Shown here: in pieces, positions 1 to 64,000 of the stretch
How the letters are laid out: every line of letters begins with the position of its first letter
Numbering within the stretch: the first letter of the stretch is position 1
DNA from: Mayamaea pseudoterrestris
Taxonomy: Eukaryota > Bacillariophyta > Bacillariophyceae > Sellaphorales > Sellaphoraceae
DNA length: 64,000 nucleotides
NCBI GenBank assembly: GCA_027923505.1
Contig: BROI01000029.1
Location: 265,370-329,369 of the forward strand
Reading direction: 5' to 3'
Translations under genes and position numbers: made by a program
Notes under the pieces: generated by a model
What the model was told of the DNA's origin: nothing
Databases searched by the model: none
Seen by the model: the letters and a program-made list of their open reading frames with translations, nothing else

Positions 1-1402
1 TGATCGCATTGTCGGTCCTTGGCAAGCAATGAACGCGAAACGCGAAAGGGTTAGTAAGTTTGCAGTGTTAGCTAAGCGTTCGTCAAACATCGAAATGATA
101 CAGTTAGAACCTTACTCACCTTCCAGGCAGCAGCTTGGCCATTTCCGCCCACTTATTGCCCAGCTCAACGTGGCATTTCAAAATGATGCGATCCTCCTCT
201 GGCTGCCAGGCTTCCTTGCGAATGTTGGGATTCAAATGGTTGTGCCACCGCTCGCGGCACTGCTTTCCAATTCGTCCCGGCAACTCCTCGGCAATGAGCG
301 ACCATCGCTTTGCTCCATGCTTCTGGACGAGTTCAACAACCTTCAAGTCTTCATCCTCCGTCCACGGCCCAGCCTTTGACGTGCCATTCTTTAGCTTTTG
401 GTAGCGCGTCTGACATTCGCTCGTGGTGCGTTCGCCTTTGAACTGCGAGGCAATCTTGTTCCAGTCATCGGTTCCATACTTCTCGACGGCTTGTTTGAGG
501 AGTTCGTCGTGTTGCTTGGGCCATTTAGGACCACTTTCCTTGTTGCCGGTGCTCCCGTGCGGCGTTGGAATCATTGTTTCCTTCATTATGCGCGTCTGCA
601 TGGATGCTGGATTTCCAGCTGCGGAAAGCACTACTGGAGGACGCATCATGCTGCCTCCGTGGGAGTGACGATGATGTGGCGGAACATGAAGGTGATGGTG
701 CTGCTGCATATGATGGTTTGGTGTACTCTTGATTCCGCTCGCATTGCTATCCAGTTTGGAAGGTTTCTTGGTGCTAGTCAACGAAGACGAAGTCTGCTGC
801 TGCGGAAGAAGAGTGGCTGACTGAAACGATTGTTGCTGCTGCTGGGTGAGCGGTCCGTTCGGCATGCCAGTTGGAGGAGGCATCGAGTACGGATAGTGCG
901 AGTAGTAGGCTGGATGGTGCGCCTGCATGTAGACCGGCTGTGGATACCCTTTGTAGGCCGATGGATGGTTAGGATACGCTGCTGCCGCGGCTGCAGCATG
1001 CTTAGCGTAGGAGCTTTGCTTAGCCATGGTTGTGCCTGGAGGCTGCATGGCGTACATGTGTCCCGAGTAGTATGGATGCATATGGCTGGCGGTCGAATAA
1101 GCAGCGTAGACTGGACCAGGAACCATGGAAGTTTTCTTCTTTTTCTCGGATCGCTTCTTGGATTTGGTGCTGCCTCCACCCATACTCTTTTCGTCGAAGT
1201 CGGTTGCCTGCTGTGAAAGTGATGGCGCAGGTCCTACGAGCTTGGCGAGTTCAGCTTCAAGACGCCGAGCTTCCACTTCATCGGCGCTTGCGTCAGTCGT
1301 AGCTATCGGTTCAAGAAGCTCCATAGCATTGGCTTCATTTTCATTGTTAGAAGCCATCGTGAACAAGTTATCGACTGAAGATGATGTGATGGAAGGAAAC
1401 AA
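1..1402 (-). CDS. Three-repeat Myb (R1R2R3) DNA-binding protein, partial
   Basis: This is probably a nuclear transcription factor of the animal-c-Myb/plant-3R-Myb type, a class often tied to cell-cycle genes. Three consecutive SANT/Myb repeats fill the last third of the visible protein, each with spaced Trp residues (GPKWPKQHDE, GPWTEDEDLKVVE, EAWQPEEDRIIL) and recognition-helix signatures (GKQCRERWHNHLNP, then LLPGR). The N-terminal half is low complexity, rich in His, Gln, Ser and Pro. The main exon is 120-1402. A 102-bp intron (18-119, GTGAGT donor, CAAG acceptor) separates it from 17 coding bases at the window edge that read TDNAI, which is exactly what should follow LLPGR in the third repeat. 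The C-terminus lies outside the window. Start at 1402 or at the second Met (1357) are both possible. Confidence 0.88.
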
Positions 1403-1777
1403 GCAGAGGGAAGAGCGACGATTTGTATCGGCTCGGCTAGATTGTGTCTGCTCGGCTAATGTCCGGACTCGTCCACGTAGAAGCTACGTCGATCTTGTAC
1501 CAAGAGGTGAACTCGCATGGGGGCAGCGCGCCGGCCGAGTAGGTAACGACTTTTACTACATGTAGCTGAACGCAAGCAGGCTTCAACGGATAATTTCAAA
1601 CACGAGTCCTGGTCAGACTCTTATCCCTTTGCGACCTATCGCCTCCGACGTCCCTCCAGCCTTAAAAACGACGATGGTTTCCGCGTTTCTGCCGCAACAT
1701 GTCCATTTTGAATGACGAGATGCGCAACTCGCAAGAGTTGATTATTAGCGACGATTGAGATTTCATCATCCCAGAAA
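1403..1777. other. Intergenic, divergent promoter region
   Basis: 375 bases lie between the Myb gene (-) and the dioxygenase gene (+). I see no supported coding sequence, RNA gene or repeat. It must hold both promoters. Confidence 0.5.
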
Positions 1778-2941
1778 ATGAAGCGTCTTGTTCCTTTAAT
1801 ACTCTGCATTTTTTGCGTAAACTCATTGTCGGTGCATCGGCTGAACACTTCAAATGCAGCAGCCGTCTATACGAAAAACAAGGCGACTACAAATGCGAAG
1901 CTCGAAACGATTGTGCGACCAGTAAACAAGACAGGCGAGCAATCCCTTAAAGGACGACAGGTGAAGGACATTGATCTTAGAACATTCAAGCTGTCATCCC
2001 CAGACTTGCGCTCGCAACTCAAGTACGTTCGAAATGGTCACGCTGTTCTACGGAATGTTCTGCCAAAAGTTGCCCTCAATGCTATCTCGGCTCATCTCAA
2101 GGAGCATGCCATAGCTAACAGGATTCAAGCCTACCAACAAAAGGTTGCTGTGATGTATAATGATAGTCAGCTGGCCGAGTCGTTGAAGACAATAGCCGAT
2201 TGTCGTTCGCACCTCGACCGCAAAGGCATTCATACGCTCCCGTTCCTCCAATACTTTCACACTTGGCGATCCATTCCAATAGTGCTCGACTTGGCTTATT
2301 CACTTGCTCCAGTAGCGGCCACACTCATGGACTGTTCCAGCGTTCGCCTCTACCAGGACTCTCTCTTTTACAAGTCGGCATCGGACGACGCGCACGGACC
2401 AACTCCCTGGCACGTGGATGCACGCATGGCTCCATTTGACACCAGTCATATGATCACATTCTGGATTCCGCTTCATGATATTGCTTCTGGCGAAAGTGGT
2501 CTTGTTTTTTGCAGCAAGAGTCATGCTGATTTCGCCCTACCGTTTTGGAGCCCCTACAATGACAAGGAGAAGGGTGCGAAGAAAGCGAGTGCCTGGCACA
2601 ACTTGGAGGAGCGCTACAAGCACCAGGTGGTGGATTATTTGCCGCTGGAACTGGGCGACGTTACAGTGCATTCCGGATGGACGTTGCACTGTGCAGATGG
2701 ATGCGATCGCGCCGCGGAACGATGGGCATTGGCCATTTCCTTTGTCGACGCGCAAGCGCCAGTTCGAGCAGGCAATGACGCCGTGGACAAGGGTGACAAT
2801 GAAGACATGTGGTCTTATCGGGAGTGGTTGCGTACAGTACAAACCCAACGAGCTGGTAGGTCTTTATATCAGCTGTGGCATCATCCGCTTGTACCCGTCC
2901 TTTGGCCGCCGTCGCAGCAAACCAAGCTGAAGAGGGAGTGA
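1778..2941 (+). CDS. Phytanoyl-CoA dioxygenase (PhyH)-like 2-oxoglutarate/Fe(II) oxygenase
   Basis: This is a member of the PhyH superfamily, non-haem iron enzymes that hydroxylate a substrate with 2-oxoglutarate and O2. The iron-binding HxD is visible in PWHVDARMAPF (about residue 212), followed by the strand HMITFWIPLHD. The distal His is in VTVHSGWTLHCADG, and the Arg that should bind 2-oxoglutarate follows in ERWALAISFVD. The N-terminus has a hydrophobic stretch (LVPLILCIFCVNSLSV) that looks like a signal peptide, so the protein probably enters the secretory or plastid route; no clear ASAFAP motif is present. It is a single exon of 387 codons including an ordinary ATG start. The substrate cannot be told from sequence. 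Confidence 0.85.
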   Translation: MKRLVPLILCIFCVNSLSVHRLNTSNAAAVYTKNKATTNAKLETIVRPVNKTGEQSLKGRQVKDIDLRTFKLSSPDLRSQLKYVRNGHAVLRNVLPKVALNAISAHLKEHAIANRIQAYQQKVAVMYNDSQLAESLKTIADCRSHLDRKGIHTLPFLQYFHTWRSIPIVLDLAYSLAPVAATLMDCSSVRLYQDSLFYKSASDDAHGPTPWHVDARMAPFDTSHMITFWIPLHDIASGESGLVFCSKSHADFALPFWSPYNDKEKGAKKASAWHNLEERYKHQVVDYLPLELGDVTVHSGWTLHCADGCDRAAERWALAISFVDAQAPVRAGNDAVDKGDNEDMWSYREWLRTVQTQRAGRSLYQLWHHPLVPVLWPPSQQTKLKRE

Positions 2942-3454
2942 TAGCTTCATGTTTTGACAAACTCATCGATGTGAAGCATAGCTAATTTGAGCAGGTTTTT
3001 ACGGTAGACCTTTGTATTGGGTCGATGGGAAGGAATGTCCTTGGAAAGAGCATAGCTATAGCCATCTACCGGCTGTCCGGCGAAGGTAGGAGTATAAAAG
3101 AATAGCCTACTCTCACGGCTGAAAACAAGAGGTTTGCATACACTTTAGAATGCCAATGTGTAATTATGTTGACGATGCGCGTGTATCGTTCTACGACTAC
3201 GAAGGCAGTAGGAATGAGCAGCCGGAGTGTCGAGCTTGATATGGCATCTATTGCCCTTGTCTAAAATGTACCGAGTTCATTTTGTCTGTGAGGCCGCAGG
3301 GCTATCTGAATGGGGCGACAACTCTGTCCTGTGTCATCATGACAGTAAGCCCTAGCGAAACATCTTTACGAGTAAGCAAGATTGGGAAAGTATATACAGT
3401 ATATATAGTATACTGTCTTCGTGCTTCTTGCACGTTGTGCGTGCCGCCTACGAA
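2942..3454. other. Intergenic region
   Basis: About 510 bases between two + strand genes. A short TATA-rich stretch (near 3391-3412, alternating ATATA) precedes the next gene and could be promoter sequence. No gene, tRNA or repeat could be supported. Confidence 0.4.
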
Positions 3455-4201
3455 ATGGCTCACAATTCACATCGCACATCACCGACTCACAATTTCAAAA
3501 TGAACCATGCACTTGCTCTAAATAACATAGCTATCTCGCTTTTACAAAGCCAATGCTATGATCAAGCATGGGAGACACTTCACGATGCAGCCCAGCTTGC
3601 GGGCAATGCACCATCATGTCTCAAATTCGACGCCGACTGCTGCTTACAGGACGCGGTTGCTAGGCAATGCCGACCAGAGCCGTCCACATCAAAATGCTCG
3701 CTTACTTTGCAAGTGCTCCCACATTATGCTGACTCAGCCGCCTGCTTACATGCAACCAGCTCGGGAGTTGCGGCCATTATGATCCGACTGGATACCTTCG
3801 AGTTTGCGACCAATGACGACGACGAAATTTGCGATGTAAACAGAACATTCGTTCTTCACAACTACGCGATTGCCTCATTGGTTGTTGCCTTGGCGAATCC
3901 TGGCGCGATCACGTCGGCGTCGCTCCTTCAAAATTGCCTCAAGTTGTTGCTTCGTTGCCAACAAATTCTCGCAAGAATTAGTGGCAAGGCCATGCTCAGC
4001 AGTTGGGACTTGATGCACAAGGTCTACACGTTGGCTCTTATTAGCACGAGCAACCTGTTGTTGGTTTTAACACGCCTGGGTGCAGGCCAATTCCAGTTGG
4101 AAGCGGAAGAGTTAGAGACAAAGTTGGAGTCGTTAAGACAGATTCTTGCCAAGCTAGATCCCCCCGCGATGTCGCATATCCTGGCTGCAGCTTCCGCATA
4201 A
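3455..4201 (+). CDS. TPR-like protein of unknown function
   Basis: The protein has no clear enzymatic motif. The segment NHALALNNIAISLLQSQCY followed by DQAWETLHDAAQLA has the spacing of a single tetratricopeptide-like helix pair, a style common in short diatom proteins. A later segment, FVLHNYAIASLVVAL, looks like another such helix. The C-terminal half is helical and Leu-rich (LLQNCLKLLLRCQQIL, then LETKLESLRQILAKL). The first ATG in frame is at 3455, and another at 3500 lies directly before the TPR-like segment, so the start is uncertain. It could be a scaffold; no function is claimed. Confidence 0.65.
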   Translation: MAHNSHRTSPTHNFKMNHALALNNIAISLLQSQCYDQAWETLHDAAQLAGNAPSCLKFDADCCLQDAVARQCRPEPSTSKCSLTLQVLPHYADSAACLHATSSGVAAIMIRLDTFEFATNDDDEICDVNRTFVLHNYAIASLVVALANPGAITSASLLQNCLKLLLRCQQILARISGKAMLSSWDLMHKVYTLALISTSNLLLVLTRLGAGQFQLEAEELETKLESLRQILAKLDPPAMSHILAAASA

Positions 4202-4249
4202 GTAACTTTACAGAATGCTAAAAATTATAACGAAAGCTAACCATGATAA

Positions 4250-5401
4250 TTATTTTGGTTGTATCCACGCCTCCCTGATTCGGTCCCGTTGACCTGCGCC
4301 TGTCGAACTTGGCCGAACAGCCGTTGTATTCCTCTTGGCGGCCACGGAGATTCGATGATGCTGCGGATGGGAAGTGGTAACTTCGTACTTTGCTGGCGTT
4401 GTCCGTTTCAAATGAGCATTGCCTGACGATCGACTTGTCCGACCATCGCGTCGCACACCTGGTCCACTCGCCGACGCTGGAGTTTCGTCCCACAACTGTC
4501 CAATCAGCAATGTCAACAACGCACCCATTAACCCCAGAACGATTCCCAAAATTCCTTGCCAGGATGGTGGAGATGTTTCCTTGACAACGAGTTGGGTGCG
4601 TCGGTGCTTTACATATGCGTCAATCTTGCTCAGAATGGTGCGGACCCTTCGCTTGCTTTGGGCTATGCGAAACTTGCGCAGCACGAGACGGTATCGGCTT
4701 TGCTGTTGCTCATTCTCAGCTTGACTCGAGTCATCATTCAAAGGGTCCAGGTAGTCTCTGATTGCCTCCAGATTTTTGACAGGCTGATCATTATAGTCAC
4801 CACCTTCATGCACTTGGTTCTCTGCTGCTGCCGAATTAGTCTCTTGATCCGTCAAGACGAGCGCATACGAAACGTAATGCCCATTTGCATCAGGTCCCTT
4901 GGAGCTCGGTTTGCCAGGTGGTGAATACTTTTTTCCTTTCTTATATTGCTGCTGCTGCCGATTCGCCATGTAGTCGTCGTTAACGTTGGGCTCACCTTCC
5001 ACGTACGCGCCTTGCGCATCCGTCTTGACAGCCACACCTTCCAGCAACTGCCGCCGCGGAAACTCGAAACGAATCTTGCGCCCCCATCCGAGCGGCATGA
5101 TTTGCAACTCGCACGTAGTGATGCGACAGTTCAAGTGAATGTAAGCGTTCGAGTAGCGTATCCAGCGAATGCCCATGTACAACAAAAAGAGGAAGAATAG
5201 TAGACTGCAGTACGTGGCGCGAGTGGCGAAACTTGTTTTGTGCCAAGACTTGACAATGGACTTTTCTAAACGAATGTTACGGGCCGAGCCGTCGTTGGGG
5301 TTGGACCGAAAGGTGAAGTTTGATGATCGTGCATTGTTTCCGGATGTCGTCGGGAGGCCTTGGTTGTGATTGCGACGACGAAAGAATGAGGAAAGTGCCA
5401 T
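4250..5401 (-). CDS. Two-segment membrane protein of unknown function
   Basis: 383 residues in one exon. A basic, Ser/Asn-rich N-terminus is followed by one transmembrane segment (SLLFFLFLLYMGIRWI, about residues 66-82). A compact conserved-looking part comes next (YIHLNCRITTCELQIMPLGW). The middle is polar with Gln and Lys runs, and a second membrane segment (GILGIVLGLMGALLTLLIG) lies near residue 290. The tail is basic and Ser/Thr-rich. No known family could be recognised. It converges with the TPR-like gene, with the stop codons about 50 bases apart. Confidence 0.7.
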   Translation of the reverse strand: MALSSFFRRRNHNQGLPTTSGNNARSSNFTFRSNPNDGSARNIRLEKSIVKSWHKTSFATRATYCSLLFFLFLLYMGIRWIRYSNAYIHLNCRITTCELQIMPLGWGRKIRFEFPRRQLLEGVAVKTDAQGAYVEGEPNVNDDYMANRQQQQYKKGKKYSPPGKPSSKGPDANGHYVSYALVLTDQETNSAAAENQVHEGGDYNDQPVKNLEAIRDYLDPLNDDSSQAENEQQQSRYRLVLRKFRIAQSKRRVRTILSKIDAYVKHRRTQLVVKETSPPSWQGILGIVLGLMGALLTLLIGQLWDETPASASGPGVRRDGRTSRSSGNAHLKRTTPAKYEVTTSHPQHHRISVAAKRNTTAVRPSSTGAGQRDRIREAWIQPK

Positions 5402-5746
5402 GTCCCAGCAGCTAAAAAAGACTTTTGAGTTCGGTAATGTTCAATTGGAGTGTTTCGCACTCGGGATGTGGATTGGATGATTGGATCAGGTCGTGTTTCT
5501 GCTCACCACAAGAATTGCTGCTCACCAATGAGTGCGCCGTTTCCAAACTTGAAAATGTGCTACAATTTCGGCAGCTCTGCCTCACAAACTACAACCTTCG
5601 ATGGAGACTAACACTTGCTTGTAGAATAACTGACTACTATGTGGCTGCAGGCAATGGAGAATGTTCGCTCCATGGCCGTCGGCAGGCAGAAGCTTATGAA
5701 TGAGGCCGCTCAGTGCTGCATGTCGTACCGGTAACTTTGTGAACCG
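5402..5746. other. Divergent promoter region with TACCGGTA palindrome
   Basis: 345 bases lie between the membrane-protein gene (-) and eIF2A (+). The only structure seen is the palindrome at 5726-5733, annotated separately. No gene is supported here. Confidence 0.4.
5726..5733. promoter_or_regulatory. TACCGGTA palindrome upstream of eIF2A
   Basis: Perfect 8-base palindrome 13 bases before the first ATG of eIF2A. One of seven copies found by eye at 5' gene ends in the window. A role as a transcription-factor or initiator site is inferred from its position only. Confidence 0.45.
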
Positions 5747-7591
5747 ATGAGACGCTTCAAAGATCTTCCGCGAACGACGGCCACACAAAAAGCTATCGCC
5801 ACATCTTTCACCATGGTTGATGCTGCAGCAACGGCTGTCAATTCCGAGGTCGGAGCAATAAGCGATCCTCCATGCCGCGTCTTGGCGCGCAGCAAGACCA
5901 AGGTGGAGTTTTTTGTGGTGTCGGAGCGAAATGGAGGTGCAGCTGCATCAGCCCCTTCTCCGACGGTCCTTCATGCCGGCCCGACATCATGGCAACAGTA
6001 CGCTCCAGATGGAAGCTGCGTTTATCTGCAAACGCCAAAGGGAGTACTCAAGATTGACTTGACGAATGACAAGCTAGAGCCGAATGGAGACGCCACGCCG
6101 TTTCTGCAAAGCACGACTGCAAGCGCCATTCAGATGATGCATGTTTCGCCTTCGGGATCCTTTTTATTGACTTGGCAACGGCCGACTCCCGATGATGCCA
6201 ATAATCTAAAACTATGGAGCGCTTTAGATGGAGCTTTACTAGCGAGTTGGCCACAAAAGCAGCTCCGTCGCGAGTCCTGGCCAACGCTACAATGGACTTA
6301 TGATGAAAGGTACGCCTTGCTTCTGGTTCAAAATGAAATTCGCGTTTATCCACAAACAACCATACGAGCAGCTGGCAAGGATTCGAGCAATACACGGTTT
6401 ACGGACAAAATTCGCGTGCAAAACGTTAGCTGTCTGAGTGTCGCGCCGCAAGCCAAAAACGGCAGCCCCTACTACTTTACCACCTTTTGTCCGGGAGGCA
6501 AAGACAAGCCGGCTCGAGGTGCCTTTCAGGAATACATTCCTGGTCAACCTGACTTGCCGGCTCGTTTATCAAAATCATTGTTTCAAGCTGAAGAAATGAA
6601 GTCGCATTGGAGTCCTCAAGGTGATGCCGTTCTGATATCGCTCCAAACATCGGTTGATCATTCGGGTCAGTCCTACTACGGCAGCTCCCAAGTCTTTCTC
6701 ATGGCAGACTTTGTCACGGATGCTGTAGCAGTCGAAGGCGTCACTCCGCCCGTCATGGCTGTCGAGTGGATGCCTCACCCGGAACGACCGCCGGCCTTTA
6801 TTGTTGTCGCAGGCAAAATGCCAGCTTTGGCGTCCCTGCACCACGGCCGCACGGGCAAGCCAACCTTTTTGTTTGGGCAAGCGCACCGCAACACTGTACA
6901 CTGGAGTCCGCATGGAAGATTCGTGTTGATCGGAGGATTTGGGAACTTGGCGGGTGGCATGAGCTTTTGGGACAAGAATAAATGCAAGCTAGTGTCGGGG
7001 TGTGCGGCGAATGTGAACAACCAGTTGAGAGCAGAAGCTGTTGTTGGATGCCATTGGTCTCCCGATAGTCGCATGGTGCTGACTAGTACAACATCACCGA
7101 GGATGAATGTTGATAATGGCATGCGACTGTTCAAGTACAACGGAAGCGAACTGAAAACTCTTCCGTGGGACAATGCTGCGTATCGACCTGATCAGTTGTT
7201 GGAAGCCACCTTTGTGCCGGCGAATGTTGATGTATATCCGGATCGACCGCAAAGTCCCAACCTAGTGGAGCAAGAGCAACAACAATTGCAGAAGCAACAA
7301 GTACCCGGCAAGGCAAACGGACCAGTGATTTTTACCAAAGCTCTGCCTTCGTCATCTGCAGTAGAAGACTCGAAGCCAGTTGCGCGCTACGTTCCTCCGT
7401 CAGCGCGAGGAAGGGCAGGGGGCGGAACTAGCCTGGCGGAACGCATGCGAAAAGAAAAGGAAGGAAGCCTGCAGCAGGCCATCTTTGCCGCAGCTGAAAG
7501 CGGAAGGAAAAGACTACACTATATGTTACAGTCGCCAGCGTGGCGACACCATACGGCTTTGAAAGCTGCGTGGTTGCAGATAAGCCCCTGA
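5747..7591 (+). CDS. eIF2A: Translation initiation factor eIF2A, 5' part, truncated by a retrotransposon
   Basis: eIF2A is a WD-repeat beta-propeller protein linked to alternative Met-tRNA delivery and non-AUG initiation. The reading frame shows the propeller repeats with SP-G pairs (MHVSPSGSFLLTW, SHWSPQGDAVLIS, VHWSPHGRFVLIGGFGNLAG, CHWSPDSRMVLTSTTSP) and the later YVPPSARGR motif before the basic tail. Host coding sequence ends at base 7481 (about residue 578). The remaining 36 codons to the stop at 7589-7591 are read from the left repeat of the inserted element. The missing C-terminus resumes at 14571. The first ATG is at 5747; the Met at 5813 (MVDAAAT) is an equally good start. The chimeric product keeps the propeller but loses the helical C-terminal region that in this family contacts other initiation components. 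Confidence 0.88.
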   Translation: MRRFKDLPRTTATQKAIATSFTMVDAAATAVNSEVGAISDPPCRVLARSKTKVEFFVVSERNGGAAASAPSPTVLHAGPTSWQQYAPDGSCVYLQTPKGVLKIDLTNDKLEPNGDATPFLQSTTASAIQMMHVSPSGSFLLTWQRPTPDDANNLKLWSALDGALLASWPQKQLRRESWPTLQWTYDERYALLLVQNEIRVYPQTTIRAAGKDSSNTRFTDKIRVQNVSCLSVAPQAKNGSPYYFTTFCPGGKDKPARGAFQEYIPGQPDLPARLSKSLFQAEEMKSHWSPQGDAVLISLQTSVDHSGQSYYGSSQVFLMADFVTDAVAVEGVTPPVMAVEWMPHPERPPAFIVVAGKMPALASLHHGRTGKPTFLFGQAHRNTVHWSPHGRFVLIGGFGNLAGGMSFWDKNKCKLVSGCAANVNNQLRAEAVVGCHWSPDSRMVLTSTTSPRMNVDNGMRLFKYNGSELKTLPWDNAAYRPDQLLEATFVPANVDVYPDRPQSPNLVEQEQQQLQKQQVPGKANGPVIFTKALPSSSAVEDSKPVARYVPPSARGRAGGGTSLAERMRKEKEGSLQQAIFAAAESGRKRLHYMLQSPAWRHHTALKAAWLQISP

Positions 7592-7782
7592 GCGTGTTGA
7601 AGAGCATCCTTTGATCCTCCTTCGCCCTGCTCGGAGCCATTCTTTTGAAGAAGGCAAGCTCCTTCCAAGCAGCCCCTCCTGTTGTTGTTGTTGTTGTTGC
7701 TACAGTCGCTTGTCCTTTGATTCCTTTAGAGAGCTGCCTCGAGTGCTGCTTTTGACAAGGAAAGAAGATAGAATTAAGTGCA
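7482..7782 (+). repeat. Split direct repeat A1 (left end)
   Basis: 301 bp matching A2 throughout apart from one fewer GTT unit in the (GTT)n tract near 7681. It begins directly after host base 7481 and ends eight bases before the gag ATG at 7790, so it probably contains the element promoter. Confidence 0.9.
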
Positions 7783-7789
7783 TTCCTCC

Positions 7790-8692
7790 ATGGCCGCCGT
7801 CAATGGAGCTGACGCCGCTGCCGCAGCCGCCGCCATTCCTTTTGCCGGGGCCACTCTCCCTACGGTCACCTTCCTTGCCCGTTACAGTCAGGCAAGTAAT
7901 GATCCTTTGAACGGTGAATACAATGGTTTGAACGGTCTCACTCGCACTGCCGATCCTCCTTTAACTGCAGCTGATTGCTTTAAAGGTTTGGTCGACACGC
8001 CCTTGGAGACCGCTCCCATCCTTGTTGCTGCCTTGGTCGAGGCCGACCAGCCTCTGCATGGTTGCATTCACGCCATTGTCGGGGCCCAGCGGTACCTTGC
8101 CGTTGCAGGTCGCACCAACCGCTGGGACAATCGAGTCATCGGTTTTGGTACGGAGGTTTTCCAAGGCACGGCAGGCCTCGTCGAACTGACGGTGGCAGAT
8201 TTTCATCTCAGTCCATTGAACGGGCACTTCACAAATGTGCCAGCGACATTGGCACAAACAATGGAGCGATTGCAAGGCTTGCCTGCTGGCACTGAGTATT
8301 TGCCTCCATTGCAGCCGGTTGACGAAGACGATGCGACCATTGTCCAAGGTCGTGCGCGGATGGTTCAGGCCTTGCCCGTGCGGTTCGCACCGCTGGTGAT
8401 TGGGCAGGGTTTTACGCGGCGCGAATTCTTCGACCGTTTGGCGCCGGCTATTATTGATGCGGGGCTGGAACATGTCTTGACCAACCTTTGCACTTGGCTA
8501 AAGCTATTGGTTACTTGCCGAGCCGCTGATGGAGTGCCTACTATTCCAGGGAATTGCACGAGCCGCACCGAGCTGGGATGCCGATGTGGCCCGGTTCACC
8601 TCGACCAACTTGCGGCGCCTCTTGCCGGACTTGTTCGCCCAACCCGATCCAAATCAAAGTGCTTTGGTCAACCTTCTGGAGCGCCAAGCTAA
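7790..8692 (+). CDS. Retroelement gag, N-terminal part
   Basis: Predicted nucleocapsid-like protein at the usual first position of a YR retroelement. The first ATG is 7790, eight bases after A1. It starts with an Ala-rich run and then a predicted helical region of about 250 residues with no catalytic motif. Recognisable gag-like sequence in this frame appears to continue to about 8550. Beyond that the frame turns into Cys/Arg-rich sequence of poor quality while the +1 frame takes over. Hence either a +1 shift joins the two parts, or a single-base indel has broken gag. Confidence 0.65.
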   Translation: MAAVNGADAAAAAAAIPFAGATLPTVTFLARYSQASNDPLNGEYNGLNGLTRTADPPLTAADCFKGLVDTPLETAPILVAALVEADQPLHGCIHAIVGAQRYLAVAGRTNRWDNRVIGFGTEVFQGTAGLVELTVADFHLSPLNGHFTNVPATLAQTMERLQGLPAGTEYLPPLQPVDEDDATIVQGRARMVQALPVRFAPLVIGQGFTRREFFDRLAPAIIDAGLEHVLTNLCTWLKLLVTCRAADGVPTIPGNCTSRTELGCRCGPVHLDQLAAPLAGLVRPTRSKSKCFGQPSGAPS

Positions 8693-9944
8693 TGATGCAG
8701 CCGAAGTCCGAGCCCGTGAAGAGGCTCGCGCCGAAGCAGCCAAGGCACCCAAGAAAGTCTCCGACATTTTAACTGCGACACAATTACGGCGCACTAGCAT
8801 CATGCTACGCATTGCTTCACCAAGTGGCTATCCCGAACTGCACCACCTCCTAGCCGCCACGGCTGACAAGGACAAGCGCAAGGTAGTGCAAGACCATCTA
8901 GTTGAGGGTGCGGTGGCAGCGGGTAACCAAGACTATGCTCCTATTGTGACGCCGCACATTAGCCGACGGCTTCAAGATGGAGACTTTGCAGGCGCCGACA
9001 AGGATGATTTTAGTGGAGGCATCAATGTCTTCATGATGGTACCACCCAATCTGACTGTTCTCCAAGGCTCAAACATGTCAGCTGAAGTCCTCCAAGCGGC
9101 GCAGGCGCATGACGACATCCTAAGTGGCGGTCATGCAATCACCTACCAAGATACTAAGGAGCTCCAGGCTGTTACTTCCAAAGTGGTGCTGCCAACCAAC
9201 TACTTCCTGGCAGCACGCATGTGCCGGGCCTACCTAATCCTCCTCACACAGTACTTTGGGGAAGATCATGAGCTTGTCTGCACATTGGAGCATTGGACCA
9301 AGACATTTGAAGCCAACATTCCTACCTATCAGCACGCCTTGGCTAGCCTTGGTGAGCAGGGACCCTCCCTCATGCTGCGAGCAGTCCAAGTCCGCTTCCA
9401 CCGTTGGTTCAAGACTATGGAGACTTCTCCCACCTACAAGGCCGTCCCGGATCTGGCCAGTGTCATGGAGGACTTGGAAATTGGCAATCTCTCTGTCCTG
9501 CCTCCTTTGCCTGCCAAGTATTGCACTCAACTAAGCAAGCAACTCAACAAGGCAGCCGACATCCCAGGATCCATCAAGGTTGGTAGCAGTGTCAACAGCA
9601 AAGGCACTCATACCACCGCAGCTTCTACTTTGACTGGTGCAAGCGGCAACAGTCCTTCTACCAAGGCGAATGAGGTGGTCATCAACCTGGATTACAACCC
9701 AGCCTTTGAAGCCTTCCAGAAGGACAAGCGCCAACTCCGCTTGATGAGGAAGAATCCCGAGGACAAGAGTTGGCCCACCAAGGATAGCATCCCAGGACTC
9801 GCTACTGCTCCCTGCATGGCTTATCATTTGCGTGGCAAATGTGACTCATTGTGCAAGCGCAAAGCCGACCACATCCAGCATAGTCAGGCAGCTGATGATG
9901 CCTTGTTGGCTTGGGCATTGGAGCATCTTGAGCCCCGCAATTGA
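8529..9944 (+). CDS. Retroelement gag, C-terminal part with CCCH-like knuckle
   Basis: 471 codons ending in TGA at 9942-9944. It continues the gag protein in the +1 frame relative to the upstream part, or may start at its own ATG at 8529. It has a charged linker (AAEVRAREEARAEAAKAPKK), a long helical region, and near the C-terminus a Cys/His cluster (CMAYHLRGKCDSLC, then KRKADHIQH) that resembles a zinc knuckle for nucleic-acid binding. The frame stays open after the TGA and runs into the reverse transcriptase frame. Confidence 0.72.
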   Translation: MECLLFQGIARAAPSWDADVARFTSTNLRRLLPDLFAQPDPNQSALVNLLERQANDAAEVRAREEARAEAAKAPKKVSDILTATQLRRTSIMLRIASPSGYPELHHLLAATADKDKRKVVQDHLVEGAVAAGNQDYAPIVTPHISRRLQDGDFAGADKDDFSGGINVFMMVPPNLTVLQGSNMSAEVLQAAQAHDDILSGGHAITYQDTKELQAVTSKVVLPTNYFLAARMCRAYLILLTQYFGEDHELVCTLEHWTKTFEANIPTYQHALASLGEQGPSLMLRAVQVRFHRWFKTMETSPTYKAVPDLASVMEDLEIGNLSVLPPLPAKYCTQLSKQLNKAADIPGSIKVGSSVNSKGTHTTAASTLTGASGNSPSTKANEVVINLDYNPAFEAFQKDKRQLRLMRKNPEDKSWPTKDSIPGLATAPCMAYHLRGKCDSLCKRKADHIQHSQAADDALLAWALEHLEPRN

Positions 9945-9988
9945 CGGTCCGGCGGGCGGATCCCTATATGTTATAATCCGCTGACGCC
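9942..9988 (+). promoter_or_regulatory. Predicted stop-codon readthrough signal between gag and RT
   Basis: The gag stop is TGA followed by CGG, the leaky context known from several plant virus readthrough genes. Six bases further on, an arm at 9951-9961 can pair with 9976-9988: GCGGAT with ATCCGC, extended by GGCG with CGCC across a small asymmetric internal loop, closing a 14-base loop. The frame downstream (9945 onward) has no stop before the RT open frame. A gag-RT fusion by readthrough is the inference. Confidence 0.6.
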
Positions 9989-12191
9989 TGCAACCTCTGC
10001 TGTTCCACCATCCAGAGTCGCAGGTCCAGTTGTCGAAAATGAAGAAGTAGTTCCAGTAATTAAGTCGCCCAGTAGTAAACGTTTTAAATCTACTGTGTCA
10101 CCTGTCCTATCTCCTGAACTTGGTAAGCAAGCTGGCGTGCATGTTGTGCAGAAAGAACCATTGTTACTGCCCACACCACGTCTCTTGCCTACTGCTGCCA
10201 GGAATGTAATCAAATTGGCCTCTGTCCCCGGTCCCACTGCGTCCCTGGTCCAAGTCCAAGCAAGTCAACTCCAAGCAAGTCGTCAAGTTGTCCGCCCTGA
10301 GTGTCGTCCAACCTTGGCTCCTAGCACCAATCCATCTGTTGCCGTCACACCTACACACCAGGCTGTGGCTTCTCCAGGCCCCCTTGAATCGTCTGTCGCC
10401 GTCGCACCTGAGGATGTGGCTTCTCCAGGCCTTCACACCGCTGATGCCTCTCCAGTGGCTGCTCCAGTCCCATGTACTGGCGCCTCCCCAGTTGTGGTGT
10501 CACACCAAGCCATGGCTCCACACTTGGTTGCCAGCAAGGCTGCTCCTACCATGGCACCACACTTGGCATTCAGCAAGGCTGCTCCACTCTCAATGGAAGC
10601 CACTGCTGCACCTGCACAGTCACCTGCCATGGCAACTGGCTGGGCTCCACACTGGGCCTCTCAGCCAAAGGCACACGACCTGGTCTCCCCAAAGGCATCT
10701 GCACCTCCTTGCACTTTGCCTGGCAGTCTTCCTACATCCAAGTTGCCTTCACACACCAACACCTCATCCTTGCAACTACTTGATGATGAATTGGGGCAGC
10801 TGGTTCAGGAGGCATCTGCACGTCTTGCTTTGTCTCCGGATTGGCGTGCCTTTGTGGAGGCCAGCCGCGGCGCCTCTGACTTACAGCCCAGCGTCAAGGA
10901 TCTGGATCATCCAGCTGCACATTTGCTACACCAATTGGATGCACGTGGCGCACCAGCCATTATGCAGAAAAAGCCTTGGACACTAGCACAAAAGCAAATG
11001 GCGCTCAAGAGGGGCCCTCACAAGTCTGCCTTTGAACACACTGCTTTTCTGCGGGAGGAGTTCACTGACATGATCAAGAAAGGCCACTGGACCGTCCTAC
11101 CAGCCTCACAGGTCCTTGGAATGGAACAACTCCGACTCAGTCCACTTGGTGTTGTGCCTCAGCGCGACCGGCGACCTCGGACCATCTCCGACTACAGCTA
11201 CTTTGGGGTCAATGATGACACTGCTGCAGTTGCGCCACTGGAGTCCATGCAGTTTGGCCGCACTTTTTATCGTTTGCTGCAACGCATTGCTCGAGCCAAC
11301 CCCCGCTATGGGCCCGTCCACATGTCCAAGTTGGATATTGCTGATGGATTTTACCGTGTGCGTTTGCTGCCTGGAGATATCCCCAAGCTTGGTGTCTTGT
11401 TTCCTCAGTGTGCTGGTGAGGAGCCTCTGATTGCTTTTCCACTCACACTGCCGATGGGTTGGATTCATTCTCCACCCTATTTCTGTGCAGTGACAGAGAC
11501 CATTTGTGACTTAGCCAATCAAGCCTTCCAGTGTGGTGCCAAGTCACCACCGCCTCACCGTCTGGAGTTACAAGCTCAAACCTTACCAGCTACCACCACT
11601 CCAACACCCCTGCCTGGAAGTGTGCCCGCACAAGGCTCTGTCCCACCTATTGTGACTGTGGAGGATATGCCCATCAATGATCCTAGTGTGGCGCCTCTTC
11701 CTGCTCCACGCCAGCGCTCTGATATCCTCCAGCGTCCTGTTGCATACAATGACTTGTATGTGGATGACTTGATTGCTTTAGCCCAAGGCAATCCGGATCG
11801 GCTGCTAAGGTTGCAACGTGTTCTCCTGCACACATTTGACCAAGTTCTACGCCCACTGGAGCCCACTGACTTACCTGCTCGTCAAGAACCAGTGTCTGTC
11901 AAGAAGTTACTCAAAGGAGATGGTGCTTGGACCACTCGCAAGCAAGTCCTGGGTTGGTTGGTTGATACCGTCGCCATGACTGTTGCATTGCCAGCCCATC
12001 GCCTGGAACGCCTACGTGAGATCCTAGCTAGTATCCCTCCTACTCGGCGCCGCATTGCCACCAAGCAGTGGCACAAGTTCTTGGCGAGCTGCGCTCCATG
12101 TCCTTGGCCATTCCTGGCAGCCGTGGTCTGTTCAGTTCCTTGCAAGAGGCCTTTCGCCATCCTGATGGTCACTCTGGTCGTTTGCGGTTGA
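9945..12191 (+). CDS. Retroelement reverse transcriptase
   Basis: The frame is open from directly after the gag stop, with no ATG needed if readthrough is used. The first 290 residues are a Pro/Ala/Ser-rich linker with repeated Val-Ala-Ser-Pro phrases. The RT palm follows: a fingers motif (ISDYSYFGVNDD), motif A (MSKLDIADGFYRVRL, catalytic Asp), motif B (LPMGWIHSPPYF), and motif C with YVDD in YNDLYVDDLIAL. A long non-conserved Pro-rich insertion separates motifs B and C. After LGWLVDTVAMTVALP and the thumb the frame degrades at about 12080, where the RNase H frame takes over by a -1 shift. Confidence 0.9.
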   Translation, partial: RSGGRIPICYNPLTPATSAVPPSRVAGPVVENEEVVPVIKSPSSKRFKSTVSPVLSPELGKQAGVHVVQKEPLLLPTPRLLPTAARNVIKLASVPGPTASLVQVQASQLQASRQVVRPECRPTLAPSTNPSVAVTPTHQAVASPGPLESSVAVAPEDVASPGLHTADASPVAAPVPCTGASPVVVSHQAMAPHLVASKAAPTMAPHLAFSKAAPLSMEATAAPAQSPAMATGWAPHWASQPKAHDLVSPKASAPPCTLPGSLPTSKLPSHTNTSSLQLLDDELGQLVQEASARLALSPDWRAFVEASRGASDLQPSVKDLDHPAAHLLHQLDARGAPAIMQKKPWTLAQKQMALKRGPHKSAFEHTAFLREEFTDMIKKGHWTVLPASQVLGMEQLRLSPLGVVPQRDRRPRTISDYSYFGVNDDTAAVAPLESMQFGRTFYRLLQRIARANPRYGPVHMSKLDIADGFYRVRLLPGDIPKLGVLFPQCAGEEPLIAFPLTLPMGWIHSPPYFCAVTETICDLANQAFQCGAKSPPPHRLELQAQTLPATTTPTPLPGSVPAQGSVPPIVTVEDMPINDPSVAPLPAPRQRSDILQRPVAYNDLYVDDLIALAQGNPDRLLRLQRVLLHTFDQVLRPLEPTDLPARQEPVSVKKLLKGDGAWTTRKQVLGWLVDTVAMTVALPAHRLERLREILASIPPTRRRIATKQWHKFLASCAPCPWPFLAAVVCSVPCKRPFAILMVTLVVCG

Positions 12192-12820
12192 CCCAGGCAG
12201 TGCATGACTTTCTGGAAGATTTTCGATGGATTGCGGCTGGTCTAGAGACACGACCAACACGCATTGCTGAATTGATTCCTGATGACCCGGCTATTGTGGG
12301 CACTACTGATGCATCTGGTCGTGGCGCTGGGGCCGTGGCCTTTGTCTCCATGCCCACCAATGCCCTACAACCAATCTTGTGGCGTGCCAGGTTCCCTCCT
12401 CACATTGAGGCGGACTTGGTGAGTTTTGACAACCCACATGGCACTATTACCAATAGTGATTTGGAATTGTTTGGGACGGTTCTCCATCATGATGTTTTGG
12501 CACACAATTTTGACATACGTGAGCGCACCATTCACACCTCCCATGACAACACTCCGGCTGTCGCTTGGCAGCGCAAGGGCTCTACTACCTCCACTGGCCC
12601 AGCAGCATACCTCCTCCGATGCCAGTCCTTGCATCAACGCACACATCGCTATGTTCCCCTCCATGATTACATTCCTGGTCCAGTGAATGAAATGGCGGAC
12701 AAGGCCTCCCGTTTGTGGCATTTGTCTGACTCTGAATTACTCACCTACTTTAACACTCATTACCCACAGCCTCTACCTTGGCAACTGTACCAACCACGAC
12801 CCGCGATGCTTTCTACCATG
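12068..12820 (+). CDS. Retroelement RNase H domain
   Basis: Continues the RT polyprotein in the -1 frame. The acidic RNase H residues are visible in order: Asp in GTTDASGRGAGAVAF, Glu in TNSDLELFG, Asp in HTSHDNTPAVAW, and Asp in VNEMADKASR. The start is really a frame transfer around 12075-12085 rather than an initiation codon. The frame is open to 13303, but after about 12820 it runs in parallel with the recombinase frame and no longer looks conserved. The RT/RNase H junction needs either a programmed -1 shift or a mutation; a single missing base would also explain it. Confidence 0.8.
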
Positions 12821-13926
12821 ATTACCGCACTGTCCAAGACCAGATCCGTGCCGGAGTCGTTCCTTCAAGAGCCGCCTCCGCGGACAAGCATTGGGCCTCA
12901 TGGTGTGACTTCTGTCTTGAACACCATCTCGACCCTTTCCTCAAAACCTTGGATGACCCAGTCCCAACTCTCCAAGTCTGGGCAACCCGTTACCGCGATG
13001 GCCGACTCTCCGCCAGCGGTCAACCCGTCCGCGCTGCAACAGTGGCGGACGCCATCCGTGCGGTGGGCCAGACGTTCGCCCGCATGGGGTCCCACGACAT
13101 TCGACAAGATTCCTGTGGCAAAATTGACTACCGGCTGCAGCAACAATTTAAATGCTGGCACCGCGAAGATCCAGCCCCTACTCGCGTCAAACCAATTCCG
13201 GTCACCATTGTGCAACACATCCTGGCCCAAGCCTATTCTGGACCAGGCTCACCTGCCCTGCAAACCTTTGCCGACATCATCACCCTGGGTTTCTTCTTCT
13301 TGATGCGCCCTGGTGAGTACACTGGCACCCACGGTGGCAACACCCCACCACTACGCCTAGGTGCAGTCCAACTCTGTCTGGGTTCCCGCCGTCTTGATCT
13401 CTTTGCTGCACCAGCTGCAGATTTGTTGGCGGCTTCCCAGGTGTCGTTCACATTTGATAATCAGAAAAATGGTGTCCGCGGTGAAGTCATTAGCCAAGGC
13501 CGCACTGGCTTGTTCCATTGCTGTCCGGTGCTTGCTGCTGCTCGGCGCATTCTTTATTTGCGTGAGCATGGTGCTACTGCCCACACACCGCTTGCAACCT
13601 ACTGGTGTGCTAATCGTCCTCTTGGCGTCAAGAATGGGGAGATTACGCGCACCCTTCGCAATGCTGTCATCGCACTTGGTCCTACCCTGGGCTTAGACCC
13701 CTCCGACATTGAGGCTCGCTCCCTGCGCGCTGGTGGTGCTATGGCTCTCCTCAATGGCGGCTGCGATGACAATATTATAAAATTGATGGGCCGCTGGCGT
13801 TCTGACGCAATGCTACGCTACCTGCATGGCACTGCTGCTCACACCACCGGCTACGCTGCTCGCATGGTCCAAGGTGGCACCTACACCCTGGTCCCTGGCA
13901 CCTTTGTCCCGCAGCAGCCCATCTAA
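12778..13926 (+). CDS. Retroelement tyrosine recombinase (integrase)
   Basis: About 382 residues. This enzyme replaces the DDE integrase in this order of elements and joins a circular DNA copy to the target through a phosphotyrosine intermediate. The N-terminal part is a helical SAM-like DNA-binding region. Catalytic residues: first Arg in FFFLMRPGEYTG (about residue 177), second Arg in ARSLRAGGAMALL (about 317), Trp in LMGRWRSDAM in place of the second His, and the nucleophile Tyr in LRYLHG (about 348). In the HxxR box the His position is occupied by Arg (RSLR). The frame is -1 to RNase H and overlaps it; no ATG is near the start, so translation probably uses a frameshift or reinitiation. 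Confidence 0.88.
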   Translation: MATVPTTTRDAFYHDYRTVQDQIRAGVVPSRAASADKHWASWCDFCLEHHLDPFLKTLDDPVPTLQVWATRYRDGRLSASGQPVRAATVADAIRAVGQTFARMGSHDIRQDSCGKIDYRLQQQFKCWHREDPAPTRVKPIPVTIVQHILAQAYSGPGSPALQTFADIITLGFFFLMRPGEYTGTHGGNTPPLRLGAVQLCLGSRRLDLFAAPAADLLAASQVSFTFDNQKNGVRGEVISQGRTGLFHCCPVLAAARRILYLREHGATAHTPLATYWCANRPLGVKNGEITRTLRNAVIALGPTLGLDPSDIEARSLRAGGAMALLNGGCDDNIIKLMGRWRSDAMLRYLHGTAAHTTGYAARMVQGGTYTLVPGTFVPQQPI

Positions 13927-14012
13927 CCTACCCACCACACTCGCTTCGCTCGTTTCCCACCCGTCTCTTTGGGTGTCCTTTGTCCTCCAAGATGAAAAGT
14001 GGGTGGCAAGGA

Positions 14013-14130
14013 GGCGCACGCCTTGGGGCGGCGAGGAGGCAAATTAAGTAAAATGCCTTACTCTCCACCCAACTGTGTGCCATCCTTAAAACCCTGTAGC
14101 TGGAAGTAGTGGCTAAGACGGGGAAACCCG
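14013..14130 (+). repeat. Split direct repeat B1
   Basis: 118 bp reading identical to B2. It directly abuts A2 with no spacer, forming the internal B1A2 block that mirrors the circle junction. Confidence 0.9.
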
Positions 14131-14434
14131 TCTTTGCCGCAGCTGAAAGCGGAAGGAAAAGACTACACTATATGTTACAGTCGCCAGCGTGGCGACACCA
14201 TACGGCTTTGAAAGCTGCGTGGTTGCAGATAAGCCCCTGAGCGTGTTGAAGAGCATCCTTTGATCCTCCTTCGCCCTGCTCGGAGCCATTCTTTTGAAGA
14301 AGGCAAGCTCCTTCCAAGCAGCCCCTCCTGTTGTTGTTGTTGTTGTTGTTGCTACAGTCGCTTGTCCTTTGATTCCTTTAGAGAGCTGCCTCGAGTGCTG
14401 CTTTTGACAAGGAAAGAAGATAGAATTAAGTGCA
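14131..14434 (+). repeat. Split direct repeat A2
   Basis: 304 bp, the same as A1 apart from one additional GTT unit. An 18-base pyrimidine-rich spacer (14435-14452) separates it from B2. Confidence 0.9.
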
Positions 14435-14452
14435 CCCACCCTCCCGTCCCTC

Positions 14453-14570
14453 GGCGCACGCCTTGGGGCGGCGAGGAGGCAAATTAAGTAAAATGCCTTA
14501 CTCTCCACCCAACTGTGTGCCATCCTTAAAACCCTGTAGCTGGAAGTAGTGGCTAAGACGGGGAAACCCG
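14453..14570 (+). repeat. Split direct repeat B2 (right end)
   Basis: 118 bp reading identical to B1. It ends in GGGAAACCCG, after which host eIF2A sequence resumes at 14571. Confidence 0.9.
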
Positions 14571-14935
14571 CTAAGATAGATGCCAAGAAACCAATACCAG
14601 CAACCGTCAAGAGTGCGCTGACTGGTAAAGCGATTCCTGGTTTAGTAGCTGACACGGGTAAGAGTGCTTCTGCTTTGAAACGAGAGAAGCAAAAACTCAA
14701 GAAGCAGCAAGAGGAAGCCAAGCAGAAGCAACAGGAGATACTTGAACAACAACAGCAACAAGCGGAAGCCCAAGAGCCAGTAGATCCTGCTAAAAGAAGT
14801 AAGAAAATCAACAAAATATTGAAGCAGATTGATGAACTGAAAACCAAGGATCCATCTGCGCTTGACGAGGATCAAAAGGCAAAGATTGCGTCGGAAGCTG
14901 GTCTACGGGAAGAGCTTAAGAAGCTAGGAATATAA
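14571..14935 (+). pseudogene. eIF2A: eIF2A 3' fragment separated by the retrotransposon
   Basis: This is the missing C-terminus of eIF2A. It has a basic helix ([19 protein letters not shown]), a Gln-rich run, and a terminal motif ([14 protein letters not shown], then [10 protein letters not shown]) that matches the family's usual ending of KKL-Q-LK followed by LEDLELGI-like residues. The fragment has no ATG of its own in frame. Joining host base 7481 to 14571 keeps the codon phase (GCC A + CT AAG), which shows the pre-insertion gene was continuous. The intact protein would be about 700 residues. Unless another allele or copy exists, full-length eIF2A is not made from this locus. Confidence 0.88.
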
Positions 14936-14962
14936 TGAGGTTAAGCATACTGTAATATCCTT

Positions 14963-17251
14963 CTAGCTAAGTCGTCGCAATATTCGCATCGCAAGTTGCC
15001 CCCTTTCCTCGTCGAGGCCTTCTATTTGTATCCGTACGCCGTCACCGCGTGCAAGTGGCCCATCGATGCTATCTGATACGAATGCGACACCAATTGGAAC
15101 ATTCTCAAGACTTGGTTCAACATATAACCAGTCGCCAGTATTGGACGTAGCTTTCACTAGGCCGTCGCATTCTTTGCCGAGTAAATTTTGAATCTGATCC
15201 AGGCCTCCGAGTTGCTTCGACAATCGCGACAATCTTTTTGTTACCTCGCTTTCTCGTTTTAAATCTTGTGGACTCTTATCTTGCGTGGATGCGTCCATCG
15301 TCAATGAAAATTGTCCCGAGTTCTTGGAGACGGACTTGACAAAAACGTCCACTTCATCGCCAACTTTGAGAAATTGAGGCCTAGGCAGAGCCTTTGCACT
15401 TGCTGTAATGTGTGAACGAACTTTTAAGGTCTCGTCAGTGTCAGCGTCGTCATTCGCCTCTCTCGTTCCCGTGCCCTTGTAAGACAGCGTGCCATCGTCA
15501 TTTTGTTCAAACATGTGCGTAATATCTGCATCGTCTCCTTCTGCGTAAACAACATGCTTTTCGCCGGTAGCAGGATCCATAAAGGTCAGTGAACCATCGT
15601 TGCCGTGCTCAAACAAGTGTGTCACGTCCTCCAAATCGTCGTCATCCTCCGTCATGAGCATTTCTGTTTCGCCCGTGTCTGGATTCGCAAATGTCAGCGA
15701 CCCATCATCATTCTCTTGGAAAAGATGAGTAATGTCTTCACTCTCTTCTCCGTCTTCGTCAAAATCAGCAGCATCGAAATTAAGTTCGCTAAGCATTTCT
15801 TCCGCTCCTTCGTCCTCGTCATCGGACCAATCATCATCTCCAAACTCTTCCTCTTCCTCGTCATGATTGCATTCTGTGTGTAACTTTTGTGACGATCTGT
15901 CCTGAGCCGCTACAGCGTCGCGAAAATTTAAGCGTCCCCAGCACTTTGCCCATGACTTATCCTTGCGTAGCCGGCGTATGCCACAGTCAATCAATGCACC
16001 ACCCTTGGCTAGTCGCACCACTGTGCCCCGCAATTCCATACCAACCGATAATTCATCTAAACGGTATCCAAAATGCTTTGATGATGATGTTGACGGAACT
16101 TCATCAAGGTCCGCCTTCGCAACATCGTCGCTGGACGAAGAGTCTCCCTTTTGTGAGCGATCCCGAGTCGAACGTCCAGGATTCAAGGCGACGACCAACA
16201 GAGGCGAACCCGCATCGCCGGCTGGATCATAGTCAAACACCGCAGCTTGGTGCAAACTTCCATTTTCAATGGCTGCTTCAAGTGAGAAGTCGTTAGCCTT
16301 GCTTGGATGTATGCGAAGCGCGGCTGATAAAGGTCGGACGCTGTAATACTTGCTGTGTGTGCTGTCTTTCGACCTTTGTTTGGGATTTCTGATGCGAACC
16401 ATGCCAGTATGTTGCAATGCAGCCGCAGCGGCATCGTCTTGATCATTCTCAATGTCATCGGCAACTTGAAATTGCAGTACCGCAGCGGTTTGTGCGCGTC
16501 GCTGGGCCCGCATCCTGGATGTCGCTGCTTGAAGCAACAAACGACTATTTCCGTCAGCTTCTTCCTTTTTCACAAGCTTGACTCCATGTGCATCCTGTAT
16601 TTGCTTGCTGGAGAATAATGCTTTGACTAGTTCATTCACATCTTCGTAGCCGAGGTTCGCAGCCTCTTGCCGGAGACTCGACTTCAAGTGCGACCGATAT
16701 CGCTGCGCCAATTCCACCGCATCCAGTTGAATGCCTCCTTGAACACTTCCAGCAGATTGTCCAAACTTGTCCAGCAGATATACCAAGTTGCGTGTGACGG
16801 ATGACGCGCGATCAACACTCAAAATGCTGCAGGGCACCAGTAGCGGGCTTCCCGACCGCCGCCGCTTCTTCCACGCTTTGCGAGCCCGACTGACATCGCC
16901 GACTTGAATGTTGAGAATGGATCCAGGCATGAATGCAGAATAGAATGTATTTGATGGACTTGTTTGTGTCATGAATTCTGTCAACGAGGATTCTTCGTCA
17001 TCGCTAGAAGCGGAGATGACTTCCTCGTCCACGACCTTCTCGACAAGAGCATCTTCTTCGTCTTCATCGTCAGACACAAAGTATTCTGGAACCTTTCGTT
17101 TCGATGGTTTATTGAATAGCCGCGTCGGGCTGTGTTTGTAACTCGATCCAATGATACATTGCTCTTGTCGAAATGGACGATGTGAAATCGAAAATGCCGA
17201 TGACTCGCTCGCAAATGTCGTCAGGAACAGAGAAATGAGGTAAATATTCAT
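14963..17251 (-). CDS. Plastid-targeted S1 RNA-binding-domain protein with internal acidic repeats
   Basis: Start chosen at the Met at 17251 because it gives a signal peptide (MNIYLISLFLTTFASESSAF) with Phe after SSA, the secondary-plastid import motif; the frame is open further upstream to 17380. About 762 residues. An S1-like (OB-fold) beginning is seen in LSVGMELRGTVVRLAKGGALIDCG, and a second S1-like stretch in LKVGDEVDVFVKSVSKNSGQ followed by FSLTMD. Between them lies a very acidic insertion with three tandem copies of a motif of the form D-ITHLF-x5-DGSLTF-x2-P-x-TGE. The last part (GLDQIQNLLGKECDGLVKA) leads to another beta-rich segment. The likely role is in plastid RNA metabolism or translation, by analogy with S1 proteins. 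It converges with eIF2A, with 27 bases between the stop codons. Confidence 0.8.
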   Translation of the reverse strand: MNIYLISLFLTTFASESSAFSISHRPFRQEQCIIGSSYKHSPTRLFNKPSKRKVPEYFVSDDEDEEDALVEKVVDEEVISASSDDEESSLTEFMTQTSPSNTFYSAFMPGSILNIQVGDVSRARKAWKKRRRSGSPLLVPCSILSVDRASSVTRNLVYLLDKFGQSAGSVQGGIQLDAVELAQRYRSHLKSSLRQEAANLGYEDVNELVKALFSSKQIQDAHGVKLVKKEEADGNSRLLLQAATSRMRAQRRAQTAAVLQFQVADDIENDQDDAAAAALQHTGMVRIRNPKQRSKDSTHSKYYSVRPLSAALRIHPSKANDFSLEAAIENGSLHQAAVFDYDPAGDAGSPLLVVALNPGRSTRDRSQKGDSSSSDDVAKADLDEVPSTSSSKHFGYRLDELSVGMELRGTVVRLAKGGALIDCGIRRLRKDKSWAKCWGRLNFRDAVAAQDRSSQKLHTECNHDEEEEEFGDDDWSDDEDEGAEEMLSELNFDAADFDEDGEESEDITHLFQENDDGSLTFANPDTGETEMLMTEDDDDLEDVTHLFEHGNDGSLTFMDPATGEKHVVYAEGDDADITHMFEQNDDGTLSYKGTGTREANDDADTDETLKVRSHITASAKALPRPQFLKVGDEVDVFVKSVSKNSGQFSLTMDASTQDKSPQDLKRESEVTKRLSRLSKQLGGLDQIQNLLGKECDGLVKATSNTGDWLYVEPSLENVPIGVAFVSDSIDGPLARGDGVRIQIEGLDEERGQLAMRILRRLS

Positions 17252-17647
17252 TATGCTCTTTCGTTTATAACAGTGATGGATATCTTTGTTTGTTTTTTGG
17301 AAAGCAAGCTTTTGTTGCTGGGCTGATCTATGCTGCAAAGAATGGAAAACGATTGGCGCTGCGAGAAAGATGATGTTCATTGCCGCTGCGATGTCAAGCT
17401 ACTTTCGTTTAACTGTAAGTGTACCGATAAGCTTGATCACAGGTGCACGGAAACGGAGCATGATGACCGATACAGTACTCTATCTCTTAGTATTGTTCTA
17501 TTCATAAGCTTATTGGAGTGCCAAGAGACAGCAAGCACAAGATCACCCATTGAGGTGATCATGGACAAGCTTTTATGACGAGACGAGCCATCCTCTTCAA
17601 ATCAACAGCACCAACTTCCTTACGAGTACAGCTCCTATTAATACCCT

Positions 17648-18491
17648 CTATTGTCGTTGCTTCCAGGCACAGTCAAAGGGCGGTTCGAAAAAGTCGAGCC
17701 ACTCATCAACTCGCTTTGAATCGGCTTCACTCGGTCGCTCCAACATGAGAATGACATTGTTGCATTGAAACTTTGGGTCATTGCTGCCCACGGCGCCTAC
17801 CATGGTATCAAAGTCAAACGTCCTGCTGGGAATCATGCGTCGCTCATACTTGGCACCAACAATCTTGACAGCGGTTATACCTACGAGTACATCGCCGACT
17901 TGCACCTTGGCCGTGCGAGCGGCGTTTCCTCCTTCCACAAGCTCCTTGACGAACAAACCCCGACCGGCGGAAATCTCTTCAAAAACAATTCCCAATGGTT
18001 TGGAAAGAGCGACTTCATACAAGCCGGTTGGTAGCTGAAAAATTTCGGGATATTCTTGTCGATCGGCATCGGGAAAAGGTTTCATCCAGTCATCGAATCC
18101 ATTGTAAAACTGTAGAATGGCATGACTCTGTCAGTTGTTGATTTCATGCGTTAAAATATGCTAATTGAACACCAAGGATTCATTCTAGATGAAGATAATC
18201 TAGTCAAATTTTGTGACGCATCATTCGACGTTCTTGCATGCCGACATCTAGCTGAAAGCATAGTACTGTACATACCTTAAAATTTCCCTTGCCAAAGCTC
18301 AAACCCCGGTTCCACATGAAGGAAGTGTCAATGGCAGTTGCGAATCGCTGAGTTGTTGTTGGCTGTCGTCGTTGTTGATGCCTTGAAGCACATTCGTTTC
18401 GCATGATGGAAACCGTAGGCGGGGCAAACGCAGTCGCACATGACAGAAATAGACTAATCGAGAGGAGTAAGAGATAAGAGCAACGTTGCAT
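17648..18491 (-). CDS. Plastid-targeted PDZ-domain protein
   Basis: Two exons, 18276-18491 and 17648-18109, with a 166-bp intron (GTATGT donor, CTACAG acceptor) joining NFK to FYNGFDDWMKP in frame; 224 residues. The N-terminus LLLLSISLFLSCATAFAPP is a textbook ATAFAP signal for import into a four-membrane plastid. The second exon carries a PDZ-like fold: a carboxylate-binding-loop-like LSKPLGIVFEE, then GRGLFVKELVEGGNAA, then VQVGDVLVGITAVKI. PDZ domains of this type bind C-termini or support proteases, but no protease domain is present. Probable function is plastid protein-protein contact. Confidence 0.82.
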
Positions 18492-19783
18492 TGTACTGAG
18501 TTTCTAGCTTGAGCAATAGGCGTCTATGTACTCGTTATGCGACTATTGTTGAGCAATACGGAGTGATGCAATGATGCAAGGTCGAGCGATGGAGCGATGA
18601 CGGGTGCGGGGCGCTGTCGCAGTGAGTACCGGTCAGAGCGGAGTTTGGCTCATTGCTTGGATGTTGTCTGGGCTCGGCGTCGTGCCGACCTCTTTCGTCA
18701 TCAGCATCTTCTTGAACAGTACTACGTTGCTAGACAGGCTTTGCTACGTAGACTAAACTATGTGTGGCAATTTATTCATGTCCAGTGAGCTGGTCATGCG
18801 AAAAGTGATACAGGCACTTTCGCGTCAATTCAAAAGGTGCATTGCATTACAGGAAGGTGAGACGAGGCTGTTGCTACCTAACGCACTAGTCAACTAAGTC
18901 TTACTAGGTAGAAGTAGCTACTAGTTACACGCAGCGCGTACTCCGATACTGGTAATTTAGTTGTACCTGCCCCCAGGTGCTCTGCGCTGATGACGGCCTT
19001 GCTGTTCACCGACTCGCAGACAGGCGACATTGGACAGCTGTCGAAACTTGAACAACTTTTTGCAACTTCGCAAACAATACCTTTAGTGGCATGCATTCGC
19101 CACCTTCCATGCTTCTTGGACTTCTGCTACAACAATTGGGCTATTGACGCACCAACTCGGGTAGCTCGCTGTGCCCTCCAACTCCGACAATCCTTATTGA
19201 AGGTAGCAGGCCGCTGCAAGCAAGACCAACGGAAAGCAGATGGTCTGGTTCGCAACTGATCGTAGTGTAACACCCTCGTGCGTACTAGAGAACAATTTCT
19301 TTGCCCTACCTACTTTACACGTCGCCAATGCGCTCAACGGCGCAAGTTGTGTCTTGAAGGCCGCTTCGGTTCAACTATCGCTAGCTGCCAACTTCAATGA
19401 TGCGATATTTGCCTCTAAACCAACCGAGTCATCCGGGCAACTTTACCACCAGCCTTTTCATTAGCTGGCTTCTAGGGCTTCCTTTGGTCGCTAACTTCAA
19501 TATTCGGATTGGTTGTAGATTCCCCGCTTCAAGTTAAAAGTTAAGCCTTCCACGCAGCGAAGCATTCCAGCTCTTCTCGGAGTTGTTCGATGACAGCGAG
19601 TTCTTGTTCTTTGTCCCCGATTTTTGCCACGTTGGTCGAGGAACACTGATGTGGTAGACTAGGCTTCTGCCGACCGGAACGACCCTCTCAAACTCAAACA
19701 TGGCCTTCAAAGTTTACCTCGGGGGCTCACAATATCGCTTGCTCTATTAATTATCAAAACTCTTTCTCAAAAACCCTTTCGAA
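18492..19783. other. 1.3 kb without a supported gene
   Basis: Short open frames exist on both strands, but none shows domain-like composition, clear splice partners or a targeting signal. No tRNA-like A and B boxes were seen. A near-match of the palindrome (TACCGGTC at 18627) lies 136 bases upstream of the PDZ gene start. An expressed noncoding RNA cannot be excluded. Confidence 0.4.
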
Positions 19784-20299
19784 ATGTGCAACGCAAGATT
19801 TGTTTACCAAGTGCCCCAGAAGCTCGCCCGTGGTCCTGCTTCTGACGCTGTGGAAAAATCCAACAAGCGACAGCGCTCTGCATTAAGCCGCGTTGCGGAA
19901 GGCACAGCAGTGACGTCCTTTAATTTCGACGCACTTTTTGATGCGGTCTGCGAAGAGGACGCTTTTCCCTCCATTGGCTGGGATATCGAGGATCGAAGCT
20001 TTGCATCTTGCTCCATGTCATCGTCGTCATTGACCGACTCGATGAGCTCTGACGATGAAGATTATTCGGAGGGCGCATTCACTGCCGGTAAAGGCAACAA
20101 GCGCGCTCGCTCTGGTATGCTTCGAAGCATTAGTATCATGACCGACCTTGCGCTTTTAGAGCCTTCGACTGACAAATGCAATGACAAGACACCCTTGATT
20201 CAGATCCGAAGGTTTGATGAGTTGCTGAAGACCCGCTTTCATTCAAGTCTCATGCCCAAACCAACCGAGCCACTGTCTGTCGCAGCCTGCGCCTCATGA
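19784..20299 (+). CDS. Small Ser/Asp-rich protein of unknown function
   Basis: 171 residues, one exon, ATG start. A basic part (KSNKRQRSALSRVAEGTAV) that could be a nuclear localisation signal is followed by an acidic Phe-rich stretch (NFDALFDAVCEEDAFPSIGW) and a Ser/Asp run. A second basic stretch (GKGNKRARSGMLRSISIM) comes next. The mixture of acidic, hydrophobic-dotted and basic parts is typical of regulatory or transcription-linked proteins, but no domain is recognised. Confidence 0.6.
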   Translation: MCNARFVYQVPQKLARGPASDAVEKSNKRQRSALSRVAEGTAVTSFNFDALFDAVCEEDAFPSIGWDIEDRSFASCSMSSSSLTDSMSSDDEDYSEGAFTAGKGNKRARSGMLRSISIMTDLALLEPSTDKCNDKTPLIQIRRFDELLKTRFHSSLMPKPTEPLSVAACAS

Positions 20300-20533
20300 A
20301 CACTTTTTATAAAGAATCTCCACACAATTTTTGAACATACCTGGAGTAAGGCTGCATACCATGTACATACCGAGTCAGCCTTTTGTTTGCACTATGCAGT
20401 TTTCCATACACAACATAGTCAACGAAATTAAGTTAGCTATTCTTAGTACTTCATATACTACATGTATGATAAGTCATACAGCATGTACAAACACGCAGCG
20501 AACATATTACTGTCATAGCTACAACGCAGTCGC

Positions 20534-21532
20534 TTATCCTGTCATTACGTCATTTTCCTTCTTATCCGCCGCCTCGTTCAACTTCTTAATGCAGTCTTCC
20601 GTGACACTCTCAATTTCCTGTTGAACGCGAAAGGCATCATCCTTCGAAACATGTTCAAGCTTGCCTGCCAAACCCTTTTTCACCACATTCAACGTGCTGC
20701 GCCGGACTCCACGGATTTTCGCGCGATACTGCTCGGTGCGCTTGCGGAGCTGCTGCGCCGTCGCTTGACGCGTCTCCAGACTCACGCGCGGCAATGGAAT
20801 CTTGACTTGACCGCGTCCATCATCGTCCACGGATGGATTGAGGTTCACCATTTGGTTACGAATGGCGGTCGCTACATTCTTGGCCAGTGACGGGTCAAAG
20901 CAGTTGGCGTAGGCGAGCGTTGGACTCGAAATGGTGACTTGCGCAATGGAATTGAGCGGGACGTTAGCACCATATGCATTGACAGTGACAGTGTCAAAAA
21001 GGTCGGCCGATGGTTCGGATCCTCGGATTCCCCTAAGACTGTCGACAAACTGGTTAACAATATCATTCATGCGTTTGCGCGTTTGTGCTGGGTCGGGGAG
21101 CACACTGCCGTCCGCTTCTTCCTCGGTTTCTTCGTCATCATCTTCCCTATCCATGTCATCATCATTCTTTTGCAATGCAGTAGAGCTTGCTTTGACATGG
21201 TCGGCGATGACATCGTCCTTTTTGCCCTTCTTGACAAGCTTTCGATCCTTCTTCTTTTGGCGCCGCTCCTGCGCCTCCTTGCGACTTTGCTCATGAGCTT
21301 GATCGTCTAGTCTGTCCAGATGTTGACCCATTTTGGCAGAATGATTGCTCATGAAACGAATCTGATTAGTCGGTTTGCATAATAGAGGTGCTGGTGGACA
21401 TTGCAGCAGAGGAAACGAACGCCCTGTCACCGTCCATCTCGACGTGACCGTGACGAATGGATGCACGCGACCTAGGACCCTTTTACCGACTGTACGAGCC
21501 AGGTTTTTCGAAACTAGTGAACTAGAGTTCAT
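20534..21532 (-). CDS. Ribosome recycling factor, mitochondrial
   Basis: RRF splits the post-termination ribosome with EF-G. The family signature is in the C-terminal half: VKIPLPRVSLETRQATAQQL, then RKRTEQYRAKIRGVRRSTLN, and the ending IESVTEDCIKKLNEAADKKE. Start chosen at Met 21532 because it opens a basic, Ser-rich presequence (MNSSSLVSKNLARTVGKRVL) that looks mitochondrial; no plastid signal peptide is seen. An acidic, Lys-rich low-complexity linker of about 80 residues precedes the RRF domain, making the protein (332 residues) longer than the usual 185. A frame extends further upstream but has no targeting logic. Confidence 0.87.
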   Translation of the reverse strand: MNSSSLVSKNLARTVGKRVLGRVHPFVTVTSRWTVTGRSFPLLQCPPAPLLCKPTNQIRFMSNHSAKMGQHLDRLDDQAHEQSRKEAQERRQKKKDRKLVKKGKKDDVIADHVKASSTALQKNDDDMDREDDDEETEEEADGSVLPDPAQTRKRMNDIVNQFVDSLRGIRGSEPSADLFDTVTVNAYGANVPLNSIAQVTISSPTLAYANCFDPSLAKNVATAIRNQMVNLNPSVDDDGRGQVKIPLPRVSLETRQATAQQLRKRTEQYRAKIRGVRRSTLNVVKKGLAGKLEHVSKDDAFRVQQEIESVTEDCIKKLNEAADKKENDVMTG

Positions 21533-21847
21533 TGCTAGCAAGAGAGATAGCTTGCAGATTGTTGAGACATATATAAACACTAGCAGCTGCCTCCCTTCAT
21601 TGCTTTTGGTTTGCTGCGCAGGTTGGACCGCGTTTAAATGGGTACCGGTAAGACTGCCTCTATGACGATCTTTCACTTGCATCTTTTACTTGTACTTGCA
21701 GACTACCAACACAACTAGAACCTCCATGGAGACGCTGATGTAGGGCCGCCAATCATATCCTGCATGCATTTAACTTTCTTCGAGTCACTACAGAGCAGAA
21801 GCATACGAACATTTACGTTCTACAAGTACATTGCAAGTGAACTTCCT
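21533..21847. other. Intergenic promoter region of RRF
   Basis: 315 bases between two - strand genes. It holds the palindrome at 21643-21650 and nothing else I can support. Confidence 0.4.
21643..21650. promoter_or_regulatory. TACCGGTA palindrome upstream of RRF
   Basis: Perfect copy about 110 bases 5' of the chosen RRF start. See the eIF2A copy for the argument. Confidence 0.42.
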
Positions 21848-24304
21848 CTACGCTTCTTCAATGACCTTTAATGCCGACTCAAGATGGGAAAGGCAATACG
21901 GTTGCACAAATGCAAGTGAGCGAGCACTAAAACATGATAGGCCCACAATCGCAGCCATGGCATCATTCAATGGTCCATTAGCCTCCCTGTCGCAAAGTAG
22001 AGCCGCCAAAACAGATTTCTTATCTCGGTCACCAAGTCCTTGGCACTCAACCTGAGGAAAATTGACATCCAGCGATTGTACATCACTATCTTCATAGTGA
22101 TTTTGAGCGAAAAATCGGTCGGCAATCACCTCGATATGATGCGATGTGATAGTTTCATGATTGAATGATAGTCTGAGCAAATGATTGATAATTGAAAAAT
22201 CGAAGCAGCAGTCTTCACAGAGTTCTGCTCGATGCTTCACGCATTTCACAGATGGAGCCTTCCCTGCTCGATACTTAATGTAGAGCCCAAGTTGTTGAAC
22301 ATTTTCGGGCCGGACAGCAATCGGAACGTCTGACCCACGAACTCGGACCGGGTATCGGCCCTGAGAGTTTAGGCGCCCACTAACGGTAGCAACTTGATCA
22401 TTAAGAGCCGGTTTAGCTACAAGCCCTCGTAGAACGACAGCCTCACCTGAATGTGGACTGTCCAGTTCATAGTCGCCAATTGTCGGGCGCGCTTTTTCAG
22501 CCTTCAAATTCGTGGCAGCACATTCGGGTTTATGAAACGGCCAGTCCGCCTGCAAGCAAGATTTGCTGCAATATGGACGGCTATCGCACCCGCTACAAGT
22601 ATGAAGGACACCGCCAATCTTATCTTCGGCCTCGAATTTAAAGCAGAGCTCGTGGCCACAGCGGCAAAGAATCATTCCGGGTTCAGCGTCCTCAACAAGA
22701 GGCTGCTGCTCAGGCACCACTTTAACCATTCCAAGGCTTGCATTCCAATCAACATGAGGAGCGACATATTCTAAGGCCGCCCGTATCGTGCCATGATAGG
22801 AGATCAGCGGCCAGAAAAAGTTCGGGTCTTGGGCAATAAACAACGGATGCGCGAGTTTTGGCTTGTACGCCACCAATGTTCCAAGTACTGATTCCACATC
22901 TGCGCGACAATATGTTTTAAAGGTTTCTGACTGCAGCTCGCCAGTGAGATTCCGCCACACCGCAGTTCTTCCGCGAGCTAATAAGGTTTCATACAAAGAT
23001 AGCGCAACTCCGCCGTGCGAAACAGCTTCGAGACGGATGCGAGCAGCAGCAAGACATTCCCAACATGCTACTTCACTCTGTCCAGATTTTGCTTCACTGT
23101 GGACGCATAACACTGCAACGTTTTCCTTCAGAAGCTGGTCGTAAAACGACTGGGTCATTTCGTCGGACGCTGTCTCGTCGCATTGTGGCATCGGAGGAAC
23201 TTGATAGTAAAATGAGTCCTTTACTCGTGTAGATCCTGAATAAGTTTGTGCTGTGGCGCCTTTGCAAGTCCCGCGTCGGCCGTATCCAAAATTAACGGTT
23301 AAATTCATTAATCGTACCAATTCAAGCAGTTCGCGCAGTTTTGTTGCCCCTATAAGCACCACATCCCCCGTTTCTCCTCGTCTGGGCTGGCTCCCAACAG
23401 TAAGAGTGGGAGTGGGCGCGGCAAAGGGGGCGAGCATGCAGTCAAAGTCATTCCGCACGGTGTTCGACAACTTGGTGAGCAAACCAGTCAAGTTAGGGCA
23501 ACATTGGTTCGCACTCGCTCCATAGGCGGGAACTCTGTGTCTCATTTGCTCAAAACTGTGTATTAGAGCATACAGCTCACGCGGAATCAAAGTTCTCGTC
23601 TCAAGTATTTCGCTAGCTTTAAAACTGTGTATAAGCGTTGCATGCCATAACCAGTCACTGCTCGCAATAATGTTCTGTCTCACGCCTTGCCCAATATTAT
23701 ACATATCGGCAAGAGACTGCATTCCCAAACCAATGCCTCCTTTTGCTGCCTGCTTAAAGTATTTAAACGCATACATATCCGACTTTAAAACCTCCATATT
23801 GCCAAAATCGCCTTCATCCTGCGACGTTGGAACAATGAACTGGGATCGGTGACGGAACGCGATTCCTGCCAAGTACGCCGCCTCTGGAGAGCCTTCATTT
23901 GCAAGATCTATGTACATCTGATTCTCAGATCCGTCTGGAACATTGTGTCTCATCATATACTGCGTCACAAGAGGTCTGAGCTTGGTATGAACAGTCTCCT
24001 GCAACTCTCGCTTGGTCGAGTCGATGTTTTCCGGGGCACCATGAAGACTAAATGATCTTGGATCCGTGCCTTGTAAAAAGGTTGATTGCTGCGGAGGTCC
24101 CGGACATTCATGCTTTCCGGTGGAAATGGCTTGCTGCTGACAATTGATGCTGCAGAAGCGAACTCTGGTACAGACGCACGTGACGCGGTCGCTAATCGTC
24201 GCAAGGCTCCGTTCGCAGTTGGCGCAGAAGACGGCATCCACACTGCGATTCAGCGTCTTGTTCTTCTTCCCGGACTTTTTCTTCTTGTTATTCTTTGGAG
24301 GCAT
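21848..24304 (-). CDS. Double MYND zinc-finger protein with Sel1-like repeats
   Basis: Start chosen at Met 24304 (MPPKNNKKKKSGKKNK); the frame is open to 24493 but without better features. 818 residues. The first MYND finger is at about residues 25-65 (CANCERSLATIS, then CVCTRVRFCSINCQ, H and C). The second lies near residue 610 (HTCSGCDSRPYCSKSC, then W-x2-HKPEC). Between them, EGSPEAAYLAGIAFRHRSQ and YAFKYFKQAAKGGIGLGMQS look like Sel1-type helical repeats. MYND fingers mediate protein contacts, often with Pro-rich partners. No SET or other catalytic domain was seen, so methyltransferase activity is not claimed. Confidence 0.78.
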   Translation of the reverse strand: MPPKNNKKKKSGKKNKTLNRSVDAVFCANCERSLATISDRVTCVCTRVRFCSINCQQQAISTGKHECPGPPQQSTFLQGTDPRSFSLHGAPENIDSTKRELQETVHTKLRPLVTQYMMRHNVPDGSENQMYIDLANEGSPEAAYLAGIAFRHRSQFIVPTSQDEGDFGNMEVLKSDMYAFKYFKQAAKGGIGLGMQSLADMYNIGQGVRQNIIASSDWLWHATLIHSFKASEILETRTLIPRELYALIHSFEQMRHRVPAYGASANQCCPNLTGLLTKLSNTVRNDFDCMLAPFAAPTPTLTVGSQPRRGETGDVVLIGATKLRELLELVRLMNLTVNFGYGRRGTCKGATAQTYSGSTRVKDSFYYQVPPMPQCDETASDEMTQSFYDQLLKENVAVLCVHSEAKSGQSEVACWECLAAARIRLEAVSHGGVALSLYETLLARGRTAVWRNLTGELQSETFKTYCRADVESVLGTLVAYKPKLAHPLFIAQDPNFFWPLISYHGTIRAALEYVAPHVDWNASLGMVKVVPEQQPLVEDAEPGMILCRCGHELCFKFEAEDKIGGVLHTCSGCDSRPYCSKSCLQADWPFHKPECAATNLKAEKARPTIGDYELDSPHSGEAVVLRGLVAKPALNDQVATVSGRLNSQGRYPVRVRGSDVPIAVRPENVQQLGLYIKYRAGKAPSVKCVKHRAELCEDCCFDFSIINHLLRLSFNHETITSHHIEVIADRFFAQNHYEDSDVQSLDVNFPQVECQGLGDRDKKSVLAALLCDREANGPLNDAMAAIVGLSCFSARSLAFVQPYCLSHLESALKVIEEA

Positions 24305-24583
24305 TGTCTGGGATTTGGTAGTTGTTTTACTAGACCTGTGGAAGATACAGCAAGCCTTTTGTAAGGGACAAGGTGTGCGAGCTTGGATGTTGTTGGTTGC
24401 AACACGCAAGCCATAAAGATATCTTAGTACCGGTGAGACGCAGCGTGGCTGGTACAGTAGCCGTTGCGACCGTTTCGAGCGCCAGTCGGCCATGGAACGG
24501 TCGCCGGGTTCACATTTTCTTACCCATCCGTTTCATACTTCGTCTTCATACCTCCTCTTTTACACTCAATTTGACGACGCACC

Positions 24584-25939
24584 ATGATTGAAATCTGCTG
24601 TTGCATAGCTTTAGTACTCGTTGTATCAACGAGGCAAATAGCAGGCGCCCCTCTCTACGATCAAGAATTTCCGTCTGCTGAAACTGAATGGATCTCATTG
24701 TCACAACATGAAAGTTTCCAGCCAGCTGCAACAACTCACGACGATCCGCGGGTCGCTCATGCGCAGCGTCGCTTGTCTAGCGAGTACTCGTCAAGGTTTG
24801 CAGACTCGGCAACTTACTATGATGAATACTCAACGGCATGGCGACTGTTAGGAATGTACATTGATTGTAATATTGACGCGGACAGTGGCGACAGACGACT
24901 GAATGGAGATGATGATGGCGTTTCAAATGCATGGGACGATGATCAAGCTGGAGCTTCGGCAACTTGTAAACGATTTCTTCTTTGGGCGGCGGTAAGTAGA
25001 TGCGCTTGCTTCGGGACTTGAACAGTTTCTGCTTTGTTTTCTCAATCGCTATTCACCTCATTACAGTACGTCGACTTGAGCTATCAAGGCGGAGGCATTG
25101 GCGAGTACCAGTTCCATGACGCTTCAACGGATGAGTGGGATACATCTGCCTGTGAAGCCACCAAGAACAGTCGCTGTGCCAAAATGGACTGTCACCTGCC
25201 AAATACACATTTCACACTTTTGGGATTTTTCAAAAACTACGATTACGATGACTGGATGGAGCAGCTCTTCAAGCATCAAGCGTTCTGCTTGTGGAGCCAG
25301 AATCAGTACAACTTTATGGACAAGTATCGAGACTGGTGGCCACAGGGCTGCAGCAGTACAGGGAAGAAGGACGGAAATGGCTATGTTTACATCGATATAA
25401 AACCAGGTACTGGCGGCACCATGGGCCTTGGTCTTTACACAGATAGCTCATGTACCATTGAATACAAGCGTGGTCGAGTTAAGCTGAGTAATGTCGTGCA
25501 AAAATACTACGGCAGTAGTGTCAATGACCATATCGACACTTGGAACGAAGCGTTCTCGACGTTCCATACTTGCCAACCGTGCAAAGCATACACATTGTCG
25601 ACATCTCGAAAAGATGATATCAAGGAAAATGATCCGAACAATGGCTACTTCCAGTGCGATGATAACGCAGATTACACCAATGTTAATCAGTGCATGAAGT
25701 TCAAAACACACACGGATACGGATGTTGCTAGCTATAAGGAAGTGGCCGCAGCTTCTTTCCAGGGCACGATCCAATCTAGCTACGCAGCTGATATAACGCC
25801 AACGTTCTGGGGCAAATGGGGCTTGTTCATCATATCTGTGCTAATATTTTTGGTGGGTTTAAGTGCGTGCGTTTGGTCGGCGCGACCACCCCGAGTGCTA
25901 TCAAAGAGAAGCGTCGTTTCTACCGAACCGCTCATATAA
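24584..25939 (+). CDS. Secreted/type I membrane protein, Cys-rich, unknown function
   Basis: Two exons, 24584-24991 and 25067-25939, with a 75-bp intron (GTAAGT donor, TTACAG acceptor) in phase 0; 426 residues. An N-terminal signal peptide (EICCCIALVLVVSTRQIAGA) is followed by an ectodomain with many Cys, Tyr and Trp residues, such as SRCAKMDCHLP, AFCLWSQNQYNF and HTCQPCKAY. A single membrane segment near the C-terminus (KWGLFIISVLIFLVGLSACV) precedes a short basic cytosolic tail. The family was not recognised; the design fits a cell-surface or endomembrane protein. Confidence 0.75.
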
Positions 25940-26038
25940 ATGCGCAGCATAATGTCTGTATTTTTGTCATTATACCTTATTTTAAAAGTTATCGTGCGAG
26001 AAGAGTTGTCGTAGGCTTCTTTTATTTAAAAAAAATAA

Positions 26039-27385
26039 TTATTTTGCGTATTTAGCGCAGTTGAGATTCACCTGCGACCATCCTTGTCGTTTCAAATTGT
26101 CTTCAACGCCATCAACATGCGCTATGCCCATGACTGCCACCATGACCGTCTCCTGAGTCAAGCTATCAATCCCTGCTGCCATGTAGGCATCGCGCTCCGT
26201 GAGCATGACTTGCACCAGTGCCGGCGCAATCTTGCGCATGGCGGTCAACAAAGAGCGGACCGACTCTCTCGATTTGATGCTTTCCACAAAGGTTGTCAAG
26301 TCTTGCTTCATGGAGTCGGGACTGCTATTGCTCATGATTGTTGGTCCACCAACCAGTGCCTTCATACTTTCTTCAATTTCACTATCCGCTTGCAGCAGCC
26401 TTTTCAAGTCCGTCGCAGCCAGTGCCTGCGTGAGTCGTTGCAGGGTTAACTCAACGTCCTGATCACCCAACACAATATCGGATCCAATCGCTTGGCCCTG
26501 TCGAATCGCCATGGCGAATTCGTCGCCTGGCTTGAAACCAGCATTGTCAAGGTTTTGGTACATGCCGCGAATGGCATTGCCGACCGACGCGGTGGATGCA
26601 TCCATAATCATGGAACCTAGGCCGCGTCGAGCAGGACGAGTCGTTGGTGCAACACCAACGGGAGGTAACGTCCTTGGCGCCGCAGCCTTGCTTGTTGACA
26701 CTGCTGCATCTCCAAGTTGCATCTGCTGCTGCTGTTGCAACAATTCTCGCTGTCGCTCCACCACGTTGGGAATAATGATGCGTGTCGGCACCGTCTTTCC
26801 GTCATTCCCAATGGGCGCATCCATGGTCAAGACCACTTGCTTGTCGCTGCTGTTTGAGTCGGTGACACTTTTCGACACGGCTCCTCCACCGACGCGCTTC
26901 AAGTCGAGCTCCACAAAGACTGCGTTAGGTTTGATTTGCCGCACCAAGTCACTGGCCAGTTGCGCCGACAATTCACTAATATGAGCAGTTCCCAGCAAAT
27001 AGACTAGTCGATCTCCGCGCTTCCAGACAGTGACGGTGGCGTCGCATGTAGCACGGTTTGTTATTACGCGAGGAGATGCAGCGAACGCGTTGGATGGATG
27101 AAGCAGGATCAGTGATGCCGACGCAGTGGCCGATGCAGTTGCAACGCTCTGGAACCAGTTTCGTCGAGACAAGGATGATTGTTGACATGATGTACTTTCG
27201 TCCTCAATCTCGTCGCTAGCTTGTCTATTGAACAATGTTAGTGCACAATCAAATCGAGAACCTTGATGGATCGATAAAGAGCGCACCGATTTTGCAGCAG
27301 GTAAAGATGTTGGGCGTGGCGACGTCCATCCGAACGAAGTCTCCGCAAAGGCCAGAATCAAGTAGCATAAAAGATTCGACTTCAT
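26039..27385 (-). CDS. TraB-domain protein with predicted thylakoid Tat signal
   Basis: 448 residues, one exon. The TraB/PrgY/GumN fold is marked by VYLLGTAHISELSAQLASDL and IKPNAVFVELDLKRVGGG, and ends with AVMGIAHVDGVEDNLKRQGW, whose His belongs to the conserved set. The N-terminus has two signals in series. The first is a signal peptide (LLCYLILAFAETSFGW). The second, near residue 74, has a twin-arginine motif followed by a hydrophobic stretch and an Ala-x-Ala site (SRRNWFQS, then LILLHPSNAFAAS). Together they suggest delivery through the plastid envelope and then the thylakoid Tat route. The enzymatic role of TraB proteins is poorly known. Confidence 0.82.
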   Translation of the reverse strand: MKSNLLCYLILAFAETSFGWTSPRPTSLPAAKSVRSLSIHQGSRFDCALTLFNRQASDEIEDESTSCQQSSLSRRNWFQSVATASATASASLILLHPSNAFAASPRVITNRATCDATVTVWKRGDRLVYLLGTAHISELSAQLASDLVRQIKPNAVFVELDLKRVGGGAVSKSVTDSNSSDKQVVLTMDAPIGNDGKTVPTRIIIPNVVERQRELLQQQQQMQLGDAAVSTSKAAAPRTLPPVGVAPTTRPARRGLGSMIMDASTASVGNAIRGMYQNLDNAGFKPGDEFAMAIRQGQAIGSDIVLGDQDVELTLQRLTQALAATDLKRLLQADSEIEESMKALVGGPTIMSNSSPDSMKQDLTTFVESIKSRESVRSLLTAMRKIAPALVQVMLTERDAYMAAGIDSLTQETVMVAVMGIAHVDGVEDNLKRQGWSQVNLNCAKYAK

Positions 27386-27702
27386 AGTTTTGCTGCGTAA
27401 TTAGTGAATGAAAAAGCGTATAACTTAAAAGAAAGGAGGCTTGGAGAAGAAGTGATTGCTCCTCGATGATGATGGTCGCGCGAGAAGATTCTCTCGTCGT
27501 CGGATCTGCAATGCAGTACCGATGCGATAAATTATGCGAGTCATACCGGTATTGCGATCGCGGTCGGACAAGTCAGGCTCCGCCGCGCCGCCGCGTTCCA
27601 ACAAAGCAGAAACGGCTTGCTTGACCGCTCCACTTACTTTGACTTTCATCAATTTAGCATCTACTATAAACTGCTGCATTGATTTATTGGAGGACGTCGT
27701 CC
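27386..27702. other. Divergent promoter region (TraB / pantothenate kinase)
   Basis: 317 bases between divergent genes containing the palindrome at 27544-27551. No coding sequence is supported. Confidence 0.4.
27544..27551. promoter_or_regulatory. TACCGGTA palindrome in divergent promoter
   Basis: Perfect copy roughly midway between the TraB start (27385) and the pantothenate kinase start (27703). Confidence 0.45.
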
Positions 27703-30009
27703 ATGTCGTCGGCGTATCGACTGTCAAATGGCCTCGATCGCAGCTCCATTCTGCTCGGTTTCTGTGTCGGAGCTACCTGCGCCTCTCTACTGACATGGTG
27801 CGCGGCAGTCACCATTCTTCAACGACGAAGAGGAAACAATGGCGAAACAAATGGCAATACTGATATAAATGCTACGCCATATTCAGCTTGGTGGGTATGG
27901 AAGACTCCTGACGAGGCGCTAAGCCATATTGGAGAATTTCCGGGCGTTCGGAATCGACGGACCCGATGGCCCTGGGATCGCAAGCAGCATCGATCCGACA
28001 CCATGAGCAGCAACAGCAGCAGCATCAATGGCGATGACTATCAGCTTCACGATGATTTGCTTGGCACGAGCGAAACCTCGAAAAAAGCATCATCAGCGCC
28101 TCTATTGAATGGAGGCGGCAGCATGATGGCGTCGTCGTCGTCAAGTCCAGAAAAGAAGTCGGACTTTTGCATCGGAAGTATCTTTGGACTTGATGTCGGT
28201 GGCACGTTGGCCAAGCTTGTCTACTTTGAACAAAAACCTGAACATGTCACGCTAGATTGCACTGATCATCGGAGGGAGCGCTGGTACCGACATTCCGCAA
28301 GTGCGCGCGCCGTTTTGTTGGCACGACGAGGTAATGACGACTTTGCGACAAATGGCGAAGCAGATTCAGCGCAACGAAATGGAAACTCCCCATTGCGAGA
28401 AAGATCAGGGAGCATATCAGGGAATTGTCGATTGCATCATTCCAAGGCATCGAATGATGATTTGCAGACCATGAGTTTGTTGCGACAAGAATCCGTGCCT
28501 GACAATTTAGCTGCCTATGCCCAATCAACGTCGCTCATGGGCTTCTACACGACGGATTCTATGGATCAAATGTCTAAACAGCAAGGTTGGCAATCAAATG
28601 CGCATAATGCATCTGGAGTTAATAGTGCTGCCACAGATAGTGCCGGCATGTCATCGTCTACATCCACAGTTAACATGCGCAAGGTCCGATCCATGCTCGA
28701 CTTGAACAAGTCGTCATCGCAAAATTACAATGATGCACTTGATCGCTTTTACAATTTTGCAAGACGCATAGATTCATATCGGGAGGGTGTCAAGGACCAC
28801 AAGCTCAGCTTTTACTCACGCAAACTTGGAGGAGAGCTTCATTTTATACGATTTGAAACGAGACGCATGTCCAATGCCATGGACTTGATTCGGGCCAACC
28901 ATCTGCATTTGAATATACGAGAAATGGGAGCTACGGGCGGAGGGGCTCACAAGTTTGCCAATGTTTGGAAGGAGGAACTTGGAATTGACATTGCCAAGCA
29001 GGATGAAATGGATAGTTTAGTAGCGGGCATGCAGTTTGTCTTGGGAACTGTTGTTGGCGAATGCTACACATACAAACCACCACTTGAGGAAGATGTATCA
29101 AATGCAACAATATCGAGAGCAAGTAGCATGTTGTCGTCCGACGATGACTTTAATGTCGGAGACGGTCTTCCGCTTGACGCGGATGACGCTGATGGAACGT
29201 CAAGTACCCCTCGCCGTAGCAGTAAGGATGATGTTGGCAAGGGTGATGAGTGGTGGCTGTCCAGAAAAGTGCAGCGAGACTCTATCTCGCAAGCATCGAC
29301 GTATCCATATCTTTTGGTATCCATTGGGACGGGTGTGAGCATACTTCGAGTTGACGGGCCTCGCAAACATGTGCGCGTCTCTGGATCTACTATTGGCGGA
29401 GGCACCTACTGGGGACTCATCCGACTGTTGACCGACATTGAAGATTTTGAAACGGTAATTCGTTTGGCCGAACGAGGGGATCCCTCGAAGATTGATCTGA
29501 TGATTGGCGACATTTACGGCAACAAGCCAGAGGTCTTGCAGAAAATGGGTTTGGCACCAGACCTTGTAGCATCTTCGTTTGGTAAACTCATTGCTAAGGA
29601 AGATCCAGCGAGTGGTCTGAAGGAGGAAGATATTGCTCGGGCCTTGCTGCTCATGATCACAATCAACATTGGTCAGGTGGCTTATCTAAATGCACAACTA
29701 CACAAAACGTCAAGAATATACTTTGTCGGTAACTTCTTACGAAGCAACTCGATATCGCAAAAGCGCCTTTCGTATGCGATCGACTATTGGTCAAAGGGTG
29801 AAATGGAAGCTTTGTTTCTGGAGCACGAGGGCTACTTTGGAGCGCTTGGTGCCTTTCTCTTGAGTCAAAATATTCCTCACGATCTTGGCCCACGACTTAC
29901 ATTTCAAGACTCGCTGCCAGCATCACTGGACAAGCTGGACAGCGACTGGACCGCCGAGGAGCGTCCGGCATTGCTACAAAAGCGGAGCCATACATTTGGA
30001 TCGCTTTGA
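27703..30009 (+). CDS. Pantothenate kinase, eukaryotic type (PanK II / fumble)
   Basis: Phosphorylates pantothenate with ATP, the first and usually rate-setting step of CoA synthesis. The nucleotide-binding GLDVGGTLAKLVYF motif is near residue 165. ATGGGAHKFANVW and KQDEMDSLVAGMQFVLG follow, then LLVSIGTGVSILRVDG and SGSTIGGGTYWGLIRLL, and the C-terminal EGYFGALGAFLLS; this is the type II order. The first true ATG is 27703, giving 768 residues, about twice the usual core. The extra length comes from an N-terminal membrane-like segment (SILLGFCVGATCASLLTWC) and Ser/Asn-rich insertions, including one of about 170 residues between the first motif and the substrate part. The phosphopantetheine adenylyltransferase gene follows on the same strand. 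Confidence 0.9.
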   Translation: MSSAYRLSNGLDRSSILLGFCVGATCASLLTWCAAVTILQRRRGNNGETNGNTDINATPYSAWWVWKTPDEALSHIGEFPGVRNRRTRWPWDRKQHRSDTMSSNSSSINGDDYQLHDDLLGTSETSKKASSAPLLNGGGSMMASSSSSPEKKSDFCIGSIFGLDVGGTLAKLVYFEQKPEHVTLDCTDHRRERWYRHSASARAVLLARRGNDDFATNGEADSAQRNGNSPLRERSGSISGNCRLHHSKASNDDLQTMSLLRQESVPDNLAAYAQSTSLMGFYTTDSMDQMSKQQGWQSNAHNASGVNSAATDSAGMSSSTSTVNMRKVRSMLDLNKSSSQNYNDALDRFYNFARRIDSYREGVKDHKLSFYSRKLGGELHFIRFETRRMSNAMDLIRANHLHLNIREMGATGGGAHKFANVWKEELGIDIAKQDEMDSLVAGMQFVLGTVVGECYTYKPPLEEDVSNATISRASSMLSSDDDFNVGDGLPLDADDADGTSSTPRRSSKDDVGKGDEWWLSRKVQRDSISQASTYPYLLVSIGTGVSILRVDGPRKHVRVSGSTIGGGTYWGLIRLLTDIEDFETVIRLAERGDPSKIDLMIGDIYGNKPEVLQKMGLAPDLVASSFGKLIAKEDPASGLKEEDIARALLLMITINIGQVAYLNAQLHKTSRIYFVGNFLRSNSISQKRLSYAIDYWSKGEMEALFLEHEGYFGALGAFLLSQNIPHDLGPRLTFQDSLPASLDKLDSDWTAEERPALLQKRSHTFGSL

Positions 30010-30414
30010 GAAGGCCATAAAGCCGATGATAGCATGATATGTGCCTTCACACTTCACGCTGCTGAAATATATTTGCCTTGTGTTATTCCTGGCTGTCCTC
30101 GAGTGCCCGCTCATGTATACATAATCACTTATCAAGAAGTGGACGTGGCCATGATTCGCTTTCATTCTACTTATAATCAAAATAGGGCTTTGCTAAATAC
30201 AGTACCTTTTCGGTAAAACTTATGGTGCAGTCGCAAAGCTTACTGCTTTACAATTGAGCGCGATCGCATTTTTGATAGAAACGGGGACATAGATCGAGTC
30301 GCATCGTTACACAAGCTCCTCGGCGCGGCGCGTCATGCGACGACGCCGATGAAGATCTTGCAAGGCTGCACTTGCACAACAAGGCAAGCTAGAGTAGCAA
30401 GCTTATCCTGCGCA
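30010..30414. other. Intergenic region between two CoA genes
   Basis: About 400 bases. AT-rich at first, with no supported gene or repeat. The second gene has its own promoter space, so the pair need not be co-transcribed. Confidence 0.4.
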
Positions 30415-31653
30415 ATGAGACATCAGTCGATTGCTCTCATCGCATCATGCTTTGTAATGCAAATCGCGCAGGCGTTTATAAGCCAGTCGTCGACGAATCG
30501 AATAAGAATCCTGCATACTCAATCAACGACTCGTTGTCACGCCGAGGCTCCAAGCAAGAACAATTTTCAACACGCACTCGCCATACTGGCGATGCCATAC
30601 AATACATTTGATCGAATTAACAATGAAGCGATCCTAGAGACAATCTTACCTCGGACCAACAAGCTGTCCGTTGTGTTGCGTTGTCACGGCCAGCCTCCTT
30701 CCATTGCTTCCTTGCGTCGCTACGTTGGGACAATCTACTCGCAACTATGGGACTGCACCGTACTGGATACGCAGAATCCAGATTTACCAAAGGTTGTTGT
30801 CTACCCGGCACATTTGCCGAACAGCGCACCGGAAAGCTGGATAACGATTCAACCTGATTTGGACTGCATCATTAGTCGAAACGAATACTTGGGATGGAAC
30901 TCGCAGGCTGCAGGTGGAGAAGGCCTTGCTTACCAGCAAACAGAAGGACAGGGAGGATTGGAGGCGCATGTACGATCTGTGAATGCAGAACGAACAAGTC
31001 GAAAGCTAAAGCCAGTACAGGCATGGCCAGTGGATGCCAAGCGAGTGGTTTCAAATGACAATGAGCATGTCATATTTTTGGAGGACGAGGACGAGAAGGT
31101 TAGTGCATCTTCAGAGACTGAGAAGGAGGCTTTATCAACTTCATTCTTTGGAGGATCCGTTGGAACACCCAAACTCTTTGAAAGTGTCGCGGTGGGCGGA
31201 ACGTTTGACGGGCTGCACTATGGACATTGCAAACTGTTAACACTTGCCGTAAGCAGCGTCGAGCCGCGGTCTGGACGACTACTGGTAGGCATTACCAAGG
31301 ACGAAATGCTTGCGAAAAAGGAGTTTGCGGAGTTTATTCCAACGTATGCGGAGCGGGTTCAAGGCGTCTACGACTTTCTGGCGCGGCTTGCGCCCGGCAT
31401 GCTCAATCGTGTCCAGATTGTTCCACTTGAGGACAATTTCGGCCCGCCGGGGCATGCTGACATTTACTTTGATGCACTGGTTCTATCTCATGAGACTTTG
31501 GAGACTGGTATTGCTTTGAATCGGCATCGCACCAAGCATTTGAACCTGCATCCTTTGAAACTGCTTTGCACGGAGCGAACGGAAGCGCATGGCATGAGCT
31601 CGACGCAACTGAGGCGGTTGCGCGCACGAGCGGCACAATTAGTACCAGAATAG
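30415..31653 (+). CDS. Phosphopantetheine adenylyltransferase (PPAT), probably plastid-targeted
   Basis: Transfers AMP from ATP to 4'-phosphopantetheine, step four of CoA synthesis. The nucleotidyltransferase fold is in the C-terminal third: VAVGGTFDGLHYGHCKLLTL with the H-x-G-H box, LLVGITKDEMLAKKE, and the late TEAHGMSSTQLRRLRA (ISST-like) motif. This matches the eukaryotic PPAT domain found in COASY, without the dephospho-CoA kinase half. The start at 30415 gives a signal peptide with a plastid-like end (IASCFVMQIAQAFISQ), so import into the plastid is likely; the frame is open to 30349. The N-terminal domain (residues 50-240) has no recognised function. Confidence 0.86.
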   Translation: MRHQSIALIASCFVMQIAQAFISQSSTNRIRILHTQSTTRCHAEAPSKNNFQHALAILAMPYNTFDRINNEAILETILPRTNKLSVVLRCHGQPPSIASLRRYVGTIYSQLWDCTVLDTQNPDLPKVVVYPAHLPNSAPESWITIQPDLDCIISRNEYLGWNSQAAGGEGLAYQQTEGQGGLEAHVRSVNAERTSRKLKPVQAWPVDAKRVVSNDNEHVIFLEDEDEKVSASSETEKEALSTSFFGGSVGTPKLFESVAVGGTFDGLHYGHCKLLTLAVSSVEPRSGRLLVGITKDEMLAKKEFAEFIPTYAERVQGVYDFLARLAPGMLNRVQIVPLEDNFGPPGHADIYFDALVLSHETLETGIALNRHRTKHLNLHPLKLLCTERTEAHGMSSTQLRRLRARAAQLVPE

Positions 31654-31828
31654 ACTAGTGTTAACACTAGTGAATGGCGTTGATAGTTGACGAGTTGAAT
31701 ATGACCAACAATGCAGCGTACGACGTAATAATATATACGACTATGCAGTAGCACCAGTACCGCTACGATATCACACTTGAAAATAAAAGAAAAGATCCCT
31801 CTCGCCATTCATTTTGACGGAAATCACC

Positions 31829-33640
31829 ATGGCGCCACCTGCTGCTTCGGCGGACGCTGGCATGTCACGTGCGGCCAAGCGACGCTCGAAAAAGAGACAA
31901 AAGCAGCTGCATCCAAATGAAACCGAAGATGGATGCACCGAACAAAGTCAAGCCACTCGGCAGACGCCAGACATGAAGAAGCAGAAAATGACTGCAAAAC
32001 GACGCGACGAAGTCGATGATACAGAGCAGGAGGAAGATATCATGAGTTTAAACGAATCAGAGTTGGAGGAGACGAGAGAAAAGGTGGCGAAGAAGTCCGT
32101 CAAGAGCACTGATAAAGCAGCTACGTTGCGATTACCGCCAGGAGTGACTCGACTTGTCCAACTTCTTGGCGACGAACATGACGTAACATCGACGGATCGA
32201 GCAAAGCATCTACTTTCATTTCTACTCAACATGCCTCTTAAACACTTTTACAAGGATTATTTCGAGAAGAAACCTCTCTTGGTTCAGACCATGAAGAATC
32301 GAGATCGCTTGGGTGGATTGTTGGATCTTGCAGCAATTCGCACCATGATGCAGACGCAAAAGCTTTACTACGGAAAAGATCTAAATGTGACTCGGTACGA
32401 GCTGCAAAAGGATGGTGTCAAGCGACGAACGACGCTGGATCCGGTAGATGGAGACGTGAAGAAGCAAGTAGATGCATCGATATGGTCCGACTTTTACCAG
32501 CAAGGGTGCACAATTCGCTTGCTTTGTCCACACAAGCATATTGATCCAATTCACGCGCTTCTTAGCAATTTAGAAACTGAGTTTGGCTGCATGGTTGGAT
32601 CAAATGCCTACCTGACGCCTCCCGATGGGTCGCAGGGATTTGCCCCACACTACGATGACATTGACGCGTTTTGCTTGCAACTGGAGGGGCGTAAGCGGTG
32701 GAAGGTGTATGCACCCTTGCACATGAGCGAACGGTTACCGCGAGTCAGTAGCGAAGATTATGTGGCAGCTGATCTCGATGGAGTCGAGCCAGTGTTTGAT
32801 GTACTTTTGGAACCAGGGGATGTGTTGTACATGCCCCGTGGCTGGATTCATCAGGCGTGTACCCTACCCGACTCAAACGCTAGCGAGAGCCAACAACATT
32901 CATTGCACTTGACGATATCTACCATGCAGCAGTGGGCATGGGTTGATTTGATTGAAATTGTCATGCCAGAAGCGCTGCAAGCTGTCGCAACTGGTGAATT
33001 TACCGCTTTGAGGGAGGGCTTACCAAACAAATTTCTTGACTATATGGGCACCATGCATCATGATCCCGACGATACTCTTCCAGACATTCTCAAAAAGAAA
33101 ATGGATGAAAGCATAGACGACGTCGTTGAAGAGAAGAGATTGTTAAAGGAGCAGTTTTTATCTCAGGCAAAGAAACGCATTGCGTTGGTAGCGAAGGAGG
33201 CGTCGAATTTAATAGATGCTGCTTGTGATCAGTTAGGCGTGCGCTTCATATCGGAGCGCTTGCCACCGGCACTTTCTCTAAAAGAAAAAGCGCGAACTGA
33301 TGCGGGTGTATGTGCTTCATTCAACGTTTTGCCAGGGACAATGTGCCGTATTGCTCGTCAGGGGATTGCACGCCTCGTCATTGACGACGGCAAGGCGGTA
33401 TTGTTTCATTGCTGCGATAACTCCCGCGTGTATATGGAAAAGGCGTTAAATCCATTGGAATTTGAACTGGACGATGCCCCGGCTATAGAGCAGTTGCTTA
33501 CAACTGTCGAACCTCGTTGGATAATGGTGAATGACTTATTCCATGATTCGATTGATGATAAGGTTGCCGTTGCTCAAGCTCTATTTGATGAGGGTCTGCT
33601 TGCCGTCTATTCACCATCAGAGAGCGACGAAGAAAAGTGA
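31829..33640 (+). CDS. NO66/MINA-type JmjC ribosomal oxygenase
   Basis: These enzymes hydroxylate His residues of ribosomal proteins, and some have been reported to demethylate histones. The start at ATG 31829 opens a basic tail (SRAAKRRSKKRQKQL) and an acidic linker. The JmjC core includes HFYKDYFEKKPLLVQ, IRLLCPHKHIDPIHALLSNL, and iron ligands in APHYDDIDAFCLQLEG (HxD) and QQHSLHLTIS (third His). GDVLYMPRGWIHQA lies on the double-stranded helix. A C-terminal winged-helix-like part (residues 390-600) completes the family architecture. About 603 residues, one exon. I cannot tell NO66 from MINA by eye. Confidence 0.88.
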   Translation: MAPPAASADAGMSRAAKRRSKKRQKQLHPNETEDGCTEQSQATRQTPDMKKQKMTAKRRDEVDDTEQEEDIMSLNESELEETREKVAKKSVKSTDKAATLRLPPGVTRLVQLLGDEHDVTSTDRAKHLLSFLLNMPLKHFYKDYFEKKPLLVQTMKNRDRLGGLLDLAAIRTMMQTQKLYYGKDLNVTRYELQKDGVKRRTTLDPVDGDVKKQVDASIWSDFYQQGCTIRLLCPHKHIDPIHALLSNLETEFGCMVGSNAYLTPPDGSQGFAPHYDDIDAFCLQLEGRKRWKVYAPLHMSERLPRVSSEDYVAADLDGVEPVFDVLLEPGDVLYMPRGWIHQACTLPDSNASESQQHSLHLTISTMQQWAWVDLIEIVMPEALQAVATGEFTALREGLPNKFLDYMGTMHHDPDDTLPDILKKKMDESIDDVVEEKRLLKEQFLSQAKKRIALVAKEASNLIDAACDQLGVRFISERLPPALSLKEKARTDAGVCASFNVLPGTMCRIARQGIARLVIDDGKAVLFHCCDNSRVYMEKALNPLEFELDDAPAIEQLLTTVEPRWIMVNDLFHDSIDDKVAVAQALFDEGLLAVYSPSESDEEK

Positions 33641-33705
33641 TGCGGCGAGAACTACAGATAATTGCTTTGTGCATGTTTTACCAATTAACTGTAAAAAAAT
33701 AAAAT

Positions 33706-36700
33706 TTACAACGTTCCTGCCTCCTTGCGTGCCAAATAATCTTTCAGACTCAAACCTTGACGAGCACGCATAGGCCCGGCATTCTTCTTAACTCCTAGAC
33801 CCAAGCCAAGCGTCGACGCTTGTGCCAGACCCTCTTCGTCGATCGCAAATTGGTGGATATCGCTGAGCGCGGTTCCCTTTTCCTTCAGCTCTTGTACGAG
33901 GGATGGCTCGTCAGCGGGCGACTCGTCACGACTTTCTTTCTTTTCATCTTCTTTTGATTCCTCTTCTTGCTTGTTTTCGTCTTTAGCATCCTGCCCTACG
34001 TCCCACAAAACCTTGGGCTTCACGCGACGACGAGCAAAAAAGTTCAGTTCCACCTTTTTCGTACCAGAAGCCGTCACATCATCCTTCTTTTCTTTCGTCT
34101 CGCGTGCAGCACGCTGATTTGCCTGCAATGCTCGCTCGTTTACTTTAGCCCAATTTTTGTCTTTCGTACGCATAGTGAGCTTCGATTTGCGTTGCTGAAT
34201 ATGCTCTCGTAGTGCTGCATCCTCCTCTTCTCTGCCCTTTAACTGATTAACGGCATCCTCGAGTTGCTTCTCAGATTCTTCCAAGCTCGTCTCCAGCTCC
34301 GATACTTCATGGCCAGAAGCTTCTAGAAGTCTGCTTTTAATGTCTTTGATGCGAAACTCTGCCTCCTGAACTATATCCTTCGCTGCCTGTACAGCAACTG
34401 CCATTCTTGTCTGCTCCAAGCCAAGGTTAGCAAGTGACTTGCCTTGCTTGCGCCGCTTTTGTAAGTTGTGCTCGATATCTTGCGTTGTATACGTATAATT
34501 CATAACCAGTTCGTCTTGCAAACGCCTCAGTTTCGTAGCGCGACGCTTCGATAAGACTTCAAGGCGATTGTTCTTCTGTGTAACCACGTATTTGTGTACG
34601 TCAGACTCGTCCGGAAGCACGTCTGATATGAGGTACATGGGAAAATCACGCGCGCTCTTGCCGAATTTTAATGTCAATATAATGTTTGTAGTGATGGGTT
34701 TGTCCTTTCTTGGGTCGGCGACCGGCAGTTTGTAAGTTGTATCGCCATGTTTAACTTCGACAATCTCGCAAAGACGATACACTTTCTCTCCAGAATCATC
34801 TTCTCCAATACAAAGGCGTACAAAACATTCTAAAATGGCTGCCTCAAAGAAGGGCTCGTGACACCAACGAGCAAGGCGACGGCGAGGTATGGTGCACTTT
34901 CGAAAGTCTTCCAATGTGGCTTCCACCTCGACACGAGTTGCTACTTCCTCGCTCTGTTTGCGAGGCTTTTTCGTCTCTTGCGAAGGCAATTCATCGTCAT
35001 CGATATCCATATCATCGTCCGATGCCTCCTTGTCGAGCTTAGATGACGTTCCACCGCGTGCCGCCCGAGCCTTCTTCTGCTGCCAGGGCTTAAGACCTGC
35101 TTCCTCATAATCATCATCAGATTCGTCGTCGTCGTCATCAAACTCCAGACTCTCATCGGACGACTCTTCTATTCTCGACTGCTGTTGCTGAATTTGCTTT
35201 TCTCGCTTCAAGGCTGCCAATGCTGCTACCTTCTTGCTCTTGGCTTGCTTCACATCGCGGTTGCGCCCAGACTCGCGTCGATCAGTCAAGGCTTGTGCCA
35301 CCTCCTCGTCGCCAGCGCCTTTCTTTGGCTTCTTGGCAGAAGGTTTTTTCGTTACTTCGGCCTTGCGCTTCTTGTCAGCAGACTCCTTCATTCTGTGATA
35401 AATGAAAATGCAACAAGTTAGATTCGTGTCCAGAGATGTATTAATGGCAGACAAAGCTACAGAAACTCACTTGGCTTCTCGTATCGCCTTTTTCATGTCT
35501 TGTGCAGCCTTCAGTTTGTCAAAGCGTTCAGCAAAGATAGCCTCGCGTTCCAATTCCGGGAGGGCGTCCAGCATTTTTCGATCGTCCTCATTCTGGATCA
35601 AGGCTTCCGTATTGTTGATGTCAAGTTCCATTTCATCGTCATCGCTACTGATATCATCGTCTCCAAAATCGTCCTCCACTTCCGAGTCTTCTTGAATAAC
35701 CTTCTTTTTGGCTGCCGCACGCTTTGGCCGAGTTTTAACAGCTGCTTTCTTGGAAGCCATTTCGTACTCTTCGTCCTCCTCTTCTTCTTCGTCGTCGTCA
35801 AGCTCCATCTCTTCATCGTCGTCGTCATCATCATCATCCAGCTCCATCTCTTCCTCCGACGACTCTTCTTCCTCCGAATCTGCCTTCTTGCGCCGAGCCG
35901 GCTTCCCCCGAGTCGCAGGTTTCGCTGCTGCCTTCTTGACGACTGGCTTGGCAGTTTCCTCAATCTGCTCTTGCTCCGGTGGACGCAACTGCTTGCCTCG
36001 AGAGACTGGAGTAGGAACAGGCTTGGTCGTTGCTGCAGGTACTGACGGTTCCATCTTCTTTTCCGTTTCAATTTCTGGCTCGGGATCTCGACGCAACTGC
36101 TTTCCGCGTGAAGGCGACGGCATGATGGAAGCGTTTTGCTGCTTGGGCGGTTCCTTCATTATACTCACGCCCTTGTCCACAACGTCATCAACCTCCATCT
36201 CATCGTCTCGGTCCGGTCGGCGAAGCTGCTTTCCGCGAGGTTCTGGACGAGCCAGTTGCTTGCCGCGGCTGATTGGTATGGGTGCCACAGGCTGCTGAAC
36301 CATCATAATCGGCTGCTGCGGTGGTACTTCATCATCCTCTGGTTCGGAGCGTCGAAGCTGCTTTCCGCCGCTCGGGGCTCGATAAATGTTCGAAGCAGCA
36401 GACTGTTGTGGCTGATAATGTTGCTTGGGAGGATCAACTTCAATCACTTCGTCATCGTCGTCATCTTCCTCCGATTCATCGTCTTGCGGAGGCGGCATCA
36501 TGCGCGCCAGACTCTTTCCACCGCGACCCGCCGTGACGCGATAGGGCTGCTGCATTGGCGGGGGTTGCACTGGAGTCTCCTCCGCCTCTTCCTCCTCCTC
36601 TTCGTCGCTTTCCGCCGGCGCAGGCGCATGGAGAAACTTTTTACCACCGCCCCGAGGAACGACGCGTACAACTGGCTGCTGTGCCGCCTCGTCTTCCTCG

Positions 36701-37022
36701 TCATCATCTAATTCGGAGTCGTCCTCGTCGTCGTCATCATCATCTGCGGCGCTGAAATGTAGAAGGAATTAGGAAAGGATCAGTATCGAAATTATATTCA
36801 TGTTTTCAAGGCCGTACATCACCAAAACTCTTAACGTCATATTTACCTTGGCCTCAAGTATTTGCCACCCGGCGCTCGCAGCTGCTTGCCACCTCCCGAC
36901 CGCTGCGGGTATTCATCGTCTGGTTCACTCTCGGAGGAATCCTCATCTTCCTCCTCCTCATTGGGTCGATTCAACTGCTTGCCGCCACTGCTGCTGCCCG
37001 GAAAGGTTCGACGAATATTTGG
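33706..37022 (-). CDS. RTF1: RTF1, Paf1-complex subunit, with N-terminal GK-x-L repeats
   Basis: RTF1 couples elongating RNA polymerase II to histone modification. Supported exons: 36847-37022, 35471-36751, 33706-35392, joined by introns 36752-36846 (GTAAAT) and 35393-35470 (GTGAGT), all keeping frame. The last exon has the Plus3 domain (EDFRKCTIPRRRLARWCHEP, then LCEIVEVKHGDTTYKLPVAD and GKSARDFPMYLISDVL) and a coiled-coil tail. The first two exons carry about eleven copies of a short GK-x-L motif (GGKQLNRP, RGKQLRRP and variants) separated by acidic or Pro/Gln runs. The first coding exon, somewhere between 37022 and 37590, is not resolved: a short MMSKSSQMSKSK start followed by GTATGT at about 37550 is a candidate. 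The stop codon is 66 bases from the oxygenase gene. Confidence 0.84.
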
Positions 37023-37586
37023 CTGTAAAATGGGATACAACACGAGAAAGGTGTTAGTCCAATGCTCAATCCTACCTTCGATTTTCCAGCACAACATGTG
37101 TTACGACACAAAATTGATCCCAGGGACCAAGAAAAATGATTATCCAGTGCGCAAGCGTGACAGTTCCAAAGACTTGATGGTGAATAGTGACGAAAATGAT
37201 CCTGGATCCGTCGCTCAAGTCATCCTTCTCTCCATGACCTACCATGACTACCGGTTGCTTTCGTTGTATCCTCTGCCCTTGCTCAAGTATGGTCTGTCTC
37301 TTCTCGCAACAACAGTGGTTTGATTGCGACTGCGAAAGACTGCGCGGATCGCTCTCGCCATGGCCACATGGCCACTGCTTCATGTTCGGGGGTAAACCTC
37401 CTCTGCCCCTGGAAGCCTCAGAACCGGTACGACTTTTGCGCGACTGACCGCGCCGCCACCGTCGAATTTGACAGATCATCAGCACAACAGGCAAAGAAGG
37501 CAATCCCTCATTCTTTGATCCCGCTGGTGATAGTGTTGCAGATATACATACTTTTACTCTTACTCATTTGAGACGATTTGCTCATC

Positions 37587-39161
37587 ATGGGATCTGGATT
37601 ATCGAAACACCCTGATGAGATCCGAGCTGAGCAGCAACAACAGCCTTCATCGCCGTTACGATTTCCTTCAGAAGCTGCAGCACCCGATAATGTTGAGCCA
37701 GAGTCGGCAGTACTTTCAGAAGAGAAAGGAGGAGGCAGCGGAGGCAGCGGCGGCGGCGGATGCCCCATGAAGCGCACCGATGGATCCTACAGTTTCGACT
37801 GGAAGGCGCTGTTGCGTCCAGACTTTCCGCATCGTCAAGGTGCGCCGACATCTAGGGCGAGTGAGGATGGTGTAAAGGAAGCCATGAGCAACAGCAACAA
37901 CAAACAACTACTAGAACAAAGTGACACGTTGCCAGCTGGTGGTGGCGGCGGCGGATGTCCTGTAAAATCAAAGGCAAATTCACAGCAGGAGCAGCATCCT
38001 CAGTATAACGTTTACTCGCAACCGCTCGATCCAACCAACAACATGCCGCAAGTGGCCAACCAGCTACCTTCGCCCAACCAACGCAAGGAGCTTAGTACGG
38101 AGCGTGTTTCGAGTAGCATACCCAAGGGTGGTGGCTCCTCAAGTAGTGATACTAACGGTACTTCGTCTGCATCAGCAACGACATGGACCTACCCATCGCC
38201 GCAAATGTTTTACAACGCACTCAGCCGCAAGAACAAGCTTGGCGACACGACGGAGGATGACATTGCCAATGTTGTCACGCTGCACAACCACATGAACGAA
38301 AAGACGTGGCGCAAGATTCTGCAGTGGGAGCAGGTAGTTGAAACTAACGCTGATGAGAGCAATCCCCCAAAGTTGCTGCGCTTCTTGGGACGACCATCGG
38401 ATCTTTCGCCAAAGGCGGCATTCAAGCACTACTTGCTGGGCCATCCACTTCCGTACGATCGACACGACTGGACCATTGTTCACGAGCGCGATGGAAGCAC
38501 GCGGCGCTACGTCATTGACTACTACCACGACGAGTCGAAAAGCGAAGCGAGCGGCGCCGAAACGGACGACAAGGACGTTGCGGCAACACCCAGTTTGTTG
38601 GTTGACGTGCGGCCCGCCGCGGATGATGTGACATCCATCTATAGTCGATTCATCAGCATGCCGTATGCGCGACGAGTCGCCAAGTCAACAACATTTGAAC
38701 CGCTACCTATGGTTCCATCAACAACGATGAAGTCGCAGGTGCAGGAATCCATTCAAGTCTGGCAAAGCATTCAAAAGCAAGTTGCGGCCGGTGATGAAAG
38801 TGAAACTGACGACGACAGTGAAAGTAAGAATAGTTTGCCTCGCCTTACAGAGACGCAGGCGCGCACGCTTGCCCGAGAATTTGCTCAGGTTGTTGGCGAC
38901 TGTCGAGCGGCGCAGAAGCGCGTGAGCGATTGCAGCAACGACATGGAATGCGCACGAGCAAGCATGGACTTGACAGTATGCATGGGCAAAATTGTGTGTC
39001 CGCTGCAGCATGCGGCATTGACCAAGGCACTGTCATCTAGCTTTGATGGCGACGCCAAGATTGAAGCAGCATTGAACGTGCTGAATGATTGTGTCAGGCT
39101 GAAAACGGTGGACCATAAGAATGCGAAAGAGTTGTATCCGAAACTATTTAGCAAGTCATAA
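37587..39161 (+). CDS. Holocytochrome c synthase fused to a twin-CX9C domain
   Basis: HCCS attaches haem to the CXXCH motif of cytochrome c in the mitochondrial intermembrane space. Family marks: two Cys-Pro haem-regulatory motifs (GGCPMKRTDG and GGCPVKSKA), the block NMPQVANQLPSPNQRKELS, WTYPSPQMFYNALSRK, VVTLHNHMNEKTWRKILQWE with the haem-ligand His, YDRHDWTIVHER, RRYVIDYYHDE and LLVDVRPAADD. After this normal end, about 150 extra residues include CRAAQKRVSDC and ECARASMDLTVC, two exact CX9C pairs separated by five residues (about residues 439-465). That is the CHCH pattern of Mia40-imported proteins. The start at 37587 (MGSGLSK) has Gly at position 2. 524 residues, one exon. Confidence 0.9.
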   Translation: MGSGLSKHPDEIRAEQQQQPSSPLRFPSEAAAPDNVEPESAVLSEEKGGGSGGSGGGGCPMKRTDGSYSFDWKALLRPDFPHRQGAPTSRASEDGVKEAMSNSNNKQLLEQSDTLPAGGGGGGCPVKSKANSQQEQHPQYNVYSQPLDPTNNMPQVANQLPSPNQRKELSTERVSSSIPKGGGSSSSDTNGTSSASATTWTYPSPQMFYNALSRKNKLGDTTEDDIANVVTLHNHMNEKTWRKILQWEQVVETNADESNPPKLLRFLGRPSDLSPKAAFKHYLLGHPLPYDRHDWTIVHERDGSTRRYVIDYYHDESKSEASGAETDDKDVAATPSLLVDVRPAADDVTSIYSRFISMPYARRVAKSTTFEPLPMVPSTTMKSQVQESIQVWQSIQKQVAAGDESETDDDSESKNSLPRLTETQARTLAREFAQVVGDCRAAQKRVSDCSNDMECARASMDLTVCMGKIVCPLQHAALTKALSSSFDGDAKIEAALNVLNDCVRLKTVDHKNAKELYPKLFSKS

Positions 39162-39210
39162 ATAAATAAAAATTATGCGTTATAAGATTATACAAAATGT
39201 AGCTGAGCTG

Positions 39211-40614
39211 CTATTGCTCCATTGCTTGTATCTGCGGCTGTTTAGTAATTGTTGCATGCTGTGCCGCGCTGACGCCGGCGACATGGCCCGTGCCCCAGCA
39301 ATTAAGAAAATTATAGCCGCCAGTGACACCATCAACGTTGATAAGCTCACCACAAACATAGAGACCAGGCACCTTCTTGCTCTCCATAGATTTTAAGTCA
39401 ATCTCTTTCAAGTCAACCCCACCTGCCGTGACGAATTCTTCCTTGAAGGTACCTTTGGATGTCATTTCGAGACTGCATTCGGCAATCTGTTGCGCCAATG
39501 CGCGAATCAGCTTTTTTGATACCTCGCCCCAGCGAACTTGCGCGTCAATGCCGGCTTGTTGCACTAAGGACGCCCACAGTCGACGAGGTATATCCGCTTC
39601 AATAATCGGACATGTCGTGGCAACGAGCTTTTTCGTATGAATGTCCGTCAACGCCCAAAGCTTTTCAAACACTTGTTCAGTATTGCTGCCCAGCTTTGGT
39701 GCCCAATGGACTCTTAAATGTGCTCTGTACCGAACTTGGGCAAACTCTCGCGCTGCAAACGCACTCAAACGCAGGGCACACGGACCCGACAATCCGTGAT
39801 GGGTAATGAGCAAGGGTCCTTCCTGTTGAATCGTGACCTTCTTCGGCTTGGAGCCGCCACCAGTACTTGCAACATCCTCCAATTTGAGTTGAATCATTGC
39901 ATGAGGTACCGAAACACCTGATAGCTCATGCAGCAGTCCACCGGGCTGGACGGCGAATTTGCACGACAATGTAAACAGGGAAGCAACGGTTGGAACAATA
40001 GTATGTCCGAGATTCGCCGCCAGCTGGTAACCCACAGCTGAAGATCCTGTCGCTAGTATGATTGCATCGAATGAAAGTGTTTGAGGCTCCGTTTCACTCC
40101 GTCGCTGAACTACCACTTGAAAGTTGCCGTGCGGTGTGACGTTAATGTTTGCCACTCTACTTTGGAGTTGCACAGTCACCCCAGCGTCGTCGGCCGCCTC
40201 CATCAGGCATTCCATAATGGTGGAGCTACTATCCGTGACTGGAAACATGCGGCCATCTGCTTCCGTTTTTAGCTGAACGCCTCGTTGCTCAAACCATTCT
40301 CGAGCCTCTGACGGACCAAACTGCTTTGTATACAACCCTCGGAGCTCTTTGTTGCCACGAGGATATCCTTGCAGAATAGTAGAAACTGACTTGCTCGTAT
40401 CATGCATGACATTGCAGCGGCCTCCGCCTGATATTTTTACCTTCTGGAGCGGTTGCTGCGTGGCTTCGAACACTGTGACAGTCAATGATTCGTCCGAGTT
40501 AAATGATGCAGCGGCAATGGCGCTGAAAATACCGCTAGCCCCGCCGCCAATGACTCCGATACGATGATATTTTTGACTGCGTGAAAGACCATGAGTCGAG
40601 AGCTGACGAAGCAT
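39211..40614 (-). CDS. HI0933-like (YhiN-type) FAD-dependent oxidoreductase
   Basis: Flavoprotein of the BaiN/HI0933 family, in which activity is mostly unassigned. The dinucleotide-binding GGGASG motif is in RIGVIGGGASGIFSAIAAA. It is followed by the family mark VKISGGGRCNVMHD, the middle blocks LATGSSAVGYQLAANLGH and ITHHGLSGPCALRLSAFAA, and the end GLYVCGELINVDGVTGGYN with NCWGTGHVAG. The Met at 40614 (MLRQLSTHGLSRSQKY) gives a mitochondrial-looking presequence; alternative Mets at 40662 and 40833 are in frame. If 40662 is right, the palindrome at 40646 falls inside the coding sequence. Confidence 0.85.
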   Translation of the reverse strand: MLRQLSTHGLSRSQKYHRIGVIGGGASGIFSAIAAASFNSDESLTVTVFEATQQPLQKVKISGGGRCNVMHDTSKSVSTILQGYPRGNKELRGLYTKQFGPSEAREWFEQRGVQLKTEADGRMFPVTDSSSTIMECLMEAADDAGVTVQLQSRVANINVTPHGNFQVVVQRRSETEPQTLSFDAIILATGSSAVGYQLAANLGHTIVPTVASLFTLSCKFAVQPGGLLHELSGVSVPHAMIQLKLEDVASTGGGSKPKKVTIQQEGPLLITHHGLSGPCALRLSAFAAREFAQVRYRAHLRVHWAPKLGSNTEQVFEKLWALTDIHTKKLVATTCPIIEADIPRRLWASLVQQAGIDAQVRWGEVSKKLIRALAQQIAECSLEMTSKGTFKEEFVTAGGVDLKEIDLKSMESKKVPGLYVCGELINVDGVTGGYNFLNCWGTGHVAGVSAAQHATITKQPQIQAMEQ

Positions 40615-41022
40615 AACGAGGAGTAAGTAACGTTGCGGATAGAGGTACCGGTAGCGCTTCATCATCATGGTCGCAGTTGTGGTCAAAAAAAATTGACGAG
40701 TCGCTGAGTACCGAAAGGACGCAAAACAATCACTGTCGCAACGCGTTGGATCCGTTTCGTGCTTCGCTTCCACGACGTGACCGCAAAACCAGCGACGGGC
40801 CTCCCATCGCAGCCAACGTGGCTTCATTGTCAAGCGATCGCACTCGCTCAGCGCAAGAAGCTAACGTCCACGATCTTGCTGTTTAATATGGTGCAAGAGC
40901 GAGGCTTAAAACCAGAGCAGCCACAAAGCGTTAACGAGTTACAGGGCATGGCGTGTCGAACAAGTCGTTGTCGTGCATTGAATGCTACCAATGAAGTAGC
41001 CTCCTAAGTCGTATCTGCTAAT
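40615..41022. other. Divergent promoter region
   Basis: About 400 bases between the flavoprotein gene and the first papain-like gene. It holds the palindrome at 40646; no further gene is supported, although the flavoprotein frame stays open to 40833. Confidence 0.35.
40646..40653. promoter_or_regulatory. TACCGGTA palindrome near flavoprotein start
   Basis: Perfect copy 32 bases 5' of the chosen start. It would be codons 4-6 of the longer start at 40662, so this copy is the weakest as a promoter element. Confidence 0.3.
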
Positions 41023-42360
41023 ATGACATCGCTAAACGAAGAGAGGGACTTGGGCACACTAATAGCAGTCACCAAAGGCGGCGATTCACCGCCAACTGAG
41101 GTGGTAGAATTGACGAACTCATCGAACCAGTCACGTTTAAGCCTCTCCAGTCCCATCGCTAGCAAATCACTCAATACATTAGTGGCGTCTCATGAAAAGC
41201 ATAGAAATGAACAGATTGCAAGGATGATGGCATTTTTTCGTGGAGAAAGTCTTGACGAAGCCTTTAGCAAGCTAAAAGTTGCTCCAACGAGTCGACCGAC
41301 CTCAAGGCGCCTGGCTCCACAAGATCTTGTCGAACGCATTTTTGACGATGGCTTCAGTGATGCGTACTTGAACGATGGGGAAAGCATGAGGATTCTTTTG
41401 TTCCTTTATGCGAGGGAGTATTTTGCAAATGACGAACACCGACGCAAGCGCGAGTTGACCATTTTCCTCGACTCGCGCACAACTGGCCATCAACGTCTCA
41501 TGCGAGTCATCGAATTTAAACACGACACAGTACTGAGTGACGGGGCTTTCCAAGAGTGGATGGATATATTGACTGCGAAAGGCTACCTTGGAAACGATTT
41601 GCATGCAGGCGTCAAGATGATCTTTGAACTTTTCAAGCTTCAGATCGTCTTCCGACGCCAACTAAGCGGCAATTGCTTTCTACAAGCTGCTGCAGTAATG
41701 CACTGCTACTTGCTACAAATGGGTACCAAGAGATTCGATGGAATAATGGATCTGACGAGATACGTTCGGCAAGAGTATGACGACGTTCAGCTTTCTGCTT
41801 ACACGCTGGACGATAAAGGCGGAACGTCTGTCAGAAACCTCAAAGAGCTCCTCCTCCCACGAAGCGCCATCATCATCATGGACTTTGTGGATGCTGACTA
41901 TGACTTGGTGAAGGAATTTGTCGAACTACCGGCTACCTTGCGTCATTTGGAAACATATGGACCGGCACTCGTGTCAAACTTCAAGTGTGATCCTGACTTT
42001 ATGGAGTACGGAAATAATCAAAGAGGACAGGAACTTGTTCTTCCATTGTTCGATGGCCAGCAGGACGAAAGCAAACAATTGAAGGGAGGTCATGCAATGG
42101 TCTTGGTCGCAATGAAACCTGTTGGGCCATTAGGAGACCGGCATTGGATTTTGTTACTCCAGAATTGGTGGGAGAGAATGCAGTTTGTTGAAATCACGGC
42201 GGAGTACTTTGTCAGCAGTCAAGCGTCCCTCATTTGGGCCATGATTCTTCCCACTGAAATGCCATCTACACTTCCTGTCACCAAAGCTTTATATGCTGAG
42301 ACGCATGTCGATGGATGCGATTCGCTTTACCCACTCCCACTCGACGGTGAATCGGAGTAA
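41023..42360 (+). CDS. Papain-like fold protein of unknown family, tandem copy 1
   Basis: 445 residues, one exon, ATG start. I do not recognise a named family, but the second half carries the residue order of a papain-type active site. Gln213 and Cys218 are in FRRQLSGNCFLQAAAVMHCY, His357 in KGGHAMVLVAMK, and Asn381 in ILLLQNWWERMQFVEIT. Gln-to-Cys spacing is five (six in papain) and His-to-Asn is 24. The N-terminal 200 residues are helical and charged, with EKHRNEQIARMMAFFRGESL and a DDGFSDAYLND motif, and could be a propeptide-like or regulatory part. No signal peptide is seen, so it is probably cytosolic or nuclear. A second copy follows at 42840. Confidence 0.72.
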   Translation: MTSLNEERDLGTLIAVTKGGDSPPTEVVELTNSSNQSRLSLSSPIASKSLNTLVASHEKHRNEQIARMMAFFRGESLDEAFSKLKVAPTSRPTSRRLAPQDLVERIFDDGFSDAYLNDGESMRILLFLYAREYFANDEHRRKRELTIFLDSRTTGHQRLMRVIEFKHDTVLSDGAFQEWMDILTAKGYLGNDLHAGVKMIFELFKLQIVFRRQLSGNCFLQAAAVMHCYLLQMGTKRFDGIMDLTRYVRQEYDDVQLSAYTLDDKGGTSVRNLKELLLPRSAIIIMDFVDADYDLVKEFVELPATLRHLETYGPALVSNFKCDPDFMEYGNNQRGQELVLPLFDGQQDESKQLKGGHAMVLVAMKPVGPLGDRHWILLLQNWWERMQFVEITAEYFVSSQASLIWAMILPTEMPSTLPVTKALYAETHVDGCDSLYPLPLDGESE

Positions 42361-42839
42361 GTAGGTAGCAAACTATGTTCCCATATTTTTAAACAAAGGA
42401 ATGAGACTGACAGACGGAAAGACTTTCGTAAAAGTATTGCTGCGGCCTCTTGTCTGCCGGCTTTAAAAAGATAGTCCCGTACCGGTTGGGTTTCTACCGT
42501 ACGACGAAACTGCGATGCGAGCTGATGAGTACCGTAAGGATTTAAATCGCATCGCAGCGTTACTAAATTGCCGATCTCATTCGCATTCGCATTCATTTTC
42601 TCTTGCCAGCGGCGAGCCAACGTGACTGGACGCTCGCCCTCGCAAACAACTCAGCAAGACAGGTACAAGTGCACTTAAAAGGCAAGACACAGGTTTGACC
42701 TCGAGCGAAAAGCGTCAACGGGAGGCAAATTTCCAAGCCGCAAGCAGTGAGGCGTACCGAACTGATTGTTTCTTGTGCATCGACTGTGAACTTTACGACC
42801 GAAAGAGAATCCCACGATTTGGCTTTCATAGAGACTGAT
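42361..42839. other. Intergenic region between papain-like copies
   Basis: 479 bases with a near-match of the palindrome (TACCGGTT at 42480) and no supported gene. Confidence 0.35.
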
Positions 42840-44170
42840 ATGGCTTCGCGTAACGAAGAGACGAGGGACTCTGACATTCTTGCAGTTGCTGAATGCGAGG
42901 ATTCAACGCTGACGGATGATGCATCAATGAAAGTGTCGGATCTGGTGCAATCTACTCCTCCATCTGGCAGGCAACCCAACGCCAACACGGCGTCACATGA
43001 AAACCGAAAGCAGAAGCAGATTGAAACTATGATGGAATTCCTTGGTGTGAGGACAATTAATGAAGGATTCAAAACTCTCGAGTTGTCTCCAGCGAAGCGA
43101 CCAATCGTGAAAAAATTGAGTTTGCAGGATATTCTCGGGCAAATATTTGACGATGGGTTCAATGACGCCTTCATGGTTGACACCCCCGAGAACAAGAACA
43201 AAGCAATTCTGTTGTTTCTTTACAACAAGGGATATTTTAAAGAGGACGCTGAGCGACGCAAACACGATATATCCATGTTCCTCAGCACACGAACTATTGG
43301 CCAAGAACGCATGTTGAGAGTCATTAACACATTGCACGACAAGTGGAGGCTGCATCGACCGAGAACCAGGCGTACTACGAGGAATGGCGAAACTTGTTGA
43401 CGAAAGGAGGTTTCATTGGGCCTTCGGAAAAGGAGAACATCAGGTCGATCTTTAATCTTCACCAGTTGACGATCGTTTTCCGTCGACAACTCGGCGACAT
43501 GTGCTTTCTCCATGCCGCTGCTGTGATGCATTGTTACTTGCTACAGATGGGTACCGGGCGGTTTGATGGAATGATGGACCTTGCTAAATATGTGCGACAA
43601 TGCTTCGATGATGAGCAACTCTCATCCTACACCCTCGCCGCAGCTGGCGGGAGCAGTTGTGCGATTTTAAAGCATAATTTGAAAGTAAAGAAGCTTCTAA
43701 GCTGGGACTCGGAAGACATTCGAACAGATCTGATTGATAATTTCACCATCACCTACCCCGAAATTTGGAGTTGTCTACAAGCCTGTGGGCCGGCGCTTGT
43801 CAGTCACTTTGCTGTCGACACCAACTTTTACGAGAGCCGGCTACCACAAAATCGCAGTGATCGGTGCTTGCCTCATTTTAGTGGGTCATACAATAAAGAT
43901 AAGCACGAGGGCTACCATTCAATGGTTTTGGTAGCTATAAAGCGCGGGGAGACGGAGTGGACGCTCATCCTGCAAAACTGGTGGGTTGAAATGCAGTTTC
44001 TTGAGGTGACCGCGGAGTATTTTGTCAGCGCTGGAGCGGAACTTATCTGGGTCGTCAAATCCCAGACCGAAATGCCTATCAAGTATCCACTAACGAAAGC
44101 AATTTTGGCAGATACGCAAATTGACGGGTGTGATTGTGGCTCTGGCAGAGCCATTGACTGTGATTTGTAA
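42840..44170 (+). pseudogene. Papain-like protein, tandem copy 2, frameshifted
   Basis: The ATG at 42840 opens MASRNEETRDSDI, aligning with the start of copy 1. The frame matches copy 1 through IGQERMLRVINTLHDK. At about 43340-43344 the similarity moves to the -1 frame, where it continues (VEAASTENQAYYEEWRNLLT) to the stop at 44168-44170; one missing base explains it. No convincing intron borders are present there. The second frame keeps the proposed active site: Cys in RRQLGDMCFLHAAAVMH, His in GYHSMVLVAIKRG, Asn in LILQNWWVEMQF. The two copies are clearly diverged, so the duplication is old. This is either a recent pseudogene, a sequencing or assembly error, or an unusual frameshift. Confidence 0.72.
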
Positions 44171-44316
44171 CTAGGTAAACTCATACTTTATCGGGAAAAG
44201 TTAATCGCCTATTTACTGGTTGTCAATACTTGCTTTCTGTGCAAGTCTATGACACATTCTCGTGGGTTTGGCAAAGTGCATGCGAGCGAGATCAAACGGG
44301 ATCTTTTCCTTCGTCT

Positions 44317-44324
44317 TACCGGTA
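44317..44324. promoter_or_regulatory. TACCGGTA palindrome upstream of plastid protein gene
   Basis: Perfect copy about 57 bases 5' of the chosen start at 44381. Confidence 0.42.
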
Positions 44325-44380
44325 CTAAAAGATCGAGAAATCGGATCGACGCGGAGCGTCATCAATCACAAAGCAAGATT

Positions 44381-46483
44381 ATGATGTTATTCGAGGCGCG
44401 ATCAAGAGCCGCAATCTTTTCTCTGTGTCTGGTATTTCAGCTATTCGAGTATAGAACTGCCGAAGCTTTTCTCCTGACTCGAAAGAACACGCGAGTGCCA
44501 GCGCTGGGCGGATCTGCTAACGATTTTTCATCGTCGAAACAGCTTCACGATGACCTACGTCTGCACGAAAATGATCAACGGAGTATGCTTTTACAGGTCT
44601 TGTTTAACAACTCGTTGACAGAAGTTACCCTAACCGGTCAAGCGAAGTTGAAAACGACGAGCGAGTCCGTCTTGCAAGACTGTGCTGTATTAGTGTCGCC
44701 GCCAGATAGTCTTGAGGACTTGGGCTTGGGCCATGCTGCCATGCCAGCACTCCTCGTTCCCTTGACACCACCGCAACTAAAGCTTCTTCAATGCACCGCA
44801 ATGAAACTGCCGCAATCCAAGTGGACACTCATATCATCGCTGAATCCACTCTTGGTGAACCGCGACGGCGCTTTGTGTGACAATATTCCTTGGGCCGAGT
44901 GGACGGTTGATCCGCAGCAACGCAATCGCGATGCATCCAACAATATCATTGCAACCAAGTATCACTCTGGAAAGCGAGATGCCTACAATCGATTCCTGGG
45001 CAAGGACTGGGCTGGTTCTGCGACTGCCAGTGTTGGATTGCTGCGGAGCGTTTTGGATCAAAGGCAAGACTCGGCAAAAAATGACCTTGACGAAAGTGGC
45101 ACCAAGATTCTTGACGACTTTGGCTTGGACCAAGAGTCGCAAACGCAATTGGCGCGTCGTATTTGGGAGATTCAGTATCGCGAGGCGCAAATGGATTTGG
45201 CGGAGATTGAGTCGAACTTGGCAGTCGCAACGCAGCAAGCGAGAAATGACGTGAGCGTTTGGGAGCAACAGCGAAACGTTGCCGCCCAAGCATTGCAGAA
45301 GCTGCAAGCACAAGGGCAATCAAGCACTAAAGGTGAACTACAGTCCAGTGCGTTGGACAAGCCGACGAGAAATGCTCCGCCATACCGAGGCGCTTCTGGC
45401 TATGATCCTGCTGCCGCCGAAGATACGGCAACGTACCGCTCGCCCTATGACTTGCTCAAGGAAATTATAAAAGATCAATTGCAAGCGGAAATGGTTGGCG
45501 CCGTTCTAGAAATATCAAGTCTGCTGCAGGCGACCGTGGGTGGAGCATTGGTTATCCGACGAATATCCGCCAAGGAATCTATTTCCATTGCAGGTGAAAC
45601 ATTATCTATCGATAATACATCGGAGGACTACGGAAATCCCAACGTGACAGGCCGCACTACCATTGTCGTGGAATGCGACGCGGATGAAGCCATTGGTATG
45701 GCACTGGCCTGCGATGTGCCTCTCCACGTGGAGACTGAGCTTTTCGATCGAGCGAGCGTCATGTGCCAAGTCAAGGATGACGACCATTTCAACGCAACTT
45801 CCACCAGCTATAAGTCATTATTACGCACGTGGAGAGCCATGGATAGCGAACTGTCTATATTAAAGGAAGGCCAATATGTTAACCAGTCGAAAACGGAGCG
45901 AGTGCTGGCGGTTCGCAGTCCGCGATCGACCTCACTGTTTGATGCCATGTTTGCGATGCCGCCGCCTCCATCATCGCCCGTCTTTCCAACTGATAACCCC
46001 GTTAAAACGTTAAATGAATATGACGCATTGTCAGTTGTTGATAAAGCACAAACCTTGCAATCAATGAGCGGATTCAATGGGCGACTGCCCAGACCTCGAG
46101 TTGTGCGCGAGAAGCCATCGTCGTTGGATGAATTACTAATACCCCTTGTAGATGAGTCGGTTCGCCGACAGTACCTAATTCGCGATGCCAAGCAGCGAGG
46201 AGACACGGTGACTGCCGCAGAATTAGAATCTCGCAAGAGTCAGCGGCAGGTCGCAAAGGAACGAGCGGACTTTGCTCGAGATATGGGCAAGGATGACGAG
46301 GCCGAATATTGGGAAAACGAAGCTAACTTCTTAGAAACACTTCGAGCGGATGCGACCCAAGACGAGGGTGCATATTCAGAGTGGCTTGATCGGGACGAGT
46401 GGTACGAGCGGCAACGATTGAAACTAGCAAAGCGAGTGGACAAGAAAAAGTTAGGAACGTTGCTCGATGGGATTGACTTTTGA
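44381..46483 (+). CDS. Plastid-targeted coiled-coil protein of unknown function
   Basis: Start chosen at 44381 because it gives a signal peptide ending in a plastid-type motif (IFSLCLVFQLFEYRTAEAFL, Phe after AEA); the frame is open to 44249. About 700 residues. Middle parts have long charged helices (LARRIWEIQYREAQMDLAEI, then WEQQRNVAAQALQKLQAQ). The C-terminus is again helical and acidic-basic (VRRQYLIRDAKQRGDTVTAA, then KERADFARDMGKDDEAEYWE), with a mild resemblance to UVR-like helical motifs. No catalytic motif was recognised. Confidence 0.72.
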   Translation: MMLFEARSRAAIFSLCLVFQLFEYRTAEAFLLTRKNTRVPALGGSANDFSSSKQLHDDLRLHENDQRSMLLQVLFNNSLTEVTLTGQAKLKTTSESVLQDCAVLVSPPDSLEDLGLGHAAMPALLVPLTPPQLKLLQCTAMKLPQSKWTLISSLNPLLVNRDGALCDNIPWAEWTVDPQQRNRDASNNIIATKYHSGKRDAYNRFLGKDWAGSATASVGLLRSVLDQRQDSAKNDLDESGTKILDDFGLDQESQTQLARRIWEIQYREAQMDLAEIESNLAVATQQARNDVSVWEQQRNVAAQALQKLQAQGQSSTKGELQSSALDKPTRNAPPYRGASGYDPAAAEDTATYRSPYDLLKEIIKDQLQAEMVGAVLEISSLLQATVGGALVIRRISAKESISIAGETLSIDNTSEDYGNPNVTGRTTIVVECDADEAIGMALACDVPLHVETELFDRASVMCQVKDDDHFNATSTSYKSLLRTWRAMDSELSILKEGQYVNQSKTERVLAVRSPRSTSLFDAMFAMPPPPSSPVFPTDNPVKTLNEYDALSVVDKAQTLQSMSGFNGRLPRPRVVREKPSSLDELLIPLVDESVRRQYLIRDAKQRGDTVTAAELESRKSQRQVAKERADFARDMGKDDEAEYWENEANFLETLRADATQDEGAYSEWLDRDEWYERQRLKLAKRVDKKKLGTLLDGIDF

Positions 46484-46608
46484 TTGCCAATTTGGAGATA
46501 TCTCACGTTCGACAGAAAGCGTACAGTAGCTTCATGATACATGTTTGTAATGTTAATTTATATGCATATATATCGTACGTGATTCTTTGCTTGCTACCGG
46601 ACGCGATG

Positions 46609-48087
46609 CTAGCAAATCACAGCTGGTTTGAGTTCATGATCATTGAGTCCATCCTCCTCGCTCGTGTCATCATAGTATTCAATCTGAGAGCTATCGTCTA
46701 GCCCCAAATCATAATCTAACCGTTCTATTCGACCCATTTCCAAGTGGGAATGCATCACGCTGTCGCCATGTTCACCGTCCTCAACAACCGGCGAAGGAGC
46801 AATCTCGTACACGATCACACCGAGAATCGTACCAGATAGGGCGACGAAAAACAGTTTCTGAGGAAGTATTCCTTGCGCTGCCACGGAGAAGACTACACTC
46901 CATATGTCTCCGGTCAGGAGTGACAAGTTGTAGAAAGTAGCTTCCGAAACCTGAAGAAACTGCGCCGTACCAACGTAACGCGCAATGCTGGCGACGACAT
47001 ATGCAGCCAGCACCCACCACGCCGTCGATCCGGTGCATGTTTCGCTACGATCGCCACTAGCAAAAAAGAATTCCGCAATCTCCTCGCGTTCAAACAAGCT
47101 GCAATGTATAAAGGCAATCATACTTGCCCAGAAGCCAAGCATGCCAAGATACTCGTCAGGTCCACCAATCGTTCGAACCGACACTTCCTGCACAACATTG
47201 CTCGCACCAACAAGCATGCCACCAATCGCCGCAAACAAGTCGCCAAGCATCATGTGCGGGTACTGCTGAACAACCACGCTTTCCGGTTCGCGCTGGTCAA
47301 CCTTGAAGTCGGTTACAATGTTTAGTACAATGCCGCCAATGCAGAGAGCGACGCCAACAAAGTGTAACTTGGTGTAGCAGCGTTGTAGAAAGACCTTTGA
47401 TAGTATGAGTGCGCTTGGAATGGCCAAGGCATCCAGCAAGGAGACGGATGTCAGTGTCGTGTACTGAAAGCCGCGCATGACAATGTAGTTGGCGTAAATG
47501 TCGAGTAAACTGATTGGAAAATATATTCTGCTCTTTTTCCAAAAATCAAAGGAAGGTGAAAGATCATGTTGAGAGGCTTGTCCTATTCTGTGGGCCGTAT
47601 CTTGTGGCATGGGCGTCGTAACGGAATTGTCGCTACTAGGTGACTCGCAGCTTGTTCGATCGGACATTGCATCATGGTCATCCTTTTCGTCGCTGCCAAT
47701 AGCAGTATTGTCGTTTCTGGCAACTTTAATCAGTAGCCCTGACAAGCCAACGTAAAAGAGCCCCACTGTAAACATTGGCGCCTTTAAGCGACAATCAATT
47801 GAAAGTGCAGCTTGGGCAGCTCCACTGCAGGCGACGAGAAACGAGAGTAATTGTCCAGCAAGTAAGACATCACACTTGTTCGCCAAGTGCTGGCAGACTG
47901 CCGAGGCCCGGCAAGAAATCAAGTCCATGAATGCGTGAACACAAGTTTGTTCACTGCTACTCTGAATTCTCATCTTTTTCATTCTTCCGGATGTCGAAGG
48001 CGGTGTTGCATTTGCGGGCGCAGATACCAACTCGGATCTTGGTCCACCAGCATCTTCGTCATAACGTCTTGAGGTTTCAACTTCCAT
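46609..48087 (-). CDS. SLC35F-like solute transporter (drug/metabolite transporter superfamily)
   Basis: 492 residues with about ten predicted membrane segments, for example LAGQLLSFLVACSGAAQAAL, FTVGLFYVGLSGLLIKVA, LHFVGVALCIGGIVLNIVTD and LGMLGFWASMIAFIHCSLF. The motif DIYANYIVMRGFQYTTLTSV with SLLDALAIPSALILSKVFLQ is typical of the SLC35F1/F2/F6 branch. A hydrophilic loop of about 60 residues separates early segments, and the C-terminal tail is acidic. Substrates of this branch are mostly unknown. Confidence 0.83.
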   Translation of the reverse strand: MEVETSRRYDEDAGGPRSELVSAPANATPPSTSGRMKKMRIQSSSEQTCVHAFMDLISCRASAVCQHLANKCDVLLAGQLLSFLVACSGAAQAALSIDCRLKAPMFTVGLFYVGLSGLLIKVARNDNTAIGSDEKDDHDAMSDRTSCESPSSDNSVTTPMPQDTAHRIGQASQHDLSPSFDFWKKSRIYFPISLLDIYANYIVMRGFQYTTLTSVSLLDALAIPSALILSKVFLQRCYTKLHFVGVALCIGGIVLNIVTDFKVDQREPESVVVQQYPHMMLGDLFAAIGGMLVGASNVVQEVSVRTIGGPDEYLGMLGFWASMIAFIHCSLFEREEIAEFFFASGDRSETCTGSTAWWVLAAYVVASIARYVGTAQFLQVSEATFYNLSLLTGDIWSVVFSVAAQGILPQKLFFVALSGTILGVIVYEIAPSPVVEDGEHGDSVMHSHLEMGRIERLDYDLGLDDSSQIEYYDDTSEEDGLNDHELKPAVIC

Positions 48088-48875
48088 ATTGTCCGTAGCG
48101 GGTTGTTGGTGGTGGCGCAGTGACTGTAAATCGGGTTTGAACTAAAGTAGCTAACGGTCGGTCAAGCTCGGCGAAAGAAGTTCTTCGTTGTATTTGCAGG
48201 CTAACACGAAAGCCTGATGGGTTGAAAATCTCTTCTCCCTCCTCACAGGCCTGATCAAAAATAGTAGTAGACTGAAAGTCAGCCCGTACAGAGACCAGTC
48301 GTTTGCTTGTTAACAGGCACGTTGCCTCGAAGGTACGGAACGAGTGAAAGTGACTGATTCACGGAACGAGTTCGAATCGATGCTTGACGGGATCAGTTGG
48401 GATATCGTAAACCTCTGGCGATCTAGCTCTCTAATGCACTGGTATAGTTGCTTTCAACAGCTCTGGCTCAACTCCCTCCACTCCATCTAGCGCTATTAAA
48501 AGAAAGACCCTCGACTGTTTCGTCCTTTCGAACGGATGATGAGGTTTGCGCGGGCCGTTTGGTCCGTCCGTCTTGGCTACGTGGCTTTGAAAATGTCACT
48601 CGGTCATGTGTTCTTTTCACTCCCATTTGGACAGAAATGTTGCGCACATGCGCGTTTTCACATGCATTCACTGTCATTGTACTTCTAACCTCGCAAGATC
48701 TACTTGTACATCTTTGATTACGCTGTGTATTGGTATATACTAACAATGAAGTGATTATCTTAAAGACAAAGGAGTTGAGGGATTTGGATGTTGGTGGCTG
48801 TTCTGCAAAAAGCACCTAATGAGCCACTTCAATCTTTTCCGTCCATGTGCCGTTCGATACAGTATGTGATGGAAT
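48088..48875. other. Intergenic region, nearly 0.8 kb
   Basis: No gene, repeat or RNA could be supported. A GTTCGAATC-like box near 48370 was examined as a tRNA B box and rejected. Confidence 0.4.
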
Positions 48876-49937
48876 CTAGTGCTTGTCATAAACATGTACG
48901 CTGCAAAGCCGCACCGAGTCACAAGTGGAAAGGTTGACTCGCTCTTCGACCGTGACAATCAAGCGAATCCACGGCCGCTGCTTGGAACCCTTGGCCAAGT
49001 CCGACTTGCGAAATAGACCAAACGGGTGCTTTGTAGTGATGCGCGCGTGAACATGGTGATTGATTCCATCACAATACAACTGCATGTCAGTTGGCAGTAT
49101 GGCGCACGTCTTGGGTGATTGCAGCACCAAGTCAGGACTGCCTACAAAGTCATTGAGTCGAAAATACACTTCATTGACGCTGGAACTCGGCGCAATCCGA
49201 GGAAGCAATGCCTGGAAAAGCTCTTGTGATGATATCGTGGAATGTTGCGTCGTTTGATTGCATAACTTGCTGAGGAACTCCATGTACAGCGATGGACTCT
49301 TGACGCCGAGTCCGTCAACAATCACCCCATTGATGGTCAACTTGCTAGAAGCGACTTCATTCTGCAAAGACAGCATTTCTTCTGGATCATCCATTGAAAA
49401 GTCACTCAATGCACCTAGTTGAATGTCCTGCAGGAGTGGTGAGCTTGCGATCGTCCGGATCATCATGCGTCGGTCGTTGCTTCGACTGAACTTGGATAGT
49501 GAATTCTTAAGCTTCTCGATAGGATCCAATACTGGCACGGCTTGCTTCTGCTGCTTTTGTTTTTGTATCTGAGAAATAGCTGTTGCTTGAGACCCCGCCA
49601 ATGGAGATTGCTTGGAGTTGGCCGACTTGTCGTCGCGAGGAAAAGGAGACGATCGAGACGATGCAGGAGGTGCGTCGCGACGATCAACGTTTGATGCATC
49701 TCTCGCAGCGTGTGGAATTGCCCTCGATACTCGTGGCGACGATGAGCGCATTGACGACGGAGGCCCATCTCGACGCTCCAGATCCTTGAAAGCAGCACGA
49801 GGAACTTTGACCACCTGTCGCGGTGATGGCGCGCGAGCGACAAATTGGTTGTCAGCTGTGAAAGCTTTCGCCGGTGAGCTGGCCACAAATCTTTGCGCCT
49901 CCAATTGATGAGGTGTCAGGATGCGATTGAACACCAT
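48876..49937 (-). CDS. Unknown family, tandem copy A (Ser/Arg-rich N-terminus)
   Basis: Start chosen at Met 49937 (MVFNRILTPHQLEAQ), which resembles the start of the neighbouring paralogue. 353 residues. The first 140 are disordered and Ser/Arg/Asp-rich. The C-terminal 220 align with copy B: a block with RSNDRRMMIRTIASSPLLQD, one with MEFLSKLCNQ, one with NEVYFRLNDFVGSPDLVLQ, and a final beta-rich block (RPWIRLIVTVEERVNLST, then SVRLCSVHVYDKH). No known domain was recognised. Confidence 0.68.
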   Translation of the reverse strand: MVFNRILTPHQLEAQRFVASSPAKAFTADNQFVARAPSPRQVVKVPRAAFKDLERRDGPPSSMRSSSPRVSRAIPHAARDASNVDRRDAPPASSRSSPFPRDDKSANSKQSPLAGSQATAISQIQKQKQQKQAVPVLDPIEKLKNSLSKFSRSNDRRMMIRTIASSPLLQDIQLGALSDFSMDDPEEMLSLQNEVASSKLTINGVIVDGLGVKSPSLYMEFLSKLCNQTTQHSTISSQELFQALLPRIAPSSSVNEVYFRLNDFVGSPDLVLQSPKTCAILPTDMQLYCDGINHHVHARITTKHPFGLFRKSDLAKGSKQRPWIRLIVTVEERVNLSTCDSVRLCSVHVYDKH

Positions 49938-50248
49938 TGTTCTATTGTCGATAGTCGGAGGATGGTGATGAAGTAGTAAAGTCGAACTGAACAATTAATT
50001 TGTCTTGGGCTCGACAATGAATCGAAATAATGGCGGCGAGCTTGGCGGCATCGCAAAAAGCGAGCCGGCACGTGCATTTCGTGAAAAGTCGACGCACGCG
50101 GTGCGCGCTTCAAATTCGAAACTTGCTCGCAATTTCATTACTGTATGTAGCCACCATTTTAGTAACAGCTATAACTTCCTATAATATACATCAAGCCAGT
50201 TTATCGTGTGCAGTACTTTTAGTCGCACTTTTAACTTCACACAAATCT
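49938..50248. other. Intergenic region between paralogues
   Basis: 311 bases, no feature supported. Confidence 0.35.
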
Positions 50249-51052
50249 TTACACAAAACCTAACTTCTCCGCCACCTTGACGGTGCAATATCGAACACTT
50301 TGCTGGTTGCTCAATTTGATTCTTTCGTGCACTGTCACCAGCAAATTGATCCATGGCCTCTTTGCCCGAGTCGATAGATCCACTTTGCGCAGCAAGCCGT
50401 AGGAGTGCAAAGTTTCGCTTTGCATGTGAATGCTGCCACTACAAGCGAAAACATCCAGTTTCGAATGAGTCGGCGGTCCATCATTTGAAGGAAGCAGCTT
50501 GAGATCGGGGCTGCCCAGTAGCGCATTGGCTAGGAAATACGCGTCATTGGCAGCGATAGACCGAGTCAGGCGGAGAATGGCTGCCTGAAAAATTTGCTCT
50601 GTCGACAAGCTCGACTCACACGCCAATGAATCACATATTTTTTCCATCACCCGAAGCATTTCTTTCTTTTGGAGATTGCTGCTTCCTCCCAACTTGACAT
50701 GGTTGAGCATTATTTTAGATTGCGTCACTTCTTCCTCCAGCTTAAGCCAGCCAGCCTCGTCGTCGGCGAGCGGTCCGACCAGCTTTGGCAAAGCAATATT
50801 CCTGAGCAGCTTGCTGTCTTCTAATAAGCGCAACATCATGATTCGATCATTGTTCTTGATGAATCGATACATAGCATTCTTGAGTTGCAGCTGTGTTTCC
50901 ACCTTGTCGGCCTTTGACGCCGGAAGTTCATGCTTGCTCGCCCGATAAAGTTCGCCCTTGGCGACGAGCTCCTTTGCCTTGCTAATGGCATTGCGCTGCA
51001 ATATACTACCGGGAGAAACGATTCTGTTGCGTGGTGAAAAGGGACGGACCAT
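50249..51052 (-). CDS. Unknown family, tandem copy B
   Basis: 267 residues, one exon. It shares with copy A the blocks KNNDRIMMLRLLEDSKLLRN, EEEVTQSKIMLNHVKLGG, NDAYFLANALLGSPDLKLL, and RPWINLLVTVHERIKLSN with SVRYCTVKVAEK. It lacks the long disordered insert of copy A. Both start MV and lie on the same strand about 300 bases apart, so they are a tandem duplication that has diverged widely. The C-terminal block reads as beta strands and could be a small C2-like or MATH-like fold, but this is only a guess. Confidence 0.68.
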   Translation of the reverse strand: MVRPFSPRNRIVSPGSILQRNAISKAKELVAKGELYRASKHELPASKADKVETQLQLKNAMYRFIKNNDRIMMLRLLEDSKLLRNIALPKLVGPLADDEAGWLKLEEEVTQSKIMLNHVKLGGSSNLQKKEMLRVMEKICDSLACESSLSTEQIFQAAILRLTRSIAANDAYFLANALLGSPDLKLLPSNDGPPTHSKLDVFACSGSIHMQSETLHSYGLLRKVDLSTRAKRPWINLLVTVHERIKLSNQQSVRYCTVKVAEKLGFV

Positions 51053-51320
51053 TTTGCGGCAACTTGATCAATCTACTCGCAGAGGAAGAAGCACCATGGA
51101 AAATGCTTGTTTTGCGTTTGTCGAGAAACTGATTTTAGCGAGTGCCGCCTCGCTCTTGCGCGCCAGTCGAGCTACGTGACGTAATGAAAAGCTTCCGATG
51201 ACCCAAGCAGAATGACCCTGCCGCTCGCCCCCATCGACCATGACGAAGATCTCGCGTGTCAACACATGCAGCATCCGCTCTAATAAGTTATAGCTTGGAC
51301 TTGAGAGGCTAGCTGCAACC

Positions 51321-53717
51321 ATGGCGACGCTCTCTCGTCGCTTACTGACAACTCAGTCACTAGTCTCGCGGTCACTTGTGACGAGGAAACTCGCATCAAA
51401 AGCCACATTCATGTCCACTAGTTCAGCAATCATTGTTCCAGCTTTGACAAACAATCATAGTCAGCAGCAATCGAAGCATTCGCATGGTCTCTGGTTGGCG
51501 GCTGGCGCAGGCTTGTTGGGGTTATTGTCTTCGCAAGAATACAATCGTAGAGCGCAGTGCTGCGGAATTGCTGGAGTAGTATCGTCTGCCAAGGCTGGCG
51601 AACATCATGATGCAAGGTACGTTCCATCTTGTCTGTACATGGAGGCAACAACGCGAGACACGCAGCTGTGCGAAGCCCCCGTCGAGATGGAATAGAGAGA
51701 GTCCCCGACAGCATCGTAAACAACGCTTGCTTACTTTGCATCCAAGGCGAAATCTAACTAATCAGCTCTTATTCGCACAGAGACTTTCTACTGGAAGGAT
51801 TGAGCATTTTAAAGAGCCGTGGCTACGATAGTGCCGGTATGGCGACGACGACCGAGGATGGAAAAGCTTTGGTAAGTTATCATAGTCTTTAAAGCAAGTT
51901 TTTCTATCTAAGTTGGCACAATATCACGCACTCATGCCATCGTCTATTCGTCGATTCACTCGCTGTAACAGGTCGTCACAAAGTACGCAAGTGATGGCGA
52001 AAAGGCCGATTGCATAGACCTTTTGCGCTCACACTCACAAGGCTCCGTCGGTCACCCAGTCGGAATCGCCCACACTCGCTGGGCCACGCACGGCGCAAAG
52101 ACGGACGAGAATGCCCATCCTCATGTTGATAGCTCCGGAAAGATTGCCTTGGTGCATAACGGTACTTTGAACAATGCGAATGAGCTCCGACGCCGACTCC
52201 AGTCGGAAGGTCATGTATTTACATCGCAGACGGACACGGAAGTCATTGCGAAACTGATAGGTCACTACTACAAATTGAGTGAAAGCAAGAGCTTGCGGGG
52301 CGCGACGGAACAAGCCTTGTTAGAGTGCGATGGGTCCTGGGGTCTTTGCATCATGTGCTCCGATCATCCAGACGAATTAGTAGTCGCCTGCAACGGTTCA
52401 CCCTTGGTGATTGGAATTGCTGACGACCGCACGTTCGTTGCGAGTGAAACTGCCGCCTTTAATCGCTACACGAAAAATTTCATTTCCATGAAGGATGGCG
52501 AAATTGGAGTGCTGACGGCTGATGGGCAGCACTTGGACCTGACGCGTCAGCAGGTGGCACCGGATCACAAGATTGTTCTTTCGCCTGATCCGTACCCACA
52601 CTGGACGCTGAAGGAATGCATGGAGCAGCCCGAGTCGGTTGCACGTGCTCTTGGTTATGGTGGTCGCATGAGCTCCGACAGAATCCAGTTGGGTGGTTTG
52701 GATACGCATGTTGACAAGCTGAAGCGAATCAAGCATATGATGCTGTCAGCTTGCGGAACGAGTTTAAACGCTTCCAAGTATGGTGAACGGTTAATGAAGC
52801 TGATGGGTAGCTTTGACACCGTGACTTGTCTAGATTCTGCCGAAACGGAAGCGAAAGATTTCCCGTGTCCCAACAACGTATTGGAGTCAGGCTTGATAGT
52901 TGTGTCACAGAGCGGTGAGACGAAAGACGTTGTCCGAGTCGTGAACACGGCGTTAGAAAAGGGAGTCACTTGCTTGAGTGTCGTCAATACCGTTGGCAGT
53001 TTGATCGCCCGGACGACAAAGCTTGGTGTGTACTGCAATGCTGGGCGAGAAAATGCAGTCGCAAGCACCAAAGCATTTACCACGCAAGTGACTGTTCTGG
53101 CGCTAGTTGCGCTGTGGTTTCGACAATTGCGCGACACAATCGAAGGGACTCCTCCAAGTGTCGAAGCGATGCGCCTAAAAGATTCGTTGATGCGCCTTCC
53201 AATTACCCTCGGAATGGCCATGAAGACCAGAGAAAAGTGCAAGGCCGTTGCGCAGCGATTGAAAGACAAGGAACATTGCTTTGTTCTTGGTAAGGGGTTC
53301 GGTGAGCCAGTAGCCTACGAGGGAGCGCTGAAGATCAAAGAAATGTGTTATCTGCATGCTGAAGGCTACAGTGGCGGTGCTCTCAAGCATGGCCCATTCG
53401 CGTTGCTTGAAGACGACAAGGGCAAGTTTGGTGCCACGCCCATCATCATGCTCATCTTTGATGACAACCACGCCCATCATATGCGCACTGCTGCTGAAGA
53501 AGTCAAGGCCCGCGGCGCAGAAATCATAATTATCACCGACAAGCCATCGTTGGCCAGAGATTTGGACCCGGACCCAATCGTGATACCCACGAATGGTGCC
53601 ATGACTGCACTGGGAGCTGTCATTCCACTGCAGCTACTTGCATATGAACTGGCCATGCTCCGCGGAGTCAACCCCGATACACCTCGAAACCTTGCCAAGG
53701 CTGTTACAGTCGATTAG
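51321..53717 (+). CDS. Glutamine-fructose-6-phosphate aminotransferase with N-terminal presequence
   Basis: First step of hexosamine (UDP-GlcNAc) synthesis. Exons: 51321-51616, 51781-51871, 51972-53717, with GTACG, GTAAGT and matching AG borders; 710 residues. The glutaminase domain has [10 protein letters not shown] (catalytic Cys81), [20 protein letters not shown] and [20 protein letters not shown]. Two SIS isomerase domains follow: [40 protein letters not shown], then [15 protein letters not shown] and the end [15 protein letters not shown]. The catalytic Cys must be N-terminal in the mature enzyme, yet here 80 residues precede it: a basic mitochondrial-like presequence and a hydrophobic stretch ([17 protein letters not shown]). 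Cleavage directly before Cys81 is required for glutaminase activity. Confidence 0.92.
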
Positions 53718-54064
53718 CTAATTGTACGAGTACACGATTATTGCACGACGACTTGTAAAGTATTTAGCTTGCTGTGGAATTTGAAATATTCTGCCAATGC
53801 TCTCCTATAACCCAGGCTTAACAGCAGTATGCCCTCGAATACAATGCTTCTATTTGTAATAATGCAAAACGTACCGGTAGATTAAATAAGGTACTGATTC
53901 GAGCCCGAAATTATGTAGAGAGGATAGCTGCGAGGCTTTCATTCTTGTGAACGAGTGTCGCCAGTTCAAACTCGCACTGCACACCATGGCGATTCATTCA
54001 CCTGTCCAATTGTCCACCTATCCCATGCACAAACTCAGCCCACTTTCCTCCGCAACAGCGTAAC
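53718..54064. other. Intergenic promoter region of the four-TM gene
   Basis: 347 bases with the palindrome at 53872-53879; nothing else seen. Confidence 0.4.
53872..53879. promoter_or_regulatory. TACCGGTA palindrome upstream of four-TM gene
   Basis: Perfect copy about 190 bases 5' of the next start codon (54065). Confidence 0.4.
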
Positions 54065-54538
54065 ATGTCAAATTCTTTGAACGTCCTTGCAATAGTCTTG
54101 TTTTGGTTCCTGTCCGTGACCAGTCTCATATCCGGCATATGCGGATTCCTGCTCAAGCTTCCAAAGTTCTATTTTCCAGAATGTTACATGGTCAATGGCG
54201 TTCCAGGCACAGGCGATACAGACTTTGAAAAGATTGCGACATTTGTCTTTGCATGCGTCTACATTGCGCCAATTGGAGGATTAGTCTACGCCTACTTTGC
54301 GCACGGCGCAGTGTCCGAGGCAATGATGTCTGCGTCGATTGCTCCGCTGCTGTACCACGCCATGTCATTCTTTGGGATCTACTTTGTCTTTGGTCGATAC
54401 TTAAATCCTGAATTCACATCAATGCACGGAGCTGCGGCAGTGCATGCAGTCTATGCCATATTGTTCGGAGTGCTCTTTTGGGCGGCGTCGAGTAACGAGA
54501 CGAATGAGGTGTTTACAACATCATCAAAGACTGACTAA
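54065..54538 (+). CDS. Small four-transmembrane protein of unknown function
   Basis: 157 residues, one exon. Four predicted membrane helices: VLAIVLFWFLSVTSLISGI, ATFVFACVYIAPIGGLVYAY, IAPLLYHAMSFFGIYFVFG and AAAVHAVYAILFGVLFWAA. A His sits in the third and fourth helices. No family was recognised; it could be a DoxX-like or TMEM-type protein. Confidence 0.68.
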   Translation: MSNSLNVLAIVLFWFLSVTSLISGICGFLLKLPKFYFPECYMVNGVPGTGDTDFEKIATFVFACVYIAPIGGLVYAYFAHGAVSEAMMSASIAPLLYHAMSFFGIYFVFGRYLNPEFTSMHGAAAVHAVYAILFGVLFWAASSNETNEVFTTSSKTD

Positions 54539-55039
54539 TTATGCGAAGACCAGCTCTAGCATGCGTTATCTAATAATTCCGCACTGCAACAGCTCTGGCT
54601 AGTGGCTACAGTGTACTCCTACTAGATCGGTTGGTGGGGTGCAATGTATTCCGAAGGTGATTTAAAGTTACCCTTGTCAATTTTCGTCTCGAGATGCGCA
54701 AATGACAAATGGGATAGGAATCAGTTATATATTTACAAAGTATAGTGATGTCATGCTTATCAGCTCTCAGTCAGCAGCGATGATAGGCGGGGAGAAGATA
54801 GCTACCCCACGAACGCAGACGTTTCTCGTGCCAGGCTGGCGCGCTCACCGCCGACGGTTTGCCATGGCGGACCGTCGTCCTCCATTTCACATCAACACCA
54901 TTGAGCAAACATTCGTCAGTACACGTAGTTATCATATCGACTGCTAGTCGACAACAGCTTAAAACTTAAATTGCCTGGCTTCCCAACCAACAAAGTTCCC
55001 AAAGTTCCCCGCTAGGCAATCTAAACGAGCAAAGAAGTC
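54539..55039. other. Intergenic region
   Basis: 501 bases, no supported gene or repeat. Confidence 0.35.
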
Positions 55040-56644
55040 ATGTTATACTCGAACGTTGTTGCAGCCTCCTCGGCCTTGCTAATTTGTATAGCCCAGGCTT
55101 CTGTAACTCCTCCGTCTAATACCTACTGGTCTCGAACGGAACGAGGCGCGCACAATGATGAAGACAATGATGAAGCTGACCTAGAGACGCTCCAAGAGGC
55201 ACTGAGTGGATGGGAGCGACGGCCAGCAAGGAGCAGTGGTCTGCACCCTCGGGCGGGGCTCGCGTCGTCATCACGATTGTCGAGCAGCAGCAACAACAAG
55301 CGGAGAGGATCTAATGAGGACGATGTTGATTTCAAAAGGTCTCAAGACTGGTGGAAGGATCCATTGGCGCAGTTTGATGGAGTTGATAGTCGGGGCAGTA
55401 GGGAAATGGCGCCTTCGAAGAAGGATGACGACTACGTTTTGAATGATGATGAGCCAGAGTCAATAATGGAGGAGGATGACTTTACACTAAACGTACAACC
55501 AGTTCGAACTAAAGCGCCCCTTCCAGTAATTGAGGAACAAAATGACGAAACTGAGGTCATAACACCGCGGCCTCGCAAGACGCAACGAGGCTCATTTGAG
55601 ACTCCGAAGGAGACTATCCAAGCGAGCCCAGAAAGTCGTGTCAATCATCAAGTTGCAATCCAAGAAGAATCGCGCCAAGGCTCCTCATTTGGGTTTCCGG
55701 TCCTGCTTGCGTCATTAATTCCAGGACCAGCGAAACAATTGCTTTCTCGCATTCCAGTCATGCAGGTGCTGGCGCTGCTGGCCGTTGCAAAGCAACTTTA
55801 CGAATGGCGAATGCAGCAACCGCTTAAAGTTATTAAGAGTGTTGCCAAAGCTGAAAAGTCGCCAGCAGCTCGCAAGAAGACGAACAAGGCTGTCGAGAAC
55901 AAGCCCATTAGACCCGAAACAACACGCATGGACCATTTAGACTTGGACAGCGAATCGGACGAGGAGCTGGATCTCGACGAAGTACCAGAAGCTTTTCGAA
56001 ACAACCCCAGAACCAGAGCCGTTTTTGAGAAAAAGAAGAAACGTGCGAATGCGGCACAAGCTGCTGCTGTCCCAGAACCAAAAGCTGAAGTTGTAAAGCC
56101 ACGAAAGGTTGCGCCCGCTAAGCCGGCCAAGAAGCGAGTGACGAGCAAGAGCCAAACAAAAATGATGCCGGTTCTCTCTGGTGGGTGGACAGATGGGCTT
56201 TTTGGACCGCGCCGACCATCTGCCAGGCAGCTTATGGAGAAGGTTACCTCGTTAGAGCAATCCTTTCAGCAAGCGGAGCAAGCAAAGTCCAACCTAGAGC
56301 AAGCTTACGAGAGGGCGAACTGGCAATTGCAGGAATCACAAACGGAGTTTGACAAGCTTAAGCAGACTACGAAGTATTTGCAAGCACAGCTTCGCGACAA
56401 CGAAGAAATGCTGGAGAAGGTGGTCAAGGAGCAGGAGCACAAGTCAACGGAGGAGCTTATGCAGATGAAAGAGGCCATGATTAAGGTTGTTGAGCGAGAG
56501 CGCGAAGCCATGCGAGAAGAGTTTATCAAGCAAGCAGCCGAGCTGGAGGAAGTATGGAAGCTATCGGTGGGCAAGCGACGTCATTCGAGCCGAACCCGCA
56601 GCAGCGTTGACGACGCAAAGAGCAATGTATACAGCGTGGAATGA
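55040..56644 (+). CDS. Signal-peptide protein with C-terminal coiled coil, unknown function
   Basis: 534 residues, one exon. An N-terminal signal-peptide-like segment (VVAASSALLICIAQASVTPP) is followed by a long disordered acidic/Ser-rich region. A hydrophobic segment lies near residue 225 (FPVLLASLIPGPAKQLLSRI, then VLALLAVAKQL) and could span or lie on a membrane. A Lys/Pro/Ala-rich linker comes next, then a heptad-like coiled coil of about 120 residues (VTSLEQSFQQAEQAKSNLEQ onward). It could be an endomembrane tether or cell-wall-associated protein; no family was recognised. Confidence 0.68.
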   Translation: MLYSNVVAASSALLICIAQASVTPPSNTYWSRTERGAHNDEDNDEADLETLQEALSGWERRPARSSGLHPRAGLASSSRLSSSSNNKRRGSNEDDVDFKRSQDWWKDPLAQFDGVDSRGSREMAPSKKDDDYVLNDDEPESIMEEDDFTLNVQPVRTKAPLPVIEEQNDETEVITPRPRKTQRGSFETPKETIQASPESRVNHQVAIQEESRQGSSFGFPVLLASLIPGPAKQLLSRIPVMQVLALLAVAKQLYEWRMQQPLKVIKSVAKAEKSPAARKKTNKAVENKPIRPETTRMDHLDLDSESDEELDLDEVPEAFRNNPRTRAVFEKKKKRANAAQAAAVPEPKAEVVKPRKVAPAKPAKKRVTSKSQTKMMPVLSGGWTDGLFGPRRPSARQLMEKVTSLEQSFQQAEQAKSNLEQAYERANWQLQESQTEFDKLKQTTKYLQAQLRDNEEMLEKVVKEQEHKSTEELMQMKEAMIKVVEREREAMREEFIKQAAELEEVWKLSVGKRRHSSRTRSSVDDAKSNVYSVE

Positions 56645-57377
56645 ATGGTGTCTACCTTGCGCGAATGAAGAGTTAGTCAATAGCATATCGCACTCTAAAC
56701 TTATACATTATGTCAATTAAGTCATACGGAGTTTCAGGGTTGGTAGCCGTAACAGTAACCAGTGCAGTGAAAGTGCCATGCTTTCCGCACACCAATTTCT
56801 GCTGCTTGACTCGCCGAACCCTTCAACATAGTCGTAACTCACAACAACTGAAGTACTTGCAGTAGCGGATATCGCCAATGATTTATGTGTTCGTCTCGGT
56901 TGATAAGCTAGTAATTGACTGTGAATGGAAGTGGAACACACGCAGCCTCGAGTCATGCTGCAAAACGGCATATCGGTAGGAGTACGTGTTTTCATTGAAG
57001 AACACTTGGGCGTTTCTTACTGGAACTTTATGTCCAATATAGCCTGACATTTTGATCTGATCACTCGAATATCGAAAACACGGTTTATTCTTGTGAAAAG
57101 CTGTCAATCCTTGAACTTTCGCCTCGCACAATAAGTCCAATGTCTAATCCATTCTTGATACGACCCAAAAACGTCAGAATGACCTTCGTTAGCGTTCTTC
57201 ACGGAACATTTAGGGGTCATTTCCGAATCGAGGAGCTTGAGGAAGCGATGGCACGCGCAAACAGACCATTACAAATCTTGCATCTGGCGTCTCCTTTTCG
57301 ACCAATCTTTGCAATCGTTCCGCACCACTCGAGATAAAAGTGTTCATTCTGCATTACATCATTCTGATAGACTAGCC
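56645..57377. other. Intergenic region, 0.73 kb
   Basis: Short open frames only; no splice partners or domains. No RNA gene or repeat was seen. Confidence 0.35.
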
Positions 57378-60300
57378 ATGGGAGAGAAGCTCAAGTCTAT
57401 GACTGAAAATACTTCGCCGTCGATTGCCGATCAATCCTTCGCTGACGATGACGATTCGTCGTCCGTCTCCGAAACGTCAACCAGTGACCCAAGCACGGCC
57501 AACCCAACGCAAAAGAACGACTCTACGCCCGATTCGTTGACGCACAAGGAAACGAGAGCCGTCAATCGAAGCAAGGTGCTCGTCTACGTGGCCTTGTTGA
57601 TTGCTGCAATCGGTGTCGGCGTCGCAACCTACTTCATCTCCCATCAAGCCCAAGTCGATGACTATGAGACAGCCGTAAGTCTTCGAGAATGATATACGTT
57701 GCTTGTTCTCTTGCCGATGATGTGTCGAGAGAGAAATTTGATTACCTCTTGCTTTGGTATCAGGCGTTACGAAACATTTGAGACTACTGATGTACACTAT
57801 TGTCGAACAACATCCTCGTTCTCATTATCATTCTCATTATCTTTTACATATTGACAGTTCGCCAAGCACGCCAACGATGTTGGAATTGTTGCCAACAATA
57901 ACGCCAACAATCTATTTGGGGTGGTGCGCTCTATGGCCACGGCCATTACTTCGTATTCGCAAGAGCAGGAGCAAAGATGGCCGACGCTTCCTAACTTTGA
58001 CGCACGAGCAACCGATGCCAAAGGACTGGCTGGTTTAGAGTTTATCGCTTATGCTCCAAAGGTTGCGGCCGACGAAACAACGGCATGGGAAACATACGCG
58101 CAGAAGAAGCAAGGTTGGATTGCCAAGGATTGGAGCTATCACGATGTTTCGACTGACGCCGGTTCCGTCCCTTCTAAAATCTACTACGACGGTCCGCGTG
58201 GCGAAATCAATGAGAATGAGGATGCAGATGACGCAGTGGGAGCAGATGAGTTCGAAATGAAAGGTGTCCACTTTCCTCTATGGCAGGCCGGACCTGTTCC
58301 GCACAATGCATCAGTCATTAACTTTGATCTTTATCAGCATCCCGCGTTTCGCGACAAGTTTAATGACGGAATCGAAGCGAGAAAAATGCTTATATCTGGT
58401 GTTGTGGATATTGATTTCATATTGGAACGCATTATTAGCCACAATCACACAGATGGCGAACACCAAGACCATACGAGCAGTGTCATTTTTCAGCCAGTCT
58501 TTGACGACTTCACTGACGATGCCAATGTGACGGGCTTTGTTCTTGCCGGAGTTCCGTGGCAGCATGTTCTTAGCGGTATTCTACCAACCGGTAAGTTCTC
58601 GTATGAAGCTTGAGCGAGTTGGTGGATACAACTGCACTTATCTCATTTGTCAAATGCTCCGCAACTCAGGAGTCAACGGAATTCTGGTGCAAGTGCAAGT
58701 CACTTGCGGTGGCTCTTTCACGTACATGTTGAACGGACGCGAAGCTCTTTACGCCGGCAAAGGTCTTCTTGGAAAGGCGAATGATGAGCGTCACGTAAAA
58801 TCATTCCCATTCGCAGAAGTAACCCGTTTCACCGAAGACAATGAACAGGATTTTGATTGTTTATACGCGCTCAACGTTGTAGCTACGGAATCATTTGAAC
58901 AGACTTTTTTCACCAGCGGACCAATCGTCTTTGCATTTGTCGTTGCGATGACTTTTGTGGTCACCGCTTGCGTCTTTGCCGTCTACGACTACACGGTCTT
59001 TCGTCGCCAAGCCAAGTTGCTTAGCACGGCGGAACGGACCAATGCGATCGTCTCCAGTCTCTTTCCAAAAGACGTTCGTGACAGAATAATGGCTGAGGCA
59101 GAAGAACAAGCGCGCCAAGAATCGGCAAAGCCAACCAAGGCATTTGGGTCGTCGGCGAAAAACCAACTGAAAGCAATTCTTGGTGAGCACGACCATGCAA
59201 CTGATACGATCTTTAAAACCAAGCCTATTGCCGATTTGTTTCCAGACGTTACCATTATGTTTGCGGACCTGGTCGGTAAGTTAAAACTAAATGGAAGAAA
59301 AAACAACTCGCCATTGGCGTTGAATGCGAACTGACACGTATATAATTTTCGTACACAGGTTTCACAGCTTGGAGCAGCATGCGTGAACCAGCACAAGTGT
59401 TTACTCTTCTAGAAACCCTTTATCACGAATTCGATCAGATTGCACAAAGTCGTCGAGTATTCAAAGTTGAAACCGTCGGCGATTGTTACGTTGCTGTAGC
59501 AGGTCTTCCCGATGCCAGGAAAGATCATGCGACCGTCATGGTAAGCTCCCATGGCAGCGTGAGACCTCTGCCACGAAAGAATGTCAGATGACCGCTCACA
59601 TCTCCCAACTCTCCGTCAGGCTCGCTTCGCTCGGGACTGTCTTTATAAAATGCATGTTGTAGTCCGACAACTCGAGGTTTCTCTCGGACCCGACACAGCT
59701 GAGCTCGGACTTCGTCTTGGATTGCATTCAGGCCCCGTGACCGCTGGAGTTCTTCGTGGTAAACGTGCTCGATTCCAGGTAAGCGTGAATGCGTATTTGT
59801 TAGCATTGATCTCCAGCGTAGCAAATTCTCAAGTCGCGCATTTTCCGAGCAGCTCTTTGGGGATTCAATGAACACGACAGCCCGTATTGAGACAACCGGT
59901 GCCAAGAACAGAATCCACATGTCCCAAGAAACGGCCGACTTGCTCATTGGGAGTGGCAAAGGACACTGGATCCGCGCTCGCGAAGATAAAGTCCAGGCGA
60001 AAGGAAAGGGCGAGCTCACCACTTACTGGCTAGAGGTCAAGGGCGACGTCGCAATGTCCCGAAGCTCAGCCACCAGTAGCAGTGAGGGCGGAACTCGAAA
60101 CAACGTCGCTGCCGATCGTGAAACAAAGCCCGTCTCGTCCAGCGACCCAGGGCAGAAAACATCGACTGACGACAAAGCTTTGCGTCTCGTCAACTGGAAC
60201 ACGGAAGTTATCAGTCAGATGCTCAAGGACATCATTGCTCGCCGTGAAGCGATAGGTACTGTGTCTGATACAAATTCAAATCTCGCCGAGTTGGAAAAAC

Positions 60301-61352
60301 AATCCCAAATTCTTGATCACACTGTCCTCGAGGAATGCACCGACGTGATTAAGATGCCAAGCTTTTCTTCAATGCAGCATTCCAGCACGCCGATCAAGCT
60401 CGAATCAGTTGTCGTCCAACAGCTGCATCTCTACGTCGAAACAATCGCTGCCATGTACCGCTCCAACCCATTTCACAACTTTGAGCATGCCTCCCACGTC
60501 ACCATGAGCGCTACCAAGCTTCTTTCTCGCATTGCTGCACCAGACATTGAAATATCGGGCGACGGTGACATCAACAGTGAGAAAATATTGCACGACCACA
60601 CGTATGGAATTACATCAAGTCCCTTAACTCGGCTAGCCATCGTTTGGGCGGCATTGATCCACGACGTTGACCATACGGGCGTTCCAAACTCGCTGCTGGT
60701 CGAGGAACATGCAAGCATCGCTGCCGCTTACAAGAATAAAAGCGTCGCAGAGCAGAACTCCATTGACATCGCCTGGGACTTGCTCATGCAGGACACATTC
60801 AAGGACCTCCGCAGGACAATTTACCAGACGGAGGATGAGTTCAAGCGCTTCCGGCAGCTCTTGGTCAACGTTGTGTTGAGCACCGACATCATGGACAAGG
60901 ATCTGGCGGCAAAACGCAAGGCGAGATGGGTCTTAGCGTTCGACCCGAGAGCTTCGGTCGGATCAAAGGAGGAACTGACGGCTCGCAAGGCATCCATTGT
61001 CATTGAGCATCTCATTCAAGCTTCCGACGTCGCACACACGATGCAGCACTGGCACGTGTATCGCAAGTGGAACGCAAGACTTTTTGAAGAAATGTACAAG
61101 GTGTGGAAGGAAGGCAGGTCAGCTCAAGATCCCAGCGAAAGCTGGTTCCAAGGTGAGATGGGCTTCTTCGACTTTTATATCATTCCGCTCGCCAAGAAGT
61201 TGAAGGATTGCGGTGTGTTTGGTGTCTCTAGTGACGAATATTTGAATTATGCCCAGCAAAATCGTCGTGAATGGGAGTTGAAAGGGAAAGAAATCGTTTC
61301 CGAGATGGTGGAGAAGGCAGATGCCAAATTCAGCAGCCTTCTTTGCATGTAG
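57378..61352 (+). CDS. Membrane nucleotide cyclase fused to 3',5'-cyclic phosphodiesterase
   Basis: Six exons: 57378-57674, 57858-58590, 58670-59275, 59359-59540, 59620-59778, 59853-61352; all borders are GT-AG and keep frame; 1158 residues. The short Ser/Asp-rich N-terminus leads to TM1 (VLVYVALLIAAIGVGVATYF, 67-88), an extracellular domain of about 340 residues, and TM2 (IVFAFVVAMTFVVTACVFAV). The class III cyclase (about 535-705) has metal-binding Asp residues in TIMFADLVGFTAW and VETVGDCYVA, RLGLHSGPVTAGVL, and FGDSMNTTARIE. The HD-type PDE follows (about 850-1130): HNFEHASHV, IHDVDHTGVPNSLLVEEH and QASDVAHTMQHW. The purine-selecting positions are Glu (as in guanylate cyclases) and Gln in place of Cys, so the substrate is not certain. 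One chain both makes and breaks a cyclic nucleotide. Confidence 0.9.
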
Positions 61353-61498
61353 ATTGTCGTCACGACCCGATTTTGCTCCGGACTGCCGAAAGTAGACGTA
61401 AGTACTCTTTTAATTGCATTGTTTAAATCAAAAGCTCGCCAAGTAGCATTATGCCCTTAGTGAAACATTTAGCCGCTTGTCTGAAAGTGCACAGGTGC

Positions 61499-62332
61499 TC
61501 AGCGAACACGCGACAAGCGCAGAACCAAACACTCCATTTCTCGTCCCCACTCGCATCCAGCAACGCCGTAAACATTCTCAGATATATCCTCCACTCGCAA
61601 GTCAAAGTCGCTTGCCTTTTCCAGCAGCATCGAATGCGAAAGGGCGCACCGGACCTGGACGCAAAGGTAGATTGTGGTGTGCGCATGACTGAGACGTTGC
61701 AACGTTCGCAGCAGCGGGCAGACTAATCGTGGCGAAAACAAAACGTCCGTCCCAACAATTGTGTCGAGCGGATCCCCTAGCAGATTGCTGTTTGTCGCAA
61801 TGTCTCGTTCCAGGTGCAACCAATCCAAGATGCAGCAGCTAACATTGACGTTGGGAGCTTGTCGAAGCAGCGTGTCGCGGTTCCTTTGCACGTTCGCATC
61901 AAGGTTTTCAAATGCCTCAAGACATTCCGATAGAACGACTCGCTTCGTCGATGATACCACTGCCAATCCTTGTCCAAGAAGTCCGCAACCGGCGCCTACC
62001 TCGAGCACATTGCCGAGTGGCGTGAATGTTGTCGCGGCATCGGATAACGATGAGGCTGCTGTCAGATACGTCAAGAGCAGATAGCAAGTTTCCCAAACGA
62101 TACCACCAGTATGCTGTAGACAGGCTGAAACGTCTTGGTTGATGACAAGCATGTTGCTTTGTGGCGTCAGCTCATTGGCACTTTCCGTCGCGCTGCGTCG
62201 GATCGCTAGCGACGACAGGCGATAGGCTATTTGCGACGCATTTGCCAGCTCGAAAAAAGCGGAAGAAGCATCCTCGCCATTGATCAAAATGTCTGGAAAG
62301 ATGAGTGGTTCTATGTCGGAGTTGTGGGCCAT
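61499..62332 (-). CDS. Family-16 lysine methyltransferase-like (METTL21/VCP-KMT type)
   Basis: Start chosen at Met 62332 (MAHNSDIEPLIF); the frame is open to 62467 without better features. 277 residues. SAM-dependent Rossmann methyltransferase of the group that modifies Lys in chaperones, eEF1A or VCP. Marks: HTGGIVWETCYLLLTYL, motif I in GNVLEVGAGCGLLGQGLAVV, acidic post-I in RVVLSECLEAFENLDANV, the D-W of CCILDWLHL, and TIVGTDVLFSPRLVCPLL, where the usual DxxY position reads DVLF. The exact target cannot be told. Confidence 0.8.
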   Translation of the reverse strand: MAHNSDIEPLIFPDILINGEDASSAFFELANASQIAYRLSSLAIRRSATESANELTPQSNMLVINQDVSACLQHTGGIVWETCYLLLTYLTAASSLSDAATTFTPLGNVLEVGAGCGLLGQGLAVVSSTKRVVLSECLEAFENLDANVQRNRDTLLRQAPNVNVSCCILDWLHLERDIATNSNLLGDPLDTIVGTDVLFSPRLVCPLLRTLQRLSHAHTTIYLCVQVRCALSHSMLLEKASDFDLRVEDISENVYGVAGCEWGREMECLVLRLSRVR

Positions 62333-62634
62333 AACGGTGATTGGAGATACTTGATTTGTCGTCGATGTAAACGAGCGAGTTGAATGATGGGCGGTGCATA
62401 ATATATTATGGTCGACCGTCAATAAGAACAGTGTCGTTCCGGTATTTAGAGCATGCCGTTGAGACATATTACAACGTACTGTGGTGCGAGCTACCGGTAC
62501 GTTGACAGTAGCCTATCCTCTGTACAAACTCACAGTCAAACCAAACTGAGCAATCCTCAATTTACCTACTATAGGAAGCATCAGCATTGTTAGTGGTTAC
62601 TTCAAAGTGAACCTATCACTGGTAGGCAGGATGT
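62333..62634. other. Intergenic region up to the satellite array
   Basis: About 300 bases with a perfect palindrome at 62492-62499 and a near-match at 62437; no gene supported. Confidence 0.4.
62492..62499. promoter_or_regulatory. TACCGGTA palindrome upstream of methyltransferase
   Basis: Perfect copy about 160 bases 5' of the chosen methyltransferase start (62332). Confidence 0.42.
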
Positions 62635-64000
62635 GATTCAGCACTGGTGACAAGTTGTCACCAAAGACATTGCCATCCCCTGAGACACCAGCCAAGCTTA
62701 CCTTCTTGTAGCGCAGCCTGAAAAAGGATGTTGGCACCATTCTGGTGTAATTTGGCACCTACAGGGCCTGCTGTAGGGGCGTTTGAATGTCATGGCATCT
62801 GCGGGCTGAGACTGGTGACAAGTTGTCACCAAATACATTGCCATCCCCTGAGACATCCGCCAACCTTACCATCTTGTAGCTCAGCCTGAAAAATGATGTT
62901 GGCACCATTCTGGTATAATTTGGGCACCTACAGGGCCTGCTGTAGGGGTGTTTGAATGTCATGGCATCTGTGGGCTGAGACTGGTGACAAGTTGTCACCA
63001 AATACATTGCCATCCCCTGATGAGACACCAGCAAAGCTTACCATCTTGTAGCGTAGCCTATATAATGATGTTGGCACCATTCTGGTGTGATTTGGGCACC
63101 TACCGGGCTTGCTGTAGGTGTGTCTGAAAGTCATGGCATCTGCAGGCAGAGACTGGTGACAAGTTGTAGCAAATACCATGCAGTCCCCTGAGACACCATC
63201 TGAAGGCTGGGACTGGTGACAAGTTGTCAGCAAATACCATGCAGTCCCCTGAGACAAAGCCAGGCATACCATCTTGTAGCGCATCCCATTTAATGATGTG
63301 GCACTATTCTGGTGTCATTTGGGTGTATACATGGCCTGCTGTAGGGGCATTTGAATGTCAAGGCATCTGCAGGCTGAGACTGGTGACAAGCTTGTCACCA
63401 AATACATTGCATCCCATATAATGATGTGGCACCATTCTGGTGTCATTTGGGTGTATACATGGCCTGCTGTAGGGGCATTTGAATGTCAAGGCATCTGCAG
63501 GCTGAGACTGGTGACAAGTTTGTCACCAAATACATTGCATCCCATATAATGATGTGGCACCATTCTGGTGTCATTTGGGTGTATACATGGCCTGCTGTAG
63601 GGGCATTTGAATGTCAAGGCATCTGCAGGCTGAGACTGGTGACACGTTTGTCACCAAATACATTGCCATCCCATATAATGATGTGGCATTAATCTGGTGT
63701 CATTTGGGTGTATACATGGCCTGCTGTAGGGGCATTTGAATGTCAAGGCATCTGCAGGCTGAGACTGGTGACAAGTTTGTCACCAAATACATTGCCATCC
63801 CCTGAGACACCAACCAAGCCTACCATCTTGTAGCGCAGCCTAAAAAATGATGTTGGCACCATTCTGGTGTAATTTGGGCACCTACAGGGCCTGCTGTAGG
63901 GGCGTTTGAATGTCATGGCATCTGCGGGCTGAGACTGGTGACAAGTTGTCAGCAAATACATTGCCATCCCCTGAGACACCAGCCAAGCTTACCATCTTGT
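62635..64000. repeat. Satellite array with two unit lengths (about 169 and 128 bp)
   Basis: At least nine imperfect head-to-tail units running off the window edge. The phrase ACTGGTGACA recurs at 62643, 62811, 62980, 63152, 63212, 63379, 63507, 63635, 63764 and 63934, giving spacings of 168, 169, 172, 60, 167, 128, 128, 129 and 170. The short units lack a 41-bp piece containing the CTGAGACACC...TTGTAGCGCAGCC part. Each unit holds two inverted repeats: GGTGACAA-g-TTGTCACC and CCTACAG...CTGTAGG. Open frames inside are chance products of the repeat. No transposon ends were seen. Confidence 0.93.

Follow-up and report, generated by a model that had tools for sequence, protein, structure and literature searches.

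The gag and reverse transcriptase (RT) frames of a tyrosine recombinase (YR) retrotransposon in the diatom Mayamaea pseudoterrestris are separated by an in-frame stop codon, and the best explanation of this arrangement, to which we give a probability of roughly 80%, is that programmed readthrough of the stop makes a Gag-RT protein in this element and its relatives. The explanation is suggested by the stop itself, its conservation, the common phase of the two frames, the missing AUG at the start of the RT frame, a hairpin predicted for four of the six families of related elements (C-F), and signs of selection ahead of the first in-frame AUG in one of them (D). Among the points against it, the UGA-G of families C-F is outside the two standard readthrough contexts. 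The means by which YR retrotransposons adjust Gag production relative to RT are not well known. If the explanation is correct, diatoms and the order of YR retroelements join the known users of programmed readthrough, and a single host offers natural signals of both kinds, UGA and UAG, for comparison.

The element is approximately 7.1 kb long and lies in the window (the whole stretch of 64,000 nucleotides that was analysed; all features below are on its forward strand), inserted into the protein-coding region of an eIF2A gene whose upstream part matches the Pfam eIF2A profile with E 1.2e-49. Pieces of this host gene flank the element (5735-7591 and 14540-14935), and its C-terminal coding part is cut off by the insertion. 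The gag gene is read as two ORFs, 7790-8692 and 8502-9944, the frame being broken between 8502 and 8692; the second ORF ends in TGA and carries near its C-terminus a CCCH-like knuckle, a motif seen by eye that matches zf-CCCH_12 in Pfam only below the cut-off. Directly behind and in phase with gag follows the RT/RNase H frame (9945-12191), which is broken between 12032 and 12191 and continues as an ORF at 12032-13303, and an ORF aligned with other YR frames overlaps it in a different frame (12754-13926). Comparison of repeats, which were sought in family A only, shows a split and direct arrangement, A1 ... B1 A2 B2: A1 (7479-7782) matches A2 (14128-14434) at approximately 98.7%, with B1 at 14013-14130 and B2 at 14453-14570. 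The copy in the window is damaged: gag and RT each contain a single frame break. Two siblings of the same family, L037 and L038, are open at both of these points: gag is one frame of 721 codons and RT one of 1119 codons, the sole interruption is the stop at the junction, and YR is open as well.

We identify the RT from the RVT_1 profile, which is found in 15 of 19 aligned RT proteins at E ≤ 0.1, together with the invariant residues of the protein alignment; the window copy taken by itself reaches E 0.036, below the Pfam cut-off. Its best match is the public model MPSEU_000961700 of M. pseudoterrestris, a diatom placed in Sellaphorales, with 99% identity. The identity of the YR is less firm than that of the RT. 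Phage_integrase scores below the cut-off in families A and C (E 0.17 in the window element) and has no match in B, a sequence search of the YR against the PDB gave no match, and the assignment draws on aligned residues that we take to be of the catalytic type. Pfam scans of the element proteins, in which RT and YR themselves score weakly, contain no methyltransferase, a domain whose absence would point to Ngaro over PAT. The predicted layout, with split direct repeats and a putative YR in place of a DDE integrase, is consistent with Ngaro or PAT elements within the DIRS order.

A YR frame also lies behind RT in family C (L060). In A, B and C its offset from the RT frame is identical, 2 mod 3, i.e. 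−1, and the overlap of the two frames is 430-550 nt (12754-13303 in the window; L037, L040 and L054/L060). In the YR frame, methionine first occurs at residue 9 in B, 55 in C and 111 in A. A search of the overlap for a −1 slippery heptamer found one in A and none in B and C, so that no signal is shared.

At the junction in the window copy, the arrangement described by the earlier note is present in the sequence: gag ends in TGA at 9942-9944, CGG follows at 9945-9947, and a potential hairpin, the best local fold, begins six nucleotides behind the stop and spans 9951-9988. The two ORFs have the same phase across the stop, and the downstream frame, which had been described as the RT frame, open with no ATG needed, has its first in-frame ATG at codon 190 behind the stop. 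The hairpin of this one copy is marginal when compared with shuffled sequences. Its z-scores are −0.53 over 99 nt and −0.77 over 44 nt; starting 5 nt behind the stop, they run from −1.92 at 45 nt through −1.68, −1.03 and −1.17 to −0.38 at 100 nt. A pattern modelled on family A, TGACGG-N3-GGCRGGC, is unspecific across the genome, with eight sites, four of them in the family-A element, against five for the reversed control.

To compare the junction among siblings, which were reached by sequence and protein searches, we read 17 junctions from six families in the same genome. A nucleotide search with the junction alone found three near-identical copies and one divergent gag copy. The stop codon and an in-phase RT frame are present at 17/17 junctions, the RT frame staying open over the stretch that was read, 71 codons or more, and the gag frame reaches the stop at 16 of the 17. 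The exception is the family-A copy on contig C4, where the gag frame is interrupted further upstream and a three-base insertion immediately precedes the stop; TGA-CGG and the sequence that follows are intact. The proposed strategy is not tied to the UGA-CGG named by the earlier note. Specifically, TGA-CGG is kept in all four copies of A (the window and contigs C11, C24 and C4), TAG-GGG is found in all five of B (C9, C11, C41, C30 and C12), TGA-GTA and TGA-GTC in the two of C (C17 and C4), TGA-GGA in the four of D (two on C10, one each on C19 and C4) and in the one of E (C24), and TGA-GGG in the one of F (C12).

Several related sequences were left out of the 17: a copy of E on C5 (98% identity in RT), whose junction falls outside the stretch L063; fragments at C4:192k, C14, C27, C19:567k, C18, C7 and C20; a partial second B copy at C11:21079; and distant RT frames on C9 and C2 (27-38% identity). 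Also left out was a gag copy on C1 (L045, 2506-3918), a gag-derived protein of 466 aa annotated as MPSEU_000020600, which has an internal deletion and ends in TGA-CGG with RT absent behind it. The CCCH-like module of family-A gag (CxxYHxRGxC...C...DH) also stands at or near the ends of three ORFs beside host-type genes: L048 2044-3624 (C2), L049 2287-3804 (C11) and L050 2388-3713 (C23), of which L049 and L050 sit in similar blocks, as if duplicated. These ORFs may be host genes that descend from gag, or the gag module may have come from them. Ahead of one family-B copy, in L041 1-2400 (C11:13000-15400), all three forward frames are open and encode a repeating peptide, apparently a tandem repeat.

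The six families are not independent origins; by sequence comparison they fall into two deep lineages, A-B and C-F. RT identity between B and A is 58-61% in the four longest matches, with gag at approximately 23%, and within C-F it is 60-79%, the latter group being reached from A only via a relative at 25-28% identity. Both lineages keep an in-frame stop, and its class varies between families (UGA-CGG, UAG-GGG, UGA-G). We lean towards the broader view that stop readthrough is the general means of polymerase dosing in the YR retrotransposons of this diatom, and perhaps in diatoms at large; on this view it is the layout that would be preserved, and one stop codon could take the place of another.

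If RT is made by readthrough, translation covers the codons that lie behind the stop and ahead of the first in-frame AUG, and we examined this stretch for signs of coding. In family D, over approximately 200 codons before the first in-frame AUG, silent differences are in excess (pS 0.073-0.130 vs pN 0.022-0.035; three pairs, not independent of one another, give binomial p of 2e-4, 3e-5 and 7e-3). The one pair in family C has no silent excess before the AUG (pS 0.042, pN 0.046); differences within A and B are too sparse for the comparison. Protein-level selection from the stop onward, as expected of translation, is clear in family D only. In C-F the peptide directly behind the stop is conserved, and conservation of the gag C-terminus extends as far as the stop.

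These data bear on the possibility that RT is a separate cistron, restarted at the first in-frame AUG or translated from a transcript of its own, with the preceding stretch untranslated. The public model MPSEU_000961700 is drawn in this way, from an internal AUG 190 codons behind the stop (930 vs 1119 codons), and an unexpected promoter was found at the gag-pol junction of the element Tca2 (PMC2194720). We nevertheless regard a separate cistron as unlikely, given the selection ahead of the AUG in D, the conservation in C-F of the peptide that begins right after the stop and the open, in-phase frame at every junction read. Other-frame AUGs would also be met first: seven precede the first in-frame AUG in A (counted in the window copy) and six to nine in D, not counting one copy on C10 (D_C10b) in which the in-frame ATG is not reached; B has none. 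If instead readthrough is used, public RT models that start at an internal AUG omit coding sequence, 190 codons in the case of MPSEU_000961700.

Initiation of RT at a near-cognate codon upstream of the AUG would likewise account for selection on the codons that precede it. We consider this very unlikely, since inspection by eye found no such codon at a common position in the six families, and since it leaves the phase match of gag and RT in both lineages unexplained. Diatom genes contain introns, and an intron could take the stop out of some transcripts; however, no splice donor is common to C-F at the stop when inspected by eye, and the sequence is conserved on both sides, so that splicing would remove conserved coding sequence. 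We regard removal of the stop by an intron as highly unlikely.

The damage elsewhere in the window copy could suggest that the stop is itself a decay mutation in dead copies, an explanation hard to credit when the stop is found in 17/17 copies of six families, including two family-A copies whose gag, RT and YR frames have no other interruption. The earlier note had named a sense codon at this place in related copies as evidence against readthrough. In pattern searches of the genome, with five weak sites left out, we found no element copy with a sense codon at the stop site; counts of repeats in such searches are lower bounds. The pattern behind the stop of family A occurs at four places in the genome, and that of C-F at nine, eight of which are copies already read (C1:7381 was left out). 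The pattern of family B occurs at nine places, the five with zero or one mismatch being the five copies; the other four have two mismatches and lie outside the sense-codon check. The pattern TGA-N6-TCCTCCACRTGG occurs at eight places, every one a C-F junction, and its reversed control at none. Reading of UGA as selenocysteine, or an altered genetic code, for which the UGA in five of the six families might speak, can practically be dismissed given the UAG of family B at the same place, and an Rfam search of window positions 7400-14700 at E ≤ 5 gave one weak, unrelated match and no SECIS or other plausible element.

For C-F, RNAalifold predicts a hairpin with a common 12-bp helix that starts six nucleotides 3' of the stop. 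Its 12 outer pairs are unbroken in all seven rows of the alignment. Of the compensatory stem changes raised by the earlier note, one was found here: a single pair switches from A-U in D and F to G-C in C and E, both changes falling at third codon positions. The covariation score of the true alignment is matched by 0/500 shuffles, and its share of paired cells by 2/500, in a test that ignores relatedness; the number of co-varying pairs is reached in 223/500 and the number of pair types in 499/500, and sliding the partners by three columns gives scores of 0.066 and 0.075 vs the true 0.087. Covariation in C-F, resting mainly on the one pair, is suggestive. A second helix, CUACUA/UAGUAG, is invariant, so that only its changing loop speaks for it.

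Folding energy gives stronger support than covariation in C-F. Over two kinds of shuffles and three lengths, z lies between −3.8 and −6.6 in E and F, between −3.2 and −4.5 in D and between −1.6 and −2.7 in C; the folds of D, E and F clearly exceed those of both dinucleotide and synonymous-codon shuffles. For comparison, four RT frames were sampled at 25 random places each, and three of these 100 reach z ≤ −1.9, the lowest being −4.2. We also find that, where two families have the same residue, they use the same codon more often within the first 15 codons than past codon 45; this is so in 6/6 family pairs, with p < 0.05 in three of these non-independent pairs.

In family A the four copies are identical at the junction, so that the stem contains no changes between them. 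The fold of A over 42-60 nt has z of −1.5 to −1.9 against dinucleotide shuffles and −2.2 to −4.2 against synonymous-codon shuffles; that of B goes from −1.9 at 42 nt to +0.2 at 60 nt, and the B copies on C11 and C41 fold less well, their changes weakening the hairpin. A basal helix common to A and B, likely by eye, was rejected: in A it reaches −10.7 vs −17.7 kcal/mol for the best 60-nt fold, and the A-B alignment has no change on both sides of the helix. Hairpins in A and B are plausible on these predictions. Combining all six families by Fisher's method gives p of 1e-7 to 8e-6 against dinucleotide shuffles and 3e-9 to 6e-6 against synonymous-codon shuffles, and combining A, B and D alone gives 5e-4 to 8e-3 and 3e-5 to 7e-3 respectively, values that flatter the case because the window lengths were picked after a first look and C-F are related.

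Taken with the siblings and the stop contexts, the C-F hairpin supports the interpretation of the gag/RT junction as a readthrough site, in the window at 9942-9947. Under readthrough, most ribosomes would terminate at the gag stop and release Gag, and a minority would insert an amino acid at UGA (UAG in B), aided by the nucleotides 3' of the stop and by the hairpin a few bases downstream. Continuing in phase, these ribosomes would make a Gag-RT-RNase H fusion and so, as happens in gammaretroviruses, supply a limited amount of polymerase attached to Gag. The readthrough event, its frequency, the inserted residue and the packaging of the fusion are what we infer.

Relatives outside this genome suggest an in-frame stop in other species as well. 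One gag from a metagenome (P0121, 43% identity) stops at the alignment column where family-A gag does, and the gag knuckle pattern, modelled on A and C-F, is found in none of the best 120 of 1232 A-type RT relatives and in 0/15 C-type relatives, in searches that could return fusions of up to about 1950 aa and 1750 aa respectively. Viral contigs searched with RT, YR, P0002 and A6 contained no relatives, and a search of genome contigs gave one degenerate 3-kb contig of a bacterial MAG (L053), uninformative for the junction.

We found no earlier report of readthrough in YR elements among the titles, opening parts of abstracts and passages available, a sample that covers the older literature incompletely. 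The elements here share with Ngaro/PAT elements the Gag, RT/RNase H and overlapping YR frames and the layout A1-[ORFs]-B1A2B2, and differ in the proposed gag-RT readthrough signal, which is not described in the available parts of the sources (PMC8547959, PMC4157794, PMC3783388). Diatoms are also the hosts of the LTR retrotransposons described in PMC2806351, but those are Ty1/copia and Ty3/gypsy elements, and the available parts of that paper describe no readthrough signal. Closer in layout is Tca2 of Candida albicans, in which gag and pol are in phase with one UGA between them and a 3' structure is proposed (PMC2194720). Tca2 is however an LTR element, unlike the YR element here, and its junction alone directed no readthrough in S. 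cerevisiae (PMC2194720), so that the layout by itself proves nothing.

Among viruses, type II readthrough is defined by UGA followed by CGG or CUA and frequently has an extended stem-loop on the 3' side (PMC3542737 section 14); it is used by tobra-, peclu-, furo-, alpha- and coltiviruses (PMC3542737), and the earlier note was right to call it an established class. Type III is UAG-GGR, or more broadly UAG with G or purine-rich sequence next to it; UAG-G with a 3' structure is found at gag/RT of gammaretroviruses and in Tombusviridae, and rice stripe necrosis benyvirus has UAG-GGG of type III (PMC3542737). In both types the 3' structures often lie approximately 8 nt behind the stop (PMC3542737). 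Family A is like type II in its UGA-CGG (4/4) and in a potential stem 6 nt behind the stop, and differs in that the site is a gag/RT junction of a diatom retrotransposon, known from its sequence, with a stem that is shorter and marginal. Family B is like type III in having UAG-GGG (5/5) between gag and RT, and differs in that its fold is weak in some copies. We claim membership of neither type; in their stop contexts, the junctions of A and B match viral types II and III.
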